Shown in pieces: positions 1 to 64,000 of a stretch of DNA of 64,000 nucleotides. The DNA comes from Chryseolinea serpens (lineage in GTDB: Bacteria > Bacteroidota > Bacteroidia > Cytophagales > Cyclobacteriaceae): assembly GCF_900129725.1 (NCBI RefSeq), contig NZ_FQWQ01000006.1, forward strand, positions 248,001 through 312,000. Direction: 5' to 3'. The first letter of the stretch is position 1. Every line of letters starts with the position of its first letter. Position numbers and translations under genes: made by a program. Under the pieces are notes generated by a model, which searched no databases, was not told the origin of the DNA, and was given only the letters and a program-made list of their open reading frames with translations.

Positions 1-1094
1 TGGAGGGGGCTGTGGAAGATGGCGGGTGGGTAGAAGTGAAAAGCTATAAAGGCAAAGTGCTGGGCTTTGGTCATTATCAAAACGGAAGCATTGCTGTGCG
101 CATGCTTTCGCAGGAGGCGGAGACACCTTCACAACATTTTTGGGTCGACAAGCTCCGCGCCGCCGTCACGCTGCGAGCCGCTGCAGGTCTCCCAGCTTCT
201 TCGATCAATGCCTTTCGCCTCATCCATGGCGAAGGCGACGGACTGCCCGGCCTCATCATCGACTTATACGACGGTGTGGCCATCATGCAGGCACACTCCG
301 TGGGCATGCACATCGACCGGCATGCCATTTCGGCGGCCTTGCAACAGGTCCTGGGTGAAGGTCTGAAGACGGTGTATTATAAAAGTCAATCGACACTGCC
401 TGGCAAAATGCGCAGCGCCGACCAGGATGAATATCTTTTCGGGATGACGGCCGTGCCGCATGTGATCACCGAACATGGCAATAAATTTTTTATCGATTGG
501 GAAGAAGGGCAGAAGACCGGATTTTTTCTGGACCAACGCGAAAACCGGAAGTTGCTCGGTGACTTTTCAAAAGGCAAGCATGTGCTCAACACGTTTTGTT
601 ATACCGGCGGGTTTTCGGTTTATGCGCTGCAAGCCGGCGCAGCGCTCGTGCACTCTGTAGATGCATCCGAAAAAGCAGTCGCGCTCACACGGAAGAACAT
701 CGACCTGAACGGGTTCAATGCCAACTACCACACCAGCTACGCGGAAGACACCTTCGACTTTCTCAAGGACAAGCAGGGCCAGTACGACGTGATCATTCTT
801 GATCCCCCCGCATTTGCCAAACACCGCGACGCGCGTCACCAGGCCGTGAAAGGCTATCAACGACTTAACATGGAGGCGATGAAGGCGATCAAGAGCAATG
901 GCATCCTGTTCACGTTCTCTTGTTCGCAGGTGGTGGACCGTCAATTGTTTTACGACACCATTGTGTCGGCGGCCATTCAAGCGGGAAGACAGATCAAAGT
1001 GTTGTATCACCTGGCCCAGCCCGCCGACCACCCCGTCTCTATTTTTCATCCCGAGGGTGAGTATCTAAAAGGGCTGGTGCTCTATGTGGCTTGA
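1..1094 (+). CDS. Class I SAM-dependent rRNA methyltransferase, RlmI-like (5' end missing)
   Basis: Probably methylates a cytosine at C5 in 23S rRNA, as RlmI does. The frame stays open to the left edge, so the N-terminal PUA domain is only partly present; a GTG at 12 could serve as a start but would leave an unusually short PUA domain. Counting from that GTG, the SAM-binding motif I is VLNTFCYTGGFS at 191-202 and the catalytic loop DPPAF is at 264-268, followed by the QAVKGYQRLN segment usual for this family. The C-terminus is complete (HPEGEYLKGLVLYVA). The exact target base cannot be read from sequence. Confidence 0.85.
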   Translation, partial: EGAVEDGGWVEVKSYKGKVLGFGHYQNGSIAVRMLSQEAETPSQHFWVDKLRAAVTLRAAAGLPASSINAFRLIHGEGDGLPGLIIDLYDGVAIMQAHSVGMHIDRHAISAALQQVLGEGLKTVYYKSQSTLPGKMRSADQDEYLFGMTAVPHVITEHGNKFFIDWEEGQKTGFFLDQRENRKLLGDFSKGKHVLNTFCYTGGFSVYALQAGAALVHSVDASEKAVALTRKNIDLNGFNANYHTSYAEDTFDFLKDKQGQYDVIILDPPAFAKHRDARHQAVKGYQRLNMEAMKAIKSNGILFTFSCSQVVDRQLFYDTIVSAAIQAGRQIKVLYHLAQPADHPVSIFHPEGEYLKGLVLYVA

Positions 1095-1146
1095 TTTTAA
1101 GCCACACACAGCACCAGCGTTTCTCTTCGTCAATTTTTAATTTGTA

Positions 1147-2601
1147 TTATTCTTTTGCCGGTATCGGCGGCGGTCCTTCAGGGATGTAGGCTTTATAGAT
1201 ATGTCCGTTGCGGCGGGTTTCAAATTCGGTTCGCATGTCTTTTCGCAGGGTCTCGTTTTCAAAGAGATCGACCATGGTCATGGCCAGCGATTTCGCGGCG
1301 AACACCATGCCTTTGTGACCAATGGACATGCCGCCACACGCAACCACGGCCCACGAGTGCCACGGAGCATTGGCAGGTGCAGTAGTAACTAAAGCCGTGA
1401 TCTCCGGTACGATCCAGCTAATGTCACCCACATCCGTTGAGCCGCCGTCAGGGTTTTCTTTCGTTTCTTTCAGCGGGTGGATGGCACCATCGAGGCCTGT
1501 TTGTTTGCCTGTGCTCACCTCCTGGATCTTTTTGGCGAAAGCTATTTCTTCTTCCGTGTATTTTATAGGACCGAGTGTTTCCATGTTTTTCTGCAACGCT
1601 TCGGCGCCTTTCTTGTTCACCAGCAATTCATAGTCGCCACCGATCACGGTGATCTTTGACTCAACGCCCGCCATGAGGCCTGCGCCTTTCGCAGCTTCTC
1701 TCACGCGCGCAAACACATCCTCCACGCCTTCGCGTTTCGAGTCCCTGATCCACATCCAGGCCTTGGCGTATTCGGGCACTACGTTGGGTACATCGCCTCC
1801 CGCCTTGATCACATAATGCATGCGCACGGAGGGCTTCACGTGCTCGCGCATCATGTTCACACCGTCGAGGAAAAGCTCGAGACCGTCTACGGCGCTGCGG
1901 CCGTTCCAGGGATCGCCGGCGGCATGCGCTGCTTTGCCTTTAAATTCGATGATGAAATCGACCATGGCTTGGGAGCTTTGCATGTTGGCCGCGATCTCCA
2001 CGTCAGGGTGCCAATCGAGGCAGATGTCGACGTCGGAAAATAATCCTTCGCGCGCCATGTAGATCTTTCCACCTACGGACTCCTCAGCCGGTGTTCCGTA
2101 GAAGCGGACGGTGCCTTTCAACTTGCCTTGCTGGATCTGTTCTTTTATGGCCACCGCAGCACCAAGACTTCCCGCACCAAACAGGTTGTGGCCACAGCCA
2201 TGGCCGGGTGCGCCTTTCATGAGGGGTTCTTTTTCGGGTTGTGCTTTTTGTGAGATACCAGGCAGGGCATCAAATTCACCCATGATGCCGATGACGGGTT
2301 TCCCCGAACCAAATTCAGCTGTGAACGCCGTGGGCATTCCCGCCACACCGCGTTTCACCTGGAACCCTTGGGCCTCGGCATAGTCGGCGAGGGCCTTCGA
2401 TGATTTCTCTTCTTTGAGCGCGGTTTCCGCATAGGCCCACACCTCGTCGCTGAGCTTTATCAGCTCCTGCTGATGCTTCTCTACCGACTTCATGACGGCG
2501 TCTTTGTTGGGATTGACTTTCTTGGATTGGGCGAATACACCGCCTGCCGCCCAGAGCGCGAGCAGCAGAAAAAATAGTTTCCTTCTCATAGGGTTCAACA
2601 T
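1147..2601 (-). CDS. Exported M20-family amidohydrolase (AbgB-like)
   Basis: A zinc-dependent amidase or peptidase of the M20D group, closest in layout to the aminobenzoyl-glutamate hydrolase subunit AbgB. A signal peptide is visible after an alternative start at residue 5 (MRRKLFFLLLALWAAGGVFA), so it acts in the periplasm or outside. Metal-site motifs follow the family order: MGEFDALPG at 107-115, GHGCGHN at 133-139 (Cys136, His138), PAEES with Glu173 and Glu174, and DWHPD with His198. Length (484 residues) fits. The dimerisation domain lies between the two halves of the catalytic domain. The natural substrate is unknown; an N-acyl amino acid or small amide is likely. Confidence 0.85.
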   Translation of the reverse strand: MLNPMRRKLFFLLLALWAAGGVFAQSKKVNPNKDAVMKSVEKHQQELIKLSDEVWAYAETALKEEKSSKALADYAEAQGFQVKRGVAGMPTAFTAEFGSGKPVIGIMGEFDALPGISQKAQPEKEPLMKGAPGHGCGHNLFGAGSLGAAVAIKEQIQQGKLKGTVRFYGTPAEESVGGKIYMAREGLFSDVDICLDWHPDVEIAANMQSSQAMVDFIIEFKGKAAHAAGDPWNGRSAVDGLELFLDGVNMMREHVKPSVRMHYVIKAGGDVPNVVPEYAKAWMWIRDSKREGVEDVFARVREAAKGAGLMAGVESKITVIGGDYELLVNKKGAEALQKNMETLGPIKYTEEEIAFAKKIQEVSTGKQTGLDGAIHPLKETKENPDGGSTDVGDISWIVPEITALVTTAPANAPWHSWAVVACGGMSIGHKGMVFAAKSLAMTMVDLFENETLRKDMRTEFETRRNGHIYKAYIPEGPPPIPAKE

Positions 2602-2726
2602 TAGGTTAATGGTTAAGGTTGACCCAAGATAAAAAATTGAATTCTAGGAAAAAGCTTTTTGTCCGCTTTCTGCAAAGCGCGCCCCGTGCTGGCATGTTGA
2701 TTTAGGATGGTCGCAAGCGCTTCCGC

Positions 2727-3737
2727 TCAGTTTTTCGAGTGTTCGCGTTGATAGTGCTCACGCAAAATGTCTTCGCCAAAATCATTGGTCAGGTCGCGCA
2801 CCACGGTGTGAACGTGGTTGGCATTGGTTTGCGTGTTGTCATATTCGATCAGCAACATGGGGCCTTGGATGCGGTAGTAGTGGCCCGCTCCCGGTTGCAG
2901 GCTGCCGGCCCAGGCGAACGAGAGATTTTCGATGCCGGCCTTTTTTATTTTGGCCATCAGTTTGTCGGAAAATCCCAGTTCGTAATTCTTCACATACACG
3001 TCCAGCAATTTGAGGAAGGTGTTCTTTTGCGATTCGGTCATCGAGGTGTAGGGAAGGCCTTTCGGATCGAGGGGTTCTGCTTTGCGTTTGTCGAACGATA
3101 CGATCTCGGGCAGGGCGGCTTCGGAGATCATGGCTTCCTTGCGCTGGGGATCAGAAAGGGAATTGATGAGGGTGAAGCCGAGGCTGGTCTCGTCCTTCAA
3201 CACTTGCTTGCCTCTTTCCGGGCCTTCGCGCACGATGCCGGGGTTCGATCCAAAGAAAGATGGTGTGGAGGATTCGATGCGGTTGTTTGCGGTGGAAAAA
3301 TTAAGGGCGATGTGATGGCCTTCGAAACGCCAGCCCCACGGCGCGCTGCCGGAGGGATCTCCGAAAATGGTAACGTAATAATTCAACGGGTCGCGGTAGT
3401 TGTCTTCGGGGCCGCGTTTCTCCACTTCCTTCAATACATTTTCGAGTGCCATAATGGCATTGGCCTTATTATAGCCTTGCAGGCTTACGGAAGCCTTCAA
3501 CAAATCAAGCGCAGCCTGGCGCTGGGCTGGGGTGAAGTCACGGAAGCAGGCGCCGTTCCGCTTCGTGGGTACAAAATGCCAGTTCTGGCGTTCGTCGTCC
3601 TCCAGGGTGTAGCGGGCTTTGGCCTGGAGCTCCGGTGTGAGGCTGGCCAGGAAGGCGTTTGCTTTACCCGCCAGGTCCGACGTTTGGGCGTTCGCAAAAG
3701 TGCAGGCGAAAAATAAAAGGGCAATCCAGTTTTTCAT
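2727..3737 (-). CDS. Secreted DUF3500 protein
   Basis: A member of the DUF3500 family, whose function is not known. The start was set at the ATG at 3737 because it begins a clear signal peptide (MKNWIALLFFACTFANA) and the 26 codons upstream have no such character; this leaves 336 residues. The family features seen are the early WHFVPTKRNG stretch, a helical region ending near VLKEVEKRG, the segment YYVTIFGDPSGSAPWGWRFE and a late YYRIQGPMLLIEYDN strand. It follows the M20 amidohydrolase on the opposite side of a 125-base gap but the gap holds no obvious shared promoter. Confidence 0.8.
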   Translation of the reverse strand: MKNWIALLFFACTFANAQTSDLAGKANAFLASLTPELQAKARYTLEDDERQNWHFVPTKRNGACFRDFTPAQRQAALDLLKASVSLQGYNKANAIMALENVLKEVEKRGPEDNYRDPLNYYVTIFGDPSGSAPWGWRFEGHHIALNFSTANNRIESSTPSFFGSNPGIVREGPERGKQVLKDETSLGFTLINSLSDPQRKEAMISEAALPEIVSFDKRKAEPLDPKGLPYTSMTESQKNTFLKLLDVYVKNYELGFSDKLMAKIKKAGIENLSFAWAGSLQPGAGHYYRIQGPMLLIEYDNTQTNANHVHTVVRDLTNDFGEDILREHYQREHSKN

Positions 3738-3944
3738 GACGACGGGGTTAGTTGTGTTTTCCGATGCGACCCATTCTCTTTGCAGCGATCGTGTGAAATG
3801 TAAGGCTCCCGACATTTCACCCGAAATGGAAAATCCATATTTGCATTCTTTACGTATTTAAAATCTATACTTCAAAAAATGACTCCCTGCATTCCACAGC
3901 ACCCAGACCATCGGATAAGCCATTTACACAAAAAAAGAATATCC

Positions 3945-4403
3945 ATGAAGACAATTTATGGCGTCATGCTCTTTATCCTGATCGTCGGTCAGGCGCACGG
4001 CCAAAGCGACGATGTCCGGAAGAAACAATACAATGTCAAGAACGCTGTTGCGCTCGGGGGCTATGATGCCGTGAGCTACTTTGATGGCAAGCCGCAGGAA
4101 GGAGCGTCGGAATTTAAAACCGTCTACAAAGGGCTTGTCTATGAGTTCGTCTCACAGAGCAACCTCACCAAATTTACGGCAAATCCCGGCAAATATGAAC
4201 CGGCATATGGCGGCTGGTGCGCCTTCGCCATGGGTGAGTCGGGCGAGAAAGTGAAGGTCGACCCCGAAACCTATACGATCCTCGACGGCAAACTTTATCT
4301 CTTTTATAATTTCTGGGGCAACAACACCTTGACGGACTGGAAAAAGAATGAGAAAAAATTGAAAGAAGCGGGCGACCGCAACTGGGACAAATTCGTTCAC
4401 TGA
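3945..4403 (+). CDS. Exported YHS-domain protein
   Basis: A small (152-residue) exported protein with one YHS domain, a fold often associated with metal binding, especially copper. The ATG at 3945 was chosen over the in-frame ATG at 3879 because it starts a signal peptide (MKTIYGVMLFILIVGQAHGQ). The domain begins at VALGGYDAVSYFDG and contains YGGWCAFAMG, with a single conserved Cys. It is divergent from the DUF3500 gene with about 200 bases between their starts. No partner gene for metal handling is visible nearby, so the role is open. Confidence 0.8.
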   Translation: MKTIYGVMLFILIVGQAHGQSDDVRKKQYNVKNAVALGGYDAVSYFDGKPQEGASEFKTVYKGLVYEFVSQSNLTKFTANPGKYEPAYGGWCAFAMGESGEKVKVDPETYTILDGKLYLFYNFWGNNTLTDWKKNEKKLKEAGDRNWDKFVH

Positions 4404-4483
4404 TCCAAAATTTTTTGAACAACTGCAGTGGCGCGCTGAAATATGAATCGTTTTCTCTTAACTTCGAAACTTAACTCCCCATT

Positions 4484-5002
4484 ATGAACTTGAACCAGGC
4501 ATGCGCAAACATTCTTGCCCAGCTAACCGAGTTGGTGAATCAAATTCATGAACCCGATTTTACAAAACCTGCCGAAACCCTGAGTCGCTCCACCATCGGA
4601 CAACACCTGCGCCATACGCTGGAGTTTTTTATTTGTTTTGAAAATGGTTTTCACGGTGGCCTCGTCAACTACGACAAGCGCGCACACGACAAGCGAATGG
4701 AAAGCGACAAGTTTATAGCGCTCTCGACCATCGACCGGATCCAGGATTTTGTTTACCGGTTGGAAGAAAAAACCATGCAACTGGAAGTGGGCTATGACCT
4801 GGAGCGGGAAGATTTTATTACCATTGAAACTACCGCCATGCGCGAGCTGGTATACAATATCGAACATGCCGTACATCACATGGCCATTATGAAAATCGGC
4901 ATTCATGAGATCGCGCCCTATGTTAAACTCGCGCCCGATTTCGGAGTAGCGGCTTCCACGCTGCGCTATAAAGAAATCGCTTATTCTACCGCCCATAGTT
5001 AG
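4484..5002 (+). CDS. DinB-like four-helix protein
   Basis: A protein of the DinB/YfiT superfamily, four-helix bundles that bind one metal ion; some members are bacillithiol- or mycothiol-dependent transferases, but many have no known reaction. Candidate metal ligands are His41 and His44 (GQHLRHTLEF) and the later cluster EHAVHHMAIM (His128, His131, His132), spaced as in the family. Length 172 is typical. It begins a co-directional run and ends 8 bases before the ATP-grasp gene, which suggests one transcript. Confidence 0.75.
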   Translation: MNLNQACANILAQLTELVNQIHEPDFTKPAETLSRSTIGQHLRHTLEFFICFENGFHGGLVNYDKRAHDKRMESDKFIALSTIDRIQDFVYRLEEKTMQLEVGYDLEREDFITIETTAMRELVYNIEHAVHHMAIMKIGIHEIAPYVKLAPDFGVAASTLRYKEIAYSTAHS

Positions 5003-5010
5003 ATCACTAA

Positions 5011-6057
5011 ATGTCATTTGTCGAAACGGTAAAGCGCAGTAATTTTTTTATCAAACTCACCCATTGGGAATACTGGCCGTTCGGCATTGTGCAGTTTCCG
5101 GTGATGCTTTATTATGGCTGGCTCTCGTTGCGGGCACGATCGTTTTTCTTTTTCTCAGCGTCCAATCCGGGGATACCGATGGGTGGTATGTTTGGAGAAT
5201 CGAAGTACGATATCCTCTCAAAAGTTCCGCGTACCCACACACCGACCACCATTTTCATTCCAGCCTCGTCGACAAAGGAAGAAGTGTTGTCGCGACTGCA
5301 AGAAGGCCATCTTGAATTTCCAATGATTTTTAAACCCGATTTGGGTGAGCGCGGATTTATGGTGAAACGCATTCAGTCCGCCGCCGATATTGAAGCCTAT
5401 CTTCAGCAGATGAAATTCGACTTTATCGCACAAGAGCTGGTGGACCTTCCTTTGGAATTCGGCGTCTTCTACACCCGGTTCCCGCAAGAAGCACACGGCC
5501 GTGTGACCTCGGTGGTGAAAAAAGAAATGCTTACCGTGACCGGCGACGGCACCAGCTCGCTGCAACAACTCATTCTTGCCAAGGATCGCGCAAAGCTGCA
5601 ATGGGAGACGTTGAGAAATACCTATCGCAACCGCCTAACGGAAGTGCTAAAGGCCGGGCAAATCCTGGAGTTGGTCTCCATCGGCAACCATTGTCTCGGC
5701 ACAAAATTTCTCGACGGCACCAGCCTGATCTCGCCTGAACTGTCGGCTGCGTTTGACCGCATCAGCCAGCAAATTGACGGCTTTTATTTCGGACGATTCG
5801 ATTTGCGCTGCGCCTCCGAAGCAGATCTGACGGCCGGGCGCGTGAAGGTGATGGAACTGAACGGCTGTGGCGCCGAGCCCGCCCACATTTATCATCCCGG
5901 CTATTCCCTGCGCAAAGGGCTTAGGGTGCTCTTTACACACTGGCGTAATATCTTTATTATTGCCCGGGAAAATTCAAGACGTGGCGTGCCCTATACTTCC
6001 TGGAAAGAAGGCGCGAGCTATTACCGGAAGTTCAAGGCGGCCACGCAAGCCAAATGA
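5011..6057 (+). CDS. ATP-grasp ligase-like protein
   Basis: An ATP-grasp fold enzyme, the class that joins a carboxylate to an amine or thiol through an acyl-phosphate; automated naming would likely give D-alanine-D-alanine ligase, but the similarity is only at fold level. Visible are a hydrophobic N-terminal stretch (about 22-45, PFGIVQFPVMLYYGW), a nucleotide-binding region around FPMIFKPDLGERGFMVK, a GDGTSSLQQLILAKDR loop and the metal-binding MELNGCGAEPAHIYHPG near the C-terminus. The stop overlaps the next start by 4 bases (ATGA), so translation is probably coupled to the LysE-type exporter. Substrates are unknown. Confidence 0.75.
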   Translation: MSFVETVKRSNFFIKLTHWEYWPFGIVQFPVMLYYGWLSLRARSFFFFSASNPGIPMGGMFGESKYDILSKVPRTHTPTTIFIPASSTKEEVLSRLQEGHLEFPMIFKPDLGERGFMVKRIQSAADIEAYLQQMKFDFIAQELVDLPLEFGVFYTRFPQEAHGRVTSVVKKEMLTVTGDGTSSLQQLILAKDRAKLQWETLRNTYRNRLTEVLKAGQILELVSIGNHCLGTKFLDGTSLISPELSAAFDRISQQIDGFYFGRFDLRCASEADLTAGRVKVMELNGCGAEPAHIYHPGYSLRKGLRVLFTHWRNIFIIARENSRRGVPYTSWKEGASYYRKFKAATQAK

Positions 6058-6668
6058 TCGTACTGCTCAACTTTGTGATGGGTTTTGTTTTTAGCTTCAT
6101 CGGCTCCATCCCGCCGGGTACGCTCAATCTTTTGGTACTGCAGTTGGGCATGGAGAAAAAGATCAACATTGCCTGGCGATTCATCCTGGCCGTGGCCCTG
6201 ATCGAGTACCCGTATGCCTGGATTGCCGTGGCGTTCGAACAATTGATCACCTCCACGCCCGTGATCGTCGAAAACATGCAGTTGATCACGGCCATCGTCA
6301 TGACCGTGCTAGGGATCTTGAATCTTTGGCCCACCAGCAATACTCCTTCTGCATTTTCTCAGAAATTTAACAACAGTGGTTTCCGACGGGGCATCATCTT
6401 GAGCATCCTCAACCCGCTGGCCATCCCGTTTTGGATTGGCACCACCGCTTACCTGAACGGCCAGGGATGGATCGAATTGAGCACTCCCCTCCGTCTTCAC
6501 AGTTATGTTTTCGGAACGTCGATGGGTGTGTTGGTGATCCTGGTGTTGATGGCCTACCTGGCGCAGAAAGTGATCTCCGAGTTTCAACATAGTTCATGGT
6601 TGAAAAAGATTCCTGGCATCGCCTTGCTGGTATTGGGTCTTTACGCTTTCGTGCGATATTTGATGTAA
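6054..6668 (+). CDS. LysE/RhtB-type amino-acid exporter
   Basis: An inner-membrane protein of 204 residues with about six hydrophobic segments, beginning with MIVLLNFVMGFVFSFIGSIPPGTLNL; the early PPGTLN motif is typical of the LysE/RhtB export family. Substrates in the family are amino acids and related small molecules. The start ATG overlaps the stop of the ATP-grasp gene, and the oxoprolinase gene starts 13 bases after its stop. Together these suggest export of a product made or processed by its neighbours, which is inference. Confidence 0.8.
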   Translation: MIVLLNFVMGFVFSFIGSIPPGTLNLLVLQLGMEKKINIAWRFILAVALIEYPYAWIAVAFEQLITSTPVIVENMQLITAIVMTVLGILNLWPTSNTPSAFSQKFNNSGFRRGIILSILNPLAIPFWIGTTAYLNGQGWIELSTPLRLHSYVFGTSMGVLVILVLMAYLAQKVISEFQHSSWLKKIPGIALLVLGLYAFVRYLM

Positions 6669-6681
6669 CCCAACTCTGCTC

Positions 6682-9600
6682 ATGAAAAAACCGGCGTGGA
6701 AAATCTGGATCGATACGGGAGGAACCTTCACGGACTGTATCGCGCTTTCACCGGTTGGGGAATTAATACGGCTGAAAGTTTTGAGCAGCAGCGTGCTGCG
6801 GACACGAATCGGCCGCGCAGAGGGGAACAACATCACGGTATATCTACCGGCAGCAGTTTCCGCTGACTTTCTAAAGGGAATGAGCCTTCGTTGTGGAAAG
6901 GAAATTCGAACGATCACACAGTACGATCCCTCACAACAAAAAATATCGCTTGACAAGCCGTTGACAGAACGGTCGTCTATTGAAACTGCCGAATTATTCA
7001 CGGGCGAAGAAGTTCCCGTTTTCGCCGCACGCTGGATCACACAAACCGGCCTACACGATACCTTTCCTTCCATCGAAATGAAGCTAGGCTCTACTCGCGG
7101 GACCAATGCTTTGCTGGAACGAAAGGGCGCACGAACGGCGCTGCTCGTTACAAAAGGTTTTAAGGATTTGCTACTGATCGGCAACCAGCAACGTCCGGAT
7201 CTTTTTGCGCTAGCCATCAAAAAAGAAAACCCACTCTACACCGATGTGATCGAAGTAGACGAACGCATCGAAGCCAACGGAAACGTGCTGCAGCCCGAGC
7301 ATGCAGACGAACACGGTAAGCTCGTTGCTCGTCTACAAAAAAATAAAATCGAATCCATTGCCATCGCATTGCTGAACAGCTATGCTAACCCGGTCCACGA
7401 ACTTGGCATGGAACAAACCCTGCGAAACGCGGGGTTTTCATACTTATCGCTCTCCTCGAAACTTTCATTACAGATCAAAATACTACCCCGGGCCGAGACG
7501 GCGCTCGTCAACGCTTATCTCGATCCGATCATTCACCAATACATTTCCAAGATCCGTACGGTGTTGGTTTCGGCCGATCTGAAGGTGATGTCCAGTGCAG
7601 GCGGATTACTCCCCGCGGATGATTTTCAGCCGAAGGACAGTCTGCTCAGCGGTCCCGCCGGCGGTGTCATGGGGGCCCTCTTCAAGGCCCGGCAATCCGG
7701 CATCGACAAAATATTGACGTTCGACATGGGCGGCACCAGCACGGACGTGTCGCGCTGCAACGGGCGGCCCGACTACCGCTTTGAGGCCACGGTGGAAACA
7801 CTCAAAATACTATCACCCTCGCTGGCCATCGAAACCATCGCCGCGGGCGGTGGCTCCATCTGTGCTTACGACGGGTTCCGCTTCACGGTCGGTCCCCACA
7901 GCGCAGGAGCCTCTCCCGGACCCGCATGCTACGGCGCTGGTGGGCCGCTTACGATCACGGATATCAATGCCTTGTTGGGAAGGTTGGATGAGGACAATTT
8001 TTCCATTCCCATCAAGCTCTCTGCCGCAGACGATGCATTGGATGAGTTACTAAAACGCGTTCGTAAAAAAAGAAAAACAGCGCCCGGCAAAGAAGAAGTG
8101 CTTGAATCGTTCATCGACATCGCCAACGAAAAAATGGCGGAGGCCATTCGAAAAGTTTCGCTTTCAAAAGGACATGATCCCTGCGAGTATGCTTTGCTCA
8201 GCTTCGGTGGTGCCGGCGGCCAGCATGCATGCGCGCTGGCTTCTATCCTGGACATGCAACACGTCATCATTCCCTACGACGCCGGGTTACTCAGCGCCTA
8301 TGGCATCGGGCATGCACGGTTGGAAAGTGTAAAGGAAAAATTGGTGTTGAAGAAATTGCGCGAAGTGTTTCTCCAACTCGATGATGACTATCGGCTTCTT
8401 TCCGATCAAGCGAAAGAATCGCTGACCGCGAGCGCCAACGAACCGCTGCAAAATATCCAGGAACACCGGCTGATCTTCCTCCGGTTGAAGGGACAGGAAA
8501 CTTCTCTGGAGATCGAATTCACAACGAAGGAAGAGCTGGAGAAAAAATTCATAACCCAATATAAAATCGTTTATGGTCACTGGCTAAGCGATCGCGACAT
8601 CGAAGTGGAGTCGCTCCGCGTAGTGATGACCATTGGCACGGAGCCACAGGACGATGCGCCAAAAGGGAAAGCCTATGTCCCCGAACCGGCGAAACAAAAA
8701 CGGATGTTCATCTCCGGCAAGTGGCGCAAATGCAACGTCTACCGTTGGGAAACGCTGTCGCCCGGAGCCCGCATCCAAGGCCCAGCCCTCATCAGCAGTC
8801 TCAACTCTACCGTGGTGCTGGAAGACGGTTGGACATTCGACCTGGATGAAAAACAAAACGCGCACATTCGCCATGAGCGCGTCACCAAAAAAAGAAAGGT
8901 GGCTTCACCGGAAGCGCAATTGGAGTTGTTCACCAACCGCTTCACCGCCGTGGCCCTCGAAATGGGGACATTGTTGCAACGCACGTCTTTCTCCGTCAAT
9001 GTGAAGGAACGACTGGACTTCTCCTGCGCGGTGCTCGACGCCACGGGCAGCCTTGTGGTCAATGCGCCTCACATCCCTGTTCACTTAGGAAGCATGGGGG
9101 TGTGTGTTCGCTCCGTCATGAAAACACTCCCCATGAAGGACGGCGATGTGATCATCACCAACCACCCGGCGTTTGGTGGCTCGCATCTTCCTGACATTAC
9201 ATTGATCCGGCCTGTATTTTTCCGCAAACAACTCGTGGGCTTTGTGGCCAATCGCGCACACCACGCCGAGATCGGAGGAAAGAAACCCGGATCCATGCCG
9301 GCGGACGCCACATGCCTGGAAGAAGAAGGTGTGGTCATCGCCCCACAGTATCTCGTGAAAGGCGGCGTTCCCCAATGGGAAAAAATTGAATCGCTATTTT
9401 CAAACGCCCCCTATCCCACGCGGTCGCTCCAGGAAAACCTCGCCGATTTAAACGGCGCACTGGCCTCGCTCGTGCTGGGAGCTGATACATTGAAAACCTA
9501 TTGCAAGCAATTTGGTCTGGCAACTGTGCACCGGTATATGCAATTGCTAAAGCAACATGCTGCAATGCTGATGCGTCAAAAAATAAAGACCTTCGGCAAC

Positions 9601-10440
9601 GGGACGTTCAAAGCGAAAGAACTTCTGGACAGCGATGCCCCACTGCAGGTTTCCATCTTCAAAAAAGGAAAGACATTGCATTTTGATTTCACCGGTTCGG
9701 CAAACGTGCAACCCGGAAATCTCAACGCCACCGTGGCGATCGTCAACAGCGTAGTGTTGTATGTGCTTCGCCTATGGGTGGACGAGCCTGTTCCGTTGAA
9801 CGAGGGGTTGTTGAAAGACGTGAAGCTTATTCTTCCTCCAGGCCTGCTCCATCCAAAATTTTCGAAAGACAACAAAAAGTCACCAGCGGTGGTAGGCGGC
9901 AATACGGAGATCAGTCAGCGCTTAACCGATACGTTGCTGAAGGCCCTGGGACTATCGGCGTGCAGTCAGGGCACCATGAACAATTTCCTGTTTGGGAACG
10001 AACGCTTCGGCTACTATGAAACCATCTGTGGTGGTGTCGGGGCAGGGCCCGGATTTGACGGCGCCGATGCCGTCCATCAGCACATGACGAATACGCGCAT
10101 CACCGACCCCGAAATTTTAGAATTCCGTTATCCCGTGCGCTTGGAAAAATTTGAGATCCGTCGCGGCTCAGGCGGCAAGGGAAAATGGAAAGGTGGCGAC
10201 GGCGTAGTGCGCGAATTCTATTTCAAGGAGGCCCTCGATATCAACCTGCTCACACAACATCGCACGGTTCAGCCCTTTGGCATGAAGCAAGGCGAACCCG
10301 GAAAAACCGGCGAACAATTCATCATCCGCCACCAGGGTGGGAAGAAAAAGCTTCAGGGCGTGGACGGTGCCCGCATTCAACCCGGCGACCGGCTAACGAT
10401 CAAAACTCCAGGGGGTGGAGGCTGGGGCAAGCCTAAATAA
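6682..10440 (+). CDS. Fused hydantoinase A/B (5-oxoprolinase-type)
   Basis: An ATP-dependent ring-opening enzyme of the oxoprolinase/hydantoinase family in which the A and B subunits are one chain of 1252 residues, close to the size of eukaryotic 5-oxoprolinase. The A half opens with WIDTGGTFTDCIA and contains LLSGPAGGVMGA and FDMGGTSTDVSRCNG, the sugar-kinase/HSP70-like phosphate loops. The B half begins near residue 750 (RFTAVALEMGTLLQRTSFS) and ends with RRGSGGKGKWKGGDGVVRE and TPGGGGWG. Converting 5-oxoproline to glutamate is the usual activity; hydantoins are an alternative. It is the last gene of the run and is followed at once by a terminator. Confidence 0.88.
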   Translation: MKKPAWKIWIDTGGTFTDCIALSPVGELIRLKVLSSSVLRTRIGRAEGNNITVYLPAAVSADFLKGMSLRCGKEIRTITQYDPSQQKISLDKPLTERSSIETAELFTGEEVPVFAARWITQTGLHDTFPSIEMKLGSTRGTNALLERKGARTALLVTKGFKDLLLIGNQQRPDLFALAIKKENPLYTDVIEVDERIEANGNVLQPEHADEHGKLVARLQKNKIESIAIALLNSYANPVHELGMEQTLRNAGFSYLSLSSKLSLQIKILPRAETALVNAYLDPIIHQYISKIRTVLVSADLKVMSSAGGLLPADDFQPKDSLLSGPAGGVMGALFKARQSGIDKILTFDMGGTSTDVSRCNGRPDYRFEATVETLKILSPSLAIETIAAGGGSICAYDGFRFTVGPHSAGASPGPACYGAGGPLTITDINALLGRLDEDNFSIPIKLSAADDALDELLKRVRKKRKTAPGKEEVLESFIDIANEKMAEAIRKVSLSKGHDPCEYALLSFGGAGGQHACALASILDMQHVIIPYDAGLLSAYGIGHARLESVKEKLVLKKLREVFLQLDDDYRLLSDQAKESLTASANEPLQNIQEHRLIFLRLKGQETSLEIEFTTKEELEKKFITQYKIVYGHWLSDRDIEVESLRVVMTIGTEPQDDAPKGKAYVPEPAKQKRMFISGKWRKCNVYRWETLSPGARIQGPALISSLNSTVVLEDGWTFDLDEKQNAHIRHERVTKKRKVASPEAQLELFTNRFTAVALEMGTLLQRTSFSVNVKERLDFSCAVLDATGSLVVNAPHIPVHLGSMGVCVRSVMKTLPMKDGDVIITNHPAFGGSHLPDITLIRPVFFRKQLVGFVANRAHHAEIGGKKPGSMPADATCLEEEGVVIAPQYLVKGGVPQWEKIESLFSNAPYPTRSLQENLADLNGALASLVLGADTLKTYCKQFGLATVHRYMQLLKQHAAMLMRQKIKTFGNGTFKAKELLDSDAPLQVSIFKKGKTLHFDFTGSANVQPGNLNATVAIVNSVVLYVLRLWVDEPVPLNEGLLKDVKLILPPGLLHPKFSKDNKKSPAVVGGNTEISQRLTDTLLKALGLSACSQGTMNNFLFGNERFGYYETICGGVGAGPGFDGADAVHQHMTNTRITDPEILEFRYPVRLEKFEIRRGSGGKGKWKGGDGVVREFYFKEALDINLLTQHRTVQPFGMKQGEPGKTGEQFIIRHQGGKKKLQGVDGARIQPGDRLTIKTPGGGGWGKPK

Positions 10441-10471
10441 AAAAGGCCACCGCGTGGGTGGCCTTTTTCTA
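10441..10471. terminator. Bidirectional intrinsic terminator
   Basis: A perfect hairpin, AAAAGGCCACC paired with GGGTGGCCTTTT around a GCGT loop, with A and T tracts on both sides. It sits between the convergent oxoprolinase and asd genes and can end both transcripts. Confidence 0.9.
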
Positions 10472-10490
10472 AACTATAGGTCTTCGCGTC

Positions 10491-11483
10491 TTAGTATACG
10501 AGGCTATTCTCTGTCATAAATTCAGCGATCTGCACGGCGTTCGTAGCGGCTCCTTTGCGCAGGTTGTCGGCCACGATCCACATGTTGAGGGTGTTGGGTT
10601 GAGACTCGTCTCTGCGAATTCTTCCTACAAACACCTCATCGCGATTGTGCGAATTGATGGGCATCGGGTAGATGTTGTTCTTCGGATCGTCTTGTACGAT
10701 CACACCTGGCGTTGTAGACAGGATCGAGCGTACTTCGCTCAGGTTGAAGTCTTCATAGAACTGTACGTTCACCGCCTCGGAGTGACCACCGATAGAAGGA
10801 ATGCGCACCGTTGTAGCCGTTACGCCGATCGTGCTGTCACCCAGAATTTTTCTGGTTTCATTCACCATCTTCATTTCCTCTTTCGTGTAGCCGTTGTCCA
10901 GGAACGAATCGATGTGCGGCAACGCATTCATGTCGATCGGGTGAGGATATACTTTCGGGCCATTGATGCCTTTGCGTTCATCCATCATTTGCTGAACGGC
11001 GTCTTTGCCGGTGCCGGTCACTGACTGGTAGGTGGATACTACAATTCTCTTCAGCTTGTATTTCACGTGAAGCGGTGCCAACGCCATCACCATTTGAATG
11101 GTGGAGCAGTTAGGGTTGGCGATGATACGGTCGTCGATGGTCAGTTCGTGGCCATTGATTTCGGGCACGATCAGTTTTTTTGTAGGGTCCATTCTCCAGG
11201 CCGACGAGTTGTCGATCACGGTCGTGCCTGCAGCAGCATATTTAGGTGCCCACTCCAGGGAAGTGCCTCCACCGGCCGAGAAAATCGCGATGTCTGCACC
11301 CAGTTTGGCGCCTTCTTCAATGCTCTTTATGGTATAGTCCTTACCCTTATACTTTATAACCTGCCCTACCGATTTCGGCGAGGCAATCAAATGGAGTTCG
11401 TCAAATTCAAAACCTCTTTCCTCTAATACTTTGAGGATTTCCTGGCCCACAAGTCCGGTGGCGCCTACAACTGCGAGTTTCAT
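10491..11483 (-). CDS. asd: Aspartate-semialdehyde dehydrogenase
   Basis: Reduces aspartyl-4-phosphate to aspartate-4-semialdehyde with NADPH, the branch point to lysine/diaminopimelate, threonine and methionine. The Rossmann start MKLAVVGATGLVGQEIL, the SAGGGTSLEWAP loop and the catalytic cysteine in NPNCSTIQ (Cys126) are all present, and 330 residues is the normal length. The C-terminal DNLRKGAATNAVQIAE also fits. It stands alone, with convergent oxoprolinase downstream and a divergent secreted protein gene upstream; the 49-base gap is too short for a lysine riboswitch. Confidence 0.97.
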   Translation of the reverse strand: MKLAVVGATGLVGQEILKVLEERGFEFDELHLIASPKSVGQVIKYKGKDYTIKSIEEGAKLGADIAIFSAGGGTSLEWAPKYAAAGTTVIDNSSAWRMDPTKKLIVPEINGHELTIDDRIIANPNCSTIQMVMALAPLHVKYKLKRIVVSTYQSVTGTGKDAVQQMMDERKGINGPKVYPHPIDMNALPHIDSFLDNGYTKEEMKMVNETRKILGDSTIGVTATTVRIPSIGGHSEAVNVQFYEDFNLSEVRSILSTTPGVIVQDDPKNNIYPMPINSHNRDEVFVGRIRRDESQPNTLNMWIVADNLRKGAATNAVQIAEFMTENSLVY

Positions 11484-11532
11484 TTTTTATTTATATTTAG
11501 AAAGTGTAAAATTAATCTTTCCCGTTGTGCTT

Positions 11533-14160
11533 ATGAAAAACCACATGCAAATATGCAGGTTTTCAAACTTGCAATCGTTTACAGCAGCAATTTTTCTAAC
11601 GCTTTTCGCTACGCTCCCCACCCAACAAATGTTCGCTCAGCTCTCGGATGCATTCGATGACGGCGATTTCACGCAGCAGCCAGCCTGGTCCGGAACGTCT
11701 GCATACTTTCAGGTGGTGACCCAACAACTCCGGCTGAGCGCTCCGCCTATAAATGGTCAGGCTTACCTTTCCACACCGAGCCATGCCCTGGAGGAAGGGT
11801 CCTGGGAGATCGATCTCTCGCTCGACTTCAACCCCTCCGCCACCAACTACGCTCGTATCTATCTTGCCTCCGACCAATCCGATCTCTCCGGACCGCTGAA
11901 CGGCTATTTCATTCAAGCAGGTGGCGCGGCCGACGATGTGAGCTTGTACCGGCAAACCGGCCTCGTCATTACAAAGGTCATCGACGGACAAGATGGCTTG
12001 CTCAACCAGACCGCCGTCACACTAAGCTTGAAGGCGACACGCGACGCCAACGGCTTGTGGCAACTTTTCTCCGCCCTTGGATCGTCTCCCAGCACACTGG
12101 AGGGAACCGTCACCGATGAGGTCATTCTTTCCGCAGAATACTTTGGTGTGTCCTGTGTTTTTACGGCCACGCGCTCCGACAAATTTCACTTCGATAATTT
12201 CATCGTAACCGGTCATGTCGTCACGGATAAAACTCCACCCTTACTGAGCGACATCGAAGTGCTTTCCTCTAAAACACTTTCGCTGACGTTCTCCGAAAAT
12301 CTTGACCAAACCTCCGCCCAGACTCCCGGAAACTTCAGTCTGGAGTCAAACGGGGAAGAGCCGGTTTCGGTTATGCTTCAGTCCGATGGCCGGACCATCG
12401 TGCTGGGATTTGCCACGGAGTTTGTCAATGGGCTACCAACCAAAATCTCAGTCACCGGAGTTTCGGATTTGGCTGGGAACAACATCCTGCCCGTCCAGCG
12501 GGAATTTACCTTTCTGGAGGTGATGGCTCCCGTCGCCAAAGACATTATCCTATCAGAAATCTTCCCGGATCCCTCGCCCAAAGTGGGACTCCCGGAGACC
12601 GAATTCGTGGAGCTTCTTAACCGCAGCCATCACCCCTTTTCGCTAAAAAACTGGAGCCTGACCGATGGCAGCTCGGTGACAGTTTTGCCCTCCAAAATCT
12701 TGCTTCCAGGCGACTATATCGTGCTCGCATCACCGAATTTAATCCTTACTCAAGTTCAAAATGTTATCTACCTGGCTAATTTTCCATCTCTAAACAATAG
12801 CGCCGATGACCTCGTGCTCAAAGACGATCATGGCCTGACCATCGATTCCGTTCACTATTCAGACACCTGGTACGGCGACGACGACAAGAAACAAGGGGGC
12901 TGGTCGCTGGAAATTATCGACCCCGACAATCTGTGTAGTGAGGCCCAAAACTGGACGGCAAGCGACGACCCCTCCGGTGGGACACCCGGAAGACCAAACT
13001 CGGTTTTAGCCTCCAAACCCGACCTCACGGGACCCAAGTTACTGGGCGCCGTTCCCGCATCGGCAAACGAACTGCTGTTGATTTTTGATGAAAAACTGAC
13101 CAAGGTCTTGCCGGCGGTACCCAATTTCAAAATTGAACCCTCCGTAGAGGTCGCCCGTGTGTCGTTTATCGACGCCTCACTCACCCGCGTAAACCTCGCG
13201 TTGACTTCCCCGCTCCAGCCGGGCACGGACTATACCCTGACGGTGAGTAACGCTCAAGACTGTACCGGAAATAGCATGGCGGAAACCCGTCTATCCCTTG
13301 GCCTGCCCGAGGTTGCCGATAGTCTCGACGTCGCATTGAACGAAATCCTGTTCAACCCCAGGCCTACCGGCACCGATTTCCTGGAGATCGTCAATGTTTC
13401 AAACAAATATTTCAATCTTAAGAACTGGACGGTGGCCAACCGCGAAGAAGGGGTTGTTAAAAATGCCAAAGTCATCAGCACAACTGATTTTCTATTAAAA
13501 CCTGGAGCCTATTTGGTGCTGACCGTTTCCGCTGACATCCTGAAAGGTGAGTATCCGCTTTCGGTCGAGGAAAATTTCCTGGAAGTGCCTGCATTACCTT
13601 CGTGGAGTGACGATGAAGGATCGGTTGCCTTACTCGACGACACGGGACTGTTGATCGATCATTTCTCCTATACAAAAAACCTCCATTCCCCTTTCATAAA
13701 GAACGACGAAGGTGTGTCGTTGGAACGCATTTCACTTGACGTACCGGCCTATGTTCCCACCAATTGGAAGTCCGCCAGTTCTACCATTGGGTTTGCCACT
13801 CCAGGTTATGTCAATTCTTCCGCCGTGCCTTCTTTGTTGTGGGACGAAAGTGCCGTACAGGTCACTCCATCGGTATTCATTCCGTCACTGGGACAACCCG
13901 ACTTCACACAGATCCACTACGCCTTTGCACAAGGTGGCTTCGTGGCTAACGTGAAGATCTTCGATTTACAGGGGCATCGCATCAAGACGATTGCGAACAA
14001 TGAAATCCTCGGAACAGAAGGATTTTTCCGGTGGGAAGGTGATAGTGATAGTGGCGACAAGGCGCGCATGGGGCCGTATATGGTTTGGTTCGAGATCTTT
14101 GATGGAGATGGGAAGGTGACAACGTTTCGGAAAGAGGTGGTGGTGGCGGCGAAGTTTTGA
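11533..14160 (+). CDS. Large secreted protein with lamin-tail and Ig-like domains
   Basis: A predicted extracellular or surface protein of about 875 residues. The start was placed at 11533 because the following residues look like a signal region ending LPTQQMFAQ; an ATG four codons later is also possible, and the longer frame would run into asd. Domains in order: an N-terminal beta-sandwich-like region (about 40-215), a Big_5/SbsA-type Ig-like domain (TPPLLSDIEVLSSKTLSLTF), a lamin-tail domain (ILSEIFPDPS...FVELLNRS), a second Ig-like domain (GPKLLGAVPASANELLLIFD), a second lamin-tail domain (ALNEILFNPRPTGTDFLEIV) and a FlgD-like C-terminal domain (VKIFDLQGHRIKTI). The C-terminus resembles sorting modules of type IX secreted proteins but I cannot confirm that. 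No catalytic domain is apparent. Confidence 0.8.
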   Translation: MKNHMQICRFSNLQSFTAAIFLTLFATLPTQQMFAQLSDAFDDGDFTQQPAWSGTSAYFQVVTQQLRLSAPPINGQAYLSTPSHALEEGSWEIDLSLDFNPSATNYARIYLASDQSDLSGPLNGYFIQAGGAADDVSLYRQTGLVITKVIDGQDGLLNQTAVTLSLKATRDANGLWQLFSALGSSPSTLEGTVTDEVILSAEYFGVSCVFTATRSDKFHFDNFIVTGHVVTDKTPPLLSDIEVLSSKTLSLTFSENLDQTSAQTPGNFSLESNGEEPVSVMLQSDGRTIVLGFATEFVNGLPTKISVTGVSDLAGNNILPVQREFTFLEVMAPVAKDIILSEIFPDPSPKVGLPETEFVELLNRSHHPFSLKNWSLTDGSSVTVLPSKILLPGDYIVLASPNLILTQVQNVIYLANFPSLNNSADDLVLKDDHGLTIDSVHYSDTWYGDDDKKQGGWSLEIIDPDNLCSEAQNWTASDDPSGGTPGRPNSVLASKPDLTGPKLLGAVPASANELLLIFDEKLTKVLPAVPNFKIEPSVEVARVSFIDASLTRVNLALTSPLQPGTDYTLTVSNAQDCTGNSMAETRLSLGLPEVADSLDVALNEILFNPRPTGTDFLEIVNVSNKYFNLKNWTVANREEGVVKNAKVISTTDFLLKPGAYLVLTVSADILKGEYPLSVEENFLEVPALPSWSDDEGSVALLDDTGLLIDHFSYTKNLHSPFIKNDEGVSLERISLDVPAYVPTNWKSASSTIGFATPGYVNSSAVPSLLWDESAVQVTPSVFIPSLGQPDFTQIHYAFAQGGFVANVKIFDLQGHRIKTIANNEILGTEGFFRWEGDSDSGDKARMGPYMVWFEIFDGDGKVTTFRKEVVVAAKF

Positions 14161-14162
14161 GA

Positions 14163-14241
14163 ATCAGGAGCCAGAATCCAGGAGCCAGGAGCCAGGAGTA
14201 AGAGCCAGGAGTCAGTAGTCAGAGGCAGAATTCAGAAGTCA
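14163..14241. repeat. Degenerate heptanucleotide tandem repeat
   Basis: About eleven copies of a 7-base unit related to AGGAGCC / AGAAGTC follow one another directly after the stop of the lamin-tail gene, with occasional 6-base units. The array lies between two convergent genes. It looks like short tandem repeats found in intergenic regions of many genomes; no coding or hairpin role is evident. Confidence 0.75.
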
Positions 14242-14258
14242 ATCAGACGCGTGGTGAA

Positions 14259-14675
14259 TTATTGGATTCGGACGCAGGTCCAGCTGGCTTCTACGATCTT
14301 TTCGTCCGCGTGGTAGCCGATGCCGGTTTGTTTGATCAGTTTGGGATTGAGGCGGAGGTTTTGGACGATCATGCGGAAGGGTTTTTCATAGGGGAGTCCT
14401 TTGAAAAAGTTGGCGAACTCGATGGCCGCGAGGGCGAAAAGGCCGTCGGTGAAGCCCAGTTTTTTTACGCCTGCGCCGCCGCATTGGGCCAGCGATTCGA
14501 TCAACACTACGCCGGGAACGAAGCCAAATTCAGGGAAGCTTCCGTTTAGGAATGAGTCGGCGCTACTGAAGGTTTTTATGCCTGTGATTTCCTCCTGTGA
14601 AAACGAAAGCACTTCGTCTACATACAGAAATGGGTTCCGGTGCGGAATAAGGTTTTCTATTTCTTTCATAAGCAA
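14259..14675 (-). CDS. FabZ-like hotdog protein lacking the catalytic His
   Basis: A 138-residue hotdog-fold protein resembling 3-hydroxyacyl-ACP dehydratase FabZ. The N-terminal LIPHRNPFLYVDEV and the central VPGVVLIESLAQ match the family. In active FabZ a His and a Glu 14 residues apart form the catalytic pair (GHFP...LEAMAQ); here the Glu is kept (Glu60) but the His position is Ser46 (NGSFPEF), read from an AGC codon. It is therefore probably not a standard dehydratase; thioesterase-like, binding or different lipid roles are possible. It is a single gene on the minus strand, with no fatty-acid genes beside it. Confidence 0.75.
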   Translation of the reverse strand: MLMKEIENLIPHRNPFLYVDEVLSFSQEEITGIKTFSSADSFLNGSFPEFGFVPGVVLIESLAQCGGAGVKKLGFTDGLFALAAIEFANFFKGLPYEKPFRMIVQNLRLNPKLIKQTGIGYHADEKIVEASWTCVRIQ

Positions 14676-14726
14676 GTTTACTAAAAACAGACAAAAATGT
14701 ATGAGTTGTCTAGCCTTAGCGTTGTG

Positions 14727-15758
14727 TCAGTCTTTGAAAATAAAAACTTTGCCCTCGCCTTTCCGGGTGATGTAGCCCCGGTACATGCCGGGGGTGCAGA
14801 AGGGGAGGGCGAAATTTCCCTGGCGATCGAGGACGATCGCGCCGCCGTTGCCTCCGAGTGCGGGTAATTTTTTCAAGATCACGCTGTCGGCAGCTTGTTG
14901 CACGGTGAGGCCAGCATATTTCATGAGGCTCGCAATATCGTGGGCGGCGCTGAGTCGGATGTAGAATTCTCCCCAGCCGGTTCCGGACACGGCACAGGTA
15001 GCGTTCTCGGCGTAGGTGCCGGCACCAATGATGGGAGCATCGCCCACTCTGCCATATTTCTTGTTGGTCATGCCGCCGGTGGAGGTGCCCGCGGCGAGGT
15101 TGCCGTATTGGTCGAGGGCGACGCAGCCTACGGTCCCGAATTTTTTATCCTTGATGTACGGGTCGATCCATTGGGCTTCGTGGTTTTTTTCATTGGCTTT
15201 TGCTTTGATCAGTTGCTGGTAGCGAGTCGAATCGAAGAAGTAGCTGTTGGGCACGATTTCAAGGCCTTGTTCTCCGGCAAATTTCTCGGCGCCTTTTCCG
15301 GTCAGCATCACGTGCTCCGACTGGGTCATGACCGCGTAGGCGGCTGTGATGGGATTTTTTATGGTGGTGACACCGGCCACGGCGCCGGCCATGAGATTGC
15401 TGCCATCCATGATGGCGGCGTCCAGTTCGTTTATGCCTTCGCTGGTGAAGACGGCCCCTTTGCCAGCGTTGAAGAGGGGTGAATCTTCCATGATGCGAAT
15501 GGCGGCAATGACAGCTTCGGTGCTCTTACCTCCACGCTCCAGCACCGCGTAGCCGGAGTCTAGGGCGGCCGTGAGGCGCTCGCGGTAGGCGGTTTCTTTT
15601 TCGGGGGTAAGATTCTCGCGGAGGATGTTTCCCGCTCCTCCGTGGATCACCAGAGTGATGGGACCGGGTTTTGCCTCGGTAAGGGCCACTTTCTTCCCGT
15701 TTTTTGGTGTACAGCCAACGGCGATCACGATCAGCAAAGGGAAGAGAAGTTTCACCAT
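14727..15758 (-). CDS. Isoaspartyl peptidase/L-asparaginase, lipoprotein
   Basis: An N-terminal nucleophile hydrolase of the plant-type asparaginase (IaaA) group, which removes isoaspartyl residues and hydrolyses asparagine after self-cleavage. The expected cleavage site and nucleophile is Thr209 in FGTVGCVALD, followed by the glycine-rich GTSTGGMTNKKYGRVGDAP segment that forms the active site. The first 16 residues end in a lipobox (VIAVGC, Cys16), so it is probably membrane anchored rather than cytoplasmic like E. coli IaaA. Length 343 is normal once the lipoprotein leader is counted. Confidence 0.9.
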   Translation of the reverse strand: MVKLLFPLLIVIAVGCTPKNGKKVALTEAKPGPITLVIHGGAGNILRENLTPEKETAYRERLTAALDSGYAVLERGGKSTEAVIAAIRIMEDSPLFNAGKGAVFTSEGINELDAAIMDGSNLMAGAVAGVTTIKNPITAAYAVMTQSEHVMLTGKGAEKFAGEQGLEIVPNSYFFDSTRYQQLIKAKANEKNHEAQWIDPYIKDKKFGTVGCVALDQYGNLAAGTSTGGMTNKKYGRVGDAPIIGAGTYAENATCAVSGTGWGEFYIRLSAAHDIASLMKYAGLTVQQAADSVILKKLPALGGNGGAIVLDRQGNFALPFCTPGMYRGYITRKGEGKVFIFKD

Positions 15759-15834
15759 ATAGCGAAAAACACGGGTTAAGAAGGCGGGGAAATTTAATCA
15801 GAACACCGGTTCGGCAATTAATTAAGTCAATATT

Positions 15835-15864
15835 TTTGTTTTCGTGCATGGACGCATAATTTTG
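15835..15864 (+). promoter_or_regulatory. Promoter of the DksA-like gene
   Basis: TTTG at 15835-15838 and TAATTTTG at 15857-15864 with an 18-base spacer match the Bacteroidota -33/-7 pattern. Transcription would start near 15871, 25 bases before the ATG. Confidence 0.6.
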
Positions 15865-15895
15865 CGCATCTTTTACCAAACGGAGAAACCCCATT

Positions 15896-16744
15896 ATGGC
15901 TAAGAATAAGAAAACAACCTCGAAGGCAGCAAAGAAAGCTCCTGCAAAAGCTAAACCGGCAGCCAAAGCGAAAAAGACGGTCGCCGCGAAAGCTAAAAAA
16001 GCTCCAGCCAAGAAGGTTGTGGCCAAGAAAGCAGCCCCCAAAGCTCCGGCCAAAAAGGCAGTGGTAGCCAAGAAAGCAGCTCCTAAAAAAGTCGTAGCGG
16101 AAAAGAAAGCAGAGAAGCCCGTAGCGCTCAAGGTCGAGAAGGCCGCACCCAAGGTTGAAAAACCTGCGCCCAAGGCGGCTGTTGCTCCTAAACCGGTTGC
16201 CAAAAAGGTGGAATCCGCTCCCAAAAAAGTAGAAAAAGAAAAAACAGATAGGCCGGTGCAATCTGCCCCCGCGGCAACCAAGCCGGCTCCGCCACAATTA
16301 AACATTTTTCCTGTGCCAAATCAGAGACCTATCGCGCATAAGCAAGTGAAAGCATCGAGCGGTGAAGACAGAACGCGCTACTCCGAAGATGAACTGAGAG
16401 AATTTGAAACACTCATCAACAAAAAGCTGGACAAAGCCAAAGATGAGTACAGAATCCTGAAAGAAACCCTGAATCGCAACAACGACGAAGGAACCGACGC
16501 CACCTCGGGTGGAAATACGAAGGTGCTGGAGGACGGTGCTGAAACGGCAGAGAAAGAAAATCTCAGCCAGCTTGCAGCCCGCCAACAGAAGTACATTATG
16601 AACCTGGAAAATGCATTGATCCGTATCAAAAACGGCACCTATGGCATCTGCTCCGTCACCGGCAAGCTGATCCCGAAGGAACGCCTCATCGCTGTGCCGC
16701 ATACGACGCAGTCGATCGAAGCGAAAATGATGCAGCAGGACTAG
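15896..16744 (+). CDS. TraR/DksA-family regulator with histone H1-like tail
   Basis: A 282-residue protein of two unlike halves. Residues 1 to about 125 are a lysine/alanine/proline-rich tail with repeats such as KKAPAKK and VAKKAAPK, like the C-termini of histone H1 proteins, and should bind nucleic acid without a fold. The C-terminal half has a long helical hairpin (ELREFETLINKKLDKAKDEY onward) and a DksA-type end, YGICSVTGKLIPKERLIAVP. Classical DksA has four zinc-binding Cys here; only Cys252 is present, so the zinc site is absent, as I recall for many Bacteroidota relatives. It may bind RNA polymerase through the secondary channel, but the role is inferred. Confidence 0.8.
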   Translation: MAKNKKTTSKAAKKAPAKAKPAAKAKKTVAAKAKKAPAKKVVAKKAAPKAPAKKAVVAKKAAPKKVVAEKKAEKPVALKVEKAAPKVEKPAPKAAVAPKPVAKKVESAPKKVEKEKTDRPVQSAPAATKPAPPQLNIFPVPNQRPIAHKQVKASSGEDRTRYSEDELREFETLINKKLDKAKDEYRILKETLNRNNDEGTDATSGGNTKVLEDGAETAEKENLSQLAARQQKYIMNLENALIRIKNGTYGICSVTGKLIPKERLIAVPHTTQSIEAKMMQQD

Positions 16745-16759
16745 ATTAGAGCCCCTTTC

Positions 16760-16784
16760 CCCTGTCTGGCGTTGCCGGACAGGG
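16760..16784. terminator. Hairpin between dksA-like gene and scpB
   Basis: CCCTGTCTGGC pairs with GCCGGACAGGG around a GTT loop. There is no good T tract after it, so termination is likely but not certain. Confidence 0.5.
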
Positions 16785-16837
16785 TGTTCGCCTTCTTACC
16801 GGAATTTTTACCGTATCTTTATCAACGCTGATTACCC

Positions 16838-17443
16838 GTGGACTTTTTACAAAACCATATCGAGGCCCTCATCTTTTGCACGCCCACGCCAATTAAAACG
16901 GCCGACATCAAGGCATGCCTTTCCGAAATGTTCAATGCAGACGTTCCGGAAGAAGACATTCAGGGTGCTATTCAGCGACTGGATGAAAAATTTCAGGGCG
17001 AAGAATTTTCTTTCCAACTTTTCAAATCGTCTGGCGGCTATCATTTCCTGACCAAGCCCGCCTACCAGGCCAGCATTGGCATTATGCTAAAGCAGCAATC
17101 GAAGAAGCGGTTGTCTACGTCGGCGATGGAAACGCTTTCCATCATTGCCTACAAACAGCCGATCTCGAAAACTGAAATTGAAAATATACGCGGTGTAAAT
17201 TGTGACTATGCCGTACAAAAACTGCTCGACAAGAGCTTGATTGAGATCACCGGTAAGGCTGATACTATTGGGCGCCCGATGTTGTACGGCACCACGCCCA
17301 AGTTCATGGAGTACTTTGGAATTAATGATCTCGCGGAATTGCCAATCCCGAAAGATTTCGTGGCAGAAGTAAACACGATTGGCGAAAATCCAGAGACCGA
17401 AACCACAATTACCCCAGACCCCGAACCCGATGCCCAGATCTGA
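16838..17443 (+). CDS. scpB: Segregation and condensation protein B
   Basis: ScpB is the winged-helix subunit of the SMC-ScpAB condensin that compacts and separates the chromosome. The protein starts with GTG at 16838 (MDFLQNHIEALIFC), which gives the family's usual N-terminus, and contains the conserved LSTSAMETLSIIAYKQPISK and ENIRGVNCDYAVQKLLDK segments, then GRPMLYGTTPKFMEYFGI. At 201 residues it is the usual size, with an acidic threonine/proline-rich tail. Its last 14 bases overlap the start of the pseudouridine synthase gene, an order seen in many bacteria (scpB then rluB). Confidence 0.95.
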   Translation: MDFLQNHIEALIFCTPTPIKTADIKACLSEMFNADVPEEDIQGAIQRLDEKFQGEEFSFQLFKSSGGYHFLTKPAYQASIGIMLKQQSKKRLSTSAMETLSIIAYKQPISKTEIENIRGVNCDYAVQKLLDKSLIEITGKADTIGRPMLYGTTPKFMEYFGINDLAELPIPKDFVAEVNTIGENPETETTITPDPEPDAQI

Positions 17444-19130
17444 TTCCTCAAGTTCATCACGCGGCCGCAAAGGCCCCTCATCTAAAAGCACAGGGGGAAG
17501 ATCCGCCGGCCGTTCAGGTGACAAACCCTTTAAGAAGCCCGCAGGAAAATCGTTCCGCAAAGATTCCGATGGAGGTTCTTTTGCTGCCAAACGCAGCGCG
17601 AAACCTTTCAGCAAAGACCGCGACGACAAACCCGCTTTCAAAAAGAAATCTTTCGGTGACGAAGGCGGCACGAAAAGACCTTATAAGAAATTCGATAGCG
17701 GCGATAAGCCGTCGTTCGGTAAACGGACCTCCGCGTCATCGCGTGGGGAACGTCCTTTCAAAAAAGCGGGAAGTGACGATAAGCCTTTCGGCGATCGCAG
17801 GCGCTCGTCGTCCACTGGACCTCGCGAAGAAAGACCTTACAAAAAATTTAGCGGCGACGACAAGCCTTTCGGCGACAGAAGACGCTCGTCTTCATCCGGA
17901 CCCCGCGAAGAAAAACCTTACAAAAAATCCAGTAGCGGCGACAAGCCCTTCGGTGATAGAAGGCGCTCATCCTCTGCAGGACCTCGCGAAGAAAGACCCT
18001 ACAAAAGAGCCAGCAGCGACGACAAGCCTTTCGGCGACAAGAGACGTTCCTCCTCAGCACCGCGCGAGGAAAGACCTTACAAAAAAAGAGCTGACACTGG
18101 CGATAAACCTTCGTTCCGCGACAAAGATGCATCGCGTGGTGAAAGACCGTTTAAAAAGGCCGACGATGCTGAAGATCGTTCGCCAAGAAAATTCGACAGC
18201 GGAAATTTTGGCAAGCCCTACAAAAAAGCCTATCCGAAAAAAGACGATGAAGGCGAGAAGCCCGTTCGCCGCGAAAGAAGCGAAAGAAGTGCGCCACTGG
18301 AAAGCCGCAGCGACAGACCGGTAGAGAAGTTTGACAAGGCCAAGATCGTTCGCCGCAAGGCATCCGATAGCGCAACCGCTGCCCCTGCTAAAAGCAACGA
18401 AGCCGAAGCACCGGCACAGACGGGAAAGATCCGTCTCAATAAATTTATCGCCAACAGCGGCGTCTGTTCACGCCGTGAGGCCGACGAACTCATCACGATG
18501 GGATTGATCTCGGTAAATGGCAAGACCATCACCGAACTCGGCTATAAGGTAAATCCTGGCGACGAAGTACGTCACGAAAGCAAAGTGCTGCGCGCGGAGA
18601 AACCGGTTTACATTCTGATGAACAAACCGAAAGGATTTCTCACCACAACCTCCGATCCGCAGGAACGCAACACGGTGATGCACATCATCGCCAACCACGT
18701 GAAAGAACGCGTATACCCTGTCGGCCGCCTGGACCGCAACACAACCGGTCTCTTGTTGCTCACCAACGACGGTGACCTGGCCGACAAGCTCATGCACCCG
18801 TCCTACAACGTAAAGAAGATCTATAAAGTGGAGCTCGACCGCCCCATCACCAAAGGCGATGCGCAAACCATTCTCGAAGGTGTGAAGCTGGAAGAAGGCC
18901 GCGCCGTGGTGGATGATATTGCCATCGTTTCGGAAGATCGCAAAACCGTGGGCCTCGAAATTCACATCGGCTGGAACCGCGTGGTGCGCCGCATCTTTGA
19001 ATCGCTGGAGTATCAGGTGGTGAAACTGGATCGCTCGGTGTATGCGGGGTTGAACAAAAAGGACCTTGGCCGCGGCGAGTGGCGATTCCTGACGAAGGAA
19101 GAGCTGATCCTCCTGAAGCACTACAAGTAG
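17430..19130 (+). CDS. rluB: 23S rRNA pseudouridine synthase (RluB-like) with long basic repeat tail
   Basis: Isomerises a uridine of 23S rRNA helix 89 if it acts like RluB. The start at 17430 (MPRSDSSSSSRG) was preferred to one 17 codons upstream because the latter lies deep in scpB. The first 300 residues or so are low-complexity, rich in Lys, Arg, Ser, Asp and Gly, and include four near-identical 27-residue repeats of the type DDKPFGDRRRSSS...PREERPYKK. Then come an S4 RNA-binding domain (IRLNKFIANSGVCSRREADE) and the catalytic domain with VGRLDRNTTGLLLLTNDG, whose Asp is the nucleophile. The tail roughly doubles the normal size. Confidence 0.92.
   Translation: MPRSDSSSSSRGRKGPSSKSTGGRSAGRSGDKPFKKPAGKSFRKDSDGGSFAAKRSAKPFSKDRDDKPAFKKKSFGDEGGTKRPYKKFDSGDKPSFGKRTSASSRGERPFKKAGSDDKPFGDRRRSSSTGPREERPYKKFSGDDKPFGDRRRSSSSGPREEKPYKKSSSGDKPFGDRRRSSSAGPREERPYKRASSDDKPFGDKRRSSSAPREERPYKKRADTGDKPSFRDKDASRGERPFKKADDAEDRSPRKFDSGNFGKPYKKAYPKKDDEGEKPVRRERSERSAPLESRSDRPVEKFDKAKIVRRKASDSATAAPAKSNEAEAPAQTGKIRLNKFIANSGVCSRREADELITMGLISVNGKTITELGYKVNPGDEVRHESKVLRAEKPVYILMNKPKGFLTTTSDPQERNTVMHIIANHVKERVYPVGRLDRNTTGLLLLTNDGDLADKLMHPSYNVKKIYKVELDRPITKGDAQTILEGVKLEEGRAVVDDIAIVSEDRKTVGLEIHIGWNRVVRRIFESLEYQVVKLDRSVYAGLNKKDLGRGEWRFLTKEELILLKHYK
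17775..18098 (+). repeat. Four 81-bp in-frame repeats in rluB
   Basis: Copies begin near 17775, 17856, 17937 and 18018, exactly 81 bases apart, each encoding 27 residues that start with D/G-DKPFGD and end in PREERPYKK plus a short variable part. More degenerate units flank the block. Such exact spacing suggests expansion by recombination or slippage. Confidence 0.85.
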
Positions 19131-19133
19131 GTT

Positions 19134-20513
19134 CTAGGCGTTCTCCAGCACGATCTTAAACGTACTTCCCTTTCCCAATTCGGAATCTACCAGCACGATG
19201 CCCTTGATCTTGCGCAAAGCCTCTTGTACGATGTACAGGCCCAGGCCGGTGCCTTCCGTGTCGGAAGAGGCGCGGTAGAACATGTCGAAGATCTTCGAGA
19301 TATTTTCTTTTGCAATACCCCTGCCGTTGTCCTCCACGGCAATCTCCACCACTTGTTTCACGCGTTTGAACGTTACCCGGATAAAAGGATTGGGTTGGTC
19401 CAGGTTGTGATATTTCACGGCATTGGCCATGAGGTTGTTCAGGATGATCTTCATTTGGTTGTAGTCGCTCTTGAACAGGTGGCTGTCTTCGGTATTATAG
19501 TCGAGCGAAATAGCGGAGGCGCCTTTGTTGAAGCGGATGTCGTTGATCGTGTCGTCCAGCAACCTGGAAAGGTCGAGCTCTTCCACTTTCAGGTCGATCT
19601 TTTTGCTGCGCGACAAACTGAGGATATCGCCCATGACGAGGTCGAGACGCTTGATCCGCTCTTCGATCATGTTCATGAAGCTGCGGGCCTTTTCTTCCTC
19701 CAGCTCTATTTTTCCCAGGTACGTAAGCCCGAGAATGGATGCTATTGGGGTGCGCAGATCGTGCGAAGTGCTGGACAAGAAGCTGTCGAGTTCTTTGTTT
19801 TCGCGGTTCAGGTTTTCGCGTTCGTCTTCGAGGAACCACATGACCATGCTCATGCCCATGAGACTGATCAGCAGCAAATCGACCGCGCCAAACAAGTCGA
19901 GCGCATTTACTTTTATGCCCAGTACGTTGAATAATTTGATCGTGAAATAATACAATTGGTAGGCACTAAAACTGATCAGCGAGCCCGAGAGCAACTGCTG
20001 ACCAAATCCTTTCGAAAATTTCTTGTTCGTCCACACCACCATGCCGGCCATGAGAAAGCCGATGCCCGTGATGATGGCGCGACTGCCAAAGCTGAGCAAG
20101 TAGTATGAGAACGGTCCCGACAGGCTGAAGGCCACCACCGAGAAGAAGGCCAGTATAGAAGAAGCCGCCAAGATCATATTGAATCTTCGGCGGGGGAAGG
20201 CACGCTCATAGACCAACTCGTAGGTGCCCCGCAAAATGAGGATGATCTGCAGAAAACACGACAACTGTGCCACCACGCTGACCGCCTTCCGGAGAAGTGA
20301 GCCGGTGGGATCGAGGAAAACTGAAAGCACGCCCGAGCTGCCCAGGTAGATGGTGAAAGCCATCCAACTGAGGGCCCATGTGAAAAGGAACCGGCGGCGG
20401 GCCAGCTTGCCAAAATGTCTGAAAATAAAGTAAAAGATCAGGCCTAAAATCACTTCGGCCAGATAGATGTAGAGCAAACGGGTATGGTCTTCGGAGAGGT
20501 TAAGCGAACCCAT
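19134..20513 (-). CDS. Membrane sensor histidine kinase
   Basis: A two-component kinase of 459 residues. The N-terminal half holds about seven hydrophobic segments between residues 13 and 226, resembling 7TM sensor modules, with no periplasmic domain of note. A short linker leads to the HisKA domain with SSTSHDLRTPIASILG (phosphorylated His251) and an HATPase domain with the N box NNLMANAVKYHN, G1 box DNGRGIAKENISKIF and G2 box GTGLGLYIVQEAL. No response regulator lies beside it, so it is an orphan. It converges with rluB, 3 bases apart. Confidence 0.92.
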   Translation of the reverse strand: MGSLNLSEDHTRLLYIYLAEVILGLIFYFIFRHFGKLARRRFLFTWALSWMAFTIYLGSSGVLSVFLDPTGSLLRKAVSVVAQLSCFLQIILILRGTYELVYERAFPRRRFNMILAASSILAFFSVVAFSLSGPFSYYLLSFGSRAIITGIGFLMAGMVVWTNKKFSKGFGQQLLSGSLISFSAYQLYYFTIKLFNVLGIKVNALDLFGAVDLLLISLMGMSMVMWFLEDERENLNRENKELDSFLSSTSHDLRTPIASILGLTYLGKIELEEEKARSFMNMIEERIKRLDLVMGDILSLSRSKKIDLKVEELDLSRLLDDTINDIRFNKGASAISLDYNTEDSHLFKSDYNQMKIILNNLMANAVKYHNLDQPNPFIRVTFKRVKQVVEIAVEDNGRGIAKENISKIFDMFYRASSDTEGTGLGLYIVQEALRKIKGIVLVDSELGKGSTFKIVLENA

Positions 20514-20598
20514 TCAGTACGTTTTGATTAAGTCCCCACGGAAGGAGACCGGTTTCTATGCTAAATTACTAAAAATGACACGTGTGCGGATAAAAAAG

Positions 20599-20629
20599 AA
20601 AAAGCCTCCGAGGGGGAGGCTTATCTTTT
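20599..20629 (-). terminator. Terminator of tRNA-Phe
   Basis: On the minus strand AAGCCTCC and GGAGGCTT pair around a short C-rich loop and are followed by a T tract. It lies right after the tRNA 3' end. Confidence 0.85.
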
Positions 20630-20632
20630 GCG

Positions 20633-20705
20633 TGGTGATGGAGGGAATTGAACCCCCGACACAAGGATTTTCAGTCCTTTGCTCTACCAACTGAGCTACA
20701 TCACC
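20633..20705 (-). tRNA. tRNA-Phe (GAA)
   Basis: A 73-base cloverleaf. Acceptor arm GGTGATG pairs with CATCACC, the D arm contains AGCTCAGTTGGTAGAGC, the anticodon stem AAGGA/TCCTT encloses CTGAAAA with anticodon GAA, and the T arm has GGGGGTTCAATTCCC. The discriminator base is A and CCA is not encoded. It stands alone with its own promoter and terminator. Confidence 0.97.
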
Positions 20706-20718
20706 TAAAAATGAGGCA

Positions 20719-20748
20719 CAAAAGTATGTAATTTTAGTTTCCATCCAA
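20719..20748 (-). promoter_or_regulatory. Promoter of tRNA-Phe
   Basis: On the minus strand TTG (20746-20748), a 19-base spacer and TACTTTTG (20719-20726) match the Bacteroidota consensus. Predicted transcription start is about 7 bases before the tRNA. Confidence 0.7.
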
Positions 20749-20810
20749 AAAAGGATCAGGTTTTATTAAGTACCGCTTTCCTTTTAAGATTTAAGAGTTT
20801 AAATCGGAAT

Positions 20811-22133
20811 ATGATTCAGCAGATCGCATTTATCATTGTTTTGGGGGCTGCCAGCTATTTCATCCGGAAACGTATTTTAGTGATCCGGGCCAATATTAAG
20901 CTCGGAAAACCCAAGGAGATCAAGGATCGGGGCGCCGACAGGATGCGAAACATGCTGCTGGTGGCTTTTGGCCAAAAGAAGATGTTCAAGCGGTTCATTC
21001 CCGCTTTTTTGCATTTTTTTATCTACATCGGCTTCCTCATCATCAACCTGGAGGTCCTGGAATTTATCATCGATGGGATGGCCGGTACCCACCGGATTTT
21101 CGCGCCTTATCTGGGTGCTCTCTATCCGTTCCTGATGAACCTGTTTGAATTCCTGGCCGTGGCGGTTTTGGTGGCCTGCGCCATCATGCTGATCCGGAGA
21201 AATATTATCCGGGTAAAGCGCTTCTGGTCGGCCGAGATGACGGCGTGGCCCCGTTTGGACGCCAACCTCATCCTGATCACCGAAATTGTTTTGATGACGG
21301 CCATTCTCACCATGAATGCTACCGACCAGGTGCTGCAAACAAAAATGCCCGAGCACTATGCCGCCACCGGCAAATTATTCTTTAGCGCGAATCTCATCCC
21401 GCTTTTCCAGAACATGGACGTCGTGCCCCTGGTGATCATCGAACGCTTTGCATGGTGGTTTCACATCATTGGGATCCTGGGATTCGCCATTTACGTGACT
21501 TACTCCAAGCACCTTCACATCTTCCTGGCGTTCCCCAACACCTACTTCGCCAATCTTGAAGCCAAAGGCCATATCCTCAACATGCCGGTGGTGACGAACG
21601 AAGTGAAATCGATGCTGGGCCTCACCGACGCTGCGGCACCCACGGGCCCACCAGCCGAGCCCGGGCGTTTCGGCGCAAAGGATGTGAACGATCTGACCTG
21701 GAACAACCTGCTGGCCGCCTACAGCTGCACCGAGTGTGGACGATGCACTTCCGAATGCCCCGCCAACCTGACGGGCAAAAAACTATCGCCGCGCAAGATC
21801 ATGATGGACACCCGCGACCGCATGGAAGAAGTAGGCAAGAGCCTCAGCACGGGCGGGGCTGGGTTGGGCGATGGCAAAACGTTGTTGAACGACTACATCA
21901 CCAAAGAAGAGATCAACGCCTGCACCAGCTGCAACGCCTGTGTGGAGGCCTGTCCGGTGATGATCAATCCGCTGGAAATTATCCTGGAGTTAAAACGCTA
22001 CGTGGCCATGGAAGAATCGGGGTCGCCCGCTTCGTGGAATGCCATGTTCCAGAATATCGAGACCAATTTTGCGCCGTGGAAATTTTCGCCCGCCGACCGC
22101 TTCAATTGGGCCAATGAATTAAAGAACAAGTAA
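20811..22133 (+). CDS. Membrane Fe-S/b-type oxidoreductase subunit (HdrC/HdrE- and EMO-like)
   Basis: A 440-residue membrane protein. The N-terminal half has several hydrophobic helices, two carrying His residues in settings like the haem b sites of NarI/DsrM-type proteins (HFFIYIGFLIINLEV and WWFHIIGILGFAIYVTYSKH). The C-terminal half carries two 4Fe-4S motifs, SCTECGRCTSECP and CTSCNACVEACP. This is the layout of quinone-linked oxidoreductases related to heterodisulfide reductase and to the ETF:menaquinone oxidoreductase EMO/EtfD, but without the CCG domains, which are in the next gene 13 bases on. The electron donor is not shown by sequence. Confidence 0.85.
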   Translation: MIQQIAFIIVLGAASYFIRKRILVIRANIKLGKPKEIKDRGADRMRNMLLVAFGQKKMFKRFIPAFLHFFIYIGFLIINLEVLEFIIDGMAGTHRIFAPYLGALYPFLMNLFEFLAVAVLVACAIMLIRRNIIRVKRFWSAEMTAWPRLDANLILITEIVLMTAILTMNATDQVLQTKMPEHYAATGKLFFSANLIPLFQNMDVVPLVIIERFAWWFHIIGILGFAIYVTYSKHLHIFLAFPNTYFANLEAKGHILNMPVVTNEVKSMLGLTDAAAPTGPPAEPGRFGAKDVNDLTWNNLLAAYSCTECGRCTSECPANLTGKKLSPRKIMMDTRDRMEEVGKSLSTGGAGLGDGKTLLNDYITKEEINACTSCNACVEACPVMINPLEIILELKRYVAMEESGSPASWNAMFQNIETNFAPWKFSPADRFNWANELKNK

Positions 22134-22146
22134 AGAAACACAAGGC

Positions 22147-22947
22147 ATGTCAGACGTAACGTTTTCCGTACCCACCATGGCCGAGCTGGCGGCCAAAGGA
22201 GAGAGTCCCGAAGTGCTTTTCTGGGTGGGGTGCGCAGGCTCATTCGACGATCGCTACAAGCGCGTGACCAAGTCTTTTGTGAAGATCCTGCATGCCGTGA
22301 ACATCAAGTTTGCCGTGTTGGGCACGGAGGAGACGTGTACGGGCGATCCGGCACGCCGGGCGGGCAACGAATTTCTTTTCCAGATGCAGGCCATGAACAA
22401 TATCCAGGTGCTCAATGGCTATGGCATAAAAAAGGTGGTGACTGCCTGTCCGCATTGCTTCAATACGATAAAGAACGAATACCCGGAGCTAGGTGGAAGC
22501 TATGAAGTGGTCCATCATTCCACATTTCTTCAAAATTTAATTTCCGAAGGGAAGATCAAGTTGAAGGAAGGCGGCTCCTTCAAGGGACGAAAGATCACCT
22601 ATCACGATTCCTGCTACCTGGGCCGGGCCAACAATGTTTATGAAGCGCCCCGTGCCGTGTTGGAAGCCCTGGATGCCGACTTGGTGGAAATGAAACGCTG
22701 CCGCACGACGGGTCTTTGCTGCGGCGCCGGCGGGGGGCAAATGTTCAAGGAGCCCGAAAAAGGAAATAAAGACATCAACGTGGCGCGCACAGAGGAGGCC
22801 CTGTCGACGGGTGCCGCGACCATTGCCGTGGCCTGCCCGTTTTGCATGACCATGATGAGCGACGGGGTGAAAAATAAAGAGCGCGAAGCCGATGTCCAGG
22901 TGAAGGATCTCGCCGAACTTATTGCCGAGGCACAAGGTTTATCCTGA
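22147..22947 (+). CDS. CCG-domain Fe-S protein (HdrB/HdrD-like)
   Basis: A 266-residue soluble protein with two cysteine-rich CCG modules, which in HdrB hold noncubane 4Fe-4S clusters. The second module is canonical: HDSCYLGRANNVYE, LCCGAGGG and ACPFC. The first reads VGCAGSF, ETCTGDPARR and ACPHC, so the central Cys pair is Cys-Thr and this module may bind no cluster or a different one. It is the likely catalytic or electron-accepting partner of the membrane protein just upstream. The pair would form one menaquinone-linked complex at the inner membrane; that is inference from family. Confidence 0.88.
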   Translation: MSDVTFSVPTMAELAAKGESPEVLFWVGCAGSFDDRYKRVTKSFVKILHAVNIKFAVLGTEETCTGDPARRAGNEFLFQMQAMNNIQVLNGYGIKKVVTACPHCFNTIKNEYPELGGSYEVVHHSTFLQNLISEGKIKLKEGGSFKGRKITYHDSCYLGRANNVYEAPRAVLEALDADLVEMKRCRTTGLCCGAGGGQMFKEPEKGNKDINVARTEEALSTGAATIAVACPFCMTMMSDGVKNKEREADVQVKDLAELIAEAQGLS

Positions 22948-22960
22948 AAATGAAGTAGCC

Positions 22961-23464
22961 ATGTTTGTACCTTTCGAATCACTGGCCGACCACAGCCGCT
23001 TGTGGATCTACCAATCCAATAAAAAATTAAGCGCCGGAGAAATCGATATACTTTCCGACGCTTTGCGTGCGTTTACAGAGCAATGGACCGTGCACGGTCA
23101 ACCCATGAAAGCTTCCTTCCATATTGCTCACAACCGGTTCATCATGCTGGCTGCCGACGAAGGATACAACGCCGCCAGCGGCTGCTCCATCGATGGATCG
23201 GTGCGCACCCTCAAGGTGTTGGGCCAGGAATTGAACGCCGACTTTTTCGACCGCACCCAGGTAGCCTTTCAATTGAACGATGAGGTGGTGGCGCTACCGC
23301 TGGCGGAATTGAAAAGTAAATATGAAGCAGGTTTGTGGACCGCGAAGACACCCGTCTTCAACACGCTGGTAGACACAAAAGGCAACCTTGCCGCACAATG
23401 GCTCACCCCGGCCGGGGCAACCTGGCTGAAACGTTATTTACCAAAAGAAACCATATCGGGCTAA
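22961..23464 (+). CDS. Conserved Bacteroidota protein of unknown function
   Basis: A 167-residue protein starting at the ATG at 22961 (MFVPFESLADHSRLWIYQ); a frame start 13 codons upstream lies inside the previous gene and is less likely. I recall similar proteins named ABC transporter ATPase in databases, but no Walker A or other ATPase motif is present, so that name should not be used. A notable stretch is NAASGCSIDGSVR with one Cys. The 13-base gap after the CCG protein suggests co-transcription with the Fe-S pair. No function can be assigned. Confidence 0.75.
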   Translation: MFVPFESLADHSRLWIYQSNKKLSAGEIDILSDALRAFTEQWTVHGQPMKASFHIAHNRFIMLAADEGYNAASGCSIDGSVRTLKVLGQELNADFFDRTQVAFQLNDEVVALPLAELKSKYEAGLWTAKTPVFNTLVDTKGNLAAQWLTPAGATWLKRYLPKETISG

Positions 23465-23506
23465 GCCGGATATTTTGTAGTTTTATTCCATATTTTAGAG
23501 ACTGTT

Positions 23507-25504
23507 ATGAGGTTAAGATTTTTACTATGGATCGTCCCCGTTTTTCTGGTTGCCTGCAGCGCCGAAAAGAAAGCACAAAAAGCGTTCGTGTTTGGCAAAT
23601 ACCAGAATTCGATAGACCTCTTTAAGAAAATTCAGGCCAAGAATCCCAACAATGGCAAGGCCAACTATTTTATTGCCGAATCCTACCGTCTCTCCAACCG
23701 TGTTAAAGAATCCGAAGCCTACTATGCCAAAGCCGGCGGCAAAGGCATCGACAAAGACACTGTACAATACTATTATGCGGAAGCCCTGAAAGCGAATGGC
23801 AAATACGCCGAGGCAAAAGAGGTAATGAACAAACTTGCCGCCAGCGCAGCCACCCCCGCCATGAAGGACCTCGCAAAAGCGGGAGCCGACGGCATCGCGT
23901 ATGTCGAGCAACTGGAGACCAAGACAAATTATTATAAGATCAAGAACCTGGAGTTGATCAACACGCCTTCCAGCGAGTACTCGCCGGTGTTCCTGAACAA
24001 TGAATTGTACTTTACATCTTCCCGCGGCAAGGATCGCATCTATGAAGCCACGGGTACGCCCTTCACGGATATTTACAAAGTAGCCAGCCGTGGTGCCAAT
24101 GTGGATGTCGCCACCGTTGCACCCCTCCCCACCGGCATCAATTCTGAAAGCATCAACGACGGTTGCATCACATTCTCGCCCGATGGCAAGACCATGGTTT
24201 TCGCCAAGGGCAACAACGGCAAGCGGAAAGGCACACTGGATGTGGACCTGTATATTTCCCGTTTCAGAAACAACGTGTGGACCGATCCGGTCATGATCAA
24301 CATCAACCAGCCCGAATCCTGGGATTCGTCCCCGGCGTTTAGCCCCGATGGACGGACGCTGTATTTCGCATCGAATCGCAAAGGAGGTTATGGGGGCGAC
24401 GATATTTATTCTGCACAGATGGATTCGCGTGGACGTTTTTCGAAACCGCGCAACCTTGGTCCTGAGATCAACACGCCCGGCAACGAGCTTTTCCCCTACA
24501 TGGCGGAAGATATGAAGCTCTATTTTGCTTCCGATGGTCATCCCGGCTATGGAGGACTCGATGTCTTCGTCGTGAAGCGTGTGAATGGAAAAAATTCCAT
24601 CGAAAACCTGGGTCAGCCCATCAACAGCACAGGTGACGACTTCGGCATGTTCCTGTTCAAACCGGATCGTGGTTTTATGACGTCCAACCGTGAAGGCGGT
24701 AAAGGCGATGACGATATCTATACGTTCGTCAATGAAGATCCCAATCTGAAAGTGGTGAATTACTACTTACAGGGTATTACTTATGGCAAGGACAAAGAGG
24801 AGAAGGTTCAAATACTGCCCAACACAAAAGTAACGGTGCTCGACGGCAAGGGTGAAGTGATGCAGGACTTTGTAACCGGTAACGACGGCAAGTTCTTGTT
24901 CCGGGTATACGAAAACGAAGACTATACACTGACCGGTACCAGCGATGGATACCTTATGAAACGTCAGACCTATACTACCCGCGGCCGATCGGTAGACCCA
25001 ATGTCCTTAAAGGAATTGCTGACCACGATCACCTTCGATACAACCCTGGTGCTGGATAAAACTGAAACCGGCAGATCCTTCGTCCTCGACAACATTTATT
25101 ACAATTTCGCTCGATGGGAAATTCGTCAAGACGCCGCTGTGGAGTTGGATAAGCTTGTGCAGTTGCTGATCGACAACCCGGAGATCAAGATTGAATTGGG
25201 TTCACATACCGACAGCGTGGATACTGAGTCCTATAACCTGGATCTTTCCCAGAAGCGCGCGAACTCGGCCGTCAGTTATATCATACAGCACGGCATTGCC
25301 CCCGACCGTCTCGTAGCAAAGGGTTATGGTGAATCCAAGCCCATTGCCCGCAATACCAATCCTGATGGCACCGACAATCCGGTAGGCCGCCAGAAGAACC
25401 GGAGAACTGAATTCAAAATCCTGGAAATCAGGGCTGTTCCGAAAACCCTCGAAACCGACGACTCCTTCGACGAGGACAAGTACTTTAAGAGCGATGGCAA
25501 TTAG
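23507..25504 (+). CDS. OmpA-family lipoprotein with TPR and beta-propeller (PorE-like)
   Basis: An outer-membrane lipoprotein of 665 residues: the leader ends in a lipobox (VFLVAC, Cys17). Domains in order are TPR-like helices (about 22-130), a WD40/PD40 beta-propeller with repeats such as SPDGKTMVFAKG and SPDGRTLYFASN (140-420), a carboxypeptidase-regulatory-like domain (LPNTKVTVLDGKGEV, 440-515) and an OmpA peptidoglycan-binding domain (SHTDSVDTESYNLDLSQKRA). This is the order reported for PorE, which links the type IX secretion machine to the wall. Bacteroidota have several proteins of this shape, so PorE itself is not proven. Confidence 0.85.
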   Translation: MRLRFLLWIVPVFLVACSAEKKAQKAFVFGKYQNSIDLFKKIQAKNPNNGKANYFIAESYRLSNRVKESEAYYAKAGGKGIDKDTVQYYYAEALKANGKYAEAKEVMNKLAASAATPAMKDLAKAGADGIAYVEQLETKTNYYKIKNLELINTPSSEYSPVFLNNELYFTSSRGKDRIYEATGTPFTDIYKVASRGANVDVATVAPLPTGINSESINDGCITFSPDGKTMVFAKGNNGKRKGTLDVDLYISRFRNNVWTDPVMININQPESWDSSPAFSPDGRTLYFASNRKGGYGGDDIYSAQMDSRGRFSKPRNLGPEINTPGNELFPYMAEDMKLYFASDGHPGYGGLDVFVVKRVNGKNSIENLGQPINSTGDDFGMFLFKPDRGFMTSNREGGKGDDDIYTFVNEDPNLKVVNYYLQGITYGKDKEEKVQILPNTKVTVLDGKGEVMQDFVTGNDGKFLFRVYENEDYTLTGTSDGYLMKRQTYTTRGRSVDPMSLKELLTTITFDTTLVLDKTETGRSFVLDNIYYNFARWEIRQDAAVELDKLVQLLIDNPEIKIELGSHTDSVDTESYNLDLSQKRANSAVSYIIQHGIAPDRLVAKGYGESKPIARNTNPDGTDNPVGRQKNRRTEFKILEIRAVPKTLETDDSFDEDKYFKSDGN

Positions 25505-25538
25505 CGCCCGTGATATAAAACCGGGCGAAGCAAAATAG

Positions 25539-25643
25539 ATGCGTTCAGGCAAAGATCGTTCCTTGTTCAATAAGTCAGAATCAAGTAAAGGGTTCCCGTC
25601 TTATCGGCAAGGCACAAACGCCAAGCTTAGTGGTAGCAAATAA
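25539..25643 (+). CDS. Possible 34-residue small protein
   Basis: An ATG frame of 34 codons, beginning MRSGKDRSLFNKSES and ending KLSGSK, in a 244-base gap. It is basic and polar. There is no clear promoter or ribosome site, and a frame of this length can arise by chance. The rest of the gap holds a short hairpin after the PorE-like gene (CGCCCG/CGGGCG) and the terminator near 25700. Confidence 0.2.
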   Translation: MRSGKDRSLFNKSESSKGFPSYRQGTNAKLSGSK

Positions 25644-25690
25644 GAAGGGCACTGCCCTCACTCAAACAAAAAGATCAACTGATATAACGC

Positions 25691-25725
25691 AAAAGAGGCC
25701 GCCTATATGGGCAGCCTCTTTTTTG
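25691..25725. terminator. Bidirectional terminator
   Basis: GAGGCCGCC pairs with GGGCAGCCTC, with one mismatch, around TATAT; A and T tracts flank it on both sides. It ends the minus-strand desaturase transcript and can also stop rightward reading. Confidence 0.8.
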
Positions 25726-25748
25726 TTTTATGCTTTTGATGAAAACGC

Positions 25749-26531
25749 TTACGCCGCCTTCTTCTCTGACTTCTTCATATTTTCCATCTTGATCTCTTTG
25801 TAGCGAACGATCTGGATCGCACCGACTTTGTGCAATAGTTTGATCACAATGTACGTCGGGTCGATCTCGTGCCAGCGGATGCCGCCGAAGTTTGCACGCG
25901 AGCCGTTCTTGTGGTGGTTGTTGTGATAGCTTTCGCCCATCATCAGGAAATCTACCGGGAGGAAGTTGCGTGATGTGTCGCCTACTTCAAAGTTTCTGTA
26001 GCCGTATTTGTGTGCAAACCAGTTGATGATGGCACCGTGAACAGGGCTCATCAGGAATTGGATGGGCAACAGGAGCCACAGCCACCAATGGTTGGCATAG
26101 ACAGCATATACACTGATGTAGATACCAGCCCAGAAAATTCTGGATGGCCACGAGCGGGCAAATTTGTCGAACGCCTCCCAAGTGGGCACGCCTTCGGTGA
26201 AGCGCTTCTCAGGAATAAGCTTACGGTTGGCGATGTCGGAATAGATGGTCTTTGTTTTCCACATCATGTTCCAGATGGTCTCGTCGTATTTGGGGGAGTG
26301 CGGGTCGTCTTCGGTGTCGGCAAAGGCGTGGTGCATCCGGTGCATCACTCCATAGCCGTAGGCGCTAAGGTAGTTGGCTCCCTGGAAGATCCACGTGAGC
26401 ACAAACGTTACCTTTTCGGCAAACGGGCTCATGGTAAAGGCTTTGTGGGCGGCGTAGCGGTGCAGGAAAAATGTTTGAAAGAACAGGGACAGATACCAGT
26501 GCGCTATAAAGAAGATCAGAATGACGGTCAT
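25749..26531 (-). CDS. Acyl-CoA/fatty-acid desaturase
   Basis: A membrane di-iron desaturase of 260 residues that introduces a double bond into acyl chains. The three His boxes are HRYAAHKAF (near residue 24), HRMHHAFADTEDDPHSP and SYHNNHHKNG; hydrophobic helices separate them. It is shorter at the N-terminus than the second desaturase in this window and lacks the extra HHRHHHRH box spacing, so the two are not recent copies. An ECF sigma gene lies 105 bases upstream on the same strand and could form a transcript with it. Confidence 0.92.
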   Translation of the reverse strand: MTVILIFFIAHWYLSLFFQTFFLHRYAAHKAFTMSPFAEKVTFVLTWIFQGANYLSAYGYGVMHRMHHAFADTEDDPHSPKYDETIWNMMWKTKTIYSDIANRKLIPEKRFTEGVPTWEAFDKFARSWPSRIFWAGIYISVYAVYANHWWLWLLLPIQFLMSPVHGAIINWFAHKYGYRNFEVGDTSRNFLPVDFLMMGESYHNNHHKNGSRANFGGIRWHEIDPTYIVIKLLHKVGAIQIVRYKEIKMENMKKSEKKAA

Positions 26532-26636
26532 GAAAATGTTTTATAGGTTTAAATTTTTTTACAAAAGTCCGCAAAACCACGGGGGCTTTTACTGCTAGAC
26601 AAAGTCGAATCCGTTTTGTGACAGATTTGAAGAAAA

Positions 26637-27260
26637 TTATTCGGATTTTTTTGAGGCGGCGTCAGAAACGTCCTTTTTGAGCTCCTGGACGAGTTCTGCG
26701 GCATTTCCAAAATCACAAGCCTTGCGAAAAGTCTCTAACAAGGTGGATTTATCGGGAAGTTCGAAGTTCAGTTTAGCCGTTTCCTCGCTCAGCTTTTTCT
26801 TGGCCCGGCAAAAGAGTTGGCGGCAGTGATCTTTTTTCTTGTCGAACGTGTCCTGGAGGGCTTCATAATCGAAGTCGAATACCTCCTTCAATAAGTAAAC
26901 AGCCCGTTCCAGCGGCTCCAATTTGGCATGCAGGATCTTCATGGCCTTGGCCAGTTCTGCATCCAGGTCGAGGTGGGCGAAGCTGGTTTCTTTGAAACGT
27001 CCTATGATTTCGGCGATGGTATGCTGGTTTAACAGCTCTTCTTTTTTGTGCCGAAGGGTATTGATGTGATTGAGGCAGTTATTGCGCACCGCGCGGATGA
27101 GGTAGGCCCGGGTGTCCTCCACTTTTTTGGGGCCCAAACTCAGCCATTTCAGGAAAGTTTCCTGCACAATATCTTCCGCATCGGCTTTGCAGCGTACGAT
27201 GTTGTAGGCAATGGCGTGCAACATCGGTTGGTAGAGTGTTATGGCTTGGTCGCGACTCAT
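26637..27260 (-). CDS. ECF-type RNA polymerase sigma factor
   Basis: A sigma-70 family protein of 207 residues. The start was set at 27260 (MSRDQAITLYQ); an earlier ATG adds 13 residues unlike the family. Region 2 is seen at MLHAIAYNIVRCKADAEDIV followed by QETFLKWL, and region 4 at LEPLERAVYLLKEVFDFDYE. The extended C-terminal part (about 45 residues rich in Lys and Glu) exceeds the usual ECF size and resembles the ECF groups with added C-terminal domains. No anti-sigma gene is adjacent. It sits between two desaturase genes, suggesting control of membrane lipid unsaturation. Confidence 0.85.
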   Translation of the reverse strand: MSRDQAITLYQPMLHAIAYNIVRCKADAEDIVQETFLKWLSLGPKKVEDTRAYLIRAVRNNCLNHINTLRHKKEELLNQHTIAEIIGRFKETSFAHLDLDAELAKAMKILHAKLEPLERAVYLLKEVFDFDYEALQDTFDKKKDHCRQLFCRAKKKLSEETAKLNFELPDKSTLLETFRKACDFGNAAELVQELKKDVSDAASKKSE

Positions 27261-27399
27261 AAAATGGTAGTAAAGATACGACGATATGGGGGATAACACA
27301 CCATGGTTTTAAGGCTTTTCGGCGGGATAATTCGCTACCATACAGTTGTTTGTCCTGCAAGATTAACACACTTGGACGAGCCATACCGCCGAAAAACAT

Positions 27400-27407
27400 T
27401 ACCTTTG
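27400..27407 (+). promoter_or_regulatory. Probable -7 element before the second desaturase
   Basis: TACCTTTG matches the -7 consensus. The nearest TTG (27372-27374) is 25 bases upstream, longer than usual, so an additional factor or a non-standard sigma may be involved. Confidence 0.4.
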
Positions 27408-27471
27408 CGGCGTGTAAGGATCATTTGATTTTTTTGCGCACTAGTTTTCGCCTTTTTTGGTTACAAGCGAT

Positions 27472-28410
27472 ATGACAGAATCAACCGTAAAACCCGAAGT
27501 CCGGAGCAAACCCATTATCGTGCAAGAGATCGCTTTTGCAGCGATGCATTTGCTTCCCCTCGGAGCACTTTACACAGGCGCTACCAAATTCGATTGGATC
27601 GTCTGTGCTGTGCTTTATTTTGCCCGTATGTTCTGGGTCACCGGTGGCTACCACCGTTATTTCGCCCACAAATCCTATAAGACCTCCCGCTGGTTCCAGT
27701 TCGTGATCGCCTTCATGTCGCAAACCACGGCACAGAAAGGCGCGCTCTGGTGGGCAGCCCATCACCGCCACCACCATCGCCACAGCGACACACCCTCCGA
27801 TCCGCACTCGATGAAGATCTATGGCTTCTGGTATTCGCACATCGGCTGGATCGTGGGACCTGACTTTAAAGAAACAGACTACAAAGTGATTGGCGACTAC
27901 GCCAAATATCCCGAGCTGGTTTGGCTCAACAAGCACTACCTCGTGCCGCCCACCATTCTTGCCTTGGTGGTGATGGCCCTCGGGGGCATCGTGAACGGTG
28001 GCAGCATCCTGGCCATGTTCACCACGGCCGGCTTCTCTTCGCTGTTTATCGGATTCTTCCTGAGCACCGTGATCCTGTATCACGCTACGTTCTCGATCAA
28101 CTCGGTCATGCACAAGTTTGGGACACAGCGCTACGAGTCGAACGACGAGTCGCGCAACAGCGTATGGCTGGCGTTGCTCACCATGGGTGAAGGCTGGCAT
28201 AACAACCACCACTATTATGAAACCGCTGCCCGCCAAGGATTTTTTTGGTGGGAGATAGACATCACCTATTACATCCTGCGGGGCTTTGCCGCCGTGGGTT
28301 TGATCTGGGATTTGAAGGAAGTGCCGAAGCATATCAAACTTTCCAAGAACAAGCAGGAAGCTGCTGCACTACGGAAAGCCTATGAGACGGAGAAGATCAA
28401 TGCAGCATAA
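27472..28410 (+). CDS. Acyl-CoA delta-9-type desaturase
   Basis: A membrane desaturase of 312 residues related to stearoyl-CoA desaturases. The ATG at 27472 was chosen over a TTG five codons earlier. His boxes: HRYFAHKSY, HHRHHHRHSDTPSDPHS and GEGWHNNHHYY, with conserved NSVMHKFGTQRYESNDESRN between the second and third. Cis-unsaturated acyl chains for membrane fluidity are the expected product. It is divergent from the ECF sigma gene and ends in a strong terminator. Confidence 0.94.
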   Translation: MTESTVKPEVRSKPIIVQEIAFAAMHLLPLGALYTGATKFDWIVCAVLYFARMFWVTGGYHRYFAHKSYKTSRWFQFVIAFMSQTTAQKGALWWAAHHRHHHRHSDTPSDPHSMKIYGFWYSHIGWIVGPDFKETDYKVIGDYAKYPELVWLNKHYLVPPTILALVVMALGGIVNGGSILAMFTTAGFSSLFIGFFLSTVILYHATFSINSVMHKFGTQRYESNDESRNSVWLALLTMGEGWHNNHHYYETAARQGFFWWEIDITYYILRGFAAVGLIWDLKEVPKHIKLSKNKQEAAALRKAYETEKINAA

Positions 28411-28415
28411 GGGTG

Positions 28416-28447
28416 CGGCCTGAAAAATCAGGCCGTCCTTTTTTTAT
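28416..28447 (+). terminator. Intrinsic terminator after desaturase
   Basis: CGGCCTGA and TCAGGCCG form a perfect 8-base stem around AAAA, followed by TCCTTTTTTT. Confidence 0.92.
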
Positions 28448-28564
28448 ACTTTTAATACGTGTACTGAACCATAGACAGACGCGCAGTAGTCAGAATACCG
28501 ATGGGAGTTATTCCTCGTAGTATTCTTAAAAAAAATAAATTTTCATATTGTAAAAACATCTCAA

Positions 28565-29815
28565 TTGACTTTCCAGGATTTTAAATTTGACGAGAAGCTG
28601 TTGGAGGGATTGTCCTCCATGGGTTTCAACAACCCGACGCCTATTCAAGAGCAGGCCATTCCCAGCATTCTCGAAGGACACGACCTTATCGCTTGTGCCC
28701 AAACCGGCACGGGCAAAACGGCAGCCTACTTGCTGCCCATCTTGAACAATATCATTCACGCAGAAAAACGGCACCTCAACACGCTGGTCATCGCTCCAAC
28801 GCGCGAGCTGGCGCAACAGATCGACCAGCAGATCGAAGGCTTTGGCTATTTCATCGGTGTGAGTTCCATCTCCGTTTATGGCGGTGGCGACGGCGCCACC
28901 TGGGACCAGCAACGCAGGGCCCTGGAGCAAGGAGCCGACATTATCATTGCAACACCTGGCAGGCTCATCGCCTTGCTGGCGACAGGAAAAATAGTGCTCG
29001 ATCATTTGGAGCACCTGGTGTTGGACGAGGCCGACCGTATGCTGGACATGGGTTTCTTCGACGACATCGTGAAGATCATCAATTATCTTCCCAAAGACCG
29101 GCAAACCATTTTGTTCTCGGCCACCATGCCGCCGAAGATCCGGACACTGGCCACCAAGATCCTCAATCAGCCAAAAGAAATAAACATTGCCATTGCCAAA
29201 CCTGCGGCGGGTATCCTGCAGCAGGCCTACGTGGTATATGACGCGCAGAAAGCCGCATTGATCAAGCACGTGTTGAATACCAATACGTGGAACAGTGTGA
29301 TTCTTTTTGCTTCCACCAAAGAGACTGTGAAGAAATTGGATGTCGCCTTTCAACGGGCGGGACTCCCCGCACGAGCTTTTCACTCCGACCTTGAACAAGC
29401 GGAGCGGGAACAAATTTTGAGAGCGTTCAAGAACAAGCAGATCAACATGCTGATCGGTACGGACGTTTTGTCGAGAGGGATCGATGTGGAGGGCATCAGC
29501 ATGGTGATCAACTATGACGTGCCGCCCGATCCGGAAGATTATGTACACCGCGTCGGTCGCACGGCCCGTGCAGAGACAACGGGTACGGCCATCACTTTTA
29601 TTAACGAAAGAGATCAGGGCAAATTCTATAGCATCGAAAACCTGATTGGCGACACCATTACCAAGTTGCCCTTGCCGGAATCTATTGGTGCCGGCCCGGC
29701 CTACGAGCCCCGCGCAAAACGCAACGGCAGCAGTGGCGGTGGACGAGATGGCGGTAGTAGCGGCGGTTTCAAGAAGAGAAAAAATTTCCGCAAAGGCCCG
29801 CCGCGGAAAAAATAA
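28565..29815 (+). CDS. DEAD-box RNA helicase (RhlE-like)
   Basis: An ATP-dependent RNA helicase of 416 residues, likely used in ribosome assembly or RNA turnover. Starts with TTG at 28565 (MTFQDFKFDEKLLEGLSSMG), the normal family N-terminus with the Q motif. Motifs: AQTGTGKTAAY, APTRELAQQI, VLDEADRMLDMGF, FSATMPP and HRVGRTAR. The C-terminal 45 residues are a Gly/Ser/Lys/Arg-rich tail typical of RhlE. The 150-base leader contains a hairpin (AGAATAC at 28492 with GTATTCT at 28520) that might affect expression in the cold. Its stop is one base from the end of the convergent mutS. Confidence 0.94.
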   Translation: MTFQDFKFDEKLLEGLSSMGFNNPTPIQEQAIPSILEGHDLIACAQTGTGKTAAYLLPILNNIIHAEKRHLNTLVIAPTRELAQQIDQQIEGFGYFIGVSSISVYGGGDGATWDQQRRALEQGADIIIATPGRLIALLATGKIVLDHLEHLVLDEADRMLDMGFFDDIVKIINYLPKDRQTILFSATMPPKIRTLATKILNQPKEINIAIAKPAAGILQQAYVVYDAQKAALIKHVLNTNTWNSVILFASTKETVKKLDVAFQRAGLPARAFHSDLEQAEREQILRAFKNKQINMLIGTDVLSRGIDVEGISMVINYDVPPDPEDYVHRVGRTARAETTGTAITFINERDQGKFYSIENLIGDTITKLPLPESIGAGPAYEPRAKRNGSSGGGRDGGSSGGFKKRKNFRKGPPRKK

Positions 29816-29816
29816 T

Positions 29817-32426
29817 CTACTTTTTATTCAGCGCGATAATGACCTCGTTGAGCTTTAACAAAGCCTCGACGGGGCTTACTGTATTGATGTCTACTTTTCC
29901 CAACAATTCCTGGATTTCGGTGAACCGCGGATCGGATGCGAACAAGCTCATCTGCGGGGTAGGCTTTGGCATTTCCTGGATCTTTTTCCGTTGTTCATTT
30001 TTGTGTTTGTCCTTCTCCAAAAAATGAAGGATTTCGTTGGCGCGCAACACCACCTTGTTGGGCATGCCGGCCAGCTGTGCCACGTGAATCCCAAAGCTGT
30101 GTTCGCTGCCGCCTTCTTTCAGTTTGCGCATAAAGATGATGCGGTCGCCCACTTCCTTCACCGACACATTGAAGTTTCTCACGCGTACTAAATCCTCTGC
30201 CAGCTGATTCAGCTCGTGATAGTGTGTGGCAAATAATGTCTTCGGTCTGCAATCTTTGTGGTTATGCAGGTATTCCACAATGGCCCACGCAATGGACACA
30301 CCGTCGTACGTACTGGTGCCCCGACCGATTTCGTCCATGAGGATGAGGCTTCGGTCGCTGAGGTTGTTCAGGATGCTGGCCGTTTCCGTCATTTCCACCA
30401 TGAACGTGGATTCACCACGCGAAAGATTATCGGACGCGCCCACGCGAGTAAACACTTTGTCGACAATGCCTACCTCCGCCGCCTGAGCAGGAACGAAGCT
30501 TCCCATCTGGGCCATCAACACGATGAGTGCGGTTTGTCTTAGCAAGGCCGACTTACCGGCCATGTTGGGACCGGTGATGATGAGCAACTGCTCTTTGTCG
30601 CTGTCCAACAAGATGTCGTTGGGCACATAGGACTCACCCACCGGCAGTTGCTTTTCAATAACCGGGTGTCTTCCCGCCGTGATGTTAAGCACAAGTGATT
30701 CGTTGATCTCCGGTTTCACATACCGGTTCGCCTTGGCGATGATTGCAAAAGAAAGCAAGCAATCCAACTGTGCCAATACACGCGCGTCTTGCTGAATTTT
30801 TGGGATAAAATCCATCGCGCTTTGGATGAGGGCGGTGAAGATGCGTTGCTCGATCACGCCCAGTTTATCTTCCGCGTGCAGGATCTTTTCTTCGTATACT
30901 TTGAGCTCTTCGGTGATGTAGCGCTCGGCGTTCACCAGGGTTTGCTTGCGGATCCAGTCGTTGGGAACCTTGTCTTTGTTGGCGTTGCTCACCTCGAGGT
31001 AGTAGCCAAACACCTTGTTGTAGGAGATCTTCAGCGAGTTGATGCCCGTCCGTTCCACTTCCCGTTTCTGGATCTGCAGCAGATAGTCTTTGCCGGAAAA
31101 AGCGATCTTTTGCAATTCATCCAGTTCCGTATCGATGCCCTCCTTGATGAGCCCGCCCTGGTGAATGTTCAGCGGTGCATCTTCGCGCAGTTCGCGTTCG
31201 ATTTTATCGAGGAGAATTTCACAAGGGTCAAGTTGATCGCCCAATTTTTTCAATACGGGAGAATCTTGTTTTTCCAATGCCTGTTTGATGGGCTGAATGC
31301 ATCGGAGCGAGCGCTTGAGTTGCAACATTTCGCGCGGGTTGATGCGGTTCACGGCCACCTTGGAGATGAGGCGCTCCAGGTCAAAGATCTGTTTGAGCGG
31401 TTCGGTTAGCGCATCGGCCAGGGACGTGTCATTGAAGAAGTTTTCCACCACGGCAAGACGCTCGTCGATGGCGGCTTTTTCTTTTAAGGGGAGAATCATC
31501 CACTTCCTTAATTGGCGCGAGCCCATGGGGGTCAGGGTGCGATCCAATATGTCGATCAGTGGAACGCCGCCTTCTTGCTGGGCGTGCACGATCTCCAGGT
31601 TGCGGATGGTGAACTTGTCCAGCCACACAAATTTGTCTTCGTCGATGCGCGAGATCGAGGCAATGTGTGAAGTGTCCTTATGTTCGGTGTCTTCGAGATA
31701 GTGGAGAATGGCGCCGGCGGCGATCACTGCCTCGCCCATGCCTTCGATGCCAAAGCCTTTGACGGAAGCCGTCTTGAATTGCTGCGTCAGTTTTTCATAA
31801 GCAAAATCAAAGGCATATACCCATTCGTCCAGGGCATAGACACTGTATTCATCCCGAAAAAGATTTTCGAAATGCGCTTTGGACGATTTGCTGTAGATGA
31901 TCTCGGAAGGAGCAAAACCCTGGATAAGTTTCAGTACATAATTCTCACTTCCCTGTGCGGCATAAAACTCGCCCGTGGAAACGTCAAGAAAAGCAACACC
32001 ACAACTGTCTTTTGTCTTGAAGAGAGAGGCCAGGAAGTTGTTTTGCTTCCGGTCCAGCACGTTGTCGTTGAACGAGAGGCCGGGCGTGACCAATTCGGTG
32101 ACGCCCCGCTTCACGATGCCCTTCACCGAGCGTGGGTCCTCCAATTGGTCGCAGATGGCCACGCGATGGCCGGCACGCACCAGTTTGGGCAGATACGTGT
32201 CGAGCGAGTGATGGGGGAAGCCTGCCAGTTCGGTTTCGGAAGCCGAGCCGTTGCCGCGCTTGGTGAGCACGATGTCCAACACCTTGCTGGCTGCCACGGC
32301 ATCCTGACCAAAGGTCTCATAAAAGTCGCCCACCCTGAACAGCAACAGCGCACCGGGGTGTTTCGCCTTTATGGCATTGTATTGCTTCATCAACGGGGTT
32401 TCTACAGGACTTGTGGTTGTGGCCAT
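29817..32426 (-). CDS. mutS: DNA mismatch repair protein MutS
   Basis: Recognises mismatches and small loops and starts repair with MutL. The ATG at 32426 gives MATTTSPVETPLMKQYN; a TTG three codons earlier is less likely. The mismatch-reading Phe-x-Glu is in GDFYETFG (Phe35, Glu37), connector and lever domains follow, then the ATPase with GPNMAGKSALLRQ, DEIGRGTSTYDG and TLFATHYHEL. 869 residues is full MutS1 length. A C-terminal helix-turn-helix (FTEIQELLGKVDINTVSPVE) for dimer formation is present. Confidence 0.97.
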   Translation of the reverse strand: MATTTSPVETPLMKQYNAIKAKHPGALLLFRVGDFYETFGQDAVAASKVLDIVLTKRGNGSASETELAGFPHHSLDTYLPKLVRAGHRVAICDQLEDPRSVKGIVKRGVTELVTPGLSFNDNVLDRKQNNFLASLFKTKDSCGVAFLDVSTGEFYAAQGSENYVLKLIQGFAPSEIIYSKSSKAHFENLFRDEYSVYALDEWVYAFDFAYEKLTQQFKTASVKGFGIEGMGEAVIAAGAILHYLEDTEHKDTSHIASISRIDEDKFVWLDKFTIRNLEIVHAQQEGGVPLIDILDRTLTPMGSRQLRKWMILPLKEKAAIDERLAVVENFFNDTSLADALTEPLKQIFDLERLISKVAVNRINPREMLQLKRSLRCIQPIKQALEKQDSPVLKKLGDQLDPCEILLDKIERELREDAPLNIHQGGLIKEGIDTELDELQKIAFSGKDYLLQIQKREVERTGINSLKISYNKVFGYYLEVSNANKDKVPNDWIRKQTLVNAERYITEELKVYEEKILHAEDKLGVIEQRIFTALIQSAMDFIPKIQQDARVLAQLDCLLSFAIIAKANRYVKPEINESLVLNITAGRHPVIEKQLPVGESYVPNDILLDSDKEQLLIITGPNMAGKSALLRQTALIVLMAQMGSFVPAQAAEVGIVDKVFTRVGASDNLSRGESTFMVEMTETASILNNLSDRSLILMDEIGRGTSTYDGVSIAWAIVEYLHNHKDCRPKTLFATHYHELNQLAEDLVRVRNFNVSVKEVGDRIIFMRKLKEGGSEHSFGIHVAQLAGMPNKVVLRANEILHFLEKDKHKNEQRKKIQEMPKPTPQMSLFASDPRFTEIQELLGKVDINTVSPVEALLKLNEVIIALNKK

Positions 32427-32553
32427 AAGCCGCAATTTATAAGGCTGAAGCCATAATTAGGAATTTTTGACGCGCGAGTTTTCAGGTTTTAATACCGGTT
32501 TTTTCTTCCCTTCCGACGTAGGGGGTCTGGGGGTCGGGTGTTAATTTCGCGCC

Positions 32554-33084
32554 ATGAAAAAATTATCGCTGGACGAGCTAGGGCGGATGTCGGTGGATGA
32601 GTTCAAGGAATCGCAGAAAATTCCCGTTTGTCTTGTACTGGACAACCTTCGCAGCCTCCACAACGTGGGTTCCGCTTTTCGCACCGCCGATGCCTTCCGG
32701 GTGGAAAAGATCTACCTGACCGGCATCACCGGCACTCCACCCCATCGCGAGATCCAAAAAACAGCCTTGGGAGCCACCGAATCCGTGGCCTGGGAATACT
32801 TGGAACATACGGCCGAACTCCTCAAAAAATTAAAGACAGAAGGGTACAGCGTCGTGATCGTGGAGCAAACCACGGCCAGCATTCCGCTGCACACTTTTCA
32901 GCCCGATCCGAACCAAAAATATTGCCTCGTCTTTGGCAACGAAGTGAACGGCGTCTCCGAGGAGGCCGTAGCCGAAGCCGATCTGGCCCTGGAAATACCA
33001 CAGGCGGGCACGAAGCATTCATTGAATGTCTCGGTTTGCCTGGGCATTGTGGTGTGGGACCTCTATAAAAAACTGAACGACTGA
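32554..33084 (+). CDS. TrmH/SpoU-family RNA 2'-O-methyltransferase
   Basis: A 176-residue SPOUT methyltransferase with a trefoil-knot SAM site. Motif 1 is LVLDNLRSLHNVGSAFRTAD, motif 2 LVFGNEVNGVSEE and motif 3 ALEIPQAGTKHSLNVSVCLG, all in order. No extra RNA-binding domain is attached, so the target (tRNA or rRNA) is not determined. It starts about 125 bases from the divergent mutS start. Confidence 0.9.
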   Translation: MKKLSLDELGRMSVDEFKESQKIPVCLVLDNLRSLHNVGSAFRTADAFRVEKIYLTGITGTPPHREIQKTALGATESVAWEYLEHTAELLKKLKTEGYSVVIVEQTTASIPLHTFQPDPNQKYCLVFGNEVNGVSEEAVAEADLALEIPQAGTKHSLNVSVCLGIVVWDLYKKLND

Positions 33085-33153
33085 CCCGGCGGCTTCCCGG
33101 AGCATTTGAAATTATTTCGCAACTTTGCCCTTCACTTCGTAACCGAAAAGAAC

Positions 33154-34317
33154 GTGTCCGATCGCTATACCCAACGCGGCGTTTCCGCCTCTAAAGAAGA
33201 TGTTCACCAGGCCATCAGCAAGCTTGACAAAGGCTTGTTCCCAAAAGCGTTCTGCAAGATCGTTCCCGACTACCTGGGCAACGACGACACTTTCTGCACG
33301 GTAATGCATGCCGACGGCGCGGGCACCAAATCCTCGTTGGCCTATTTGTATTGGAAAGAGACCGGCGACCTCTCCGTCTGGAAAGGCATTGCCCAGGACG
33401 CCATCATCATGAACATCGATGACCTGCTTTGCGTGGGTGCCACAGAAAATATTCTCCTCTCGTCGACGATCGGCCGGAACAAAAATTTTATCCCCGGCGA
33501 AGTGATCTCAGCTATCATCAACGGCACGGAAGAAGTGTTGGAGATGCTGCGCCAACATGGGCTGGGCATTACCAGCACGGGCGGCGAAACGGCCGACCTG
33601 GGCGACCTGGTGCGCACCATCGTCGTGGACAGCACGGTGGTGAGCCGCATGAAGCGCGGCGCCGTCATCGACAACAGCCGCATTGCTGCAGGTGATGTGA
33701 TCGTTGGCTTGTGCTCCTATGGCCAGGCTTCCTATGAAGATGCATACAACGGGGGTATGGGAAGCAACGGACTCACCTCCGCCCGTCACGATGTCTTTCA
33801 TAAAGACTATGCTTCCGCATATCCCGAATCGTATGATAAAACCGTGCCCCCAGATCTTGTGTATACCGGTCGTTATAAAGTTACCGACACCGTGAAAGAT
33901 GCACCGGTGAATGTGGGCAAGCTTGTGCTTTCCCCGACGCGCACCTATGCGCCGATCATCATTGAAGTTCTAAAACATCTCCGCAACCAAGTGCACGGCA
34001 TGGTGCATTGCAGCGGGGGAGCGCAAACCAAGGTGTTGCACTTTATCGACGCGCTGCATGTGATCAAAGATAATCTCTTCGAGGTACCACCGCTTTTCAG
34101 AATCATCCATGAAGAAAGCGGCACGGCTTACAAAGAAATGTACAAGGTCTTCAACATGGGCCACCGCATGGAGTTGTACTTACCGCAACAACACGCCCAG
34201 CAGGTGATCGATATTTCCCGCAGCTTCAACGTGGAGGCTAAGGTCATTGGCCGGGTGGAGGCAGCTTCGCAAAAGCAGGTCACCGTGAGCAGCCCTTTTG
34301 GAGAATTTGTCTATTAA
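33154..34317 (+). CDS. purM: Phosphoribosylformylglycinamidine cyclo-ligase (AIR synthase)
   Basis: Closes the imidazole ring in purine synthesis: FGAM plus ATP gives AIR. The start was moved to the GTG at 33154, giving MSDRYTQRGVSASKEDV, the N-terminus I know for Bacteroidota PurM; a TTG 16 codons upstream adds residues unlike the family. Key stretches are HADGAGTKSSLAY, the ATP-binding DAIIMNIDDLLCVGA and STGGETADLGD. At 387 residues it is longer than the roughly 345 of enterobacterial PurM, as in its lineage. It stands alone rather than in a purine operon. Confidence 0.9.
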   Translation: MSDRYTQRGVSASKEDVHQAISKLDKGLFPKAFCKIVPDYLGNDDTFCTVMHADGAGTKSSLAYLYWKETGDLSVWKGIAQDAIIMNIDDLLCVGATENILLSSTIGRNKNFIPGEVISAIINGTEEVLEMLRQHGLGITSTGGETADLGDLVRTIVVDSTVVSRMKRGAVIDNSRIAAGDVIVGLCSYGQASYEDAYNGGMGSNGLTSARHDVFHKDYASAYPESYDKTVPPDLVYTGRYKVTDTVKDAPVNVGKLVLSPTRTYAPIIIEVLKHLRNQVHGMVHCSGGAQTKVLHFIDALHVIKDNLFEVPPLFRIIHEESGTAYKEMYKVFNMGHRMELYLPQQHAQQVIDISRSFNVEAKVIGRVEAASQKQVTVSSPFGEFVY

Positions 34318-34430
34318 CCTCGTTAACGCCCTTTCTACCCGCTTTTTCCGCTTTAGTAATTTCTGGCACTGCATTTGTTTTTCTCTAGTCAAAAGGAATT
34401 CATTCCTTCGAAAAATAAACCAAGTGCAGT

Positions 34431-34916
34431 ATGAAAACGAAAGCAGCAAAACTTGCCCTCCTCCTGACGGCAATGTTTTTTATGGGTTTGAATGTAGAGT
34501 CGAACGCACAATCGCATGGACGTGGCAGAGGCCATGAGCAGCATCAATCCGGCAATCAGCACAACGGAAATTATAACCGTGACCGCCATCATGACGACTA
34601 CGACAACGGCAGACGTTCGAGCTATTATGATCATCGCGGTTCAGCATACTGTCAACCCAGCTATCGCCGCCTGCCCCCTCAACGGGTAGTGGTGTATAGA
34701 CAACAGGCTCCCCGTTATGTGTATTATCGTGACTATAATGTTTACTATGACTACACGCGTAACGCTTACATTTCTTTTTCCGGTCGCAATTGGGTGGTGA
34801 CCACCACCGTACCTATCGGCATGCGATATGTGAACCGCGCCGGGCTGTCTTGCTCGAATGTGGATTATTATAACGACGACTTTCCGCAATATCTGGATCG
34901 CGGATGGTCTTACTAA
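34431..34916 (+). CDS. Small secreted His/Tyr/Arg-rich protein
   Basis: 161 residues with a signal peptide (MKTKAAKLALLLTAMFFMGL...SNA). The mature part begins with a His/Gly/Asn/Arg-rich stretch (GRGRGHEQHQSGNQHN), then Tyr-rich segments (APRYVYYRDYNVYYDYTRN), and a short beta-like C-terminal part with one Cys (GLSCSNVDYYNDDF). I recognise no domain. The His-rich stretch could bind metal, and the Tyr/Arg pattern resembles small exported proteins of Bacteroidota with no known role. Confidence 0.7.
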   Translation: MKTKAAKLALLLTAMFFMGLNVESNAQSHGRGRGHEQHQSGNQHNGNYNRDRHHDDYDNGRRSSYYDHRGSAYCQPSYRRLPPQRVVVYRQQAPRYVYYRDYNVYYDYTRNAYISFSGRNWVVTTTVPIGMRYVNRAGLSCSNVDYYNDDFPQYLDRGWSY

Positions 34917-34951
34917 AATATGGTTTTGGTTTAGGTTAAGGGTCGAATGCG

Positions 34952-34983
34952 AAAGGCTGCTCCGGGAGGGGCAGCCTTTTTTT
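34952..34983 (+). terminator. Intrinsic terminator
   Basis: AAAGGCTGC and GCAGCCTTT pair around TCCGGGAGGG, followed by a run of T. It serves the small secreted protein gene and, read backwards, the acyl-CoA dehydrogenase. Confidence 0.88.
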
Positions 34984-35012
34984 GCTTTGAAGTATAATGT
35001 TCGCCAAATGTC

Positions 35013-36155
35013 CTAGCGGAGCAATTCGCGCGAGATCACCATCTTTTGTATTTCCGTAGTTCCTTCATAGATCTGCGTGATCTTCGCGTCGCGCATGAGA
35101 CGTTCCACGTGGTATTCCTTTACATAGCCATAGCCGCCGTGGATCTGAACCGCTTCCGTGGTCACTTCCTGTGCGATTTGCGAGGCAAACAATTTTGCCA
35201 TGGCTGCAGCTTTAACAAAATCTTTCTTTTGATCTTTCAGCCACGCAGCCTGGTGCACCAGCAGTCGTGCCGCGTCGATCTTGGTGGCCATGTCGGCCAG
35301 CTTGAATTGGATGGCCTGGTGCTCGGAAAGCGTCTTGCCAAAGGCCTTTCTCTCCTTCGAATATTTTACCGCCAGTTCATAAGCTCCCGCTGCAATCCCC
35401 AGCGCTTGTGAGGCAATGCCGATGCGGCCACCGTTCAGGGTGGTCATGGCGAAGCTAAATCCAAACCCGTCATCGCCAATGCGGTTTGCCTTGGGCACCT
35501 TCACATCGGTGAACATCAGCGAATGCGTGTCCGACCCACGGATCCCCATTTTATCTTCCTTTTTACCAACAACAAAACCGGGCATACCCTTTTCGACGAT
35601 GAGGGCGTTGATGCCTTTGTGTTTTTTGGCTGCGTCGGTTTGGGCGATCACAACGTATACGCTGGCGGTACTGCCATTGGTGATCCAATTCTTTGTTCCG
35701 TTCAGCAGGTAATAGTCACCCTTATCCTCGGCAGTCGTGCGCTGACTGGTTGCATCGGATCCCGCTTCAGGTTCGGAAAGACAAAACGCGCCGATGCCCT
35801 GGACAGCAAGCTTCTTCAGGTATTTCTCTTTTTGTTCTTCGGTGCCGTATTTCTCCAGTCCCCAGCACACCAGCGAATTGTTCACCGACATGCAAACCGA
35901 TGCCGATGCATCTACTTTCGAGATCTCCTCCATGGCCAGCACATAGGAAATGGAATCCATACCGCCGCCATTGTATTTGGGGTCCACCATCATGCCCAGA
36001 AATCCAAGTTCCCCCATTTTTTTTACTTGCTCTACGGGAAATTTCTGATGGGTATCGCGTTCGATCACGCCGGGTAGCAATTCATTTTGAGCAAAGTCGC
36101 GGGCGGCTTGCTGGACGGCAAAATGCTCTTCGGTTAATTGAAAATTCATATGCAT
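35013..36155 (-). CDS. Acyl-CoA dehydrogenase (short-chain type)
   Basis: Flavoprotein that oxidises acyl-CoA to trans-2-enoyl-CoA and passes electrons to ETF. 380 residues with the signatures GAFCLSEPEAGSDA, GTKNWITNGS, QALGIAAGAYE and the catalytic Glu in IYEGTTEIQ, the position used by butyryl-CoA-type enzymes. FAD-contact Arg is in KERKAFGKTLSEHQ. No other beta-oxidation gene is adjacent. Its ETF electrons could feed the membrane Fe-S complex seen at 20.8-22.9 kb, but nothing here links the two directly. Confidence 0.93.
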   Translation of the reverse strand: MHMNFQLTEEHFAVQQAARDFAQNELLPGVIERDTHQKFPVEQVKKMGELGFLGMMVDPKYNGGGMDSISYVLAMEEISKVDASASVCMSVNNSLVCWGLEKYGTEEQKEKYLKKLAVQGIGAFCLSEPEAGSDATSQRTTAEDKGDYYLLNGTKNWITNGSTASVYVVIAQTDAAKKHKGINALIVEKGMPGFVVGKKEDKMGIRGSDTHSLMFTDVKVPKANRIGDDGFGFSFAMTTLNGGRIGIASQALGIAAGAYELAVKYSKERKAFGKTLSEHQAIQFKLADMATKIDAARLLVHQAAWLKDQKKDFVKAAAMAKLFASQIAQEVTTEAVQIHGGYGYVKEYHVERLMRDAKITQIYEGTTEIQKMVISRELLR

Positions 36156-36175
36156 TTAGGTTGGCCGTAAGAAAC

Positions 36176-36202
36176 AAAAAAGGCCCGAGGTTTACTCGGG
36201 CC
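36176..36202 (-). terminator. Terminator of the zinc peptidase gene
   Basis: On the minus strand GGCCCGAG and CTCGGGCC form an 8-base stem with a TAAAC loop, followed directly by a T tract. Confidence 0.9.
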
Positions 36203-36255
36203 TGTAAGAATAAAATATCGTTTCGCGTGATCAATACGCCGCTGTCGCAAGCGAA

Positions 36256-36954
36256 TTACCGGTCGCGCGAGCCGAGGAATAACATCACGTAATAGAACAA
36301 GGTCGTCAACGCACCGATGGCGGCAACCACGTAGGTCATGGCGGCCCATTTCAAAGCGTCTTTGGCCATGTCATACTCCTGGTTGTTCACGATGCCTCGG
36401 GCTTGTATCCAAGCCAATGCACGTTTGCTGGCGTCGAATTCCACAGGCAAGGTGATGAGCGCAAACAAAGCGAAAACGCCGTAACAGGCAATGATCACCA
36501 GCAGGGCCGTGCTCCAAGGCATCACGCCACGGAAAGCGAACGAACCGAACATCATGAGCATGAAGATGACGTTGATCACCTGCGCGCTCACGTTCTGGAT
36601 CGGCACCAGGGCCGAACGAAGTTCCAGCATACTATAAGCTTTTGCGTGTTGCACAGCGTGACCGCATTCGTGGGCTGCCACTGCCGTTGCGGCGGCATTT
36701 CTACCATGGTAAACGGCCTCGCTCAGGTTGACTGTTTTCGTGCCAGGATTATAGTGGTCGGCCAACTCGCCTTGAACGCTCACCACCTGCACGTCGGTAA
36801 TGCCGTTGTCGGCCAGCATGAGGCGGGCCACGTCGGCGCCCGTCAGGTCGCGGGTGAGATGAACTTGAGAATATTCGCGGAATTTACTTTTCAGCCGGTT
36901 ACTCACCATCCAACCGATGGCCATAAAGAAAAGACCGATTATTAAAGCTCCCAT
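36256..36954 (-). CDS. Membrane zinc metallopeptidase (YugP-like)
   Basis: A 232-residue membrane protein of the neutral zinc metallopeptidase family Zn_peptidase_2, to which YugP belongs. The zinc site is AHECGHAVQH (His95, Glu96, His99), after an N-terminal membrane helix and followed by several hydrophobic segments (VINVIFMLMMFGSFAF, ALLVIIACYGVFALFALITL and one at the C-terminus). The family's function is unknown; membrane protein quality control is a reasonable guess. It has its own terminator. Confidence 0.88.
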   Translation of the reverse strand: MGALIIGLFFMAIGWMVSNRLKSKFREYSQVHLTRDLTGADVARLMLADNGITDVQVVSVQGELADHYNPGTKTVNLSEAVYHGRNAAATAVAAHECGHAVQHAKAYSMLELRSALVPIQNVSAQVINVIFMLMMFGSFAFRGVMPWSTALLVIIACYGVFALFALITLPVEFDASKRALAWIQARGIVNNQEYDMAKDALKWAAMTYVVAAIGALTTLFYYVMLFLGSRDR

Positions 36955-37080
36955 TTATCTATAGTTTTTTAGTTGCCCCAAATATATCAAGCTTTGCGCC
37001 AAACTCGAATTCTATGACAAAACGGCATTTTTTGCAAAAACGCCACCCCTCAAAAGCCGACTCCCGCCACCCGGGGCGCC

Positions 37081-37134
37081 GCTAAAGCTTTAACAAAAGC
37101 GGGCTTGCCCGCTGAAGCTTTAGCGAAAGTGGGT
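37081..37134. repeat. Combined direct and inverted repeat after the TonB receptor gene
   Basis: GCTAAAGCTTTAACAAAAGC at 37081 and GCTGAAGCTTTAGCGAAAGT at 37111 are imperfect copies 30 bases apart, each followed by GGG. At the same time the outer GCTAAAGCTT (37081-37090) pairs with AAGCTTTAGC (37115-37124) and the inner AGCGGGC pairs with GCCCGCT. The element can fold as a long hairpin next to the receptor's stop codon and may act as terminator or as an extragenic repeat. Confidence 0.7.
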
Positions 37135-39590
37135 CAAAATTTAAACGCCGCCATCAACAAAAAATTCGTCCCTGCCTGCGGGAAATAGTAATTCTCCCGG
37201 TACTCAGCGCCACCACCCAAATAGCCCCACGTCCACCCATTCGACTGATATTTCTCATTCAAGAAATTATTCAGCAACCCGCTCAATGCGATCTCGCGCA
37301 TAAACGATGGGTGTATGGTATACGTCAACCTCAGGTCGTTAACAAAGTAGTCGTTAATGCGCCTGTTTTTATTGGATGTATTGTCCAAATATTGCGCACC
37401 CACATATTTTGCCAGCCAGGTAAGCTCCAGGTTTTTGAAAGGGCGGTAGGAAAAACCCGAGCCCACAATCACGTTGGGGGAGAAGGCGATGTCGGTGCTT
37501 TTATAGCTCCGTTTCACTTCCAGGTATTGATCGAAGTTCTGGCCATAGTCGTACAGCACTTCGTTGAAGTCGCGGATCCTATTGCGGCTCAGGGTCACGT
37601 TGGCCGTCCACGAAAATTGCTGCGAGATGCGCAACATTCCCTCTACTTCCACACCGGTGCGATAGCTTCGGTCCACATTGGTGCGCAAGGAAGCTCCAAC
37701 ATCGTTCACCTTGCCCGTGAGCACGAGTTGGTTGTGATAATCCATGAGATAGTAGTTGACGTTGAGCGCATAATTCCTTCCTGTGCGGCGATAGCCAACC
37801 TCCACGTTGTTCAGCGTCTCATGTTTGGGCACGATGCCGTTGGGGGCATCTACAAAATCATCGCGCACAGGTTCGCGGTTGGCCACGGCATAGGATCCGT
37901 AGAGTTGCTGGTTGTCGGCCAGGGCGTAGGTCAAGCCGGCTTTCGGATTGAAGAACGTGAAATTGGCATCGACGTTTATGGGATTTTGTTTGTTCTCTAT
38001 ACCCGATGTGGTGTAGAGAATTTTGCGAACCTGCAGATCCACATAACCGGAAAGCCTGTTGCTGAATTGATAGCTGGTCTTCAGGTAAACGTTGCCGTCG
38101 CGTTTGTCGGCATTGTTAAAATAATAGCGGTATTCCGTTGGAACGGTGGCCACCTGTGCCCAAATGATCTCGCCATAATGATCGCCTGTGTAGCGATTCC
38201 AAGCCCCACCCAAAATGACATTCCAATTGTCTTTGTCATAATTCAGAGAATAGGTCACTCCATAAAAATCATTGTTCAGCCACCGCCTTCTCACCAGGTC
38301 CGAAGAAGCGATCGTGGAATCGCCGATGACGACGGGCGACAATCCATAGGAAGCAAAATTGTCGTTGTAACGATATTCTTCATAATAGCCTTTGCCCTTG
38401 GTGTAGTGCAGCGACACATTGGCGGTGAGTGCTTCGTTTACGCGTTGTGAAAAATGAAGCTGGTAGTGATTTTGTGTGTAATCGTCTACTTGATTTTTGT
38501 ACGTATACGGATTGAACGTGCGGCTATTGGAAGTAAGCAGGTTCTGTGTTTGCGCTTCATTCCAACCTTCGTTGGATGCCGTGGTCATCATGGCCTCCAC
38601 GTCGTTGTTGAGCCGCGATTGTGGTACGCCATACCAGGCCTGATAGGTTCTTTCCTTTCCACCAAAGACCACCGCTTTCAACATGGTGCCTTTGTTATAA
38701 TAGCCTCCCGAAAAATAATACGACTGCAGATTGCTGGAGGCTCTGTCGATAAAGCCGTCCGACTGGATCTTGGATACGCGCGCATCCACAACCCAATGAT
38801 CGTTAAGCAAGCCCGAACCCAATTGAATGGTGTTGCGCAGTGTTCCAAACGATCCGGCAGAAGTGATGAGGCTTGCATACGGCGCATCGTTGCGCGTGTT
38901 CGTCTGCAAATTTATACTGGCACCGAACGCACCCGCACCATTGGTTGACGAGCCCACACCGCGCTGCACTTGAATGCTCTGCGAAGACGAAGCGATATCG
39001 GGTATGTCTACCCAATACGATCCTTGCGACTCGCTGTCGTTGTAGGGAATGCCGTTCACCGTGACGTTGATCCGGGTGGCATCGCTCCCGCGGATGCGAA
39101 TGCCGGTGTAGCCAACGCCCGCGCCCGCGTCGGAAGTGGTCACCACCGACGGCGTCCAGTTCAAAAGCATGGGCAGGTCCTGTCCAAAGTTCTGTTTCTG
39201 GATGGCTTGTTTGCTCACGTTGGTGAACGTGGTGGGAGTTTTGTCGTTGGCGCGCGTGGCAACCACCACTACTTCGTCGGTCATCTGGGCCGATTCCTCC
39301 AGGCTAATGCTAACGGGACCGCTAAGCGGCACGGTAACTTTTTCTTGTTTCACGATGTAGCCGAGAAATCTCACGGCCAGGGTAAATTCACCGGCCGGAA
39401 CTTTGGAGAGTGTGAACCTTCCGAACTCATCGGCTACGGCAAACCGTTTGAGTTCCTGCATTTCCACGGTTGCGCCGGGCAACGCGTGATGAGTTTTTGC
39501 ATCTTCGACGGTCCCGTCGACAGCAAACTGTTGCGCATAAGCGCCTGCCGACCACAGCATGGCTGTGGTGACACATAATACTTTGAACAT
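37134..39590 (-). CDS. TonB-dependent receptor, predicted thiamine (or precursor) transporter
   Basis: An outer-membrane active transporter of 818 residues. A signal peptide (MFKVLCVTTAMLWSAGAYAQ) is followed by a carboxypeptidase-regulatory-like domain (about 23-100), the plug (about 120-225, with GYTGIRIRGSDATRINVTVN) and a 22-strand barrel ending with FLLMAAFKF, the usual aromatic last residue. Substrate is suggested by the TPP riboswitch in its leader: expression should fall when thiamine pyrophosphate is high. No thiamine synthesis gene or PnuT is adjacent, so it is an orphan. The barrel could also carry the thiazole or pyrimidine precursors. Confidence 0.9.
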   Translation of the reverse strand: MFKVLCVTTAMLWSAGAYAQQFAVDGTVEDAKTHHALPGATVEMQELKRFAVADEFGRFTLSKVPAGEFTLAVRFLGYIVKQEKVTVPLSGPVSISLEESAQMTDEVVVVATRANDKTPTTFTNVSKQAIQKQNFGQDLPMLLNWTPSVVTTSDAGAGVGYTGIRIRGSDATRINVTVNGIPYNDSESQGSYWVDIPDIASSSQSIQVQRGVGSSTNGAGAFGASINLQTNTRNDAPYASLITSAGSFGTLRNTIQLGSGLLNDHWVVDARVSKIQSDGFIDRASSNLQSYYFSGGYYNKGTMLKAVVFGGKERTYQAWYGVPQSRLNNDVEAMMTTASNEGWNEAQTQNLLTSNSRTFNPYTYKNQVDDYTQNHYQLHFSQRVNEALTANVSLHYTKGKGYYEEYRYNDNFASYGLSPVVIGDSTIASSDLVRRRWLNNDFYGVTYSLNYDKDNWNVILGGAWNRYTGDHYGEIIWAQVATVPTEYRYYFNNADKRDGNVYLKTSYQFSNRLSGYVDLQVRKILYTTSGIENKQNPINVDANFTFFNPKAGLTYALADNQQLYGSYAVANREPVRDDFVDAPNGIVPKHETLNNVEVGYRRTGRNYALNVNYYLMDYHNQLVLTGKVNDVGASLRTNVDRSYRTGVEVEGMLRISQQFSWTANVTLSRNRIRDFNEVLYDYGQNFDQYLEVKRSYKSTDIAFSPNVIVGSGFSYRPFKNLELTWLAKYVGAQYLDNTSNKNRRINDYFVNDLRLTYTIHPSFMREIALSGLLNNFLNEKYQSNGWTWGYLGGGAEYRENYYFPQAGTNFLLMAAFKF

Positions 39591-39652
39591 GTTGTTAAAA
39601 ATGGTTTAAACCTGCAGCGCACAGGGGAATGCACCTGCTTACGTTTAACCTT

Positions 39653-39739
39653 GCCTTCCCTTCGGCCGCATTACCGGCATCAGGTTCTTTGGGTATGATC
39701 TCAGCCCGTTGTTTTATGGCACCCCTTGTCCTTTCGGAC
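39653..39739 (-). promoter_or_regulatory. TPP riboswitch (THI element)
   Basis: On the minus strand the conserved parts of the TPP aptamer appear in order: GGGGTGCC (39718-39725), GGCTGAGAT (CTGAGA at 39699-39704), ACCC (39691-39694), GAACCTGAT (39679-39687), TAATGC (39668-39673) and GAAGGGAAGG. A hairpin GTCC-GAAA-GGAC precedes it at the predicted RNA start. About 60 bases remain to the receptor ATG and include a GC-rich stretch (GCAGGTGCA with TGTGCGCTGC) and the palindrome GGTTTAAACC near the start, which may be the switching part. Control of translation initiation is more likely than termination because no T tract is seen. Confidence 0.95.
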
Positions 39740-39742
39740 GCA

Positions 39743-39774
39743 CAAAGGTATATGCTGAAATTTTTAATAATCAA
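39743..39774 (-). promoter_or_regulatory. Promoter of the riboswitch-receptor transcript
   Basis: On the minus strand TTG (39772-39774), 21 bases, then TACCTTTG (39743-39750). The predicted start, near 39736, leaves only a few bases before the aptamer. Confidence 0.75.
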
Positions 39775-39878
39775 CCTTCCGGTCAAATACTTTTCGACAA
39801 CGCAGTAAACAGCCTTATTTCAGGATATTTTTTTTCAAAGGAAATTGCAACTTTACGGACAAACCAACCCGCACCTCC

Positions 39879-40373
39879 ATGTACAAAGCGTCGGTAAACC
39901 AGCAAGTTTTTAGTATCACGTCAGACGATGGGGCGTTCCAGGTGAACGGCCAACCCCTGAACTGGGACCTGGTAAAAATCTCGGACGGAAGATTCCACAT
40001 CCAACTGGACAACAAAGGCTACAACGCCGAGGTGGTGGCGGTGGAAAAAGAGACAAAGTCTTTCCAGTTCAAGATCAACGGAAGACTGTACAAGGTTGGG
40101 CTGAAAGACAAGTTCGACCTGCTCCTGGAGCAGATGGGCATGAACGGTGCCGTGGGCAGCAAAATAAATAATGTGAAAGCCCCCATGCCCGGACTGATCA
40201 TCGACCTGCGGGTAAAGGAAGGCGACCCGGTGAAAGCCGGCGATCCGCTGCTGATCCTGGAGGCCATGAAAATGGAAAACATCATCAAGGCTGCTGGCGA
40301 CAGCGTGGTGAAATCGGTGAAGGTGAAAAAGGGAGAAAGTGTGGAGAAAAACCAGGTGTTGATCGAATTCTGA
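39879..40373 (+). CDS. Biotin/lipoyl carrier protein (BCCP-type)
   Basis: 164 residues; the C-terminal 70 form a biotinyl domain with EAMKMEN, the modified lysine being Lys131, after VKAPMPGLIIDLRVKEGDPV. The first 90 residues are an extra beta-rich domain (VNGQPLNWDLVKISDGRFHI) as in carrier proteins of acyl-CoA carboxylases such as propionyl-CoA carboxylase rather than E. coli AccB. No carboxylase subunit is adjacent, so the partner enzyme is not visible here. It is divergent from the TPP-controlled receptor. Confidence 0.85.
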   Translation: MYKASVNQQVFSITSDDGAFQVNGQPLNWDLVKISDGRFHIQLDNKGYNAEVVAVEKETKSFQFKINGRLYKVGLKDKFDLLLEQMGMNGAVGSKINNVKAPMPGLIIDLRVKEGDPVKAGDPLLILEAMKMENIIKAAGDSVVKSVKVKKGESVEKNQVLIEF

Positions 40374-40494
40374 AAAACCGCTCCCGGTGCTTTTAGACAC
40401 ACGTTTTTGCGGAATTTGAAGGGTGCCGTTTTTCAACCTTGCTGCTTCTGAATATATTGCGACACTTTTTTACGGCCTCATTAACCAATCCTGA

Positions 40495-41202
40495 ATGAAA
40501 TACAAGCGCATCCTCCTCAAACTCAGCGGTGAAGCACTCCAGGGAGCATCCAAAAGCACCAACATCAATCCCGATGTGCTGGAGCAGTACTGTGCCGAGA
40601 TCAAGGCGTTGCAGCAGGAAAAGGTGGAAATCGCCATCGTGATCGGCGGCGGCAACATTTTCCGTGGCGGCCAGGCCGAAGCCCTGGGCATCGACCGCGT
40701 GCAGGGCGACTACATGGGTATGCTGGCTACCGTGATCAACGCCATGGCCCTGCAAAGCGCCCTGGAACGTCACGGCGTCTACACCCGTCTCATGTCGGGC
40801 ATCAAGATGGAGCAAGTGTGCGAGCCTTTCATCCGCCGCAGGGCCATCCGTCACCTTGAAAAAGGAAGGATCGTCATTTTTGGCGCCGGCATTGGCAACC
40901 CCTATTTCACCACCGACTCCACCGCCAGCTTGCGCGCCGTGGAAGTTCAGGCCGACGTAGTTTTGAAAGGCACCCGGGTGGATGGCGTCTATACCAAAGA
41001 CCCCGAAAAATTCCCCGACGCCACGCGCTACACCAAACTTTCGTTCCAGGAAGCCTACGAAAAGAATCTCAACATCATGGACATGACCGCCTTCACGCTC
41101 TGCATGGAGAACAACCTGCCCATCATTGTTTTCGATATGAACAAAAAAGGAAACCTGTTGAAAGTGGTGAAGGGCGAAGAGGCCGGCACCCTGATCAGTT
41201 AA
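40495..41202 (+). CDS. pyrH: UMP kinase
   Basis: Phosphorylates UMP to UDP in pyrimidine nucleotide synthesis. The amino-acid-kinase fold signatures are [14 protein letters not shown] at the start, [11 protein letters not shown] and the [18 protein letters not shown] stretch; 235 residues is normal. The pair pyrH-frr, 36 bases apart, is a widely conserved order and is probably one transcript that ends at the terminator after frr. Confidence 0.97.
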
Positions 41203-41238
41203 AACGACACGACCACGCTTAGCTAATCACATAGTATC

Positions 41239-41793
41239 ATGGAAGAAATTCAGTTATTCCTTGACGAGGCAAAGGACCTCATGACAAAAGGCCTCAACCA
41301 CGTGAGCCACGAGCTTACCAAGATCCGCGCCGGCAAGGCCAATCCGGCGATGCTGGATGGCATCATGGTGTCTTACTACGGTGCCATGACGCCCATCAAC
41401 CAGGTGTCGTCCATGACCTCGCCCGATGCGCGAACCATCTTCATCAAACCCTGGGAAAAAGGAACGATCCCCGAAATTGAACGCGCCATCATAAACGCCA
41501 ACCTGGGTCTCAACCCGCAAAACGATGGACAGCAGGTGATCATCAACGTACCCATGCTCACCGAGGAGCGCCGCAAGCAGCTGGTGAAGCAAGTGGGCCA
41601 GGAATGCGAGCACGGCAAAGTGAGCGTGCGCACCATCCGCAAGGAGACCAATGAGCAACTAAAAAAGATCAAGGGTGCATCGGAAGATGACGTGAAGAAC
41701 GCTGAAGAAACCGTCCAAAAAATGACCGACGATTTTATTTCCCGCATCGACGCCCTCATGAAAAAGAAAGAAGCCGAGATCATGACCGTTTAA
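41239..41793 (+). CDS. frr: Ribosome recycling factor
   Basis: Splits post-termination ribosomes together with EF-G. 184 residues, with the helix MTKGLNHVSHELTKIRAGKA, the second-domain segment KPWEKGTIPEIERAI and NVPMLTEERRKQLVKQV, all typical. It follows pyrH. Confidence 0.97.
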   Translation: MEEIQLFLDEAKDLMTKGLNHVSHELTKIRAGKANPAMLDGIMVSYYGAMTPINQVSSMTSPDARTIFIKPWEKGTIPEIERAIINANLGLNPQNDGQQVIINVPMLTEERRKQLVKQVGQECEHGKVSVRTIRKETNEQLKKIKGASEDDVKNAEETVQKMTDDFISRIDALMKKKEAEIMTV

Positions 41794-41815
41794 AGATCAT
41801 TTTCTATCAACCTTA

Positions 41816-41850
41816 TAAAAAGCCTGCCAATTCGCGCCAGGCTTTTTTTA
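41816..41850 (+). terminator. Terminator of pyrH-frr
   Basis: AAAAGCCTG and CAGGCTTTT pair around a 12-base loop, followed by more T. Confidence 0.88.
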
Positions 41851-41878
41851 TTTGTATAGCCGACCTAAACCAAACGCT

Positions 41879-43111
41879 ATGAAAGCCTCTGCATCGTTCA
41901 TCTTCCTTGCCTTTTTACTGATTGCCACCACGGCATTCGCGCAAAAGAAAAACGCACCAGCTCCCTACTATCCCGAGCCCACACAGTGGCAAACCAAAAC
42001 GCCAGCAGAGGCAGGCCTGAACGCCGACAAACTTGCAACGGCCATCGCGTTCGCGAAAGAAAAGGAAACAAAAAATCCACGCAACCTCGAGGTATCACAC
42101 TATCAAACCTATGGCAAAGAGCCTTTCGGCGATGGCATCGGTCCCTTTGCGACACGAGGTGAACCCACGGGCATTGTGGTGCGAAATGGTTACATCGTGG
42201 CCGAATGGGGCGAGCCGTTGCGCGTCGACATGACCTTTAGCGTCACCAAAAGTTTTCTTTCCTCCGTGGTGGGCGTGGCCTACGACAAAGGCATGATCCC
42301 TGACCTCTACGACTCCGTCTACAAGATGATGGCGCCCGTGAACGTATACAACCCGATGCCTGGAGCAAACAAGGCGGATCATTTTGGAGAGCCTTCGCTG
42401 ATCCGTCTTTTCGACACGCCACACAACCGGACCATCTCCTGGAACGACATGCTTCGTCAAACCAGCGATTGGGAAGGCACCCTTTGGGGAAAACCGGAAT
42501 GGGCCGATCGCCCCGGACCGAATCCGGCGGAGTGGCAAACCCGTCCACGGTCCAAACCTGGCGCCGTGTATGAATACAATGACGTGCGGGTGAACGTGCT
42601 CGCGTTGGCTACGCTCAACCTCTGGCGCAGACCCCTCCCACAAGTGTTGAAGGAATACATCATGGACCCCATCGGTGCATCGCCGTCGTGGCGGTGGATG
42701 GGCTATGAAAATTCATGGGTGGTTTTGGATGGACAACTGGTGCAAGCCGTGGGTGGCGGCGGCCACTGGGGAGGCGGCATGTTCATCAGCGCGCGGGATA
42801 TGGCGCGGTTTGGCTACCTCACATTGCGCAGGGGCAAATGGAAAAATACACAACTGCTCTCCGACAAATGGGTGACCTTGGCCCTCACGCCAACACCGGC
42901 TCAACCCACGTATGGTTTCATGAACTGGTTCTTGAATACAGACAAAAAATATCTTCCGAGCGCTCCCGCCACGGCCTTTGCCCACATTGGCAACGGCACC
43001 AACATGATCTATGTCGACCCGGAACACGACCTGGTGGTGGTGACCCGTTGGATCGATAATGCGGCGCTGGATGGATTTGTACAACGCATACTCGAAGCCG
43101 TAGAAAAATAA
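41879..43111 (+). CDS. Exported serine hydrolase of the class C beta-lactamase family
   Basis: 410 residues with a signal peptide (MKASASFIFLAFLLIATTAFA) from the ATG at 41879; an upstream in-frame start would overlap the terminator of frr. The nucleophile motif Ser-x-x-Lys is FSVTKSFLSS (Ser121, Lys124) and a Tyr-x-Asn is in VYEYNDVRVN. This places it with S12 peptidases/esterases; beta-lactamase activity is not implied. Substrate may be a D-amino peptide or ester. Confidence 0.88.
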   Translation: MKASASFIFLAFLLIATTAFAQKKNAPAPYYPEPTQWQTKTPAEAGLNADKLATAIAFAKEKETKNPRNLEVSHYQTYGKEPFGDGIGPFATRGEPTGIVVRNGYIVAEWGEPLRVDMTFSVTKSFLSSVVGVAYDKGMIPDLYDSVYKMMAPVNVYNPMPGANKADHFGEPSLIRLFDTPHNRTISWNDMLRQTSDWEGTLWGKPEWADRPGPNPAEWQTRPRSKPGAVYEYNDVRVNVLALATLNLWRRPLPQVLKEYIMDPIGASPSWRWMGYENSWVVLDGQLVQAVGGGGHWGGGMFISARDMARFGYLTLRRGKWKNTQLLSDKWVTLALTPTPAQPTYGFMNWFLNTDKKYLPSAPATAFAHIGNGTNMIYVDPEHDLVVVTRWIDNAALDGFVQRILEAVEK

Positions 43112-43180
43112 ACGCTGAACTCAGCCCGCCTGCTTCCTGAACAATGCCAATGGACCGGTCGTTAATAACCAAAAACACCC

Positions 43181-43975
43181 ATGCCCGAGCTACCGGAAGT
43201 AGAAAGTTTCAAACGCTATTTTGACAAAACATCCCTTCGTCAAAAAATAAAACGCGTCCGGCTCGCCGCTCCGGGAATGCTTTTTCATTCTACAGAAAAA
43301 GAGGTGTTGGATAACCTGGAGGGCAACATGTTCACAGAAACCCGGCGACATGGAAAATTTTTCTTTGCTCTCCTCAAACGGAACGGCGCGCTCATGCTAC
43401 ACTTCGGTATGACCGGGGACCTGGTGTATCATAAGCCCGACAAAAATTCACCGATACGTTTTGCCCTCCTCATCGAATTTGCGAACGGAAAAAATCTGGC
43501 CTTTCAAGACACGCGCAAGTTGGGCATGATCGGCTGGGTTAACGATGTGGACGCCTTCATCCAACGTCAGGGCTATGGAGAAGATGCTTTAAAAATATCG
43601 GAGAAGGAATTCGTGGCGTCGCTTCAAAAGCGAAAAACCGCAATCAAAACGACCATCATGAACCAGCGCGTTGTTGCGGGAGTGGGGAATGAGTACTCCG
43701 ATGAAATTCTTTTTCGATCAAGCATTCATCCCGAAAGTCCAGCTAACGCATTAAGTGATGCGAAATTGAAAGAGATCTACTCCCATATGAAATCCGTTTT
43801 GAAGGTGGCCGTGAAAAGGAGGGCTGATCAGAAAAAAATGTCTGAATTTTTCTTCTTAGAAAACCGGCAGGCGGGATTGAAATGTCCCGAAGGATGCAAG
43901 GGCTTTACGGAGTTCAAAACGATTGGGGGACGATCGGCTTATTTCTGTCCGGGTTGTCAAAAACTTTACACGTAG
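43181..43975 (+). CDS. Fpg/Nei-family DNA glycosylase
   Basis: Removes oxidised bases from DNA and cuts the backbone. After Met, the catalytic Pro-Glu start is MPELPEVESFKRYF; the beta-clamp Lys lies in TRRHGKFFFALL, the helix-2-turn-helix in NQRVVAGVGNEYSDEILF, and a zinc finger with CPEGC and CPGC ends the 264-residue chain. Whether it is closer to MutM (8-oxoG) or Nei cannot be settled by eye; note that the 8-oxoG partner MutY is encoded 3 kb away. Confidence 0.93.
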   Translation: MPELPEVESFKRYFDKTSLRQKIKRVRLAAPGMLFHSTEKEVLDNLEGNMFTETRRHGKFFFALLKRNGALMLHFGMTGDLVYHKPDKNSPIRFALLIEFANGKNLAFQDTRKLGMIGWVNDVDAFIQRQGYGEDALKISEKEFVASLQKRKTAIKTTIMNQRVVAGVGNEYSDEILFRSSIHPESPANALSDAKLKEIYSHMKSVLKVAVKRRADQKKMSEFFFLENRQAGLKCPEGCKGFTEFKTIGGRSAYFCPGCQKLYT

Positions 43976-44000
43976 CGCCGGTCAGGCCGACCAGCGCTAC
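43972..44000. terminator. Hairpin between convergent genes
   Basis: GTAGCGCCGGTC pairs with GACCAGCGCTAC (one mismatch) around a 5-base loop. It overlaps the glycosylase stop codon; T tracts are weak. Confidence 0.5.
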
Positions 44001-44011
44001 GCAAAAGGTAT

Positions 44012-45568
44012 TTAAGAGGTGAGTTGAATTTCTTCGCCTTCCTTGTTGAGGAATTTGTATTCGGTGATGGCCATGGAAGTGTCCTTCACCATTTTCACCC
44101 AGCGCTTGTATTTGAAATACCAGCGCATGCGCTCGGAGATAAAGCCGTTGGTGAAATAGGCAAACAAATACGGGTGAAGGGCCAACACGAGATCTTTCTC
44201 GTTTTGTTTCACCAGCAGGTGCTCAATATTTTTCTCGATAAGATCCGAAATGAGAATGGATGCGGTGATCTTGCCCGTGCCGTTGCAAGTAGGGCAAACC
44301 TCCTTGGTGGCGATGTTCATCTGCGGGCGAACGCGCTCGCGGGTGATCTGCATGAGCCCAAATTTCGACAAGGGCAACACGGTGGATTTCGCCTTGTCGT
44401 CCATCATCTCATCTTTCATGATCTTGAAGATGAGCTTCTTGTTCTCGGGGTTCTTCATGTCGATGAAGTCCACCACGATGATCCCGCCCATATCGCGCAA
44501 CCTAAGCTGGCGGGCAATTTCTTTGGCGGCCTCCATGTTCACGGAGAGTGCCGTCGTTTCCTGGTTTTCTTCCCGGTTCGACTTGTTGCCGCTGTTCACG
44601 TCGATGACGTGGAGCGCTTCGGTGTGCTCGATAATAAGATAACCTCCCGCACGCAAGCTCACAGTCTGTCCGAAAGCCGATTTGATCTGGCGTTCGATAC
44701 CATAGTGTTCAAAGATCTTTGCCTTGCCGTTATACAGCTTGACGATCTTCTCTTTGTCGGGAGCGATGGTGTGGATATAGGTCTTCACATCCTCGTAGAT
44801 CTTCTTATCGTCTACGTGGATGTTGTCGAACGACTCGTTGAGCATGTCGCGCAACAGCGACGATGTTTTGTCCAGTTCGCCGATGATCTTTTCGCGCGGT
44901 TGTGCATTGACAAGGCGTGTCATGCCTTCTTCCCAGGTGGTCACCATCGAGCGCAGGTCGCGGTCGAGTTCGGCTACTTCCTTGTTTTCGGCTACGGTAC
45001 GGATGATCACCCCGAAGTTGGGTGGCTTAATGGATTGGATGAGGCGAAGCAGGCGCTTGCGCTCTTCGCTGCTCGTAATTTTTTTCGAAACGCTTACGGC
45101 ATTGGAAAATGGTACCAATACCAGGTATCGCCCGGCCAGGGATAGCTCACAGGATAGTCGGGGCCCTTTTGTGGAGATCGGCTCTTTAACAATCTGGACC
45201 GGAATCAATTGATTCTTGGACAACTGCTGGGTGATTTTCCCATGCTTGTCGATGTCCTGTTCCGGCGAGAATTTGTCAAGTTTTCCACCATTGATCTTTT
45301 TGGCGCGCACCAGCTTCGTAAATTTTTGAAGCGAGCTGAATTGAGGGCCAAGATCGAGGTAATGAAGAAAGGCGTCTTTATCGTAACCAACATCGATGAA
45401 AGCTGCATTAAGCCCCTGAACCACTTTTTTAACAGTGCCCAGGTAGATGTCGCCTACCGTAAACTTGGTTCCTTCTTCTTCATTGTGGAATTCAACCAGT
45501 GTCTTGTCTTTGAGAAGGGCTATACGACATCCGTCCTGAGTGGCACTAATAATTAGTTCGTTACTCAA
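44012..45568 (-). CDS. rng: Ribonuclease G/E family endoribonuclease
   Basis: Single-strand RNA endonuclease for rRNA maturation and mRNA decay. The TTG at 45568 (MSNELIISATQDGCRIALLK) was chosen as start; an ATG 19 codons upstream would include the intergenic hairpin. An S1 domain (VGDIYLGTVKKVVQGLNAAF) is followed by the catalytic region with HVIDVNSGNK and DFIDMKNPENKK, and the zinc-link CPTCNGTGKI. At 518 residues it lacks the long RNase E scaffold, so it is RNase G-like. It ends a minus-strand group that begins with HU. Confidence 0.93.
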   Translation of the reverse strand: MSNELIISATQDGCRIALLKDKTLVEFHNEEEGTKFTVGDIYLGTVKKVVQGLNAAFIDVGYDKDAFLHYLDLGPQFSSLQKFTKLVRAKKINGGKLDKFSPEQDIDKHGKITQQLSKNQLIPVQIVKEPISTKGPRLSCELSLAGRYLVLVPFSNAVSVSKKITSSEERKRLLRLIQSIKPPNFGVIIRTVAENKEVAELDRDLRSMVTTWEEGMTRLVNAQPREKIIGELDKTSSLLRDMLNESFDNIHVDDKKIYEDVKTYIHTIAPDKEKIVKLYNGKAKIFEHYGIERQIKSAFGQTVSLRAGGYLIIEHTEALHVIDVNSGNKSNREENQETTALSVNMEAAKEIARQLRLRDMGGIIVVDFIDMKNPENKKLIFKIMKDEMMDDKAKSTVLPLSKFGLMQITRERVRPQMNIATKEVCPTCNGTGKITASILISDLIEKNIEHLLVKQNEKDLVLALHPYLFAYFTNGFISERMRWYFKYKRWVKMVKDTSMAITEYKFLNKEGEEIQLTS

Positions 45569-45602
45569 AACCTTAGAAATTAAAATAAAAAGATGTGTAT
45601 AG

Positions 45603-45623
45603 GCCGGCTCGTGATGAGCCGGC
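45603..45623. other. Hairpin between the 29-residue gene and rng
   Basis: GCCGGCTC and GAGCCGGC form a perfect 8-base stem with loop GTGAT in the 74-base gap. Without a T tract it is more likely an RNA processing or attenuation site than a terminator. RNase G could cut near it, which is speculation. Confidence 0.6.
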
Positions 45624-45642
45624 AATTAAATCGGTGACCCGA

Positions 45643-45732
45643 TTATTTCTTCTTGTGCCTGTTCTTTCTAAGACGCTTCTTCCGCTTGTGCGTTGCCATT
45701 TTATGCTTCTTTCTTTTCTTACCGCTTGGCAT
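45643..45732 (-). CDS. 29-residue basic protein, mS38/bS22-like (AURKAIP1/COX24 type)
   Basis: A tiny protein with mostly Lys, Arg and His, starting MPSGKKRKKHKMATHKRKK and ending RHKKK. The pattern K-M-A-x-x-K/H-R/K-K...LRK-x-RH matches the short ribosomal proteins of the AURKAIP1/COX24 group (bS22 of Actinobacteria, mS38 of mitochondria). I recall near-identical sequences in many Bacteroidota. It probably sits in the small ribosomal subunit. It lies between the TPR gene and rng on the same strand, 47 bases after the TPR stop. Confidence 0.8.
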   Translation of the reverse strand: MPSGKKRKKHKMATHKRKKRLRKNRHKKK

Positions 45733-45779
45733 AGTAATGTTTTAATTTTTATCCGCCATGACGACGGACGGTTTAACAA

Positions 45780-46592
45780 TTATTTTAAATCCTTCAGATA
45801 AGAATCCACGGTGGCCTGCACGGCCGGATCGTTATCCATTTGTTTCACTTTGTCGAACTGCTCCTTCGCCTTTGCTTTGTCGCCCAGGTTCATCCAGGCG
45901 ATGCCCAATAACAGCTGGGCTTGCGTGTGCTGGGGGTTGATCTTTGTCAGGGTTTCCAACCGCTCAACGGCCTTGTCGTATTGGCCGGATTGAAACGAGA
46001 GCATGCCCATATTAAAGAGTGCCAGTTCATTTTTAGGATCAGTGGCCAACACCTCACGCAACATCATGATGCCCTGCATGGGGCTCGGCGACGAGACATA
46101 GGTCATGGCCATTTTCGTTTTTATGTCGAGGTTCTTGGGGTTTGCGTCCAGGGCCTTTCCATAAAACTCGCGGGTCTTTTCGGCGAGCTGTTCTTGCTTG
46201 CCTTTTTCCACCGCGAAGGTGTAGGCCTGGTAATAGAGGTCACCTGCCTTGATCCAACTTTCAGTAGTATTTAAGAACGTCGATGCTTCTTCGGCAAACC
46301 AAGCTGCACTGTCAAATTTTCCAGCCGTTTGGTACAATTTTGCCAAAGAGTCGGCAAAGATAGCATTTTTTTCTTTCGCCGCACTTTCCCGCAATTGAAC
46401 CCGCAAAATTCGAATCCGGTCCAATACCTCTCGTGGTGCCTGTGCATGCATGTCGGCCGCCGGTGCCTTGGCGGAGTCGGCGGTGTTTTCGGTCAGCTTT
46501 TTGTCGTTGTCCACCACTACCTTGGGCAATAGGAAGATCAGCCATATGACAATGGCGCTGACGACGATCAATAAAATCCTGGTTTTGAGCAT
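45780..46592 (-). CDS. Membrane-anchored TPR protein
   Basis: 270 residues: an N-terminal membrane helix (ILLIVVSAIVIWLIFLLPKVV) followed by a periplasmic or cytoplasmic part with about four TPR motifs (for example NELALFNMGMLSFQSGQYDKA and HTQAQLLLGIAWMNLGDKAK). A scaffold role is likely, partner unknown. Encoded between HU and the 29-residue ribosomal-type gene. Confidence 0.85.
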   Translation of the reverse strand: MLKTRILLIVVSAIVIWLIFLLPKVVVDNDKKLTENTADSAKAPAADMHAQAPREVLDRIRILRVQLRESAAKEKNAIFADSLAKLYQTAGKFDSAAWFAEEASTFLNTTESWIKAGDLYYQAYTFAVEKGKQEQLAEKTREFYGKALDANPKNLDIKTKMAMTYVSSPSPMQGIMMLREVLATDPKNELALFNMGMLSFQSGQYDKAVERLETLTKINPQHTQAQLLLGIAWMNLGDKAKAKEQFDKVKQMDNDPAVQATVDSYLKDLK

Positions 46593-46623
46593 GGGGTTGA
46601 AGGGCGAGCGGTTAGTTTAGGAT

Positions 46624-46643
46624 GGGCGCTGGATGTAGCGCCC
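46624..46643. other. Hairpin between HU and TPR genes
   Basis: GGGCGCT and AGCGCCC form a 7-base stem with loop GGATGT in the 94-base gap. A partial terminator or mRNA-stability element that would let HU be made in excess over downstream genes is possible. Confidence 0.5.
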
Positions 46644-46686
46644 TGTTTTCCATCACCGTGTCGTTGAAGCCCCTGGAATTAAGGTT

Positions 46687-46992
46687 CTACTTCTCTTCCA
46701 GTTGCTTTACCTTGTCGCTGTTCTTGATCTTGTTCACGAAGATCTTGGCAGGTTTGAAGCTGGGCACAAAATGCTCGTCAATAACCAAAGCGGTATTGCG
46801 TGAAATGTTGCGGGCTATCTTTTTCTTGCGCTTTTTGTTGATAAAGCTGCCAAAACCACGGATGTAGATGTTGTTGCCATTGGACATGGAAGTTTTCACA
46901 ACGCTGAAGAAGGCTTCCACCGATGCGGTAACGTCGGCTTTGTCTACTCCGGTCTTTTCAGCGATTTCATTGATGATGTCTGCTTTGGTCAC
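46687..46992 (-). CDS. HU/IHF-family DNA-binding protein
   Basis: 101-residue nucleoid protein with the family start MTKADIINEIAEKTGV and the DNA-binding arm region around RGFGSFINKKRKKKIARNIS. The IYIRGFGSF segment and KPAKIFVNKIK end are typical; a short Lys/Glu tail follows. It starts a minus-strand group and is divergent from mutY, an arrangement I know from other Bacteroidota. Confidence 0.93.
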   Translation of the reverse strand: MTKADIINEIAEKTGVDKADVTASVEAFFSVVKTSMSNGNNIYIRGFGSFINKKRKKKIARNISRNTALVIDEHFVPSFKPAKIFVNKIKNSDKVKQLEEK

Positions 46993-47029
46993 AGTGTTAT
47001 ATTTTTAAGTCGAAAAATTTTCGGGAGGG

Positions 47030-47037
47030 CAAATTTA
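47030..47037 (-). promoter_or_regulatory. -7 element of the HU promoter
   Basis: TAAATTTG on the minus strand, 38 bases before the HU start codon, fits the Bacteroidota consensus. A clear -33 TTG at the right distance is not seen. Confidence 0.45.
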
Positions 47038-47091
47038 AAGGCTGCCCCCAGAATTAAAAATGAATATTGAAAAAATCTGATAATCAGCAAG

Positions 47092-48156
47092 ATGGACAAG
47101 CGATATTTCTCTGATAAAGTCGTTAAATGGTATGAAGAAAACAAGCGCGACCTCCCCTGGCGCGACACAAAAGATCCCTATAAAGTCTGGCTATCGGAGA
47201 TAATCCTCCAACAAACGCGTGTAATCCAGGGTTTGCCCTACTACCTGAAATTCGTTGAAAAATTTCCCACCGTCCAGGCCCTGGCCGCCGCCTCGGAGCA
47301 GGAAGTGCTCCGGCTTTGGCAAGGGTTGGGCTATTACACGCGGGCCCGCAACCTCCACGCCTGCGCCAAAGAGGTCGTGAGCCGCTACCAAGGCGTTTTT
47401 CCACAAACTTTTGAAGAACTGAAAAAGCTGCGCGGCGTCGGCGACTATACCGCCGCCGCCATCGCATCGTTTTCCTTCCAGGAGCCGGTGGCGGTGGTCG
47501 ACGGCAATGTGTTTCGTGTGCTATCGCGCGTGTTTGGTATAGATAAGGAGATCAACAGCCCGGAAGGAAGAAAAATGTTCACCCAATTGGCGAACGAACT
47601 CATCTCCCGAAAACATCCCGATCGGTATAACCAGGCCGTTATGGAGTTCGGGGCGCTGTTTTGTACGCCCAAAAATCCGGATTGCCCGTCCTGCACCTTC
47701 AAAGCCACTTGTTTTGCGGCCCAGCACGACATGCAAGCCGTGCTGCCGGTGAAAGCCAAAGCGAAGGCTGCCCGGAAGCGTTACTTCTACTATTTTGTTT
47801 TTCAGCAGGGAAGGTCACTGCTCATGAAAAAACGGGAAGCAAAAGACATCTGGCATGGCTTATACGATTTTTACCTGGTCGAAAAATCAAAACCCATGAA
47901 AACAGAGAGGCTGATCCAGGAATTCAACACTTCGGGTCCCTGGGTTGTTGAAGAGGACGGCGAGGCCTCCGAACAATACAAACACGTGCTTAGTCATCAG
48001 ATTATTCTTTCGAAGTTCATTTTGGTAAGGCTCGACGCGAAGCCGGTTAACGGGCTGACCAAGGACATGAAATTCTATTCGCTGAAAAAAATTGCTGACC
48101 TGCCCAAGCCTGTGCTGATTAGCCGTTTTCTAGCCGATCGCGACCTTTTAAAGTAG
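47092..48156 (+). CDS. mutY: A/G-specific adenine glycosylase
   Basis: Removes adenine mispaired with 8-oxoguanine. Catalytic Glu36 in LSEIILQQTRV, helix-hairpin-helix LRGVGDYTAAAIASF, the catalytic Asp in AVVDGNVFRVLSR, and the 4Fe-4S loop with four Cys spaced 6, 2 and 5 apart (C...CPSC...C in the FCTPKNPDCPSCTFK region). The C-terminal NUDIX-like domain recognises 8-oxoG. 354 residues is normal. It is followed by ssb and gld genes, a conserved order in this phylum. Confidence 0.96.
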   Translation: MDKRYFSDKVVKWYEENKRDLPWRDTKDPYKVWLSEIILQQTRVIQGLPYYLKFVEKFPTVQALAAASEQEVLRLWQGLGYYTRARNLHACAKEVVSRYQGVFPQTFEELKKLRGVGDYTAAAIASFSFQEPVAVVDGNVFRVLSRVFGIDKEINSPEGRKMFTQLANELISRKHPDRYNQAVMEFGALFCTPKNPDCPSCTFKATCFAAQHDMQAVLPVKAKAKAARKRYFYYFVFQQGRSLLMKKREAKDIWHGLYDFYLVEKSKPMKTERLIQEFNTSGPWVVEEDGEASEQYKHVLSHQIILSKFILVRLDAKPVNGLTKDMKFYSLKKIADLPKPVLISRFLADRDLLK

Positions 48157-48176
48157 TGCGAAGATTGATATTTTTG
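48146..48176 (+). promoter_or_regulatory. Possible promoter before ssb
   Basis: TATTTTTG at 48169-48176 is a good -7 element; TTTT at 48146-48149 is a weak -33 with a 19-base spacer. It would start the ssb-gldE-gldD transcript near 48183. Confidence 0.4.
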
Positions 48177-48233
48177 GTTTCGGCCCCTCAAGAGCCGTTA
48201 TTTGTAACCAAGTACCCTTAATATAAACAACCT

Positions 48234-48674
48234 ATGTCTGGAGTAAATAAAGTGATCTTAGTAGGACGCCTGGGCAAAGACCCGGAAGTTAGAAACCTCG
48301 AAAACGGAGCCACCGTGGCCAACTTCACCATTGCCACCTCGGAAAGCTATAAAGACAAAACCACAGGCGAAAAGAAAGAGATCACCGAATGGCACAACAT
48401 CGTGCTGTGGCGTGGACTGGCTGAGATCGCCCAAAAATATCTTCACAAAGGCGACATGGTTTTTGTGGAAGGCAAACTCCGCACCCGCTCCTGGGAAAAG
48501 GAAGGTGTGACACGCTACACCACCGAAGTCGTGGGCGATAACATGACCATGCTCTCCACAAAAGGTGGCGGCGGCTCCAGCGGCGGTGGCTACTCGGGAG
48601 CGGAAAGCAATTCTTCCGACAGCTTCCGCGCCAGCGCACCGGCCGACAACAGTACAGACGACTTGCCGTTCTGA
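48234..48674 (+). CDS. ssb: Single-stranded DNA-binding protein
   Basis: 146 residues: an OB fold ([55 protein letters not shown]), a Gly/Ser linker and the acidic tip DDLPF that recruits repair and replication proteins. It lies 23 bases before gldE. Confidence 0.96.
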
Positions 48675-48696
48675 TGTTTCACCAACGCTAACGCTT

Positions 48697-50010
48697 GTGG
48701 ACGAACCTCCCAGTTACACCCCGATCCTGCTCGACATTTTTTCAGGACTGCACGCCGTAAGCCTGTCCTTTCTTGTGCTGCTCCTTATTTTATCGGCGGT
48801 GATCTCGGCCTGCGAGGCGGCGTTCTTCACCCTGACGCCCAGTGACCTGGAAGCGTTCCGTCAAAGCGCCGACAAGCGAGACCGCGACGTGGCCACGCTG
48901 CTGAGCAAACCGCGTGTGTTGCTGGTGACCATTCTCATTCTCGACGGGCTGGTGAACGTATGCCTGATCACCTTCCTGGCGTTGCAATGGTGGATCCTGA
49001 ACGATGCGTATAACCCAACCGTTTGGCATGTGACCGTGACCCTCGTTCCAGCAGCAGCCTTTCTGGCGTTCTTCGGAGAAATCTTCCCCAAAATGTTGGC
49101 CGCTCCGCGTAACAAAGCGATTGCACGGCGCGCTGCGCCCACCTGGAAATTTTTTGCCGCCCTATGCAAACCCGTTTCCAAACCCATGCGCAGGATGACG
49201 GTTTATGTGGAACGTTTTTTTGAACCCCATTCGCAAACACCGGCCCAGGAATTGAACGAGGCCATAGAACTGGCGTCTGCCGATGACGCGACCTCCGAAG
49301 GCGAAAAAGAGATCTTAAGGGGTATTGTCAATTTTGGTACGCTTACCGCAAAAGAGATCATGTGCGCACGCCGTGAGATCTCGGCCATCGATATTGCCAG
49401 CAACTTTCATGTGCTCATGGAGCATGTTGAGAAGTCGGGATTTTCGCGTATTCCCGTCTACCGCAATTCGCTCGACACCGTCGAAGGCATTTTGTATATA
49501 AAAGACCTGCTTCCTTTTCTGGAGCTGGAGGCAGACTTCAGCTGGCAGTCGCTGCTTCGTCCCGTCTTTGCCGTGCCCGAAACCAAAAAGATCGACTCCC
49601 TGCTAAAAGACTTCCAGGAGAAACGCGTACACATTGCCGTGGTCGTGGACGAGAACAAAGTCACATCAGGATTGATTACGATGGAGGACATTATTGAAGA
49701 GATCATTGGCGACATCAACGATGAGTTCGACGAGGTAGCCATTCCTTTCCAACGTATCGGCCGGAGGTCTTTTATTTTTGAGGGCAAAGTTTTGCTCACC
49801 GATTTTTGCAAAACGCTGACGATCGACCCGGGCATTTTCAGCGCCGTGGCCGGGGAGGCCGGCACACTGAGCGGACTGATCCTCTCATTGCACGGCGAGT
49901 TGCCGCCGGTGGGTGCGCAAATTACCTTCGAACACCTTACCTTTGTTGTCGAATCCATCGATCATAACCGGATAAAACGTGTACGTGTACAAGTTCATGA
50001 GCAGGCTTAA
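48697..50010 (+). CDS. gldE: Gliding motility protein GldE (DUF21/CBS/CorC)
   Basis: Inner-membrane protein, 437 residues from the GTG at 48697 ([15 protein letters not shown]); the longer open frame reaches back into ssb and is not used. A DUF21 membrane part ([20 protein letters not shown] and further helices), two CBS domains ([20 protein letters not shown]) and a CorC/HlyC C-terminal domain follow the GldE order. GldE is thought to support GldD in gliding and type IX secretion. Its position between ssb and gldD supports the name over a general magnesium/cobalt exporter. Confidence 0.9.
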
Positions 50011-50605
50011 AAAGTTTCGTGTCACTTCTTTCACTGCCTGGCTTGTTGCGGGCTTTTCCCTTGGCTTTTGGGGATGCCAACAGGAGTATCAACCAAAACC
50101 ATTGGGGTATAACCGGCTCCTTTTGCCCGAACATGAATACCGGAGTCTGCCGGATTCGTTGCCCTACTCGTTCGAATATTCAAAGCATGCCACGCTGCTG
50201 TCGGATACGTCGCGTATTCGCGAACGATTTTGGGTAGAGATCTACTATCCTACCATCAAGGCGAATGTGCATATCACCTATAAGCCGATCCAAAATCAAA
50301 AAATGCTGAAGGAATATCTCGACGATTCCTACACGCTCACGGCCAAACACCAAATCAAGGCCTACGCCATAAACGAAGCGATCACGAAAACACCCAGCGG
50401 AAAAACGGCGGTCATCGCCGAGTTAGAGGGGGAGGTGCCCAGCCAATTTCAATTCACGGTAACGGACTCCACAAAGAATTTTATGCGCGGGGCGTTGTAC
50501 TTCAACACGAAAGTGGCCAACGATTCGCTGGCACCGGCCATCGAGTTTATGAAAAAAGACATCATGCACCTGATCAACACCCTGGCGTGGAAACAGGGCA
50601 AATAG
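49997..50605 (+). CDS. gldD: Gliding motility lipoprotein GldD
   Basis: 202 residues from the ATG at 49997, overlapping gldE by 14 bases. The leader ends in a lipobox-like GFWGC followed by [20 protein letters not shown], a typical GldD start, and the FEYSKHATL segment also fits. GldD is required for gliding motility and the type IX machine in Flavobacterium; in this organism the same role is inferred. No other gld genes are in the window. Confidence 0.92.
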
Positions 50606-50731
50606 CGCCCTGGTTTGGGCTAATGCATGACCCCGGTGTGTCCCCGTTCTAATTACATGGCAACACTTGGAGGCTGCCAACCCAAATCATAATTTGCGGT
50701 CATAACTCATTTTCCTAACTCTATCATTTTT

Positions 50732-52090
50732 ATGGTGAAAGAATATATTGCGTCAAACAAAGACCGTTTCCTATCGGAGCTTTTCGATTGGCTTCGCATC
50801 CCCTCGGTGAGCGCCGACAGTCGTCACAAAGGCGATGTTCGCAAGGCAGCGGAATTCCTTCGCGAAAAATTTTCGCAGGCCGGCGTCGACAAAGTAGAGA
50901 TCTGCGAAACAAAAGGTCACCCAATTGTTTATGCTGAAAAAATTGTCAACCCCGCACTGCCCACCGTGTTGGTGTATGGTCACTACGACGTGCAGCCACC
51001 CGACCCGTTGAACCTGTGGACATCGCCTCCCTTTGAGCCGGTGATCAAAGACGACAAGATCTATGCCCGCGGCGCATGCGACGACAAGGGCCAGGTGTAC
51101 ATGCACGTGAAAGCTTTCGAGACCATGATGAAACTTAACCTGCTGCCCTGCAACGTCAAGTTCATGGTGGAAGGCGAAGAAGAGGTGGGCTCCGACAACC
51201 TCGGAACCTTCGTAAAGGAAAACAAAGCCAAGCTAAAGGCCGACATCATTCTCATTTCCGACACGGCCCTTATCTCGCTGGAACATCCCTCCATCACCAC
51301 AGGATTGCGCGGACTGAGCTACATGGAAGTGGAAGTGACGGGCCCTAACCGCGACTTGCACTCGGGCGTATACGGTGGCGCCGTGGCCAACCCCGTGAAT
51401 GTGCTGTGCAGCATGATCGACGCCTTGCACGACGAAAACGGCCGGATCGCTATCCCTGGTTTTTATGACAAAGTAGCCGAATTGACTGCAGCACAGCGCA
51501 AAGCCCTTAACGATGCGCCGTTCGACCTGGAAGAATACAAACACGAACTTGGCATTGCCGACATAAAAGGAGAGAAGGGCTACACCACGTTGGAACGCAC
51601 CGGCGTGCGTCCGACGCTCGACGTGAATGGCATTTGGGGTGGCTATACCGGCGAAGGAGCCAAAACCGTGTTGCCCTCGAAGGCGCACGCAAAAATTTCC
51701 ATGCGCCTCGTGCCCAACCAGGTGAGCGCGGAGATCACCGACCTCTTCACAAAACATTTCCAGTCCCTCGCGCCGAAATATGTTACGGTGAAAGTGATGG
51801 CACACCACGGTGGCGAACCTGCCGTGACATCGACAGAGTCACCTGCCTACCAGGCCGCGAGCCGTGCCTTTGAAGATGTCTTTGGAAAAACCCCTATCCC
51901 GACGCGCGACGGTGGAAGCATTCCCATCGTGGCGTTGTTCAAAAAAGAATTGGGATTGGATACGGTGCTGCTGGGCTTTGGATTTGATACCGATGCGATA
52001 CATTCACCCAACGAACATTATGGCGTGAAGAATTTTGTGATGGGCATCGAGACCATTGTATCGTTCTACAAGCACTTTGTAAAAAAATGA
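50732..52090 (+). CDS. M20-family dipeptidase
   Basis: 452-residue di-zinc peptidase. Metal and catalytic motifs: YGHYDVQPPDPLNLW, RGACDDKGQ, VEGEEEVGS and a late HSPNEHYGV; HSGVYGGAVANP marks the domain junction. No signal peptide, so it works in the cytoplasm on dipeptides or N-terminal residues. A TTG-20-TAATTTG sequence (50690 region) may be its promoter. The stop abuts the convergent kinase stop with no base between. Confidence 0.92.
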   Translation: MVKEYIASNKDRFLSELFDWLRIPSVSADSRHKGDVRKAAEFLREKFSQAGVDKVEICETKGHPIVYAEKIVNPALPTVLVYGHYDVQPPDPLNLWTSPPFEPVIKDDKIYARGACDDKGQVYMHVKAFETMMKLNLLPCNVKFMVEGEEEVGSDNLGTFVKENKAKLKADIILISDTALISLEHPSITTGLRGLSYMEVEVTGPNRDLHSGVYGGAVANPVNVLCSMIDALHDENGRIAIPGFYDKVAELTAAQRKALNDAPFDLEEYKHELGIADIKGEKGYTTLERTGVRPTLDVNGIWGGYTGEGAKTVLPSKAHAKISMRLVPNQVSAEITDLFTKHFQSLAPKYVTVKVMAHHGGEPAVTSTESPAYQAASRAFEDVFGKTPIPTRDGGSIPIVALFKKELGLDTVLLGFGFDTDAIHSPNEHYGVKNFVMGIETIVSFYKHFVKK

Positions 52091-53287
52091 TCAATACTGT
52101 TTGAGCATGCTAAGGGGGAGAGAGAAATAGAACCGGGAGCCTTTCCCGGGTTCACTCTCCACCCAAATTTTGCCATGCATTTTTTCCACCACTTCTTTGC
52201 AGACTTGCAGACCTAGGCCTGAGCCTTTTTCGCCGTGTGTGCCGGCGGTGCTTTTTCGCTTCTCCCAATGGAACAATCCTTCGAGGGTTGGTGTGGTCAT
52301 GCCCGCGCCGGTATCCTCCAGGCAAATGACGGCCTCCAATGTTCCGCTTTTGGCAGACAGTGCGATGGTGCCGTTTTGAGTAAATTTATTTGCGTTGTGC
52401 ACCAGGTTCCGGATCACAAAACGCACCATGTTGGGATCGGCCCACACGTTGATCTCATCGTGGATGGCGTTGACAAACCGGTTTCCTTTTTCGGCAAAGT
52501 AGTCATAGCCCACGATTTCATCCGTGAGCAATACTTTCAAATCGATCTGTTGCCACTGCGGGCCACCACCATCAAATTGAGTGGAGGCCCATTGCATGAG
52601 GTTGTTGAAAAGAACGTTGGTCGATCCCAGCGACTTGCCAATCGTGTTGATCATCGACGCAAATTCACCAGGCGTCAGTGCTTCCGCTTTGGCCAGGCCA
52701 ACAACGCTTTCGAGACTTTGCATGGGACTTCTCAAGTCGTGGCCAATAATGGAAAGCATTTTGCTGTTTGCGTCGTTGAGGCGTTTCAATTCTTTTACCG
52801 TGGCACGCAGTTCAAGCTGTTTCATAACTTGCTTGGCCAGAATCTTCAAACCAAAGATCTGTTTCTGGGTAAGTTCTTTTGGTTTCCGGTCGATGACACA
52901 AAGGGTTCCCAGTTTAAAGCCTTCGGAAGTGATGAGTGGCATGCCGGCATAGAAGCGAATGTCGGGGCTTCCCGTCACCAGCGGGTTGTCGCGGAAGCGC
53001 GCATCGGCGGTGGCATCGTGGACGGCCATGATATCGTTCTGGTGGATGGCATGGGCGCAGAAGGCGATGTCGCGAGGTGTTTCGTGCGCTTCCAAACCGT
53101 GACGGGCTTTGAACCATTGCCGATCGGAATCGATGAGGCTTACCAGGGAAATGGGTGTCTCGCAAAGCTGCGAGGCCAGTTCCACGATGTCGTCGAAGTC
53201 TTTTTCTGCGGCGGTGTCTAAGATGTCGTAGTAGTGCAAAGCCTGCAGACGCAAGCTTTCATTTTCGGGTTTGTGCGGAACAGTCAT
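52091..53287 (-). CDS. GAF-domain sensor histidine kinase
   Basis: 398 residues, soluble. A GAF domain (about 25-160, with ISLVSLIDSDRQWFKARHGL and MPLITSEGFKLGTLCVIDRK) precedes HisKA with SIIGHDLRSPMQSL (His183) and an HATPase domain (NLVHNANKFTQNG, GSGLGLQVCKEVVEKMHG). The GAF type resembles those in many Bacteroidota and cyanobacterial kinases; its ligand is not known and the Cys pattern does not indicate a bilin site for certain. No response regulator is adjacent. Confidence 0.9.
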   Translation of the reverse strand: MTVPHKPENESLRLQALHYYDILDTAAEKDFDDIVELASQLCETPISLVSLIDSDRQWFKARHGLEAHETPRDIAFCAHAIHQNDIMAVHDATADARFRDNPLVTGSPDIRFYAGMPLITSEGFKLGTLCVIDRKPKELTQKQIFGLKILAKQVMKQLELRATVKELKRLNDANSKMLSIIGHDLRSPMQSLESVVGLAKAEALTPGEFASMINTIGKSLGSTNVLFNNLMQWASTQFDGGGPQWQQIDLKVLLTDEIVGYDYFAEKGNRFVNAIHDEINVWADPNMVRFVIRNLVHNANKFTQNGTIALSAKSGTLEAVICLEDTGAGMTTPTLEGLFHWEKRKSTAGTHGEKGSGLGLQVCKEVVEKMHGKIWVESEPGKGSRFYFSLPLSMLKQY

Positions 53288-53377
53288 GAAGAGGGTAAAG
53301 TCGGGTCCAATACAAAGTTAAACCCTACATTTTCCGGCAGACAGCAAAAATCAGATCAACGGCAGAAATGTAATTTT

Positions 53378-54433
53378 TCAGAACAAACTCAAGTTTCCTC
53401 CTTTGCGGAACTTCGTGAGATCGAGCGCGGGCATGGACCGGTCTTTAAAATATTTTCGTTTTGCCGTGCGGTGCAATTGGTGGATGGCCTCTGCAAAATT
53501 GCCTTCACCGCTCATGCGTCTTCCAAACTGCGAATCGTTTACATTTCCGCCGTGCATCGAACAGATCTGATGCCACACTTTTTCAAAACGGTCCGGAAAA
53601 TTTTTGCGCAACCAATCCTCAAAGATGTTGCCGATGGCACCGTTCAACCGCACGATCGTCATACCTGCCGACAGCGCGCCATGATCGGCCGCCGCTTTTA
53701 ACACCTGAGGAATTTCATGATGATTTAAGCCTGGAATGATGGGCGCATTCATAACGCTCACGGGCACACCCGCTTTGGCAAGTTCCTCGATGGTCTTCAA
53801 TCGCTTCACTGCACTGGCAGTCCGGGGTTCCATGACACGACGCAACGACTCATCGAGCGTTGTGATGGAAATATAAACATGGACGAGGTTGTCTTTTGCC
53901 AAATCGGTCAACAAGTCCAAATCCCGCAACACCAGACTATTTTTGGTAATCATTCCCAAAGGGTGTCGATACTGCGCAAAGATTTTCAACAAACTTCTCG
54001 TGATCTCCAGTTTCTTTTCGATGGGTTGATAGCAGTCTGTATTGCCGCTCACGCTGATCGGCACAGGATCCCAATTCGGATTTAGAATAAATTTCTGCAG
54101 CAGTGATGCCGCGTTCTTTTTCACGATGATCTTTGACTCGAAGTCCAAGCCGGCGCTAAAACCCCAATACTCATGGGTGTTCCTGGCATAACAATAAATG
54201 CAACCATGCTCACACCCCTGGTATGGGTTGAGCGAATAGGCCAGCCCCAGGTCGGGGCTGTTCACTTTGTTCACCACCGTTTTGGCGGTTTCGTAGAATA
54301 TCTGTGTTTGGGGTGCGCTGAGCAAAGGCTCGTCGAGGCCTTCAATATGTTCTTCCACATATTGGGCCTTCAGAAATTTATTTTCTGTTTTTATCTGAGC
54401 GCCACGCCCTTTAAAATAGTCCTCCTCCTCCAT
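53378..54433 (-). CDS. Radical SAM protein, PA0069/SplB-like family
   Basis: 351-residue radical SAM protein. The cluster motif CEHGCIYCYARNTHEYWG gives CxxxCxxC at about residue 75. The rest (SVSGNTDCYQPIEKKLEITR, APIIPGLNHHEIP) matches the family usually named PA0069, which is related to spore photoproduct lyase; its reaction is not established. It stands alone on the minus strand. Confidence 0.88.
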   Translation of the reverse strand: MEEEDYFKGRGAQIKTENKFLKAQYVEEHIEGLDEPLLSAPQTQIFYETAKTVVNKVNSPDLGLAYSLNPYQGCEHGCIYCYARNTHEYWGFSAGLDFESKIIVKKNAASLLQKFILNPNWDPVPISVSGNTDCYQPIEKKLEITRSLLKIFAQYRHPLGMITKNSLVLRDLDLLTDLAKDNLVHVYISITTLDESLRRVMEPRTASAVKRLKTIEELAKAGVPVSVMNAPIIPGLNHHEIPQVLKAAADHGALSAGMTIVRLNGAIGNIFEDWLRKNFPDRFEKVWHQICSMHGGNVNDSQFGRRMSGEGNFAEAIHQLHRTAKRKYFKDRSMPALDLTKFRKGGNLSLF

Positions 54434-54493
54434 AGCGCCTAACTAATTAATTTAGTTATATTCTCTAACAATATTAGTGTTGTCTTTTGGTCC

Positions 54494-55411
54494 ATGCAAC
54501 CTTTTGGGGAAGATTTTTTTCTGATCTTTGATGTGAACCTCTATTGTGTGCTGGCCTATCAATCCACTCCCCTTGTTGAAATTAACGACCCCGCTTTTGC
54601 AGCAGCCGGCATCCGCGTGGTGTTGAAACGAGAGGATCTGAATCATCCCCATGTATCGGGCAACAAGTGGTGGAAGTTGAAATACAACATCGAAAAAGTT
54701 TTGCAGCATCCTTCAAGAACGCTGCTCACTTTCGGCGGGGCTTATTCAAATCATTTGTATGCCACGGCAGCCGCTTGCCACGAGCTGGGACTTCGCTCCA
54801 TTGGCGTTGTCCGCGGCGAAGAGCATCCGCTTTTAAATGACACCTTACAGTTTGTAAAAGACCAGGGCATGCAGTTGCATTATGTCTCCCGCGAATCTTA
54901 TCGCCATAAAACAGAAGCCGATTTTATCGATGCCCTCGAGAATGAATTTGGCGCATTTGTTTTAGTGCCGGAAGGAGGTAGCAATGAGGAAGCCGTGCAG
55001 GGTGCGTCCGAATTTGCCGCATCACTTGATCAGTCGTTCGATTATCTCTGCTGCCCTGTAGGAACGGGAGGAACACTGGCGGGTCTCATCCGCGGTTATA
55101 ACTCAACAAAAACAATATTGGGATTTTCAGTTTTGAAAGGCGCTTACGGAATGGTCGAAGAAATCCGGCACTGGAACCCCGGCAAAACAAACTGGCAGCT
55201 CATCACGGACTATCACTTCGGAGGCTACGCCAAATCCACACCCGACTTGCTGCAATTCATAGCACAATTCAAAGCGCGTCACGCCGTACCCCTCGAACCC
55301 ATCTACACCGGCAAAATGATGTCGGGCATTTTCGATCTCACAAAACAAGGATTTTTCAAACGAGGCTCGACACTATTGGCTATCCACACCGGCGGCCTCC
55401 AGGGAAAATAG
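54494..55411 (+). CDS. PLP enzyme, ACC deaminase/D-cysteine desulfhydrase family
   Basis: 305-residue fold type II PLP enzyme. The PLP Lys is in HVSGNKWWKLKYN, the substrate loop in LTFGGAYSNHLYATAAA and the phosphate site in CCPVGTGGTLAGLIRGY. Family members act on D-cysteine or 1-aminocyclopropane-1-carboxylate; the substrate is not fixed by sequence. The first 13 residues look unlike the family and a GTG at 54533 is an alternative start. Confidence 0.85.
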   Translation: MQPFGEDFFLIFDVNLYCVLAYQSTPLVEINDPAFAAAGIRVVLKREDLNHPHVSGNKWWKLKYNIEKVLQHPSRTLLTFGGAYSNHLYATAAACHELGLRSIGVVRGEEHPLLNDTLQFVKDQGMQLHYVSRESYRHKTEADFIDALENEFGAFVLVPEGGSNEEAVQGASEFAASLDQSFDYLCCPVGTGGTLAGLIRGYNSTKTILGFSVLKGAYGMVEEIRHWNPGKTNWQLITDYHFGGYAKSTPDLLQFIAQFKARHAVPLEPIYTGKMMSGIFDLTKQGFFKRGSTLLAIHTGGLQGK

Positions 55412-55501
55412 GAATAGTTTGTATTGGGATAAACGCAAATCGAGCCATCAACCTCTTGTTGGTGTCCTACCAACAAGAAGTAGGTCCAGCTCCTCAAACC
55501 C

Positions 55502-56086
55502 TCACGCCACCGCCTCCTGTAGCTTAAACTCCTCATACACCTTCCACACCCGTCCATCATGCTTCAGCAACGCCATCTTATCCGCGACAAACTCAGCCTC
55601 AAAATTCTTCTGTTGAAATTCTTCCCATGCCCGCTGATAATTAGGCTTCTTCAAATCGCGAAATGCCAGCGTCACGTGCGGATGAAACGGGAGCTCCTTA
55701 TAGTTGGCATTGAAAAGATTCAACACCCTTTTACAGAACCGGTGAAGGCTCTTTTGAAGATTGTCCAGCTCCTGACTCAACACCACGTTTATAAAAATAA
55801 CCCGGGGAGGAAACGACGAGAAGTTCTCCAACTTGACGGGCACAGCCGGGGTGTTGCGTGAAAAATGAAGGAGCTGATCTCTCAGTTCATCCTCTTCCCG
55901 TTCCTTCCATTTGAAAGGCATGTGCAGCGTGATGTGGGGCGGAGAGTTGAGCGAGGCCTTGCTGTTGTAGTGTGTTTTGAAATACTCCTTCTGTTCCAAC
56001 GCAACTTCATAGATAGGGGCGGGAGGAATAATGGCAATGAAATAGAGCTTTTCTTCTTTGGAGTCGTCAACTTGGGGCCGCCGCAT
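55502..56086 (-). CDS. 2'-5' RNA ligase/phosphodiesterase family protein
   Basis: 194 residues with the two His-x-Thr motifs of 2H phosphoesterases, HITLHMPF and HVTLAF. Enzymes of this class cut or form 2'-5' or cyclic phosphodiester bonds in RNA; the true substrate is unclear. It is preceded by a long gap with nothing recognised other than the fumC promoter on the far side. Confidence 0.85.
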   Translation of the reverse strand: MRRPQVDDSKEEKLYFIAIIPPAPIYEVALEQKEYFKTHYNSKASLNSPPHITLHMPFKWKEREEDELRDQLLHFSRNTPAVPVKLENFSSFPPRVIFINVVLSQELDNLQKSLHRFCKRVLNLFNANYKELPFHPHVTLAFRDLKKPNYQRAWEEFQQKNFEAEFVADKMALLKHDGRVWKVYEEFKLQEAVA

Positions 56087-56246
56087 AGAGCTTAAAGATA
56101 CGAATTCGCCGCAGCCATCACAACTATGGAAGGCGTCCGGCCCGTTTGGAAGGACATTTTCGGATGCATGTCCCAGCTTTTTAAATCGGTATAAATGGCC
56201 CTTTGCTTTAAATTGACCGGAATGGATTTTCTTTTTAACCTTTTCC

Positions 56247-56254
56247 TATTTTTG
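56247..56254 (+). promoter_or_regulatory. -7 element of the fumC promoter
   Basis: TATTTTTG, 20 bases before the ATG, matches the -7 consensus. No good TTG lies at the usual distance. Confidence 0.45.
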
Positions 56255-56274
56255 CCCTCAAATTTAAAAACGCT

Positions 56275-57672
56275 ATGAATTATCGCATCGAGAAAGATAC
56301 CATGGGCGAGGTGAAGGTGCCGTCCGACAAATACTGGGGCGCACAAACGGAACGTTCCCGCAACAACTTCAAGATCGGCCCCGAGGCCAGCATGCCCAAG
56401 GAGATCATTTATGCATTTGCCTATCTCAAAAAGGCTGCCGCCCAGGCCAACCACGAACTGGGCCTGCTCGCGGCCGACAAGAAAGATCTCATCGCCAAAG
56501 TCTGCGACGAGATCCTGACCGGCAAACTCGATGCGGAGTTCCCCCTGGTGATCTGGCAGACCGGCTCCGGCACCCAAAGCAACATGAACGTGAACGAGGT
56601 CATTGCCTACCGCGCCCATGTGATCCACGGCGGCAAACTGGAAGACGAAAAGAAAGTGTTGCACCCCAACGACGACGTGAACAAATCACAGTCGTCTAAC
56701 GATACCTTCCCCACGGCCATGCACATTGCGGCCTATAAACAAGTGACCGAGATCACCCTGCCCGGCATACAGAAACTGCGCGACACCCTGGCCAAAAAGT
56801 CGGCCGAGTATAAGAACATTGTGAAGACGGGCCGTACCCATTTCATGGATGCCACCCCGCTCACCCTGGGTCAGGAGTTTTCCGGCTATGTCCAGCAACT
56901 GGATAATGGTATGCGCGCCTTAAGAAATGCCCTGGAGATGGTGCGTGAACTTGCCTTGGGAGGAACCGCTGTGGGCACAGGCTTGAATACCCCGAAGGGC
57001 TACGATGTGCTGGTGGCCAAAAAGATCGCCGACCTCACCGAGTATCCCTTTGTCACCGCCCCCAACAAGTTTGAAGCCCTGGCCGGCCACGATGCCATGG
57101 TCGAGTTGTCGGGTGCCTTGAAGCGGGTAGCCGTAAGCCTCATGAAGATCGGCAACGACATTCGCATGCTTAGCTCCGGTCCGCGGTCGGGCATCGGCGA
57201 ACTCGTCATCCCCGATAACGAGCCCGGTTCGTCCATCATGCCCGGCAAGGTCAACCCAACCCAACCCGAAGCGTTGACGATGGTATGTGCTCAGGTGATG
57301 GGCAACGATGTCGCGGTTTCCATTGGTGGAGCCACCGGCCATTTCGAACTGAACGTCTTCAAGCCCGTCATCGCGGCCAATGTTTTACAGTCGGCCCGCC
57401 TCATCGGCGATGCCTGTGTGTCGTTCAATGAGAAGTGCGCAGAGGGTATCGAGCCCAACTATGCCATCATCAAGCAGCACATGGAGAACTCGCTCATGTT
57501 GGTGACAGCGCTCAACCCCCACATCGGCTATGAGAATGCGGCGAAGATTGCCAAGAAGGCCCACAAGGAAAACAAGACCCTTCGCGAGGCCGCTGTCGAG
57601 TTGGGATTATTGACGTCGGCCCAGTTCGATGAGTGGGTAAGACCCGAGAAAATGGTAGGCAGCTTGGACTAG
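56275..57672 (+). CDS. fumC: Fumarate hydratase, class II
   Basis: Interconverts fumarate and L-malate in the TCA cycle. 465 residues of the fumarase/aspartase superfamily with [34 protein letters not shown] and the signature loop [15 protein letters not shown], whose Ser is catalytic. The class II type needs no Fe-S cluster. Confidence 0.97.
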
Positions 57673-57673
57673 G

Positions 57674-57705
57674 TTGAGCATATTTCCAAAATTATCGTAC
57701 CTTTA
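57674..57705 (+). promoter_or_regulatory. Promoter of the SPOR-like gene
   Basis: TTG at 57674-57676 and TACCTTTA at 57698-57705 with a 21-base spacer; start predicted near 57712. It begins directly after the fumC stop. Confidence 0.6.
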
Positions 57706-57728
57706 ATTTGATTTTAACCAATCCGAGA

Positions 57729-58364
57729 ATGAAAAAAGGAATCATACTATTCTTCTGCCTCGCGTTGATGATTGCTTCGACGCAGACCTTTGCACAGCTC
57801 TCTAAAAAGGAGAAGAAAGAATGGAAGAAAAAAGCCAAAGAGTATGGCAAGAACCCCGCCAACCTGAAGCAACTCATCGAGGACAAACAGACCGCCGACA
57901 ACACGGTGAGCTCCCTCAACCAAAAGGTCACCCAGATGCAGTCTTCCATCAGCGACAAAGATGCGAAGATCGCCGAACTGGAAGATCAGTTGACCCAACT
58001 GAGAGGCCAACTCACTTCCACCAAGGCCGAACTGGCCGCATTGAAGGAAGCCCCGGTGGTGAACTCTATGGACTTCTCGAAAGGTGTGGTCTTCAAGGTG
58101 CAGATCGGCGCCTTCAAGAATAAGAACCTGCAGAAGTATTTCGACAACAACCCCAACTTTGGTGGCGAAGCAAAAGACGGCGAGCCTCAAAAGTTGACCA
58201 TCGGCATCTTCCGCGACTATTGGGAAGCCGATACATTTAAGAAATACATGCGCGAAATGGGCGTGAAAGATGCCTGGATCGTGCCCTACAAAGACGGCCA
58301 ACGCGTCGAGATCAAAGACGTGCTGGAAGGTGTGGTGGGCGACAAGCCGGCTGCCGGCAAGTAG
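57729..58364 (+). CDS. Exported coiled-coil protein with SPOR-like C-terminus
   Basis: 211 residues from the ATG at 57729, which starts a signal peptide (MKKGIILFFCLALMIASTQT...AQ). A Lys-rich stretch leads to a heptad coiled coil (about 50-115) and a C-terminal part (VVFKVQIGAFKNKNLQKYF ... KKYMREMGVKDAWIVPYKDG) resembling SPOR peptidoglycan-binding domains. It may tether to septal or cell-wall glycan; the SPOR match is by eye. Confidence 0.7.
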   Translation: MKKGIILFFCLALMIASTQTFAQLSKKEKKEWKKKAKEYGKNPANLKQLIEDKQTADNTVSSLNQKVTQMQSSISDKDAKIAELEDQLTQLRGQLTSTKAELAALKEAPVVNSMDFSKGVVFKVQIGAFKNKNLQKYFDNNPNFGGEAKDGEPQKLTIGIFRDYWEADTFKKYMREMGVKDAWIVPYKDGQRVEIKDVLEGVVGDKPAAGK

Positions 58365-58389
58365 GCTGACATTCAAATTATTAAATGCC

Positions 58390-58420
58390 AAAGCAGTGCG
58401 GAATCGCACTGCTTTCTTTA
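58390..58420 (+). terminator. Intrinsic terminator
   Basis: AAAGCAGTGCG and CGCACTGCTTT pair perfectly (11 bases) around GAAT, then CTTTATTT. Confidence 0.88.
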
Positions 58421-58480
58421 TTTCTCCGGATTCGCACCGAACTAATTTTCTTAAGAAGAATACTGGATTATTTTTGTGAG

Positions 58481-59263
58481 ATGGGTCGAGTAGTGTTTTG
58501 GTTTTTTGCCATGGTTTTATCCTCTGCCGTGACCGCGCAAGTCAGGGTGAGCAAACTCGTCATCAAAACAAACCAATCCTACGACCTGGGCCAGTCCGAT
58601 ATTCTCGTGGCCGACACGCTGGTGATGATGGATTCCTCCCGTCTGATCCTGAATAAACTGAAACCCGAAAATTTTATCCGCGTCAAGGTAGCCGCCATCG
58701 GCAACCATTGTGTCATCGACGGCAAGGGCATCAATGGGCAGGCGGGCCGCAATGGCAAACCCGGCATCACCCCGATTGGCCCCTGTCTGGACGGCACAGC
58801 CGGCCGCGATGGCACCAAAGGCCTCGATGGTACAGCAGGGATAAATCTTTTTCTGTATCTTGAAAGAGTTAGCCTGAAAGGCGTACTCACCATCGACATC
58901 TCCGGAGGCAACGGCGGTCGCGGGGGGAACGGCGGAAACGGCGGCGGCGGCAGTCCGGGCACGTTGCACTGTAATGGCGGCAATGGCTCGAACGGCGGAA
59001 ACGCAGGACAGGGCGGCAATGGCGCGAACGGCGGCGTGCTCACCCTGACCAGCAAAAAGACACAGCTTCTTCGCGATATGTTAGGCACAAAGATCCTCGT
59101 TAACAACAATGGCGGCGCCGCGGGCCTCAGCGGCAAAGCCGGATACCACGGCGGCGCAGGCCTGGGCCCTTCGAGAAAGAATGGCAAAGACGGCGTGCCG
59201 GGGTTAGACAGCATCAGCGGCGTTACGGGTATTAAAGGCAGTGTAAAAATCGAAGCAAACTAG
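58481..59263 (+). CDS. Secreted glycine-rich collagen-like protein
   Basis: 260 residues with a signal peptide (MGRVVFWFFAMVLSSAVTA) from the ATG at 58481; the longer frame overlaps the terminator. A beta-rich N-terminal part (KTNQSYDLGQSDILVADTLV) is followed by a Gly/Asn-rich region with Gly-x-y runs (NGQAGRNGKPGITP, GRGGNGGNGGGGSPG, GSNGGNAGQGGNGANGG). It resembles pectate-lyase-like or adhesin surface proteins with collagen-type repeats; no enzyme site is visible. A TATTTTTG at 58469 lies only 5 bases before the ATG, so a very short leader is possible. Confidence 0.7.
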   Translation: MGRVVFWFFAMVLSSAVTAQVRVSKLVIKTNQSYDLGQSDILVADTLVMMDSSRLILNKLKPENFIRVKVAAIGNHCVIDGKGINGQAGRNGKPGITPIGPCLDGTAGRDGTKGLDGTAGINLFLYLERVSLKGVLTIDISGGNGGRGGNGGNGGGGSPGTLHCNGGNGSNGGNAGQGGNGANGGVLTLTSKKTQLLRDMLGTKILVNNNGGAAGLSGKAGYHGGAGLGPSRKNGKDGVPGLDSISGVTGIKGSVKIEAN

Positions 59264-59266
59264 TTC

Positions 59267-60967
59267 ATGGATAAAAGATGGTTGTTAAGGGATATTCCTG
59301 CTCCCGAGCAGATCGAGCAGTTATCGAAGGCCATCAACATCAATTCCTATCTATCGTCCATCCTAATCCAGCGCGGGATCTCCGACTTCGAAAGCGCTAA
59401 ATTTTTCTTTCGCCCATCGCTGGAACATCTGCACGATCCCTTTCTCATGAAGGGGATGGAGAAGGCGGTGAGCCGTCTGAAACAGGCCATCGACCGCGAG
59501 GAAAAAATTCTCATCTACGGCGACTATGATGTCGACGGAACCACTTCCGTGGCGCTGGTCTATAGCTACCTGCGCAATTTCTATCCGAACTGCAAGATCT
59601 ACATCCCCGACCGGTATGCCGAGGGTTATGGCGTTTCGCTGGCCGGCGTGGAATGGGCCGAGCAAAACCAATGCACGCTGATCATCGCGCTCGACTGTGG
59701 CATTAAGTCGTCGGAACTGGTAAACATCGCCCTGTTGAAAGGCATCGATTTCATCATTTGTGATCACCACTTGCCCGACGAATCCATTCCCCAGGCTGTA
59801 GCGGTGCTCGATCCCAAACAAAGCGATTGTCCCTATCCCTATAAAGAACTGAGCGGTTGCGGCCTCGGCTTCAAATTCATGCAAGCTTTTGCGCAGCGTT
59901 TCCGCGACGAAAAAGAAGTGTATGGATTCCTCGACCTCGTCGCGGTGAGCATCGCTTCAGACATTGTTCCCATCACGGGCGAAAACCGCATCCTGACCAA
60001 TTTCGGATTAAAAAAACTGAATGAAGACCCCCGGCCGGGTCTCAAGGCCCTCAAGGACATTGCCGGCCTTCGCAATGAGTTGGATGTCTCTGGCATTGTG
60101 TTCACACTCGGTCCACGCATCAACGCCGCAGGCCGTGTGGCCCATGGCAGCGCCGCGGTGGAGCTTCTCATCGCCGAAACAGAGGAAGAAGCCAACATGA
60201 TGGCCGAAAAGGTGAATCTCAAAAACGAAGTACGCAAGCAATTCGACTCCGACATCACCGAGGAGGCCATCGCCATGATCGAAGGCGACGCCACGCTGCG
60301 GGCAGCAAAATCTACGGTGCTTTTCAAAAATACCTGGCATAAGGGTGTTATTGGCATAGTTGCTGCTAGATGTGTGGAGAAATATTATCGCCCCACCGTG
60401 ATCCTGACCGAATCGAACAATAAAATTACCGGCTCCGCCCGCAGCGTGAATGGCTTTGACCTCTATGGCGCCATCCTCGAGTGCAGCGACCTGCTGGAAA
60501 AGTTCGGTGGCCACAAATACGCCGCAGGACTCACCCTGGACATCAACAACCTGGAGTTGTTCCAGCAGAAATTCGAACAGGTGGTGTCCTCTACCATCAC
60601 CGAGGAAATGCTCACGCCGGTGATCGACGTTGACATGCCGCTTCATTTCGACATGATCACTCCCAAGTTTATCACCGTGCTCAAGCAAATGGCCCCGTTC
60701 GGACCCGAAAATCAGCGTCCTGTTTTCGAAGCGAGCGGACTGTATGTTTTCAATTCGTTGTCGAGTTTCAAGGACCGTCACGTTCGCTTTCTCGTGGCAC
60801 AACACAAAAATGAAAGCGTTTTCCAGGCCGTGGGCTTCGACCTGGCCGATCGCTATGAGCGACTGGCCAAAGGCGACATGTTCAAGATGGTGTTCACCAT
60901 CGAGGAGAACACGTTCAATGGCACCACTTCCATTCAACTGCGTATAAAAGACATCAAATTTCATTGA
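59267..60967 (+). CDS. recJ: Single-strand DNA exonuclease RecJ
   Basis: 5'-3' exonuclease used in RecF recombination and mismatch and base repair. 566 residues of the DHH family: IYGDYDVDGTTSVAL (motif I), IALDCGIKSSE, the DHH motif in ICDHHLPDE, and DHHA1 (GSARSVNGFDLYGAI, GGHKYAAGLTL) with the OB-fold end. It begins 3 bases after the preceding stop. Confidence 0.96.
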   Translation: MDKRWLLRDIPAPEQIEQLSKAININSYLSSILIQRGISDFESAKFFFRPSLEHLHDPFLMKGMEKAVSRLKQAIDREEKILIYGDYDVDGTTSVALVYSYLRNFYPNCKIYIPDRYAEGYGVSLAGVEWAEQNQCTLIIALDCGIKSSELVNIALLKGIDFIICDHHLPDESIPQAVAVLDPKQSDCPYPYKELSGCGLGFKFMQAFAQRFRDEKEVYGFLDLVAVSIASDIVPITGENRILTNFGLKKLNEDPRPGLKALKDIAGLRNELDVSGIVFTLGPRINAAGRVAHGSAAVELLIAETEEEANMMAEKVNLKNEVRKQFDSDITEEAIAMIEGDATLRAAKSTVLFKNTWHKGVIGIVAARCVEKYYRPTVILTESNNKITGSARSVNGFDLYGAILECSDLLEKFGGHKYAAGLTLDINNLELFQQKFEQVVSSTITEEMLTPVIDVDMPLHFDMITPKFITVLKQMAPFGPENQRPVFEASGLYVFNSLSSFKDRHVRFLVAQHKNESVFQAVGFDLADRYERLAKGDMFKMVFTIEENTFNGTTSIQLRIKDIKFH

Positions 60968-60970
60968 GGC

Positions 60971-61762
60971 ATGATCCTTCGGGCAGAACATCTGATCAAA
61001 AAATATAAAACCCGTACGGTGGTCAACGACGTATCCGTCCAGGTGAGCCAGGGCGAGATCGTGGGACTGCTGGGGCCCAATGGCGCGGGAAAGACCACAT
61101 CATTTTACATGATGGTGGGACTGATCAAACCCAACGAAGGCCGCATTTTTCTGGATGATGAAGAGATCACACCGCTCCCCATGTACCAGCGGGCTCGCAA
61201 AGGCATTGGCTATCTGGCGCAGGAGGCTTCCGTTTTCCGCAAGCTCACCGTAGAAGAAAACATCATGTCGGTGTTGGAGATGCGCAATTTTAACAAGCAG
61301 CAGCGCAAAGAGAAGGTAGACATGCTCATTGAAGAGTTCAGTCTGCATAAGGTTCGCAAAAACCGGGGCATGTCGCTCTCGGGTGGCGAACGACGTCGCA
61401 CCGAAATTGCCCGTGCGCTGGCCGTGGACCCACACTTCGTTCTATTGGATGAACCCTTTGCGGGTGTCGACCCGATTGCTGTGGAGGAAATTCAATCCAT
61501 CGTATCAAAACTGAAAAATAAGAACATCGGCATCCTCATCACCGACCACAACGTGGACGAAACCCTTTCCATCACCGACCGCGCCTACCTGATGGTGGAT
61601 GGAAAATTATTCAAAGCCGGCACCGCCGAAGAATTGGCCAGCGACCCGCAGGTGCGCAAAGTCTATCTCGGCCAAAATTTCGAACTACGACGCTCCAAAC
61701 TCGCATCCAAAGCCGTGGACACCAACGACAATTGGCCAGACCCCTCGGAGTCGAACATCTGA
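60971..61762 (+). CDS. lptB: LPS export ABC transporter ATPase
   Basis: Powers LPS transport with LptFG. 263 residues: Walker [17 protein letters not shown], signature [15 protein letters not shown], Walker [14 protein letters not shown] and the H-loop TDHNVDET. The LptB-specific [19 protein letters not shown] region is present. It starts 3 bases after recJ, and the two may be co-transcribed; LptFG are not in the window. Confidence 0.95.
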
Positions 61763-61816
61763 TTTTTTGTTATCTTTTGTTGTCTAAGACGCAGACTAAC
61801 TAACTGCAAGTTTGTT

Positions 61817-61824
61817 TATTTTTG
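61817..61824 (+). promoter_or_regulatory. Possible -7 element before the GH3 gene
   Basis: TATTTTTG 17 bases before the ATG matches the consensus; no -33 TTG at the normal distance. Confidence 0.35.
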
Positions 61825-61841
61825 AAGTTGACACGTTTTCA

Positions 61842-63365
61842 ATGGGGTTGATCAATTCGATATTGACATGGGTAATGCAAAAGCGCATTCATCAGATTGA
61901 GCTTTTCATGAAGTACCCTATTGAGGTTCAGGATGAGCTTTTAAAAAAGTTGATCCAAACCGCGCGTTTCACCGAATTTGGCCAACAGTATGACTTTGGC
62001 AGCATTCAAACCTACGACCAGTTTCGCGAGCGCATTCCCATTCACACCTACGAAGAGACCTATCCTTACATCGAACGGCTCATGAAAGGTGAGCAGAACA
62101 TTCTGTGGCCCTCGGAAATCAAGTGGTTCTCCAAGTCGTCGGGCACCACCAATGCACGCAGCAAGTTCATCCCGGTGTCGCAGGAGGCTTTGGAAGATTG
62201 TCATTTCAAAGGGGGCAAGGATTTGCTCTCCATTTATGTGAACAATTTTCCGGAAACGAAGCTTTTCGATGGCAAAGGCCTTGCCGTGGGCGGAAGTCAC
62301 CAGATCAATGAACTTGATCCAAGTGCATCGTCCTACTACGGCGACGTGTCGGCCGTGATCATGCAGAACCTTCCGCCTTGGGCGCAGTTCATTCGCACAC
62401 CAAGTCTGGAAACGGCGTTGATGGGCAATTGGGAAGAGAAAATAGAAAAGCTGGCGCGGGAAACGGCCAAGACCAATGTCACCAACATTGCCGGTGTGCC
62501 GACGTGGACGGTGCTGCTCATTCAAAAAATCGTGGAGCTCGAAAAGAAAAGCAGCATCCTCGAAGTGTGGCCCAACCTGGAAGTTTTCTTTCATGGCGCC
62601 GTATCGTTCGCGCCCTACCGCTCCCTTTTCCAATCGCTTATTCCCGCCGAAAAGATGCAGTATTGGGAAACCTACAATGCCAGCGAAGGCTTTTTTGGCA
62701 TTCAGGATCAGAAGAATTCAGAAGAGCTCCTGCTGATGCTGGACTATGGTATCTTCTACGAGTTCATTCCCGCCCACGAGCTGGACAAGGAACATCCCCG
62801 CGCCGTGCGCTTGGGTGAAGTGGAGTTAGATAAAAATTATGCGATGGTCATCTCCACCAATTCGGGTCTGTGGCGCTACAACCTGGGCGATACTGTAAAA
62901 TTCACGTCACTATCGCCCTACCGGATAAAGATCACGGGACGCACCAAACATTTCATGAATGCATTCGGCGAAGAGGTGATTGTGGAGAACGCCGAGGCCG
63001 CCATCACAAAAGCCTGTGAAGCAACCGGCGCCGTGATCGACAACTTTACGGCTGCGCCCGTCTATCTCGAAGAAGGCAAGCAAGGCCGTCACGAATGGAT
63101 CATTGAATTTAAAGTAGAGCCTCCAACGCTCCCCGCCTTCGCCCACGAGCTCGATGAAGCATTGCGCTCCATCAACTCAGATTACGACGCCAAGCGTCAT
63201 CACAACCTGGCGCTCATCGCACCAAAAATCCACAGCGTGCGGGAAGGCACGTTCTATAACTGGATGAAGCGCCGCGGAAAACTGGGTGGTCAAAACAAGG
63301 TTCCCCGCCTTGCCAATTCACGCGAGTATGTCGATGACATCCTCAGCATGATGCGGGAGTCCTGA
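61842..63365 (+). CDS. GH3-family acyl-acid amido synthetase-like
   Basis: 507 residues from the ATG at 61842. GH3 enzymes use ATP to adenylate a carboxylic acid and join it to an amino acid; the plant ones conjugate auxin or jasmonate. Adenylation motifs are SSGTTNARSKFIPVS, YNASEGFFGIQD and SGLWRYNLGDTVKF; the C-terminal domain (TGRTKHFMNAFGEEVIVENA) moves during catalysis. Bacterial GH3 proteins are common in Bacteroidota, with no known substrate. Location after lptB does not suggest one. Confidence 0.9.
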   Translation: MGLINSILTWVMQKRIHQIELFMKYPIEVQDELLKKLIQTARFTEFGQQYDFGSIQTYDQFRERIPIHTYEETYPYIERLMKGEQNILWPSEIKWFSKSSGTTNARSKFIPVSQEALEDCHFKGGKDLLSIYVNNFPETKLFDGKGLAVGGSHQINELDPSASSYYGDVSAVIMQNLPPWAQFIRTPSLETALMGNWEEKIEKLARETAKTNVTNIAGVPTWTVLLIQKIVELEKKSSILEVWPNLEVFFHGAVSFAPYRSLFQSLIPAEKMQYWETYNASEGFFGIQDQKNSEELLLMLDYGIFYEFIPAHELDKEHPRAVRLGEVELDKNYAMVISTNSGLWRYNLGDTVKFTSLSPYRIKITGRTKHFMNAFGEEVIVENAEAAITKACEATGAVIDNFTAAPVYLEEGKQGRHEWIIEFKVEPPTLPAFAHELDEALRSINSDYDAKRHHNLALIAPKIHSVREGTFYNWMKRRGKLGGQNKVPRLANSREYVDDILSMMRES

Positions 63366-63375
63366 CATCAAAAAA

Positions 63376-64000
63376 TTATTTCTTCACGATGGTGTAGGTG
63401 ATCTGTGTTAAGATCTCCATGGGAACATCCATGTCTGTCGGGATCATGCCCCCGGCCAGGAGGGTCATTTTTCCTTTTAGGGTAGAGGTGATGTGTATTT
63501 CGGTTGGCCAGCCCGTCTTGGCATTCACATCTGCCTTGGTGGCTTGGTTGCCTGCCAGATCCATTTTCGCCTGGATGCCACCCGGCATGTTCACGGTCTT
63601 GTTCTTGTCGAGCGTGGCAAAGGTGGCGTCGTTGTTCACTTTCGCAGCGTCGCCGGCCAGGTTGGCCAGACTCCAGGTGTTGTTGGATTCGATCGGAAAA
63701 TCCATGGGGAAAGCATTTTTCGAGAACCAGGTATCGCCTTGTTTAACTTTCTTGTCGCTGTAATATACCATGGCTTGTTCCAGGCTGTTCTTCAGCGATT
63801 TCTTTCCCATCATTTGCTCCATAACGATCTTCATTTGCGCCAGGGTGGCCTCATCCAGACCGAGGTCGTCCATGCCGGTCCACAGGTTGTCTGAATTTTC
63901 TACTTCTACGATCCCTTGTTTGCTGATGCTGATCAGGACAATCTTATTCATCATCGACTTCAGCACTTTGTTCTCTGTGTTTTCGCTGTCTCCCTCCGTG
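63376..64000 (-). CDS. DUF6263-like exported protein (5' end missing)
   Basis: The frame stays open to the right edge, so the start and signal peptide are outside the window; the first visible ATG or GTG codons around 63954-63966 are internal. The seen part (about 208 residues) matches what I recall of DUF6263: KQGDTWFSKNAFPMDFPIES, an alternating beta pattern and the ending MEILTQITYTIVKK. A beta-barrel or lipocalin-like binding role is possible but unknown. Confidence 0.6.
   Translation of the reverse strand, partial: TEGDSENTENKVLKSMMNKIVLISISKQGIVEVENSDNLWTGMDDLGLDEATLAQMKIVMEQMMGKKSLKNSLEQAMVYYSDKKVKQGDTWFSKNAFPMDFPIESNNTWSLANLAGDAAKVNNDATFATLDKNKTVNMPGGIQAKMDLAGNQATKADVNAKTGWPTEIHITSTLKGKMTLLAGGMIPTDMDVPMEILTQITYTIVKK

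Follow-up and report, generated by a model that had tools for sequence, protein, structure and literature searches.

The closest described systems are OMthi (PMC5613172), omr1 (PMC10881298) and the 'omr' genes under THI elements (PMC2211319), which, in the parts of these accounts available, share a TonB-dependent receptor preceded by a TPP riboswitch. In B. thetaiotaomicron the operon is split and OMthi (BT2390) lies apart from pnuT-tnr3; deletion of OMthi in a biosynthesis mutant raises the thiamine need, with an EC50 of 15.8 nM (PMC5613172). The available text of that report also describes no phenotype for single deletions of the transport genes and no significant change in their mRNA with thiamine, and both observations count against a model of TPP-controlled import. 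In the PnuT-Tnr3 module of Bacteroides, a PnuC-family carrier is found beside a kinase gene and a TPP-controlled receptor (PMC5613172), and the PnuC-NadR module for nicotinamide riboside has a homologous carrier and kinase domain. The same logic of a vitamin riboswitch controlling a TonB-dependent transporter has been described in Flavobacterium psychrophilum (PMC9723704), where the aptamer is specific for cobalamin rather than TPP as here.

The locus discussed here lies in a 64,000-nucleotide window, the whole stretch of DNA that was analysed, from Chryseolinea serpens. Its features are as follows.

39640..39736, minus strand: TPP riboswitch aptamer (RF00059), found with Infernal
39722..39725, minus strand: GGGG, the 5' strand of aptamer helix P2, from the sequence and the model alignment
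39603..39650, minus strand: expression-platform hairpin, folded with ViennaRNA
37134..39590, minus strand: TonB-dependent receptor of 818 aa, omr1/OMthi-like, from the open reading frame, Pfam and orthologues with upstream TPP elements
39264..39518, minus strand: N-terminal CarboxypepD_reg_2 domain (PF13715), residues 25-109, Pfam, 62.3 bits
38919..39245, minus strand: plug domain (PF07715), residues 116-224, Pfam, 49.4 bits
37305..38570, minus strand: beta-barrel TonB_dep_Rec (PF00593), residues 341-762, Pfam, 79.3 bits
37098..37113, minus strand: terminator-like hairpin directly past the receptor stop codon, from a pattern scan

A sequence-only reading of this DNA had placed a TPP aptamer on the minus strand, 60-140 bases before the receptor ATG. 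Infernal (Rfam 15) matched the full RF00059 model (positions 1-105) at 39736-39640 on the minus strand with 55.9 bits and an E value of 2.9e-8, and this is the sole TPP match within the window. The match starts 146 nt and stops 50 nt upstream of the ATG, so the proposed distance was about right. The score passes the family's gathering threshold of 54.3 by 1.6 bits. Apart from P1 the aptamer aligns well to the model. P1, which is not required for the family score, has standard pairs at 2 of 5 positions in the model's drawing, short of a stable stem, and the modest score may be due to this poor helix. An alternative P1 that uses upstream bases is a suggestion made by eye only.

The pairing of receptor and riboswitch was surveyed in 194 genomes of the host's order (Cytophagales), 120 of which have a receptor match. 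In each of the top 30 receptor loci (L011-L040), which span many genera, a TPP element precedes the receptor on the same strand. It is above the gathering threshold in 24 of them; when the window itself is excluded, 23 of 29 are above it and the other 6 score 39.8-52.4 bits. Of the 150 TPP places listed, 44, spread over 42 genomes, precede a listed receptor by 63-316 nt, and a TPP match occurs somewhere in the genome for 118 of the 120 receptor genomes, the two without one being G061, where the receptor is truncated at the edge of its contig, and G066. Two relatives carry TPP elements in tandem. The receptor of Chryseolinea lacunae is 84% identical and has its own RF00059 match at 56.9 bits. 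A near-threshold match that arose by chance, which the 1.6-bit margin might suggest, is ruled out by the 152 consecutive bases that are identical between the window and C. lacunae across the leader and first codons and by RF00059 matches at the equivalent place in 31 of 31 relatives' loci examined (25 above gathering). These comparisons confirm the element in the window as a TPP riboswitch, with TPP binding and a change in expression predicted, and indicate that the pair of receptor and riboswitch is real and old.

All three receptor domains score above their Pfam cut-offs, and the plug and barrel together identify a TonB-dependent receptor. The conserved upstream TPP riboswitch places it within the known omr1/OMthi kind, for which a link to pnuT is frequent but not required and is absent in this genome; thiamine transport is predicted. 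The likeness to BT2390 itself rests on a bridge, a receptor in a Tannerellaceae MAG that is 50% identical over 317 residues and also has a TPP element upstream. A receptor for unrelated cargo such as haem or a siderophore that is merely under TPP control is very improbable: its top NCBIfam match is indeed the haemoglobin/transferrin/lactoferrin receptor subfamily, but at 70.7 bits this is far below the model cut-off of 323.75, and TPP control is found at every one of the top 30 loci. No close relative was found among the solved barrels compared with the receptor barrel, and the structure predicted from two sequences has a mean pLDDT of 27.

Between aptamer and ATG the leader has a platform hairpin with an outer stem (GGTTAAAC / GTTTAAACC), an inner stem and CCCC in the loop at 39627-39624. 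Of 31 receptor leaders, 14 have a hairpin with CCCC in its loop, where shuffled sequences give a mean of 0.36, and the inner stem covaries across these 14 leaders. It is absent from the other 17 receptor leaders, from all 5 further leaders and from the Tannerellaceae leader. Such hairpins are common to receptor leaders of several families of the order and distinguish this leader from that of OMthi. The loop is complementary to the GGGG of P2, and pairing between the two could provide a lineage-specific switching element. ViennaRNA folds the platform hairpin both with and without the aptamer enforced. A classical switch between terminator and antiterminator, with P1 opposed to the terminator, could not be drawn, the hairpin being present in both folded states. 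The hairpin past the stop codon is consistent with a single-gene receptor transcript; the scanned region has 4 terminator-like sites against 3.7 in shuffles, and only the placement of this one is suggestive.

In this genome the receptor has neither a thi gene nor a pnuC-family gene as its neighbour, and the C. lacunae receptor has the same neighbours and is likewise alone. The term 'orphan' used in the sequence-only reading is correct for these two genomes. It was overstated as a contrast with known TPP-linked receptors, which were said to sit beside pnuT or thi genes, since BT2390 itself is apart from pnuT-tnr3 (PMC5613172, in the part available). Receptor places were compiled for 99 and 102 of the 120 receptor genomes, and PnuC-family places for 143 of 155 genomes. 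Of the 102 genomes listed, 34 have a pnuC/pnuT-family gene no more than 10 kb from the receptor, so isolation of the receptor is common and not special. In relatives, the receptor is often found beside pnuT and a stand-alone gene for a NadR-kinase-like protein.

The thiamine genes of the host were searched, as the same reading had proposed. ThiC was not found in this genome by a search that matched 13 of 14 control genomes. ThiG gave only two partial matches, one of 25.9 bits that covers 74 of the 247 model positions in a frame of 330 aa and one of 25.7 bits that covers 50 positions in a frame of 324 aa; these exceed the low cut-off of the family (23), but a true ThiG in the relative G105 scores 354.5 bits. 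ThiL is present at 326 bits. The genome holds two detected TPP riboswitches, that of the receptor and one before a thiM-thiE-thiD-tenA operon. Thiamine pyrophosphokinase (TPK) had no match in this genome with the one model used, TIGR01378, which matched 7 of 14 control genomes, 6 of them above its cut-off, and scores above cut-off in 18 of the 194 genomes. Double auxotrophs, which use thiamine or HMP and HET, are described as having ThiD, ThiE, ThiM and ThiL/ThiN for their signature (PMC6593275, in the part available). With ThiD, ThiE, ThiM and ThiL present, ThiC absent and the partial ThiG matches set aside, this host is predicted to be a salvage auxotroph for thiamine, unlike B. thetaiotaomicron, which makes the vitamin (PMC5613172). 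ThiC occurs in 19 of the 120 receptor genomes versus 37 of the 74 without a receptor match, counts that are uncorrected for relatedness.

From the observed riboswitch, receptor, conserved pairing and gene inventory we infer which ligand is carried, in which direction control runs and what steps follow import. With no ThiC for the pyrimidine branch and no convincing ThiG for the thiazole branch, the bacterium would depend on import. When TPP is ample the riboswitch would turn down the TonB-dependent receptor in the outer membrane, and when TPP is scarce the receptor would bring in thiamine or a close vitamer; we regard this explanation as likely. It retains the earlier suggestion that the receptor carries thiamine or a precursor, which is the best reading of the conserved pairing, the auxotroph gene set and the OMthi genetics (PMC5613172). 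A pnuC-family protein, found in many relatives, is the candidate carrier for the inner-membrane step. The stand-alone NadR-kinase-like enzyme would convert imported thiamine to thiamine phosphate and ThiL would convert this to TPP, while ThiM, ThiD, ThiE and TenA, all under the second TPP riboswitch, would rebuild the vitamer pieces.

The main cargo could instead be a precursor or breakdown product of thiamine (HMP, an amino derivative or the thiazole alcohol) whose pieces are joined by ThiM, ThiD, ThiE and TenA. The other detected TPP-controlled operon is exactly this salvage set, the gene set is the double-auxotroph signature, and in the absence of a TPK match direct use of thiamine requires another kinase, which favours a precursor. 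We nevertheless consider it unlikely. Small vitamers may also cross porins, and receptor orthologues are found in the 19 ThiC genomes as well and beside pnuC-family genes. In addition, the B. thetaiotaomicron counterpart matters for the use of thiamine (PMC5613172).

The kinase of this genome (PF13521; C10:3136208-3136738, 177 aa) has only the kinase half, with 101.7 bits against a NadR cut-off of 341.15, and is not a bifunctional NadR. No published account of the stand-alone kinase was found in open-licence PMC papers. Clear copies (at least 165 bits) are present in 84 of 194 genomes and TPK in 18, and no genome has both, a comparison uncorrected for relatedness. Weak short matches make the exclusion less sharp: in the loosest count (all listed matches, in frames below 290 aa), 2 of 116 kinase genomes also have TPK, G045 (132 bits) and G114 (122 bits), both in the range of NadR-type kinases. 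Receptor genomes with neither kinase nor TPK number 7 under the loosest count and 34 under the strict one. Kinase places were compiled for 86 genomes, the 84 above plus G028 (122 bits) and G044 (126 bits). Of the 64 compiled genomes with both kinase and receptor, 36, including G028 and G044, have the two no more than 10 kb apart, where about 0.3 would be expected. In relatives, the receptor, a pnuC-family gene and the kinase cluster together, an arrangement that differs from PnuT-Tnr3 in that the carrier's neighbour is often this kinase and not TPK. This genome has neither a TPK (tnr3) match nor a pnuC-family gene beside the receptor and differs in both from the OMthi system, although the receptor there may also stand apart from pnuT-tnr3 (PMC5613172).

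The clustered PnuC-family gene and kinase might also be a salvage pair for nicotinamide riboside, with their proximity to the receptor incidental. Both genes are homologues of the PnuC-NadR pair; the solved relatives of the kinase are NadR, its best model is nadR_NMN_Atrans, and in NCBIfam the G132 transporter is named nicotinamide riboside transporter PnuC. Moreover, the kinase-linked PnuC-family genes do not form one clade. We think it doubtful that this pair serves nicotinamide riboside. A distinct PnuC-NadR pair is also present in this genome, and the PnuC genes linked to NadR fall together in their own clade. Of the 53 rows in the kinase tree, 44, including this genome's stand-alone copy, are separated from the NadR rows by a branch with support of 96/94, with some short kinases (L120, L149, L160) falling with NadR. 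The stand-alone kinases lack the adenylyltransferase half and mostly have DPxREHP where NadR has DGLR. The proximity of kinase and receptor and the absence of TPK from every genome with a clear kinase copy also argue against an incidental association.

Both pnuC-family genes of this genome are on contigs other than the receptor's, and neither groups closely with a kinase-linked copy in the tree. The second, C10:2440436, groups with three paralogues in a clade of four rows. These paralogues come from G119, G132 and G156, each of which has kinase-linked copies as well, and the clade falls inside a larger group of otherwise mostly kinase-linked copies. The three paralogues overlap a neighbour gene, and the neighbours scanned (L164, L171) gave weak flavin-monooxygenase/acyl-CoA-dehydrogenase matches. 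C10:2440436 is a possible inner-membrane thiamine carrier but is not accepted as one. In Chryseolinea-like genomes an MFS carrier is encoded directly after the kinase. A 489-aa gene near pnuC (L116, L117, L125, L128) was considered as an amine oxidase and rejected; it belongs to a different cluster, and the L117 copy is an IMP dehydrogenase.

Many bacteria need thiamine from outside, and some clusters of Bacteroidota in a survey have none of the described systems for its synthesis or transport (PMC10881298, in the part available). As the receptor is of the known omr1/OMthi kind, the finding of receptor and riboswitch is itself fairly ordinary. The gene inventory points to a bacterium that is obliged to import thiamine, seemingly without TPK. 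The mutual exclusion of kinase and TPK and the linkage of the kinase to receptor and pnuC genes make it a concrete candidate for the missing enzyme. We give even odds that the thiamine kinase missing from the order is this protein, standing in for TPK in an uptake module with the receptor and a pnuC-family, or perhaps MFS, carrier. If this is true, the PnuC and NadR annotations would be wrong across the whole clade.

The TonB-dependent receptor of the window is preceded by a TPP riboswitch, as the sequence-only reading had claimed; a cmscan search of the window with Rfam RF00059 scored 55.9 bits (E 2.9e-8), where the gathering threshold is 54.3. The receptor has CarboxypepD_reg_2, plug and barrel domains, each above the Pfam cut-offs. 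The features of the locus are:

39736-39640, minus strand: TPP riboswitch (RF00059)
39650-39603, minus strand: hairpin with a CCCC loop, between the aptamer and the receptor start codon
ATG at 39590, minus strand: receptor gene (818 aa), the next gene on the riboswitch's strand
37113-37098: terminator-like hairpin after the receptor stop codon, a pattern about as frequent in shuffled sequence

Downstream of the receptor lie a zinc peptidase (PF04298) and an acyl-CoA dehydrogenase, and upstream a divergent biotinyl-domain gene. None of these neighbours has a known thiamine link, and thiM-thiE-thiD-tenA is found under the other, stronger of the two TPP riboswitches found in the genome (75.9 bits). 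The first description of the receptor as an orphan holds for its own genome, where neither of the two pnuC-family genes lies beside it. TPP-controlled TonB receptors, which Rodionov and others (2002) reportedly were the first to predict, are already known and the pair in the window adds a further member. Among published cases, omr in metagenomes is such a receptor (PMC2211319), omr1 adjoins TDP riboswitches in SAR86 and Flavobacteriales (PMC10881298), OMthi of B. thetaiotaomicron has mutant phenotypes (PMC5613172) and a Variovorax operon holds a further example (PMC10409787).

The pair is conserved. The nearest named relative of the receptor, from Chryseolinea lacunae, is 84% identical; its locus has the same gene order and a TPP match of 56.9 bits, and 152 consecutive bases of the leader and first codons are identical to the window. 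A receptor fragment from a Tannerellaceae MAG is 50% identical over 317 residues and also has a TPP match upstream (57.4 bits). Across the order, 120 of 194 genomes have a receptor match (E 1e-60 or better), which is an undercount as the diverged receptor of genome G181 missed the E cut. This diverged receptor (L162:5927-8284) adjoins a pnuC-family gene and a kinase. Among the best 30 receptor loci, a same-strand TPP element lies upstream above the gathering score in 24 (the window's own and 23 of 29 others) and at 39.8-52.4 bits in the remaining 6. The TPP listing for the order has 150 places; 44 of them, from 42 genomes, precede a listed receptor by 63-316 nt. The order-wide TPP search, with stricter filters, gave no match in 2 of the 120 receptor genomes, G061, where the receptor is truncated by a contig end, and G066. 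In genus g55, two genomes carry a tandem pair of TPP aptamers ahead of the receptor (G069 and G096; L027:3995-4326 and L031:3988-4222). At five loci from two genera, L112 (6199-7757), L113, L114, L115 and L120, two same-strand genes closely follow the receptor and may be co-transcribed under TPP control; in L112 they are a UbiA-type prenyltransferase and a PurN-like formyltransferase.

The model P1 stem of the window aptamer is weak. The CCCC hairpin loop occurs in 14 of 31 receptor leaders, namely the window's own and those of L009, L012-L015, L017-L020, L022, L027, L031 and L035, compared with a mean of 0.36 and a maximum of 2 in 100 dinucleotide-shuffled sets. Of 24 TPP leaders that adjoin no listed receptor, 2 have it; it is absent from five further receptor leaders and from the Tannerellaceae leader. 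The inner stem covaries, with compensatory changes at all 6 predicted pairs in 14 rows that were selected for possessing the loop and whose consensus energy is small (-1.83 kcal/mol). The loop is complementary to the GGGG of aptamer P2, with which it could pair in the absence of TPP. When the two states of the leader were folded the CCCC hairpin formed in both and mean pairing of the start region was 0.55 and 0.58, which favours neither direction of control. Bacterial TPP riboswitches are known to mediate repression by TPP, and for this reason repression of the receptor is assumed.

In relatives such as G132 the typical order is a pnuC-family gene, a kinase, the TPP riboswitch and the receptor; the G132 kinase (169 aa) overlaps the pnuC-family gene by 8 bases. 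This stand-alone kinase (PF13521) resembles the kinase half of NadR. Among genomes with listed places, 34 of 102 have a pnuC-family gene no more than 10 kb from the receptor. The kinase is as close to the receptor in 36 of the 64 genomes that have both, with about 0.3 expected; in two of the 36, G028 and G044, the kinase match is weaker. One branch (support 96/94) of a 53-row kinase tree sets 44 rows apart; the rest are five full-length NadR proteins, three short kinases (L120, L149 and L160) and the outlier L152. NadR-linked PnuC-family genes form one clade, which includes the partners of L149 and L160; a single clade of kinase-linked copies was not recovered.

The genome of the window (8.36 Mb, 99.3% complete) has ThiL (326 bits), and model searches found neither ThiC nor TPK, the thiamine pyrophosphokinase. 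Two ThiG matches (25.9 and 25.7 bits, cut-off 23) were set aside because, in frames 330 and 324 aa long, they cover just 74 and 50 of the 247 positions, and the true ThiG of G105 scores 354.5. This gene signature matches that described for auxotrophs requiring thiamine or HMP plus HET (PMC6593275). There are two pnuC-family genes. The first precedes a gene for full-length NadR and clusters with the copies linked to NadR. The second has no kinase beside it and falls in a four-row clade within a larger group of otherwise mostly kinase-linked copies. In this clade the gene overlaps a neighbour in L163:3289-4867, L164:3947-5537 and L171:3242-4910 (weak flavin-monooxygenase/acyl-CoA-dehydrogenase matches in L164 and L171); the copy of the window's genome lacks that partner. 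The genome also has a stand-alone kinase in the 44-row clade, 40-67% identical to 10 of 11 other aligned stand-alone copies (33% to the eleventh) and related to the kinases that relatives carry beside the TPP-controlled receptor and pnuC-family genes:

L176:6209-6742 (contig C10:3136208-3136738): candidate thiamine kinase, 177 aa
L176:6747-7985, and in relatives L178:5469-6707, L193:5399-6628 and L194:6787-8016: EntS-like MFS gene directly after the kinase

The MFS gene follows the kinase in G000, its genus mate G208, G144 and G173, at loci with no adjoining pnuC-family gene, and not in G019, G064 or G078. The copies are 68-80% identical to that of the window's genome and EntS-like at 168 bits (model cut-off 324). 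It is a possible substitute carrier or exporter; EntS is an exporter, so as a carrier it is only a lead.

TPK is above cut-off in 18 of the 194 genomes. Among the matches listed, none of 84 genomes with a kinase of at least 165 bits has TPK, nor do any of 89 with at least 150 bits and an open frame below 290 aa; counting every listed short match gives 116 genomes, 2 with TPK. For the 120 receptor genomes, the loosest count among listed matches is 98 with a short kinase, 17 with TPK, 2 with both and 7 with neither, and the strict count 69, 17 and 34 with kinase, TPK and neither. The exclusion is due in part to relatedness, since sixteen TPK genomes share one family (f11). In G008 (f9) and G157 (f4), TPK is present and the kinase search at E 1e-15 found nothing; the kinase is matched in 9 of 10 other f9 genomes and, weakly (115-167 bits), in 10 of 12 other f4 genomes. 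An account of the stand-alone kinase was not found in open-licence papers, which is weak evidence of absence. In Bacteroides, tnr3, called a thiamine pyrophosphorylase, comes after pnuT (PMC5613172). From this arrangement and the exclusion, the stand-alone kinase is predicted to be a thiamine kinase acting ahead of ThiL, and this is the part of the system that may be new.
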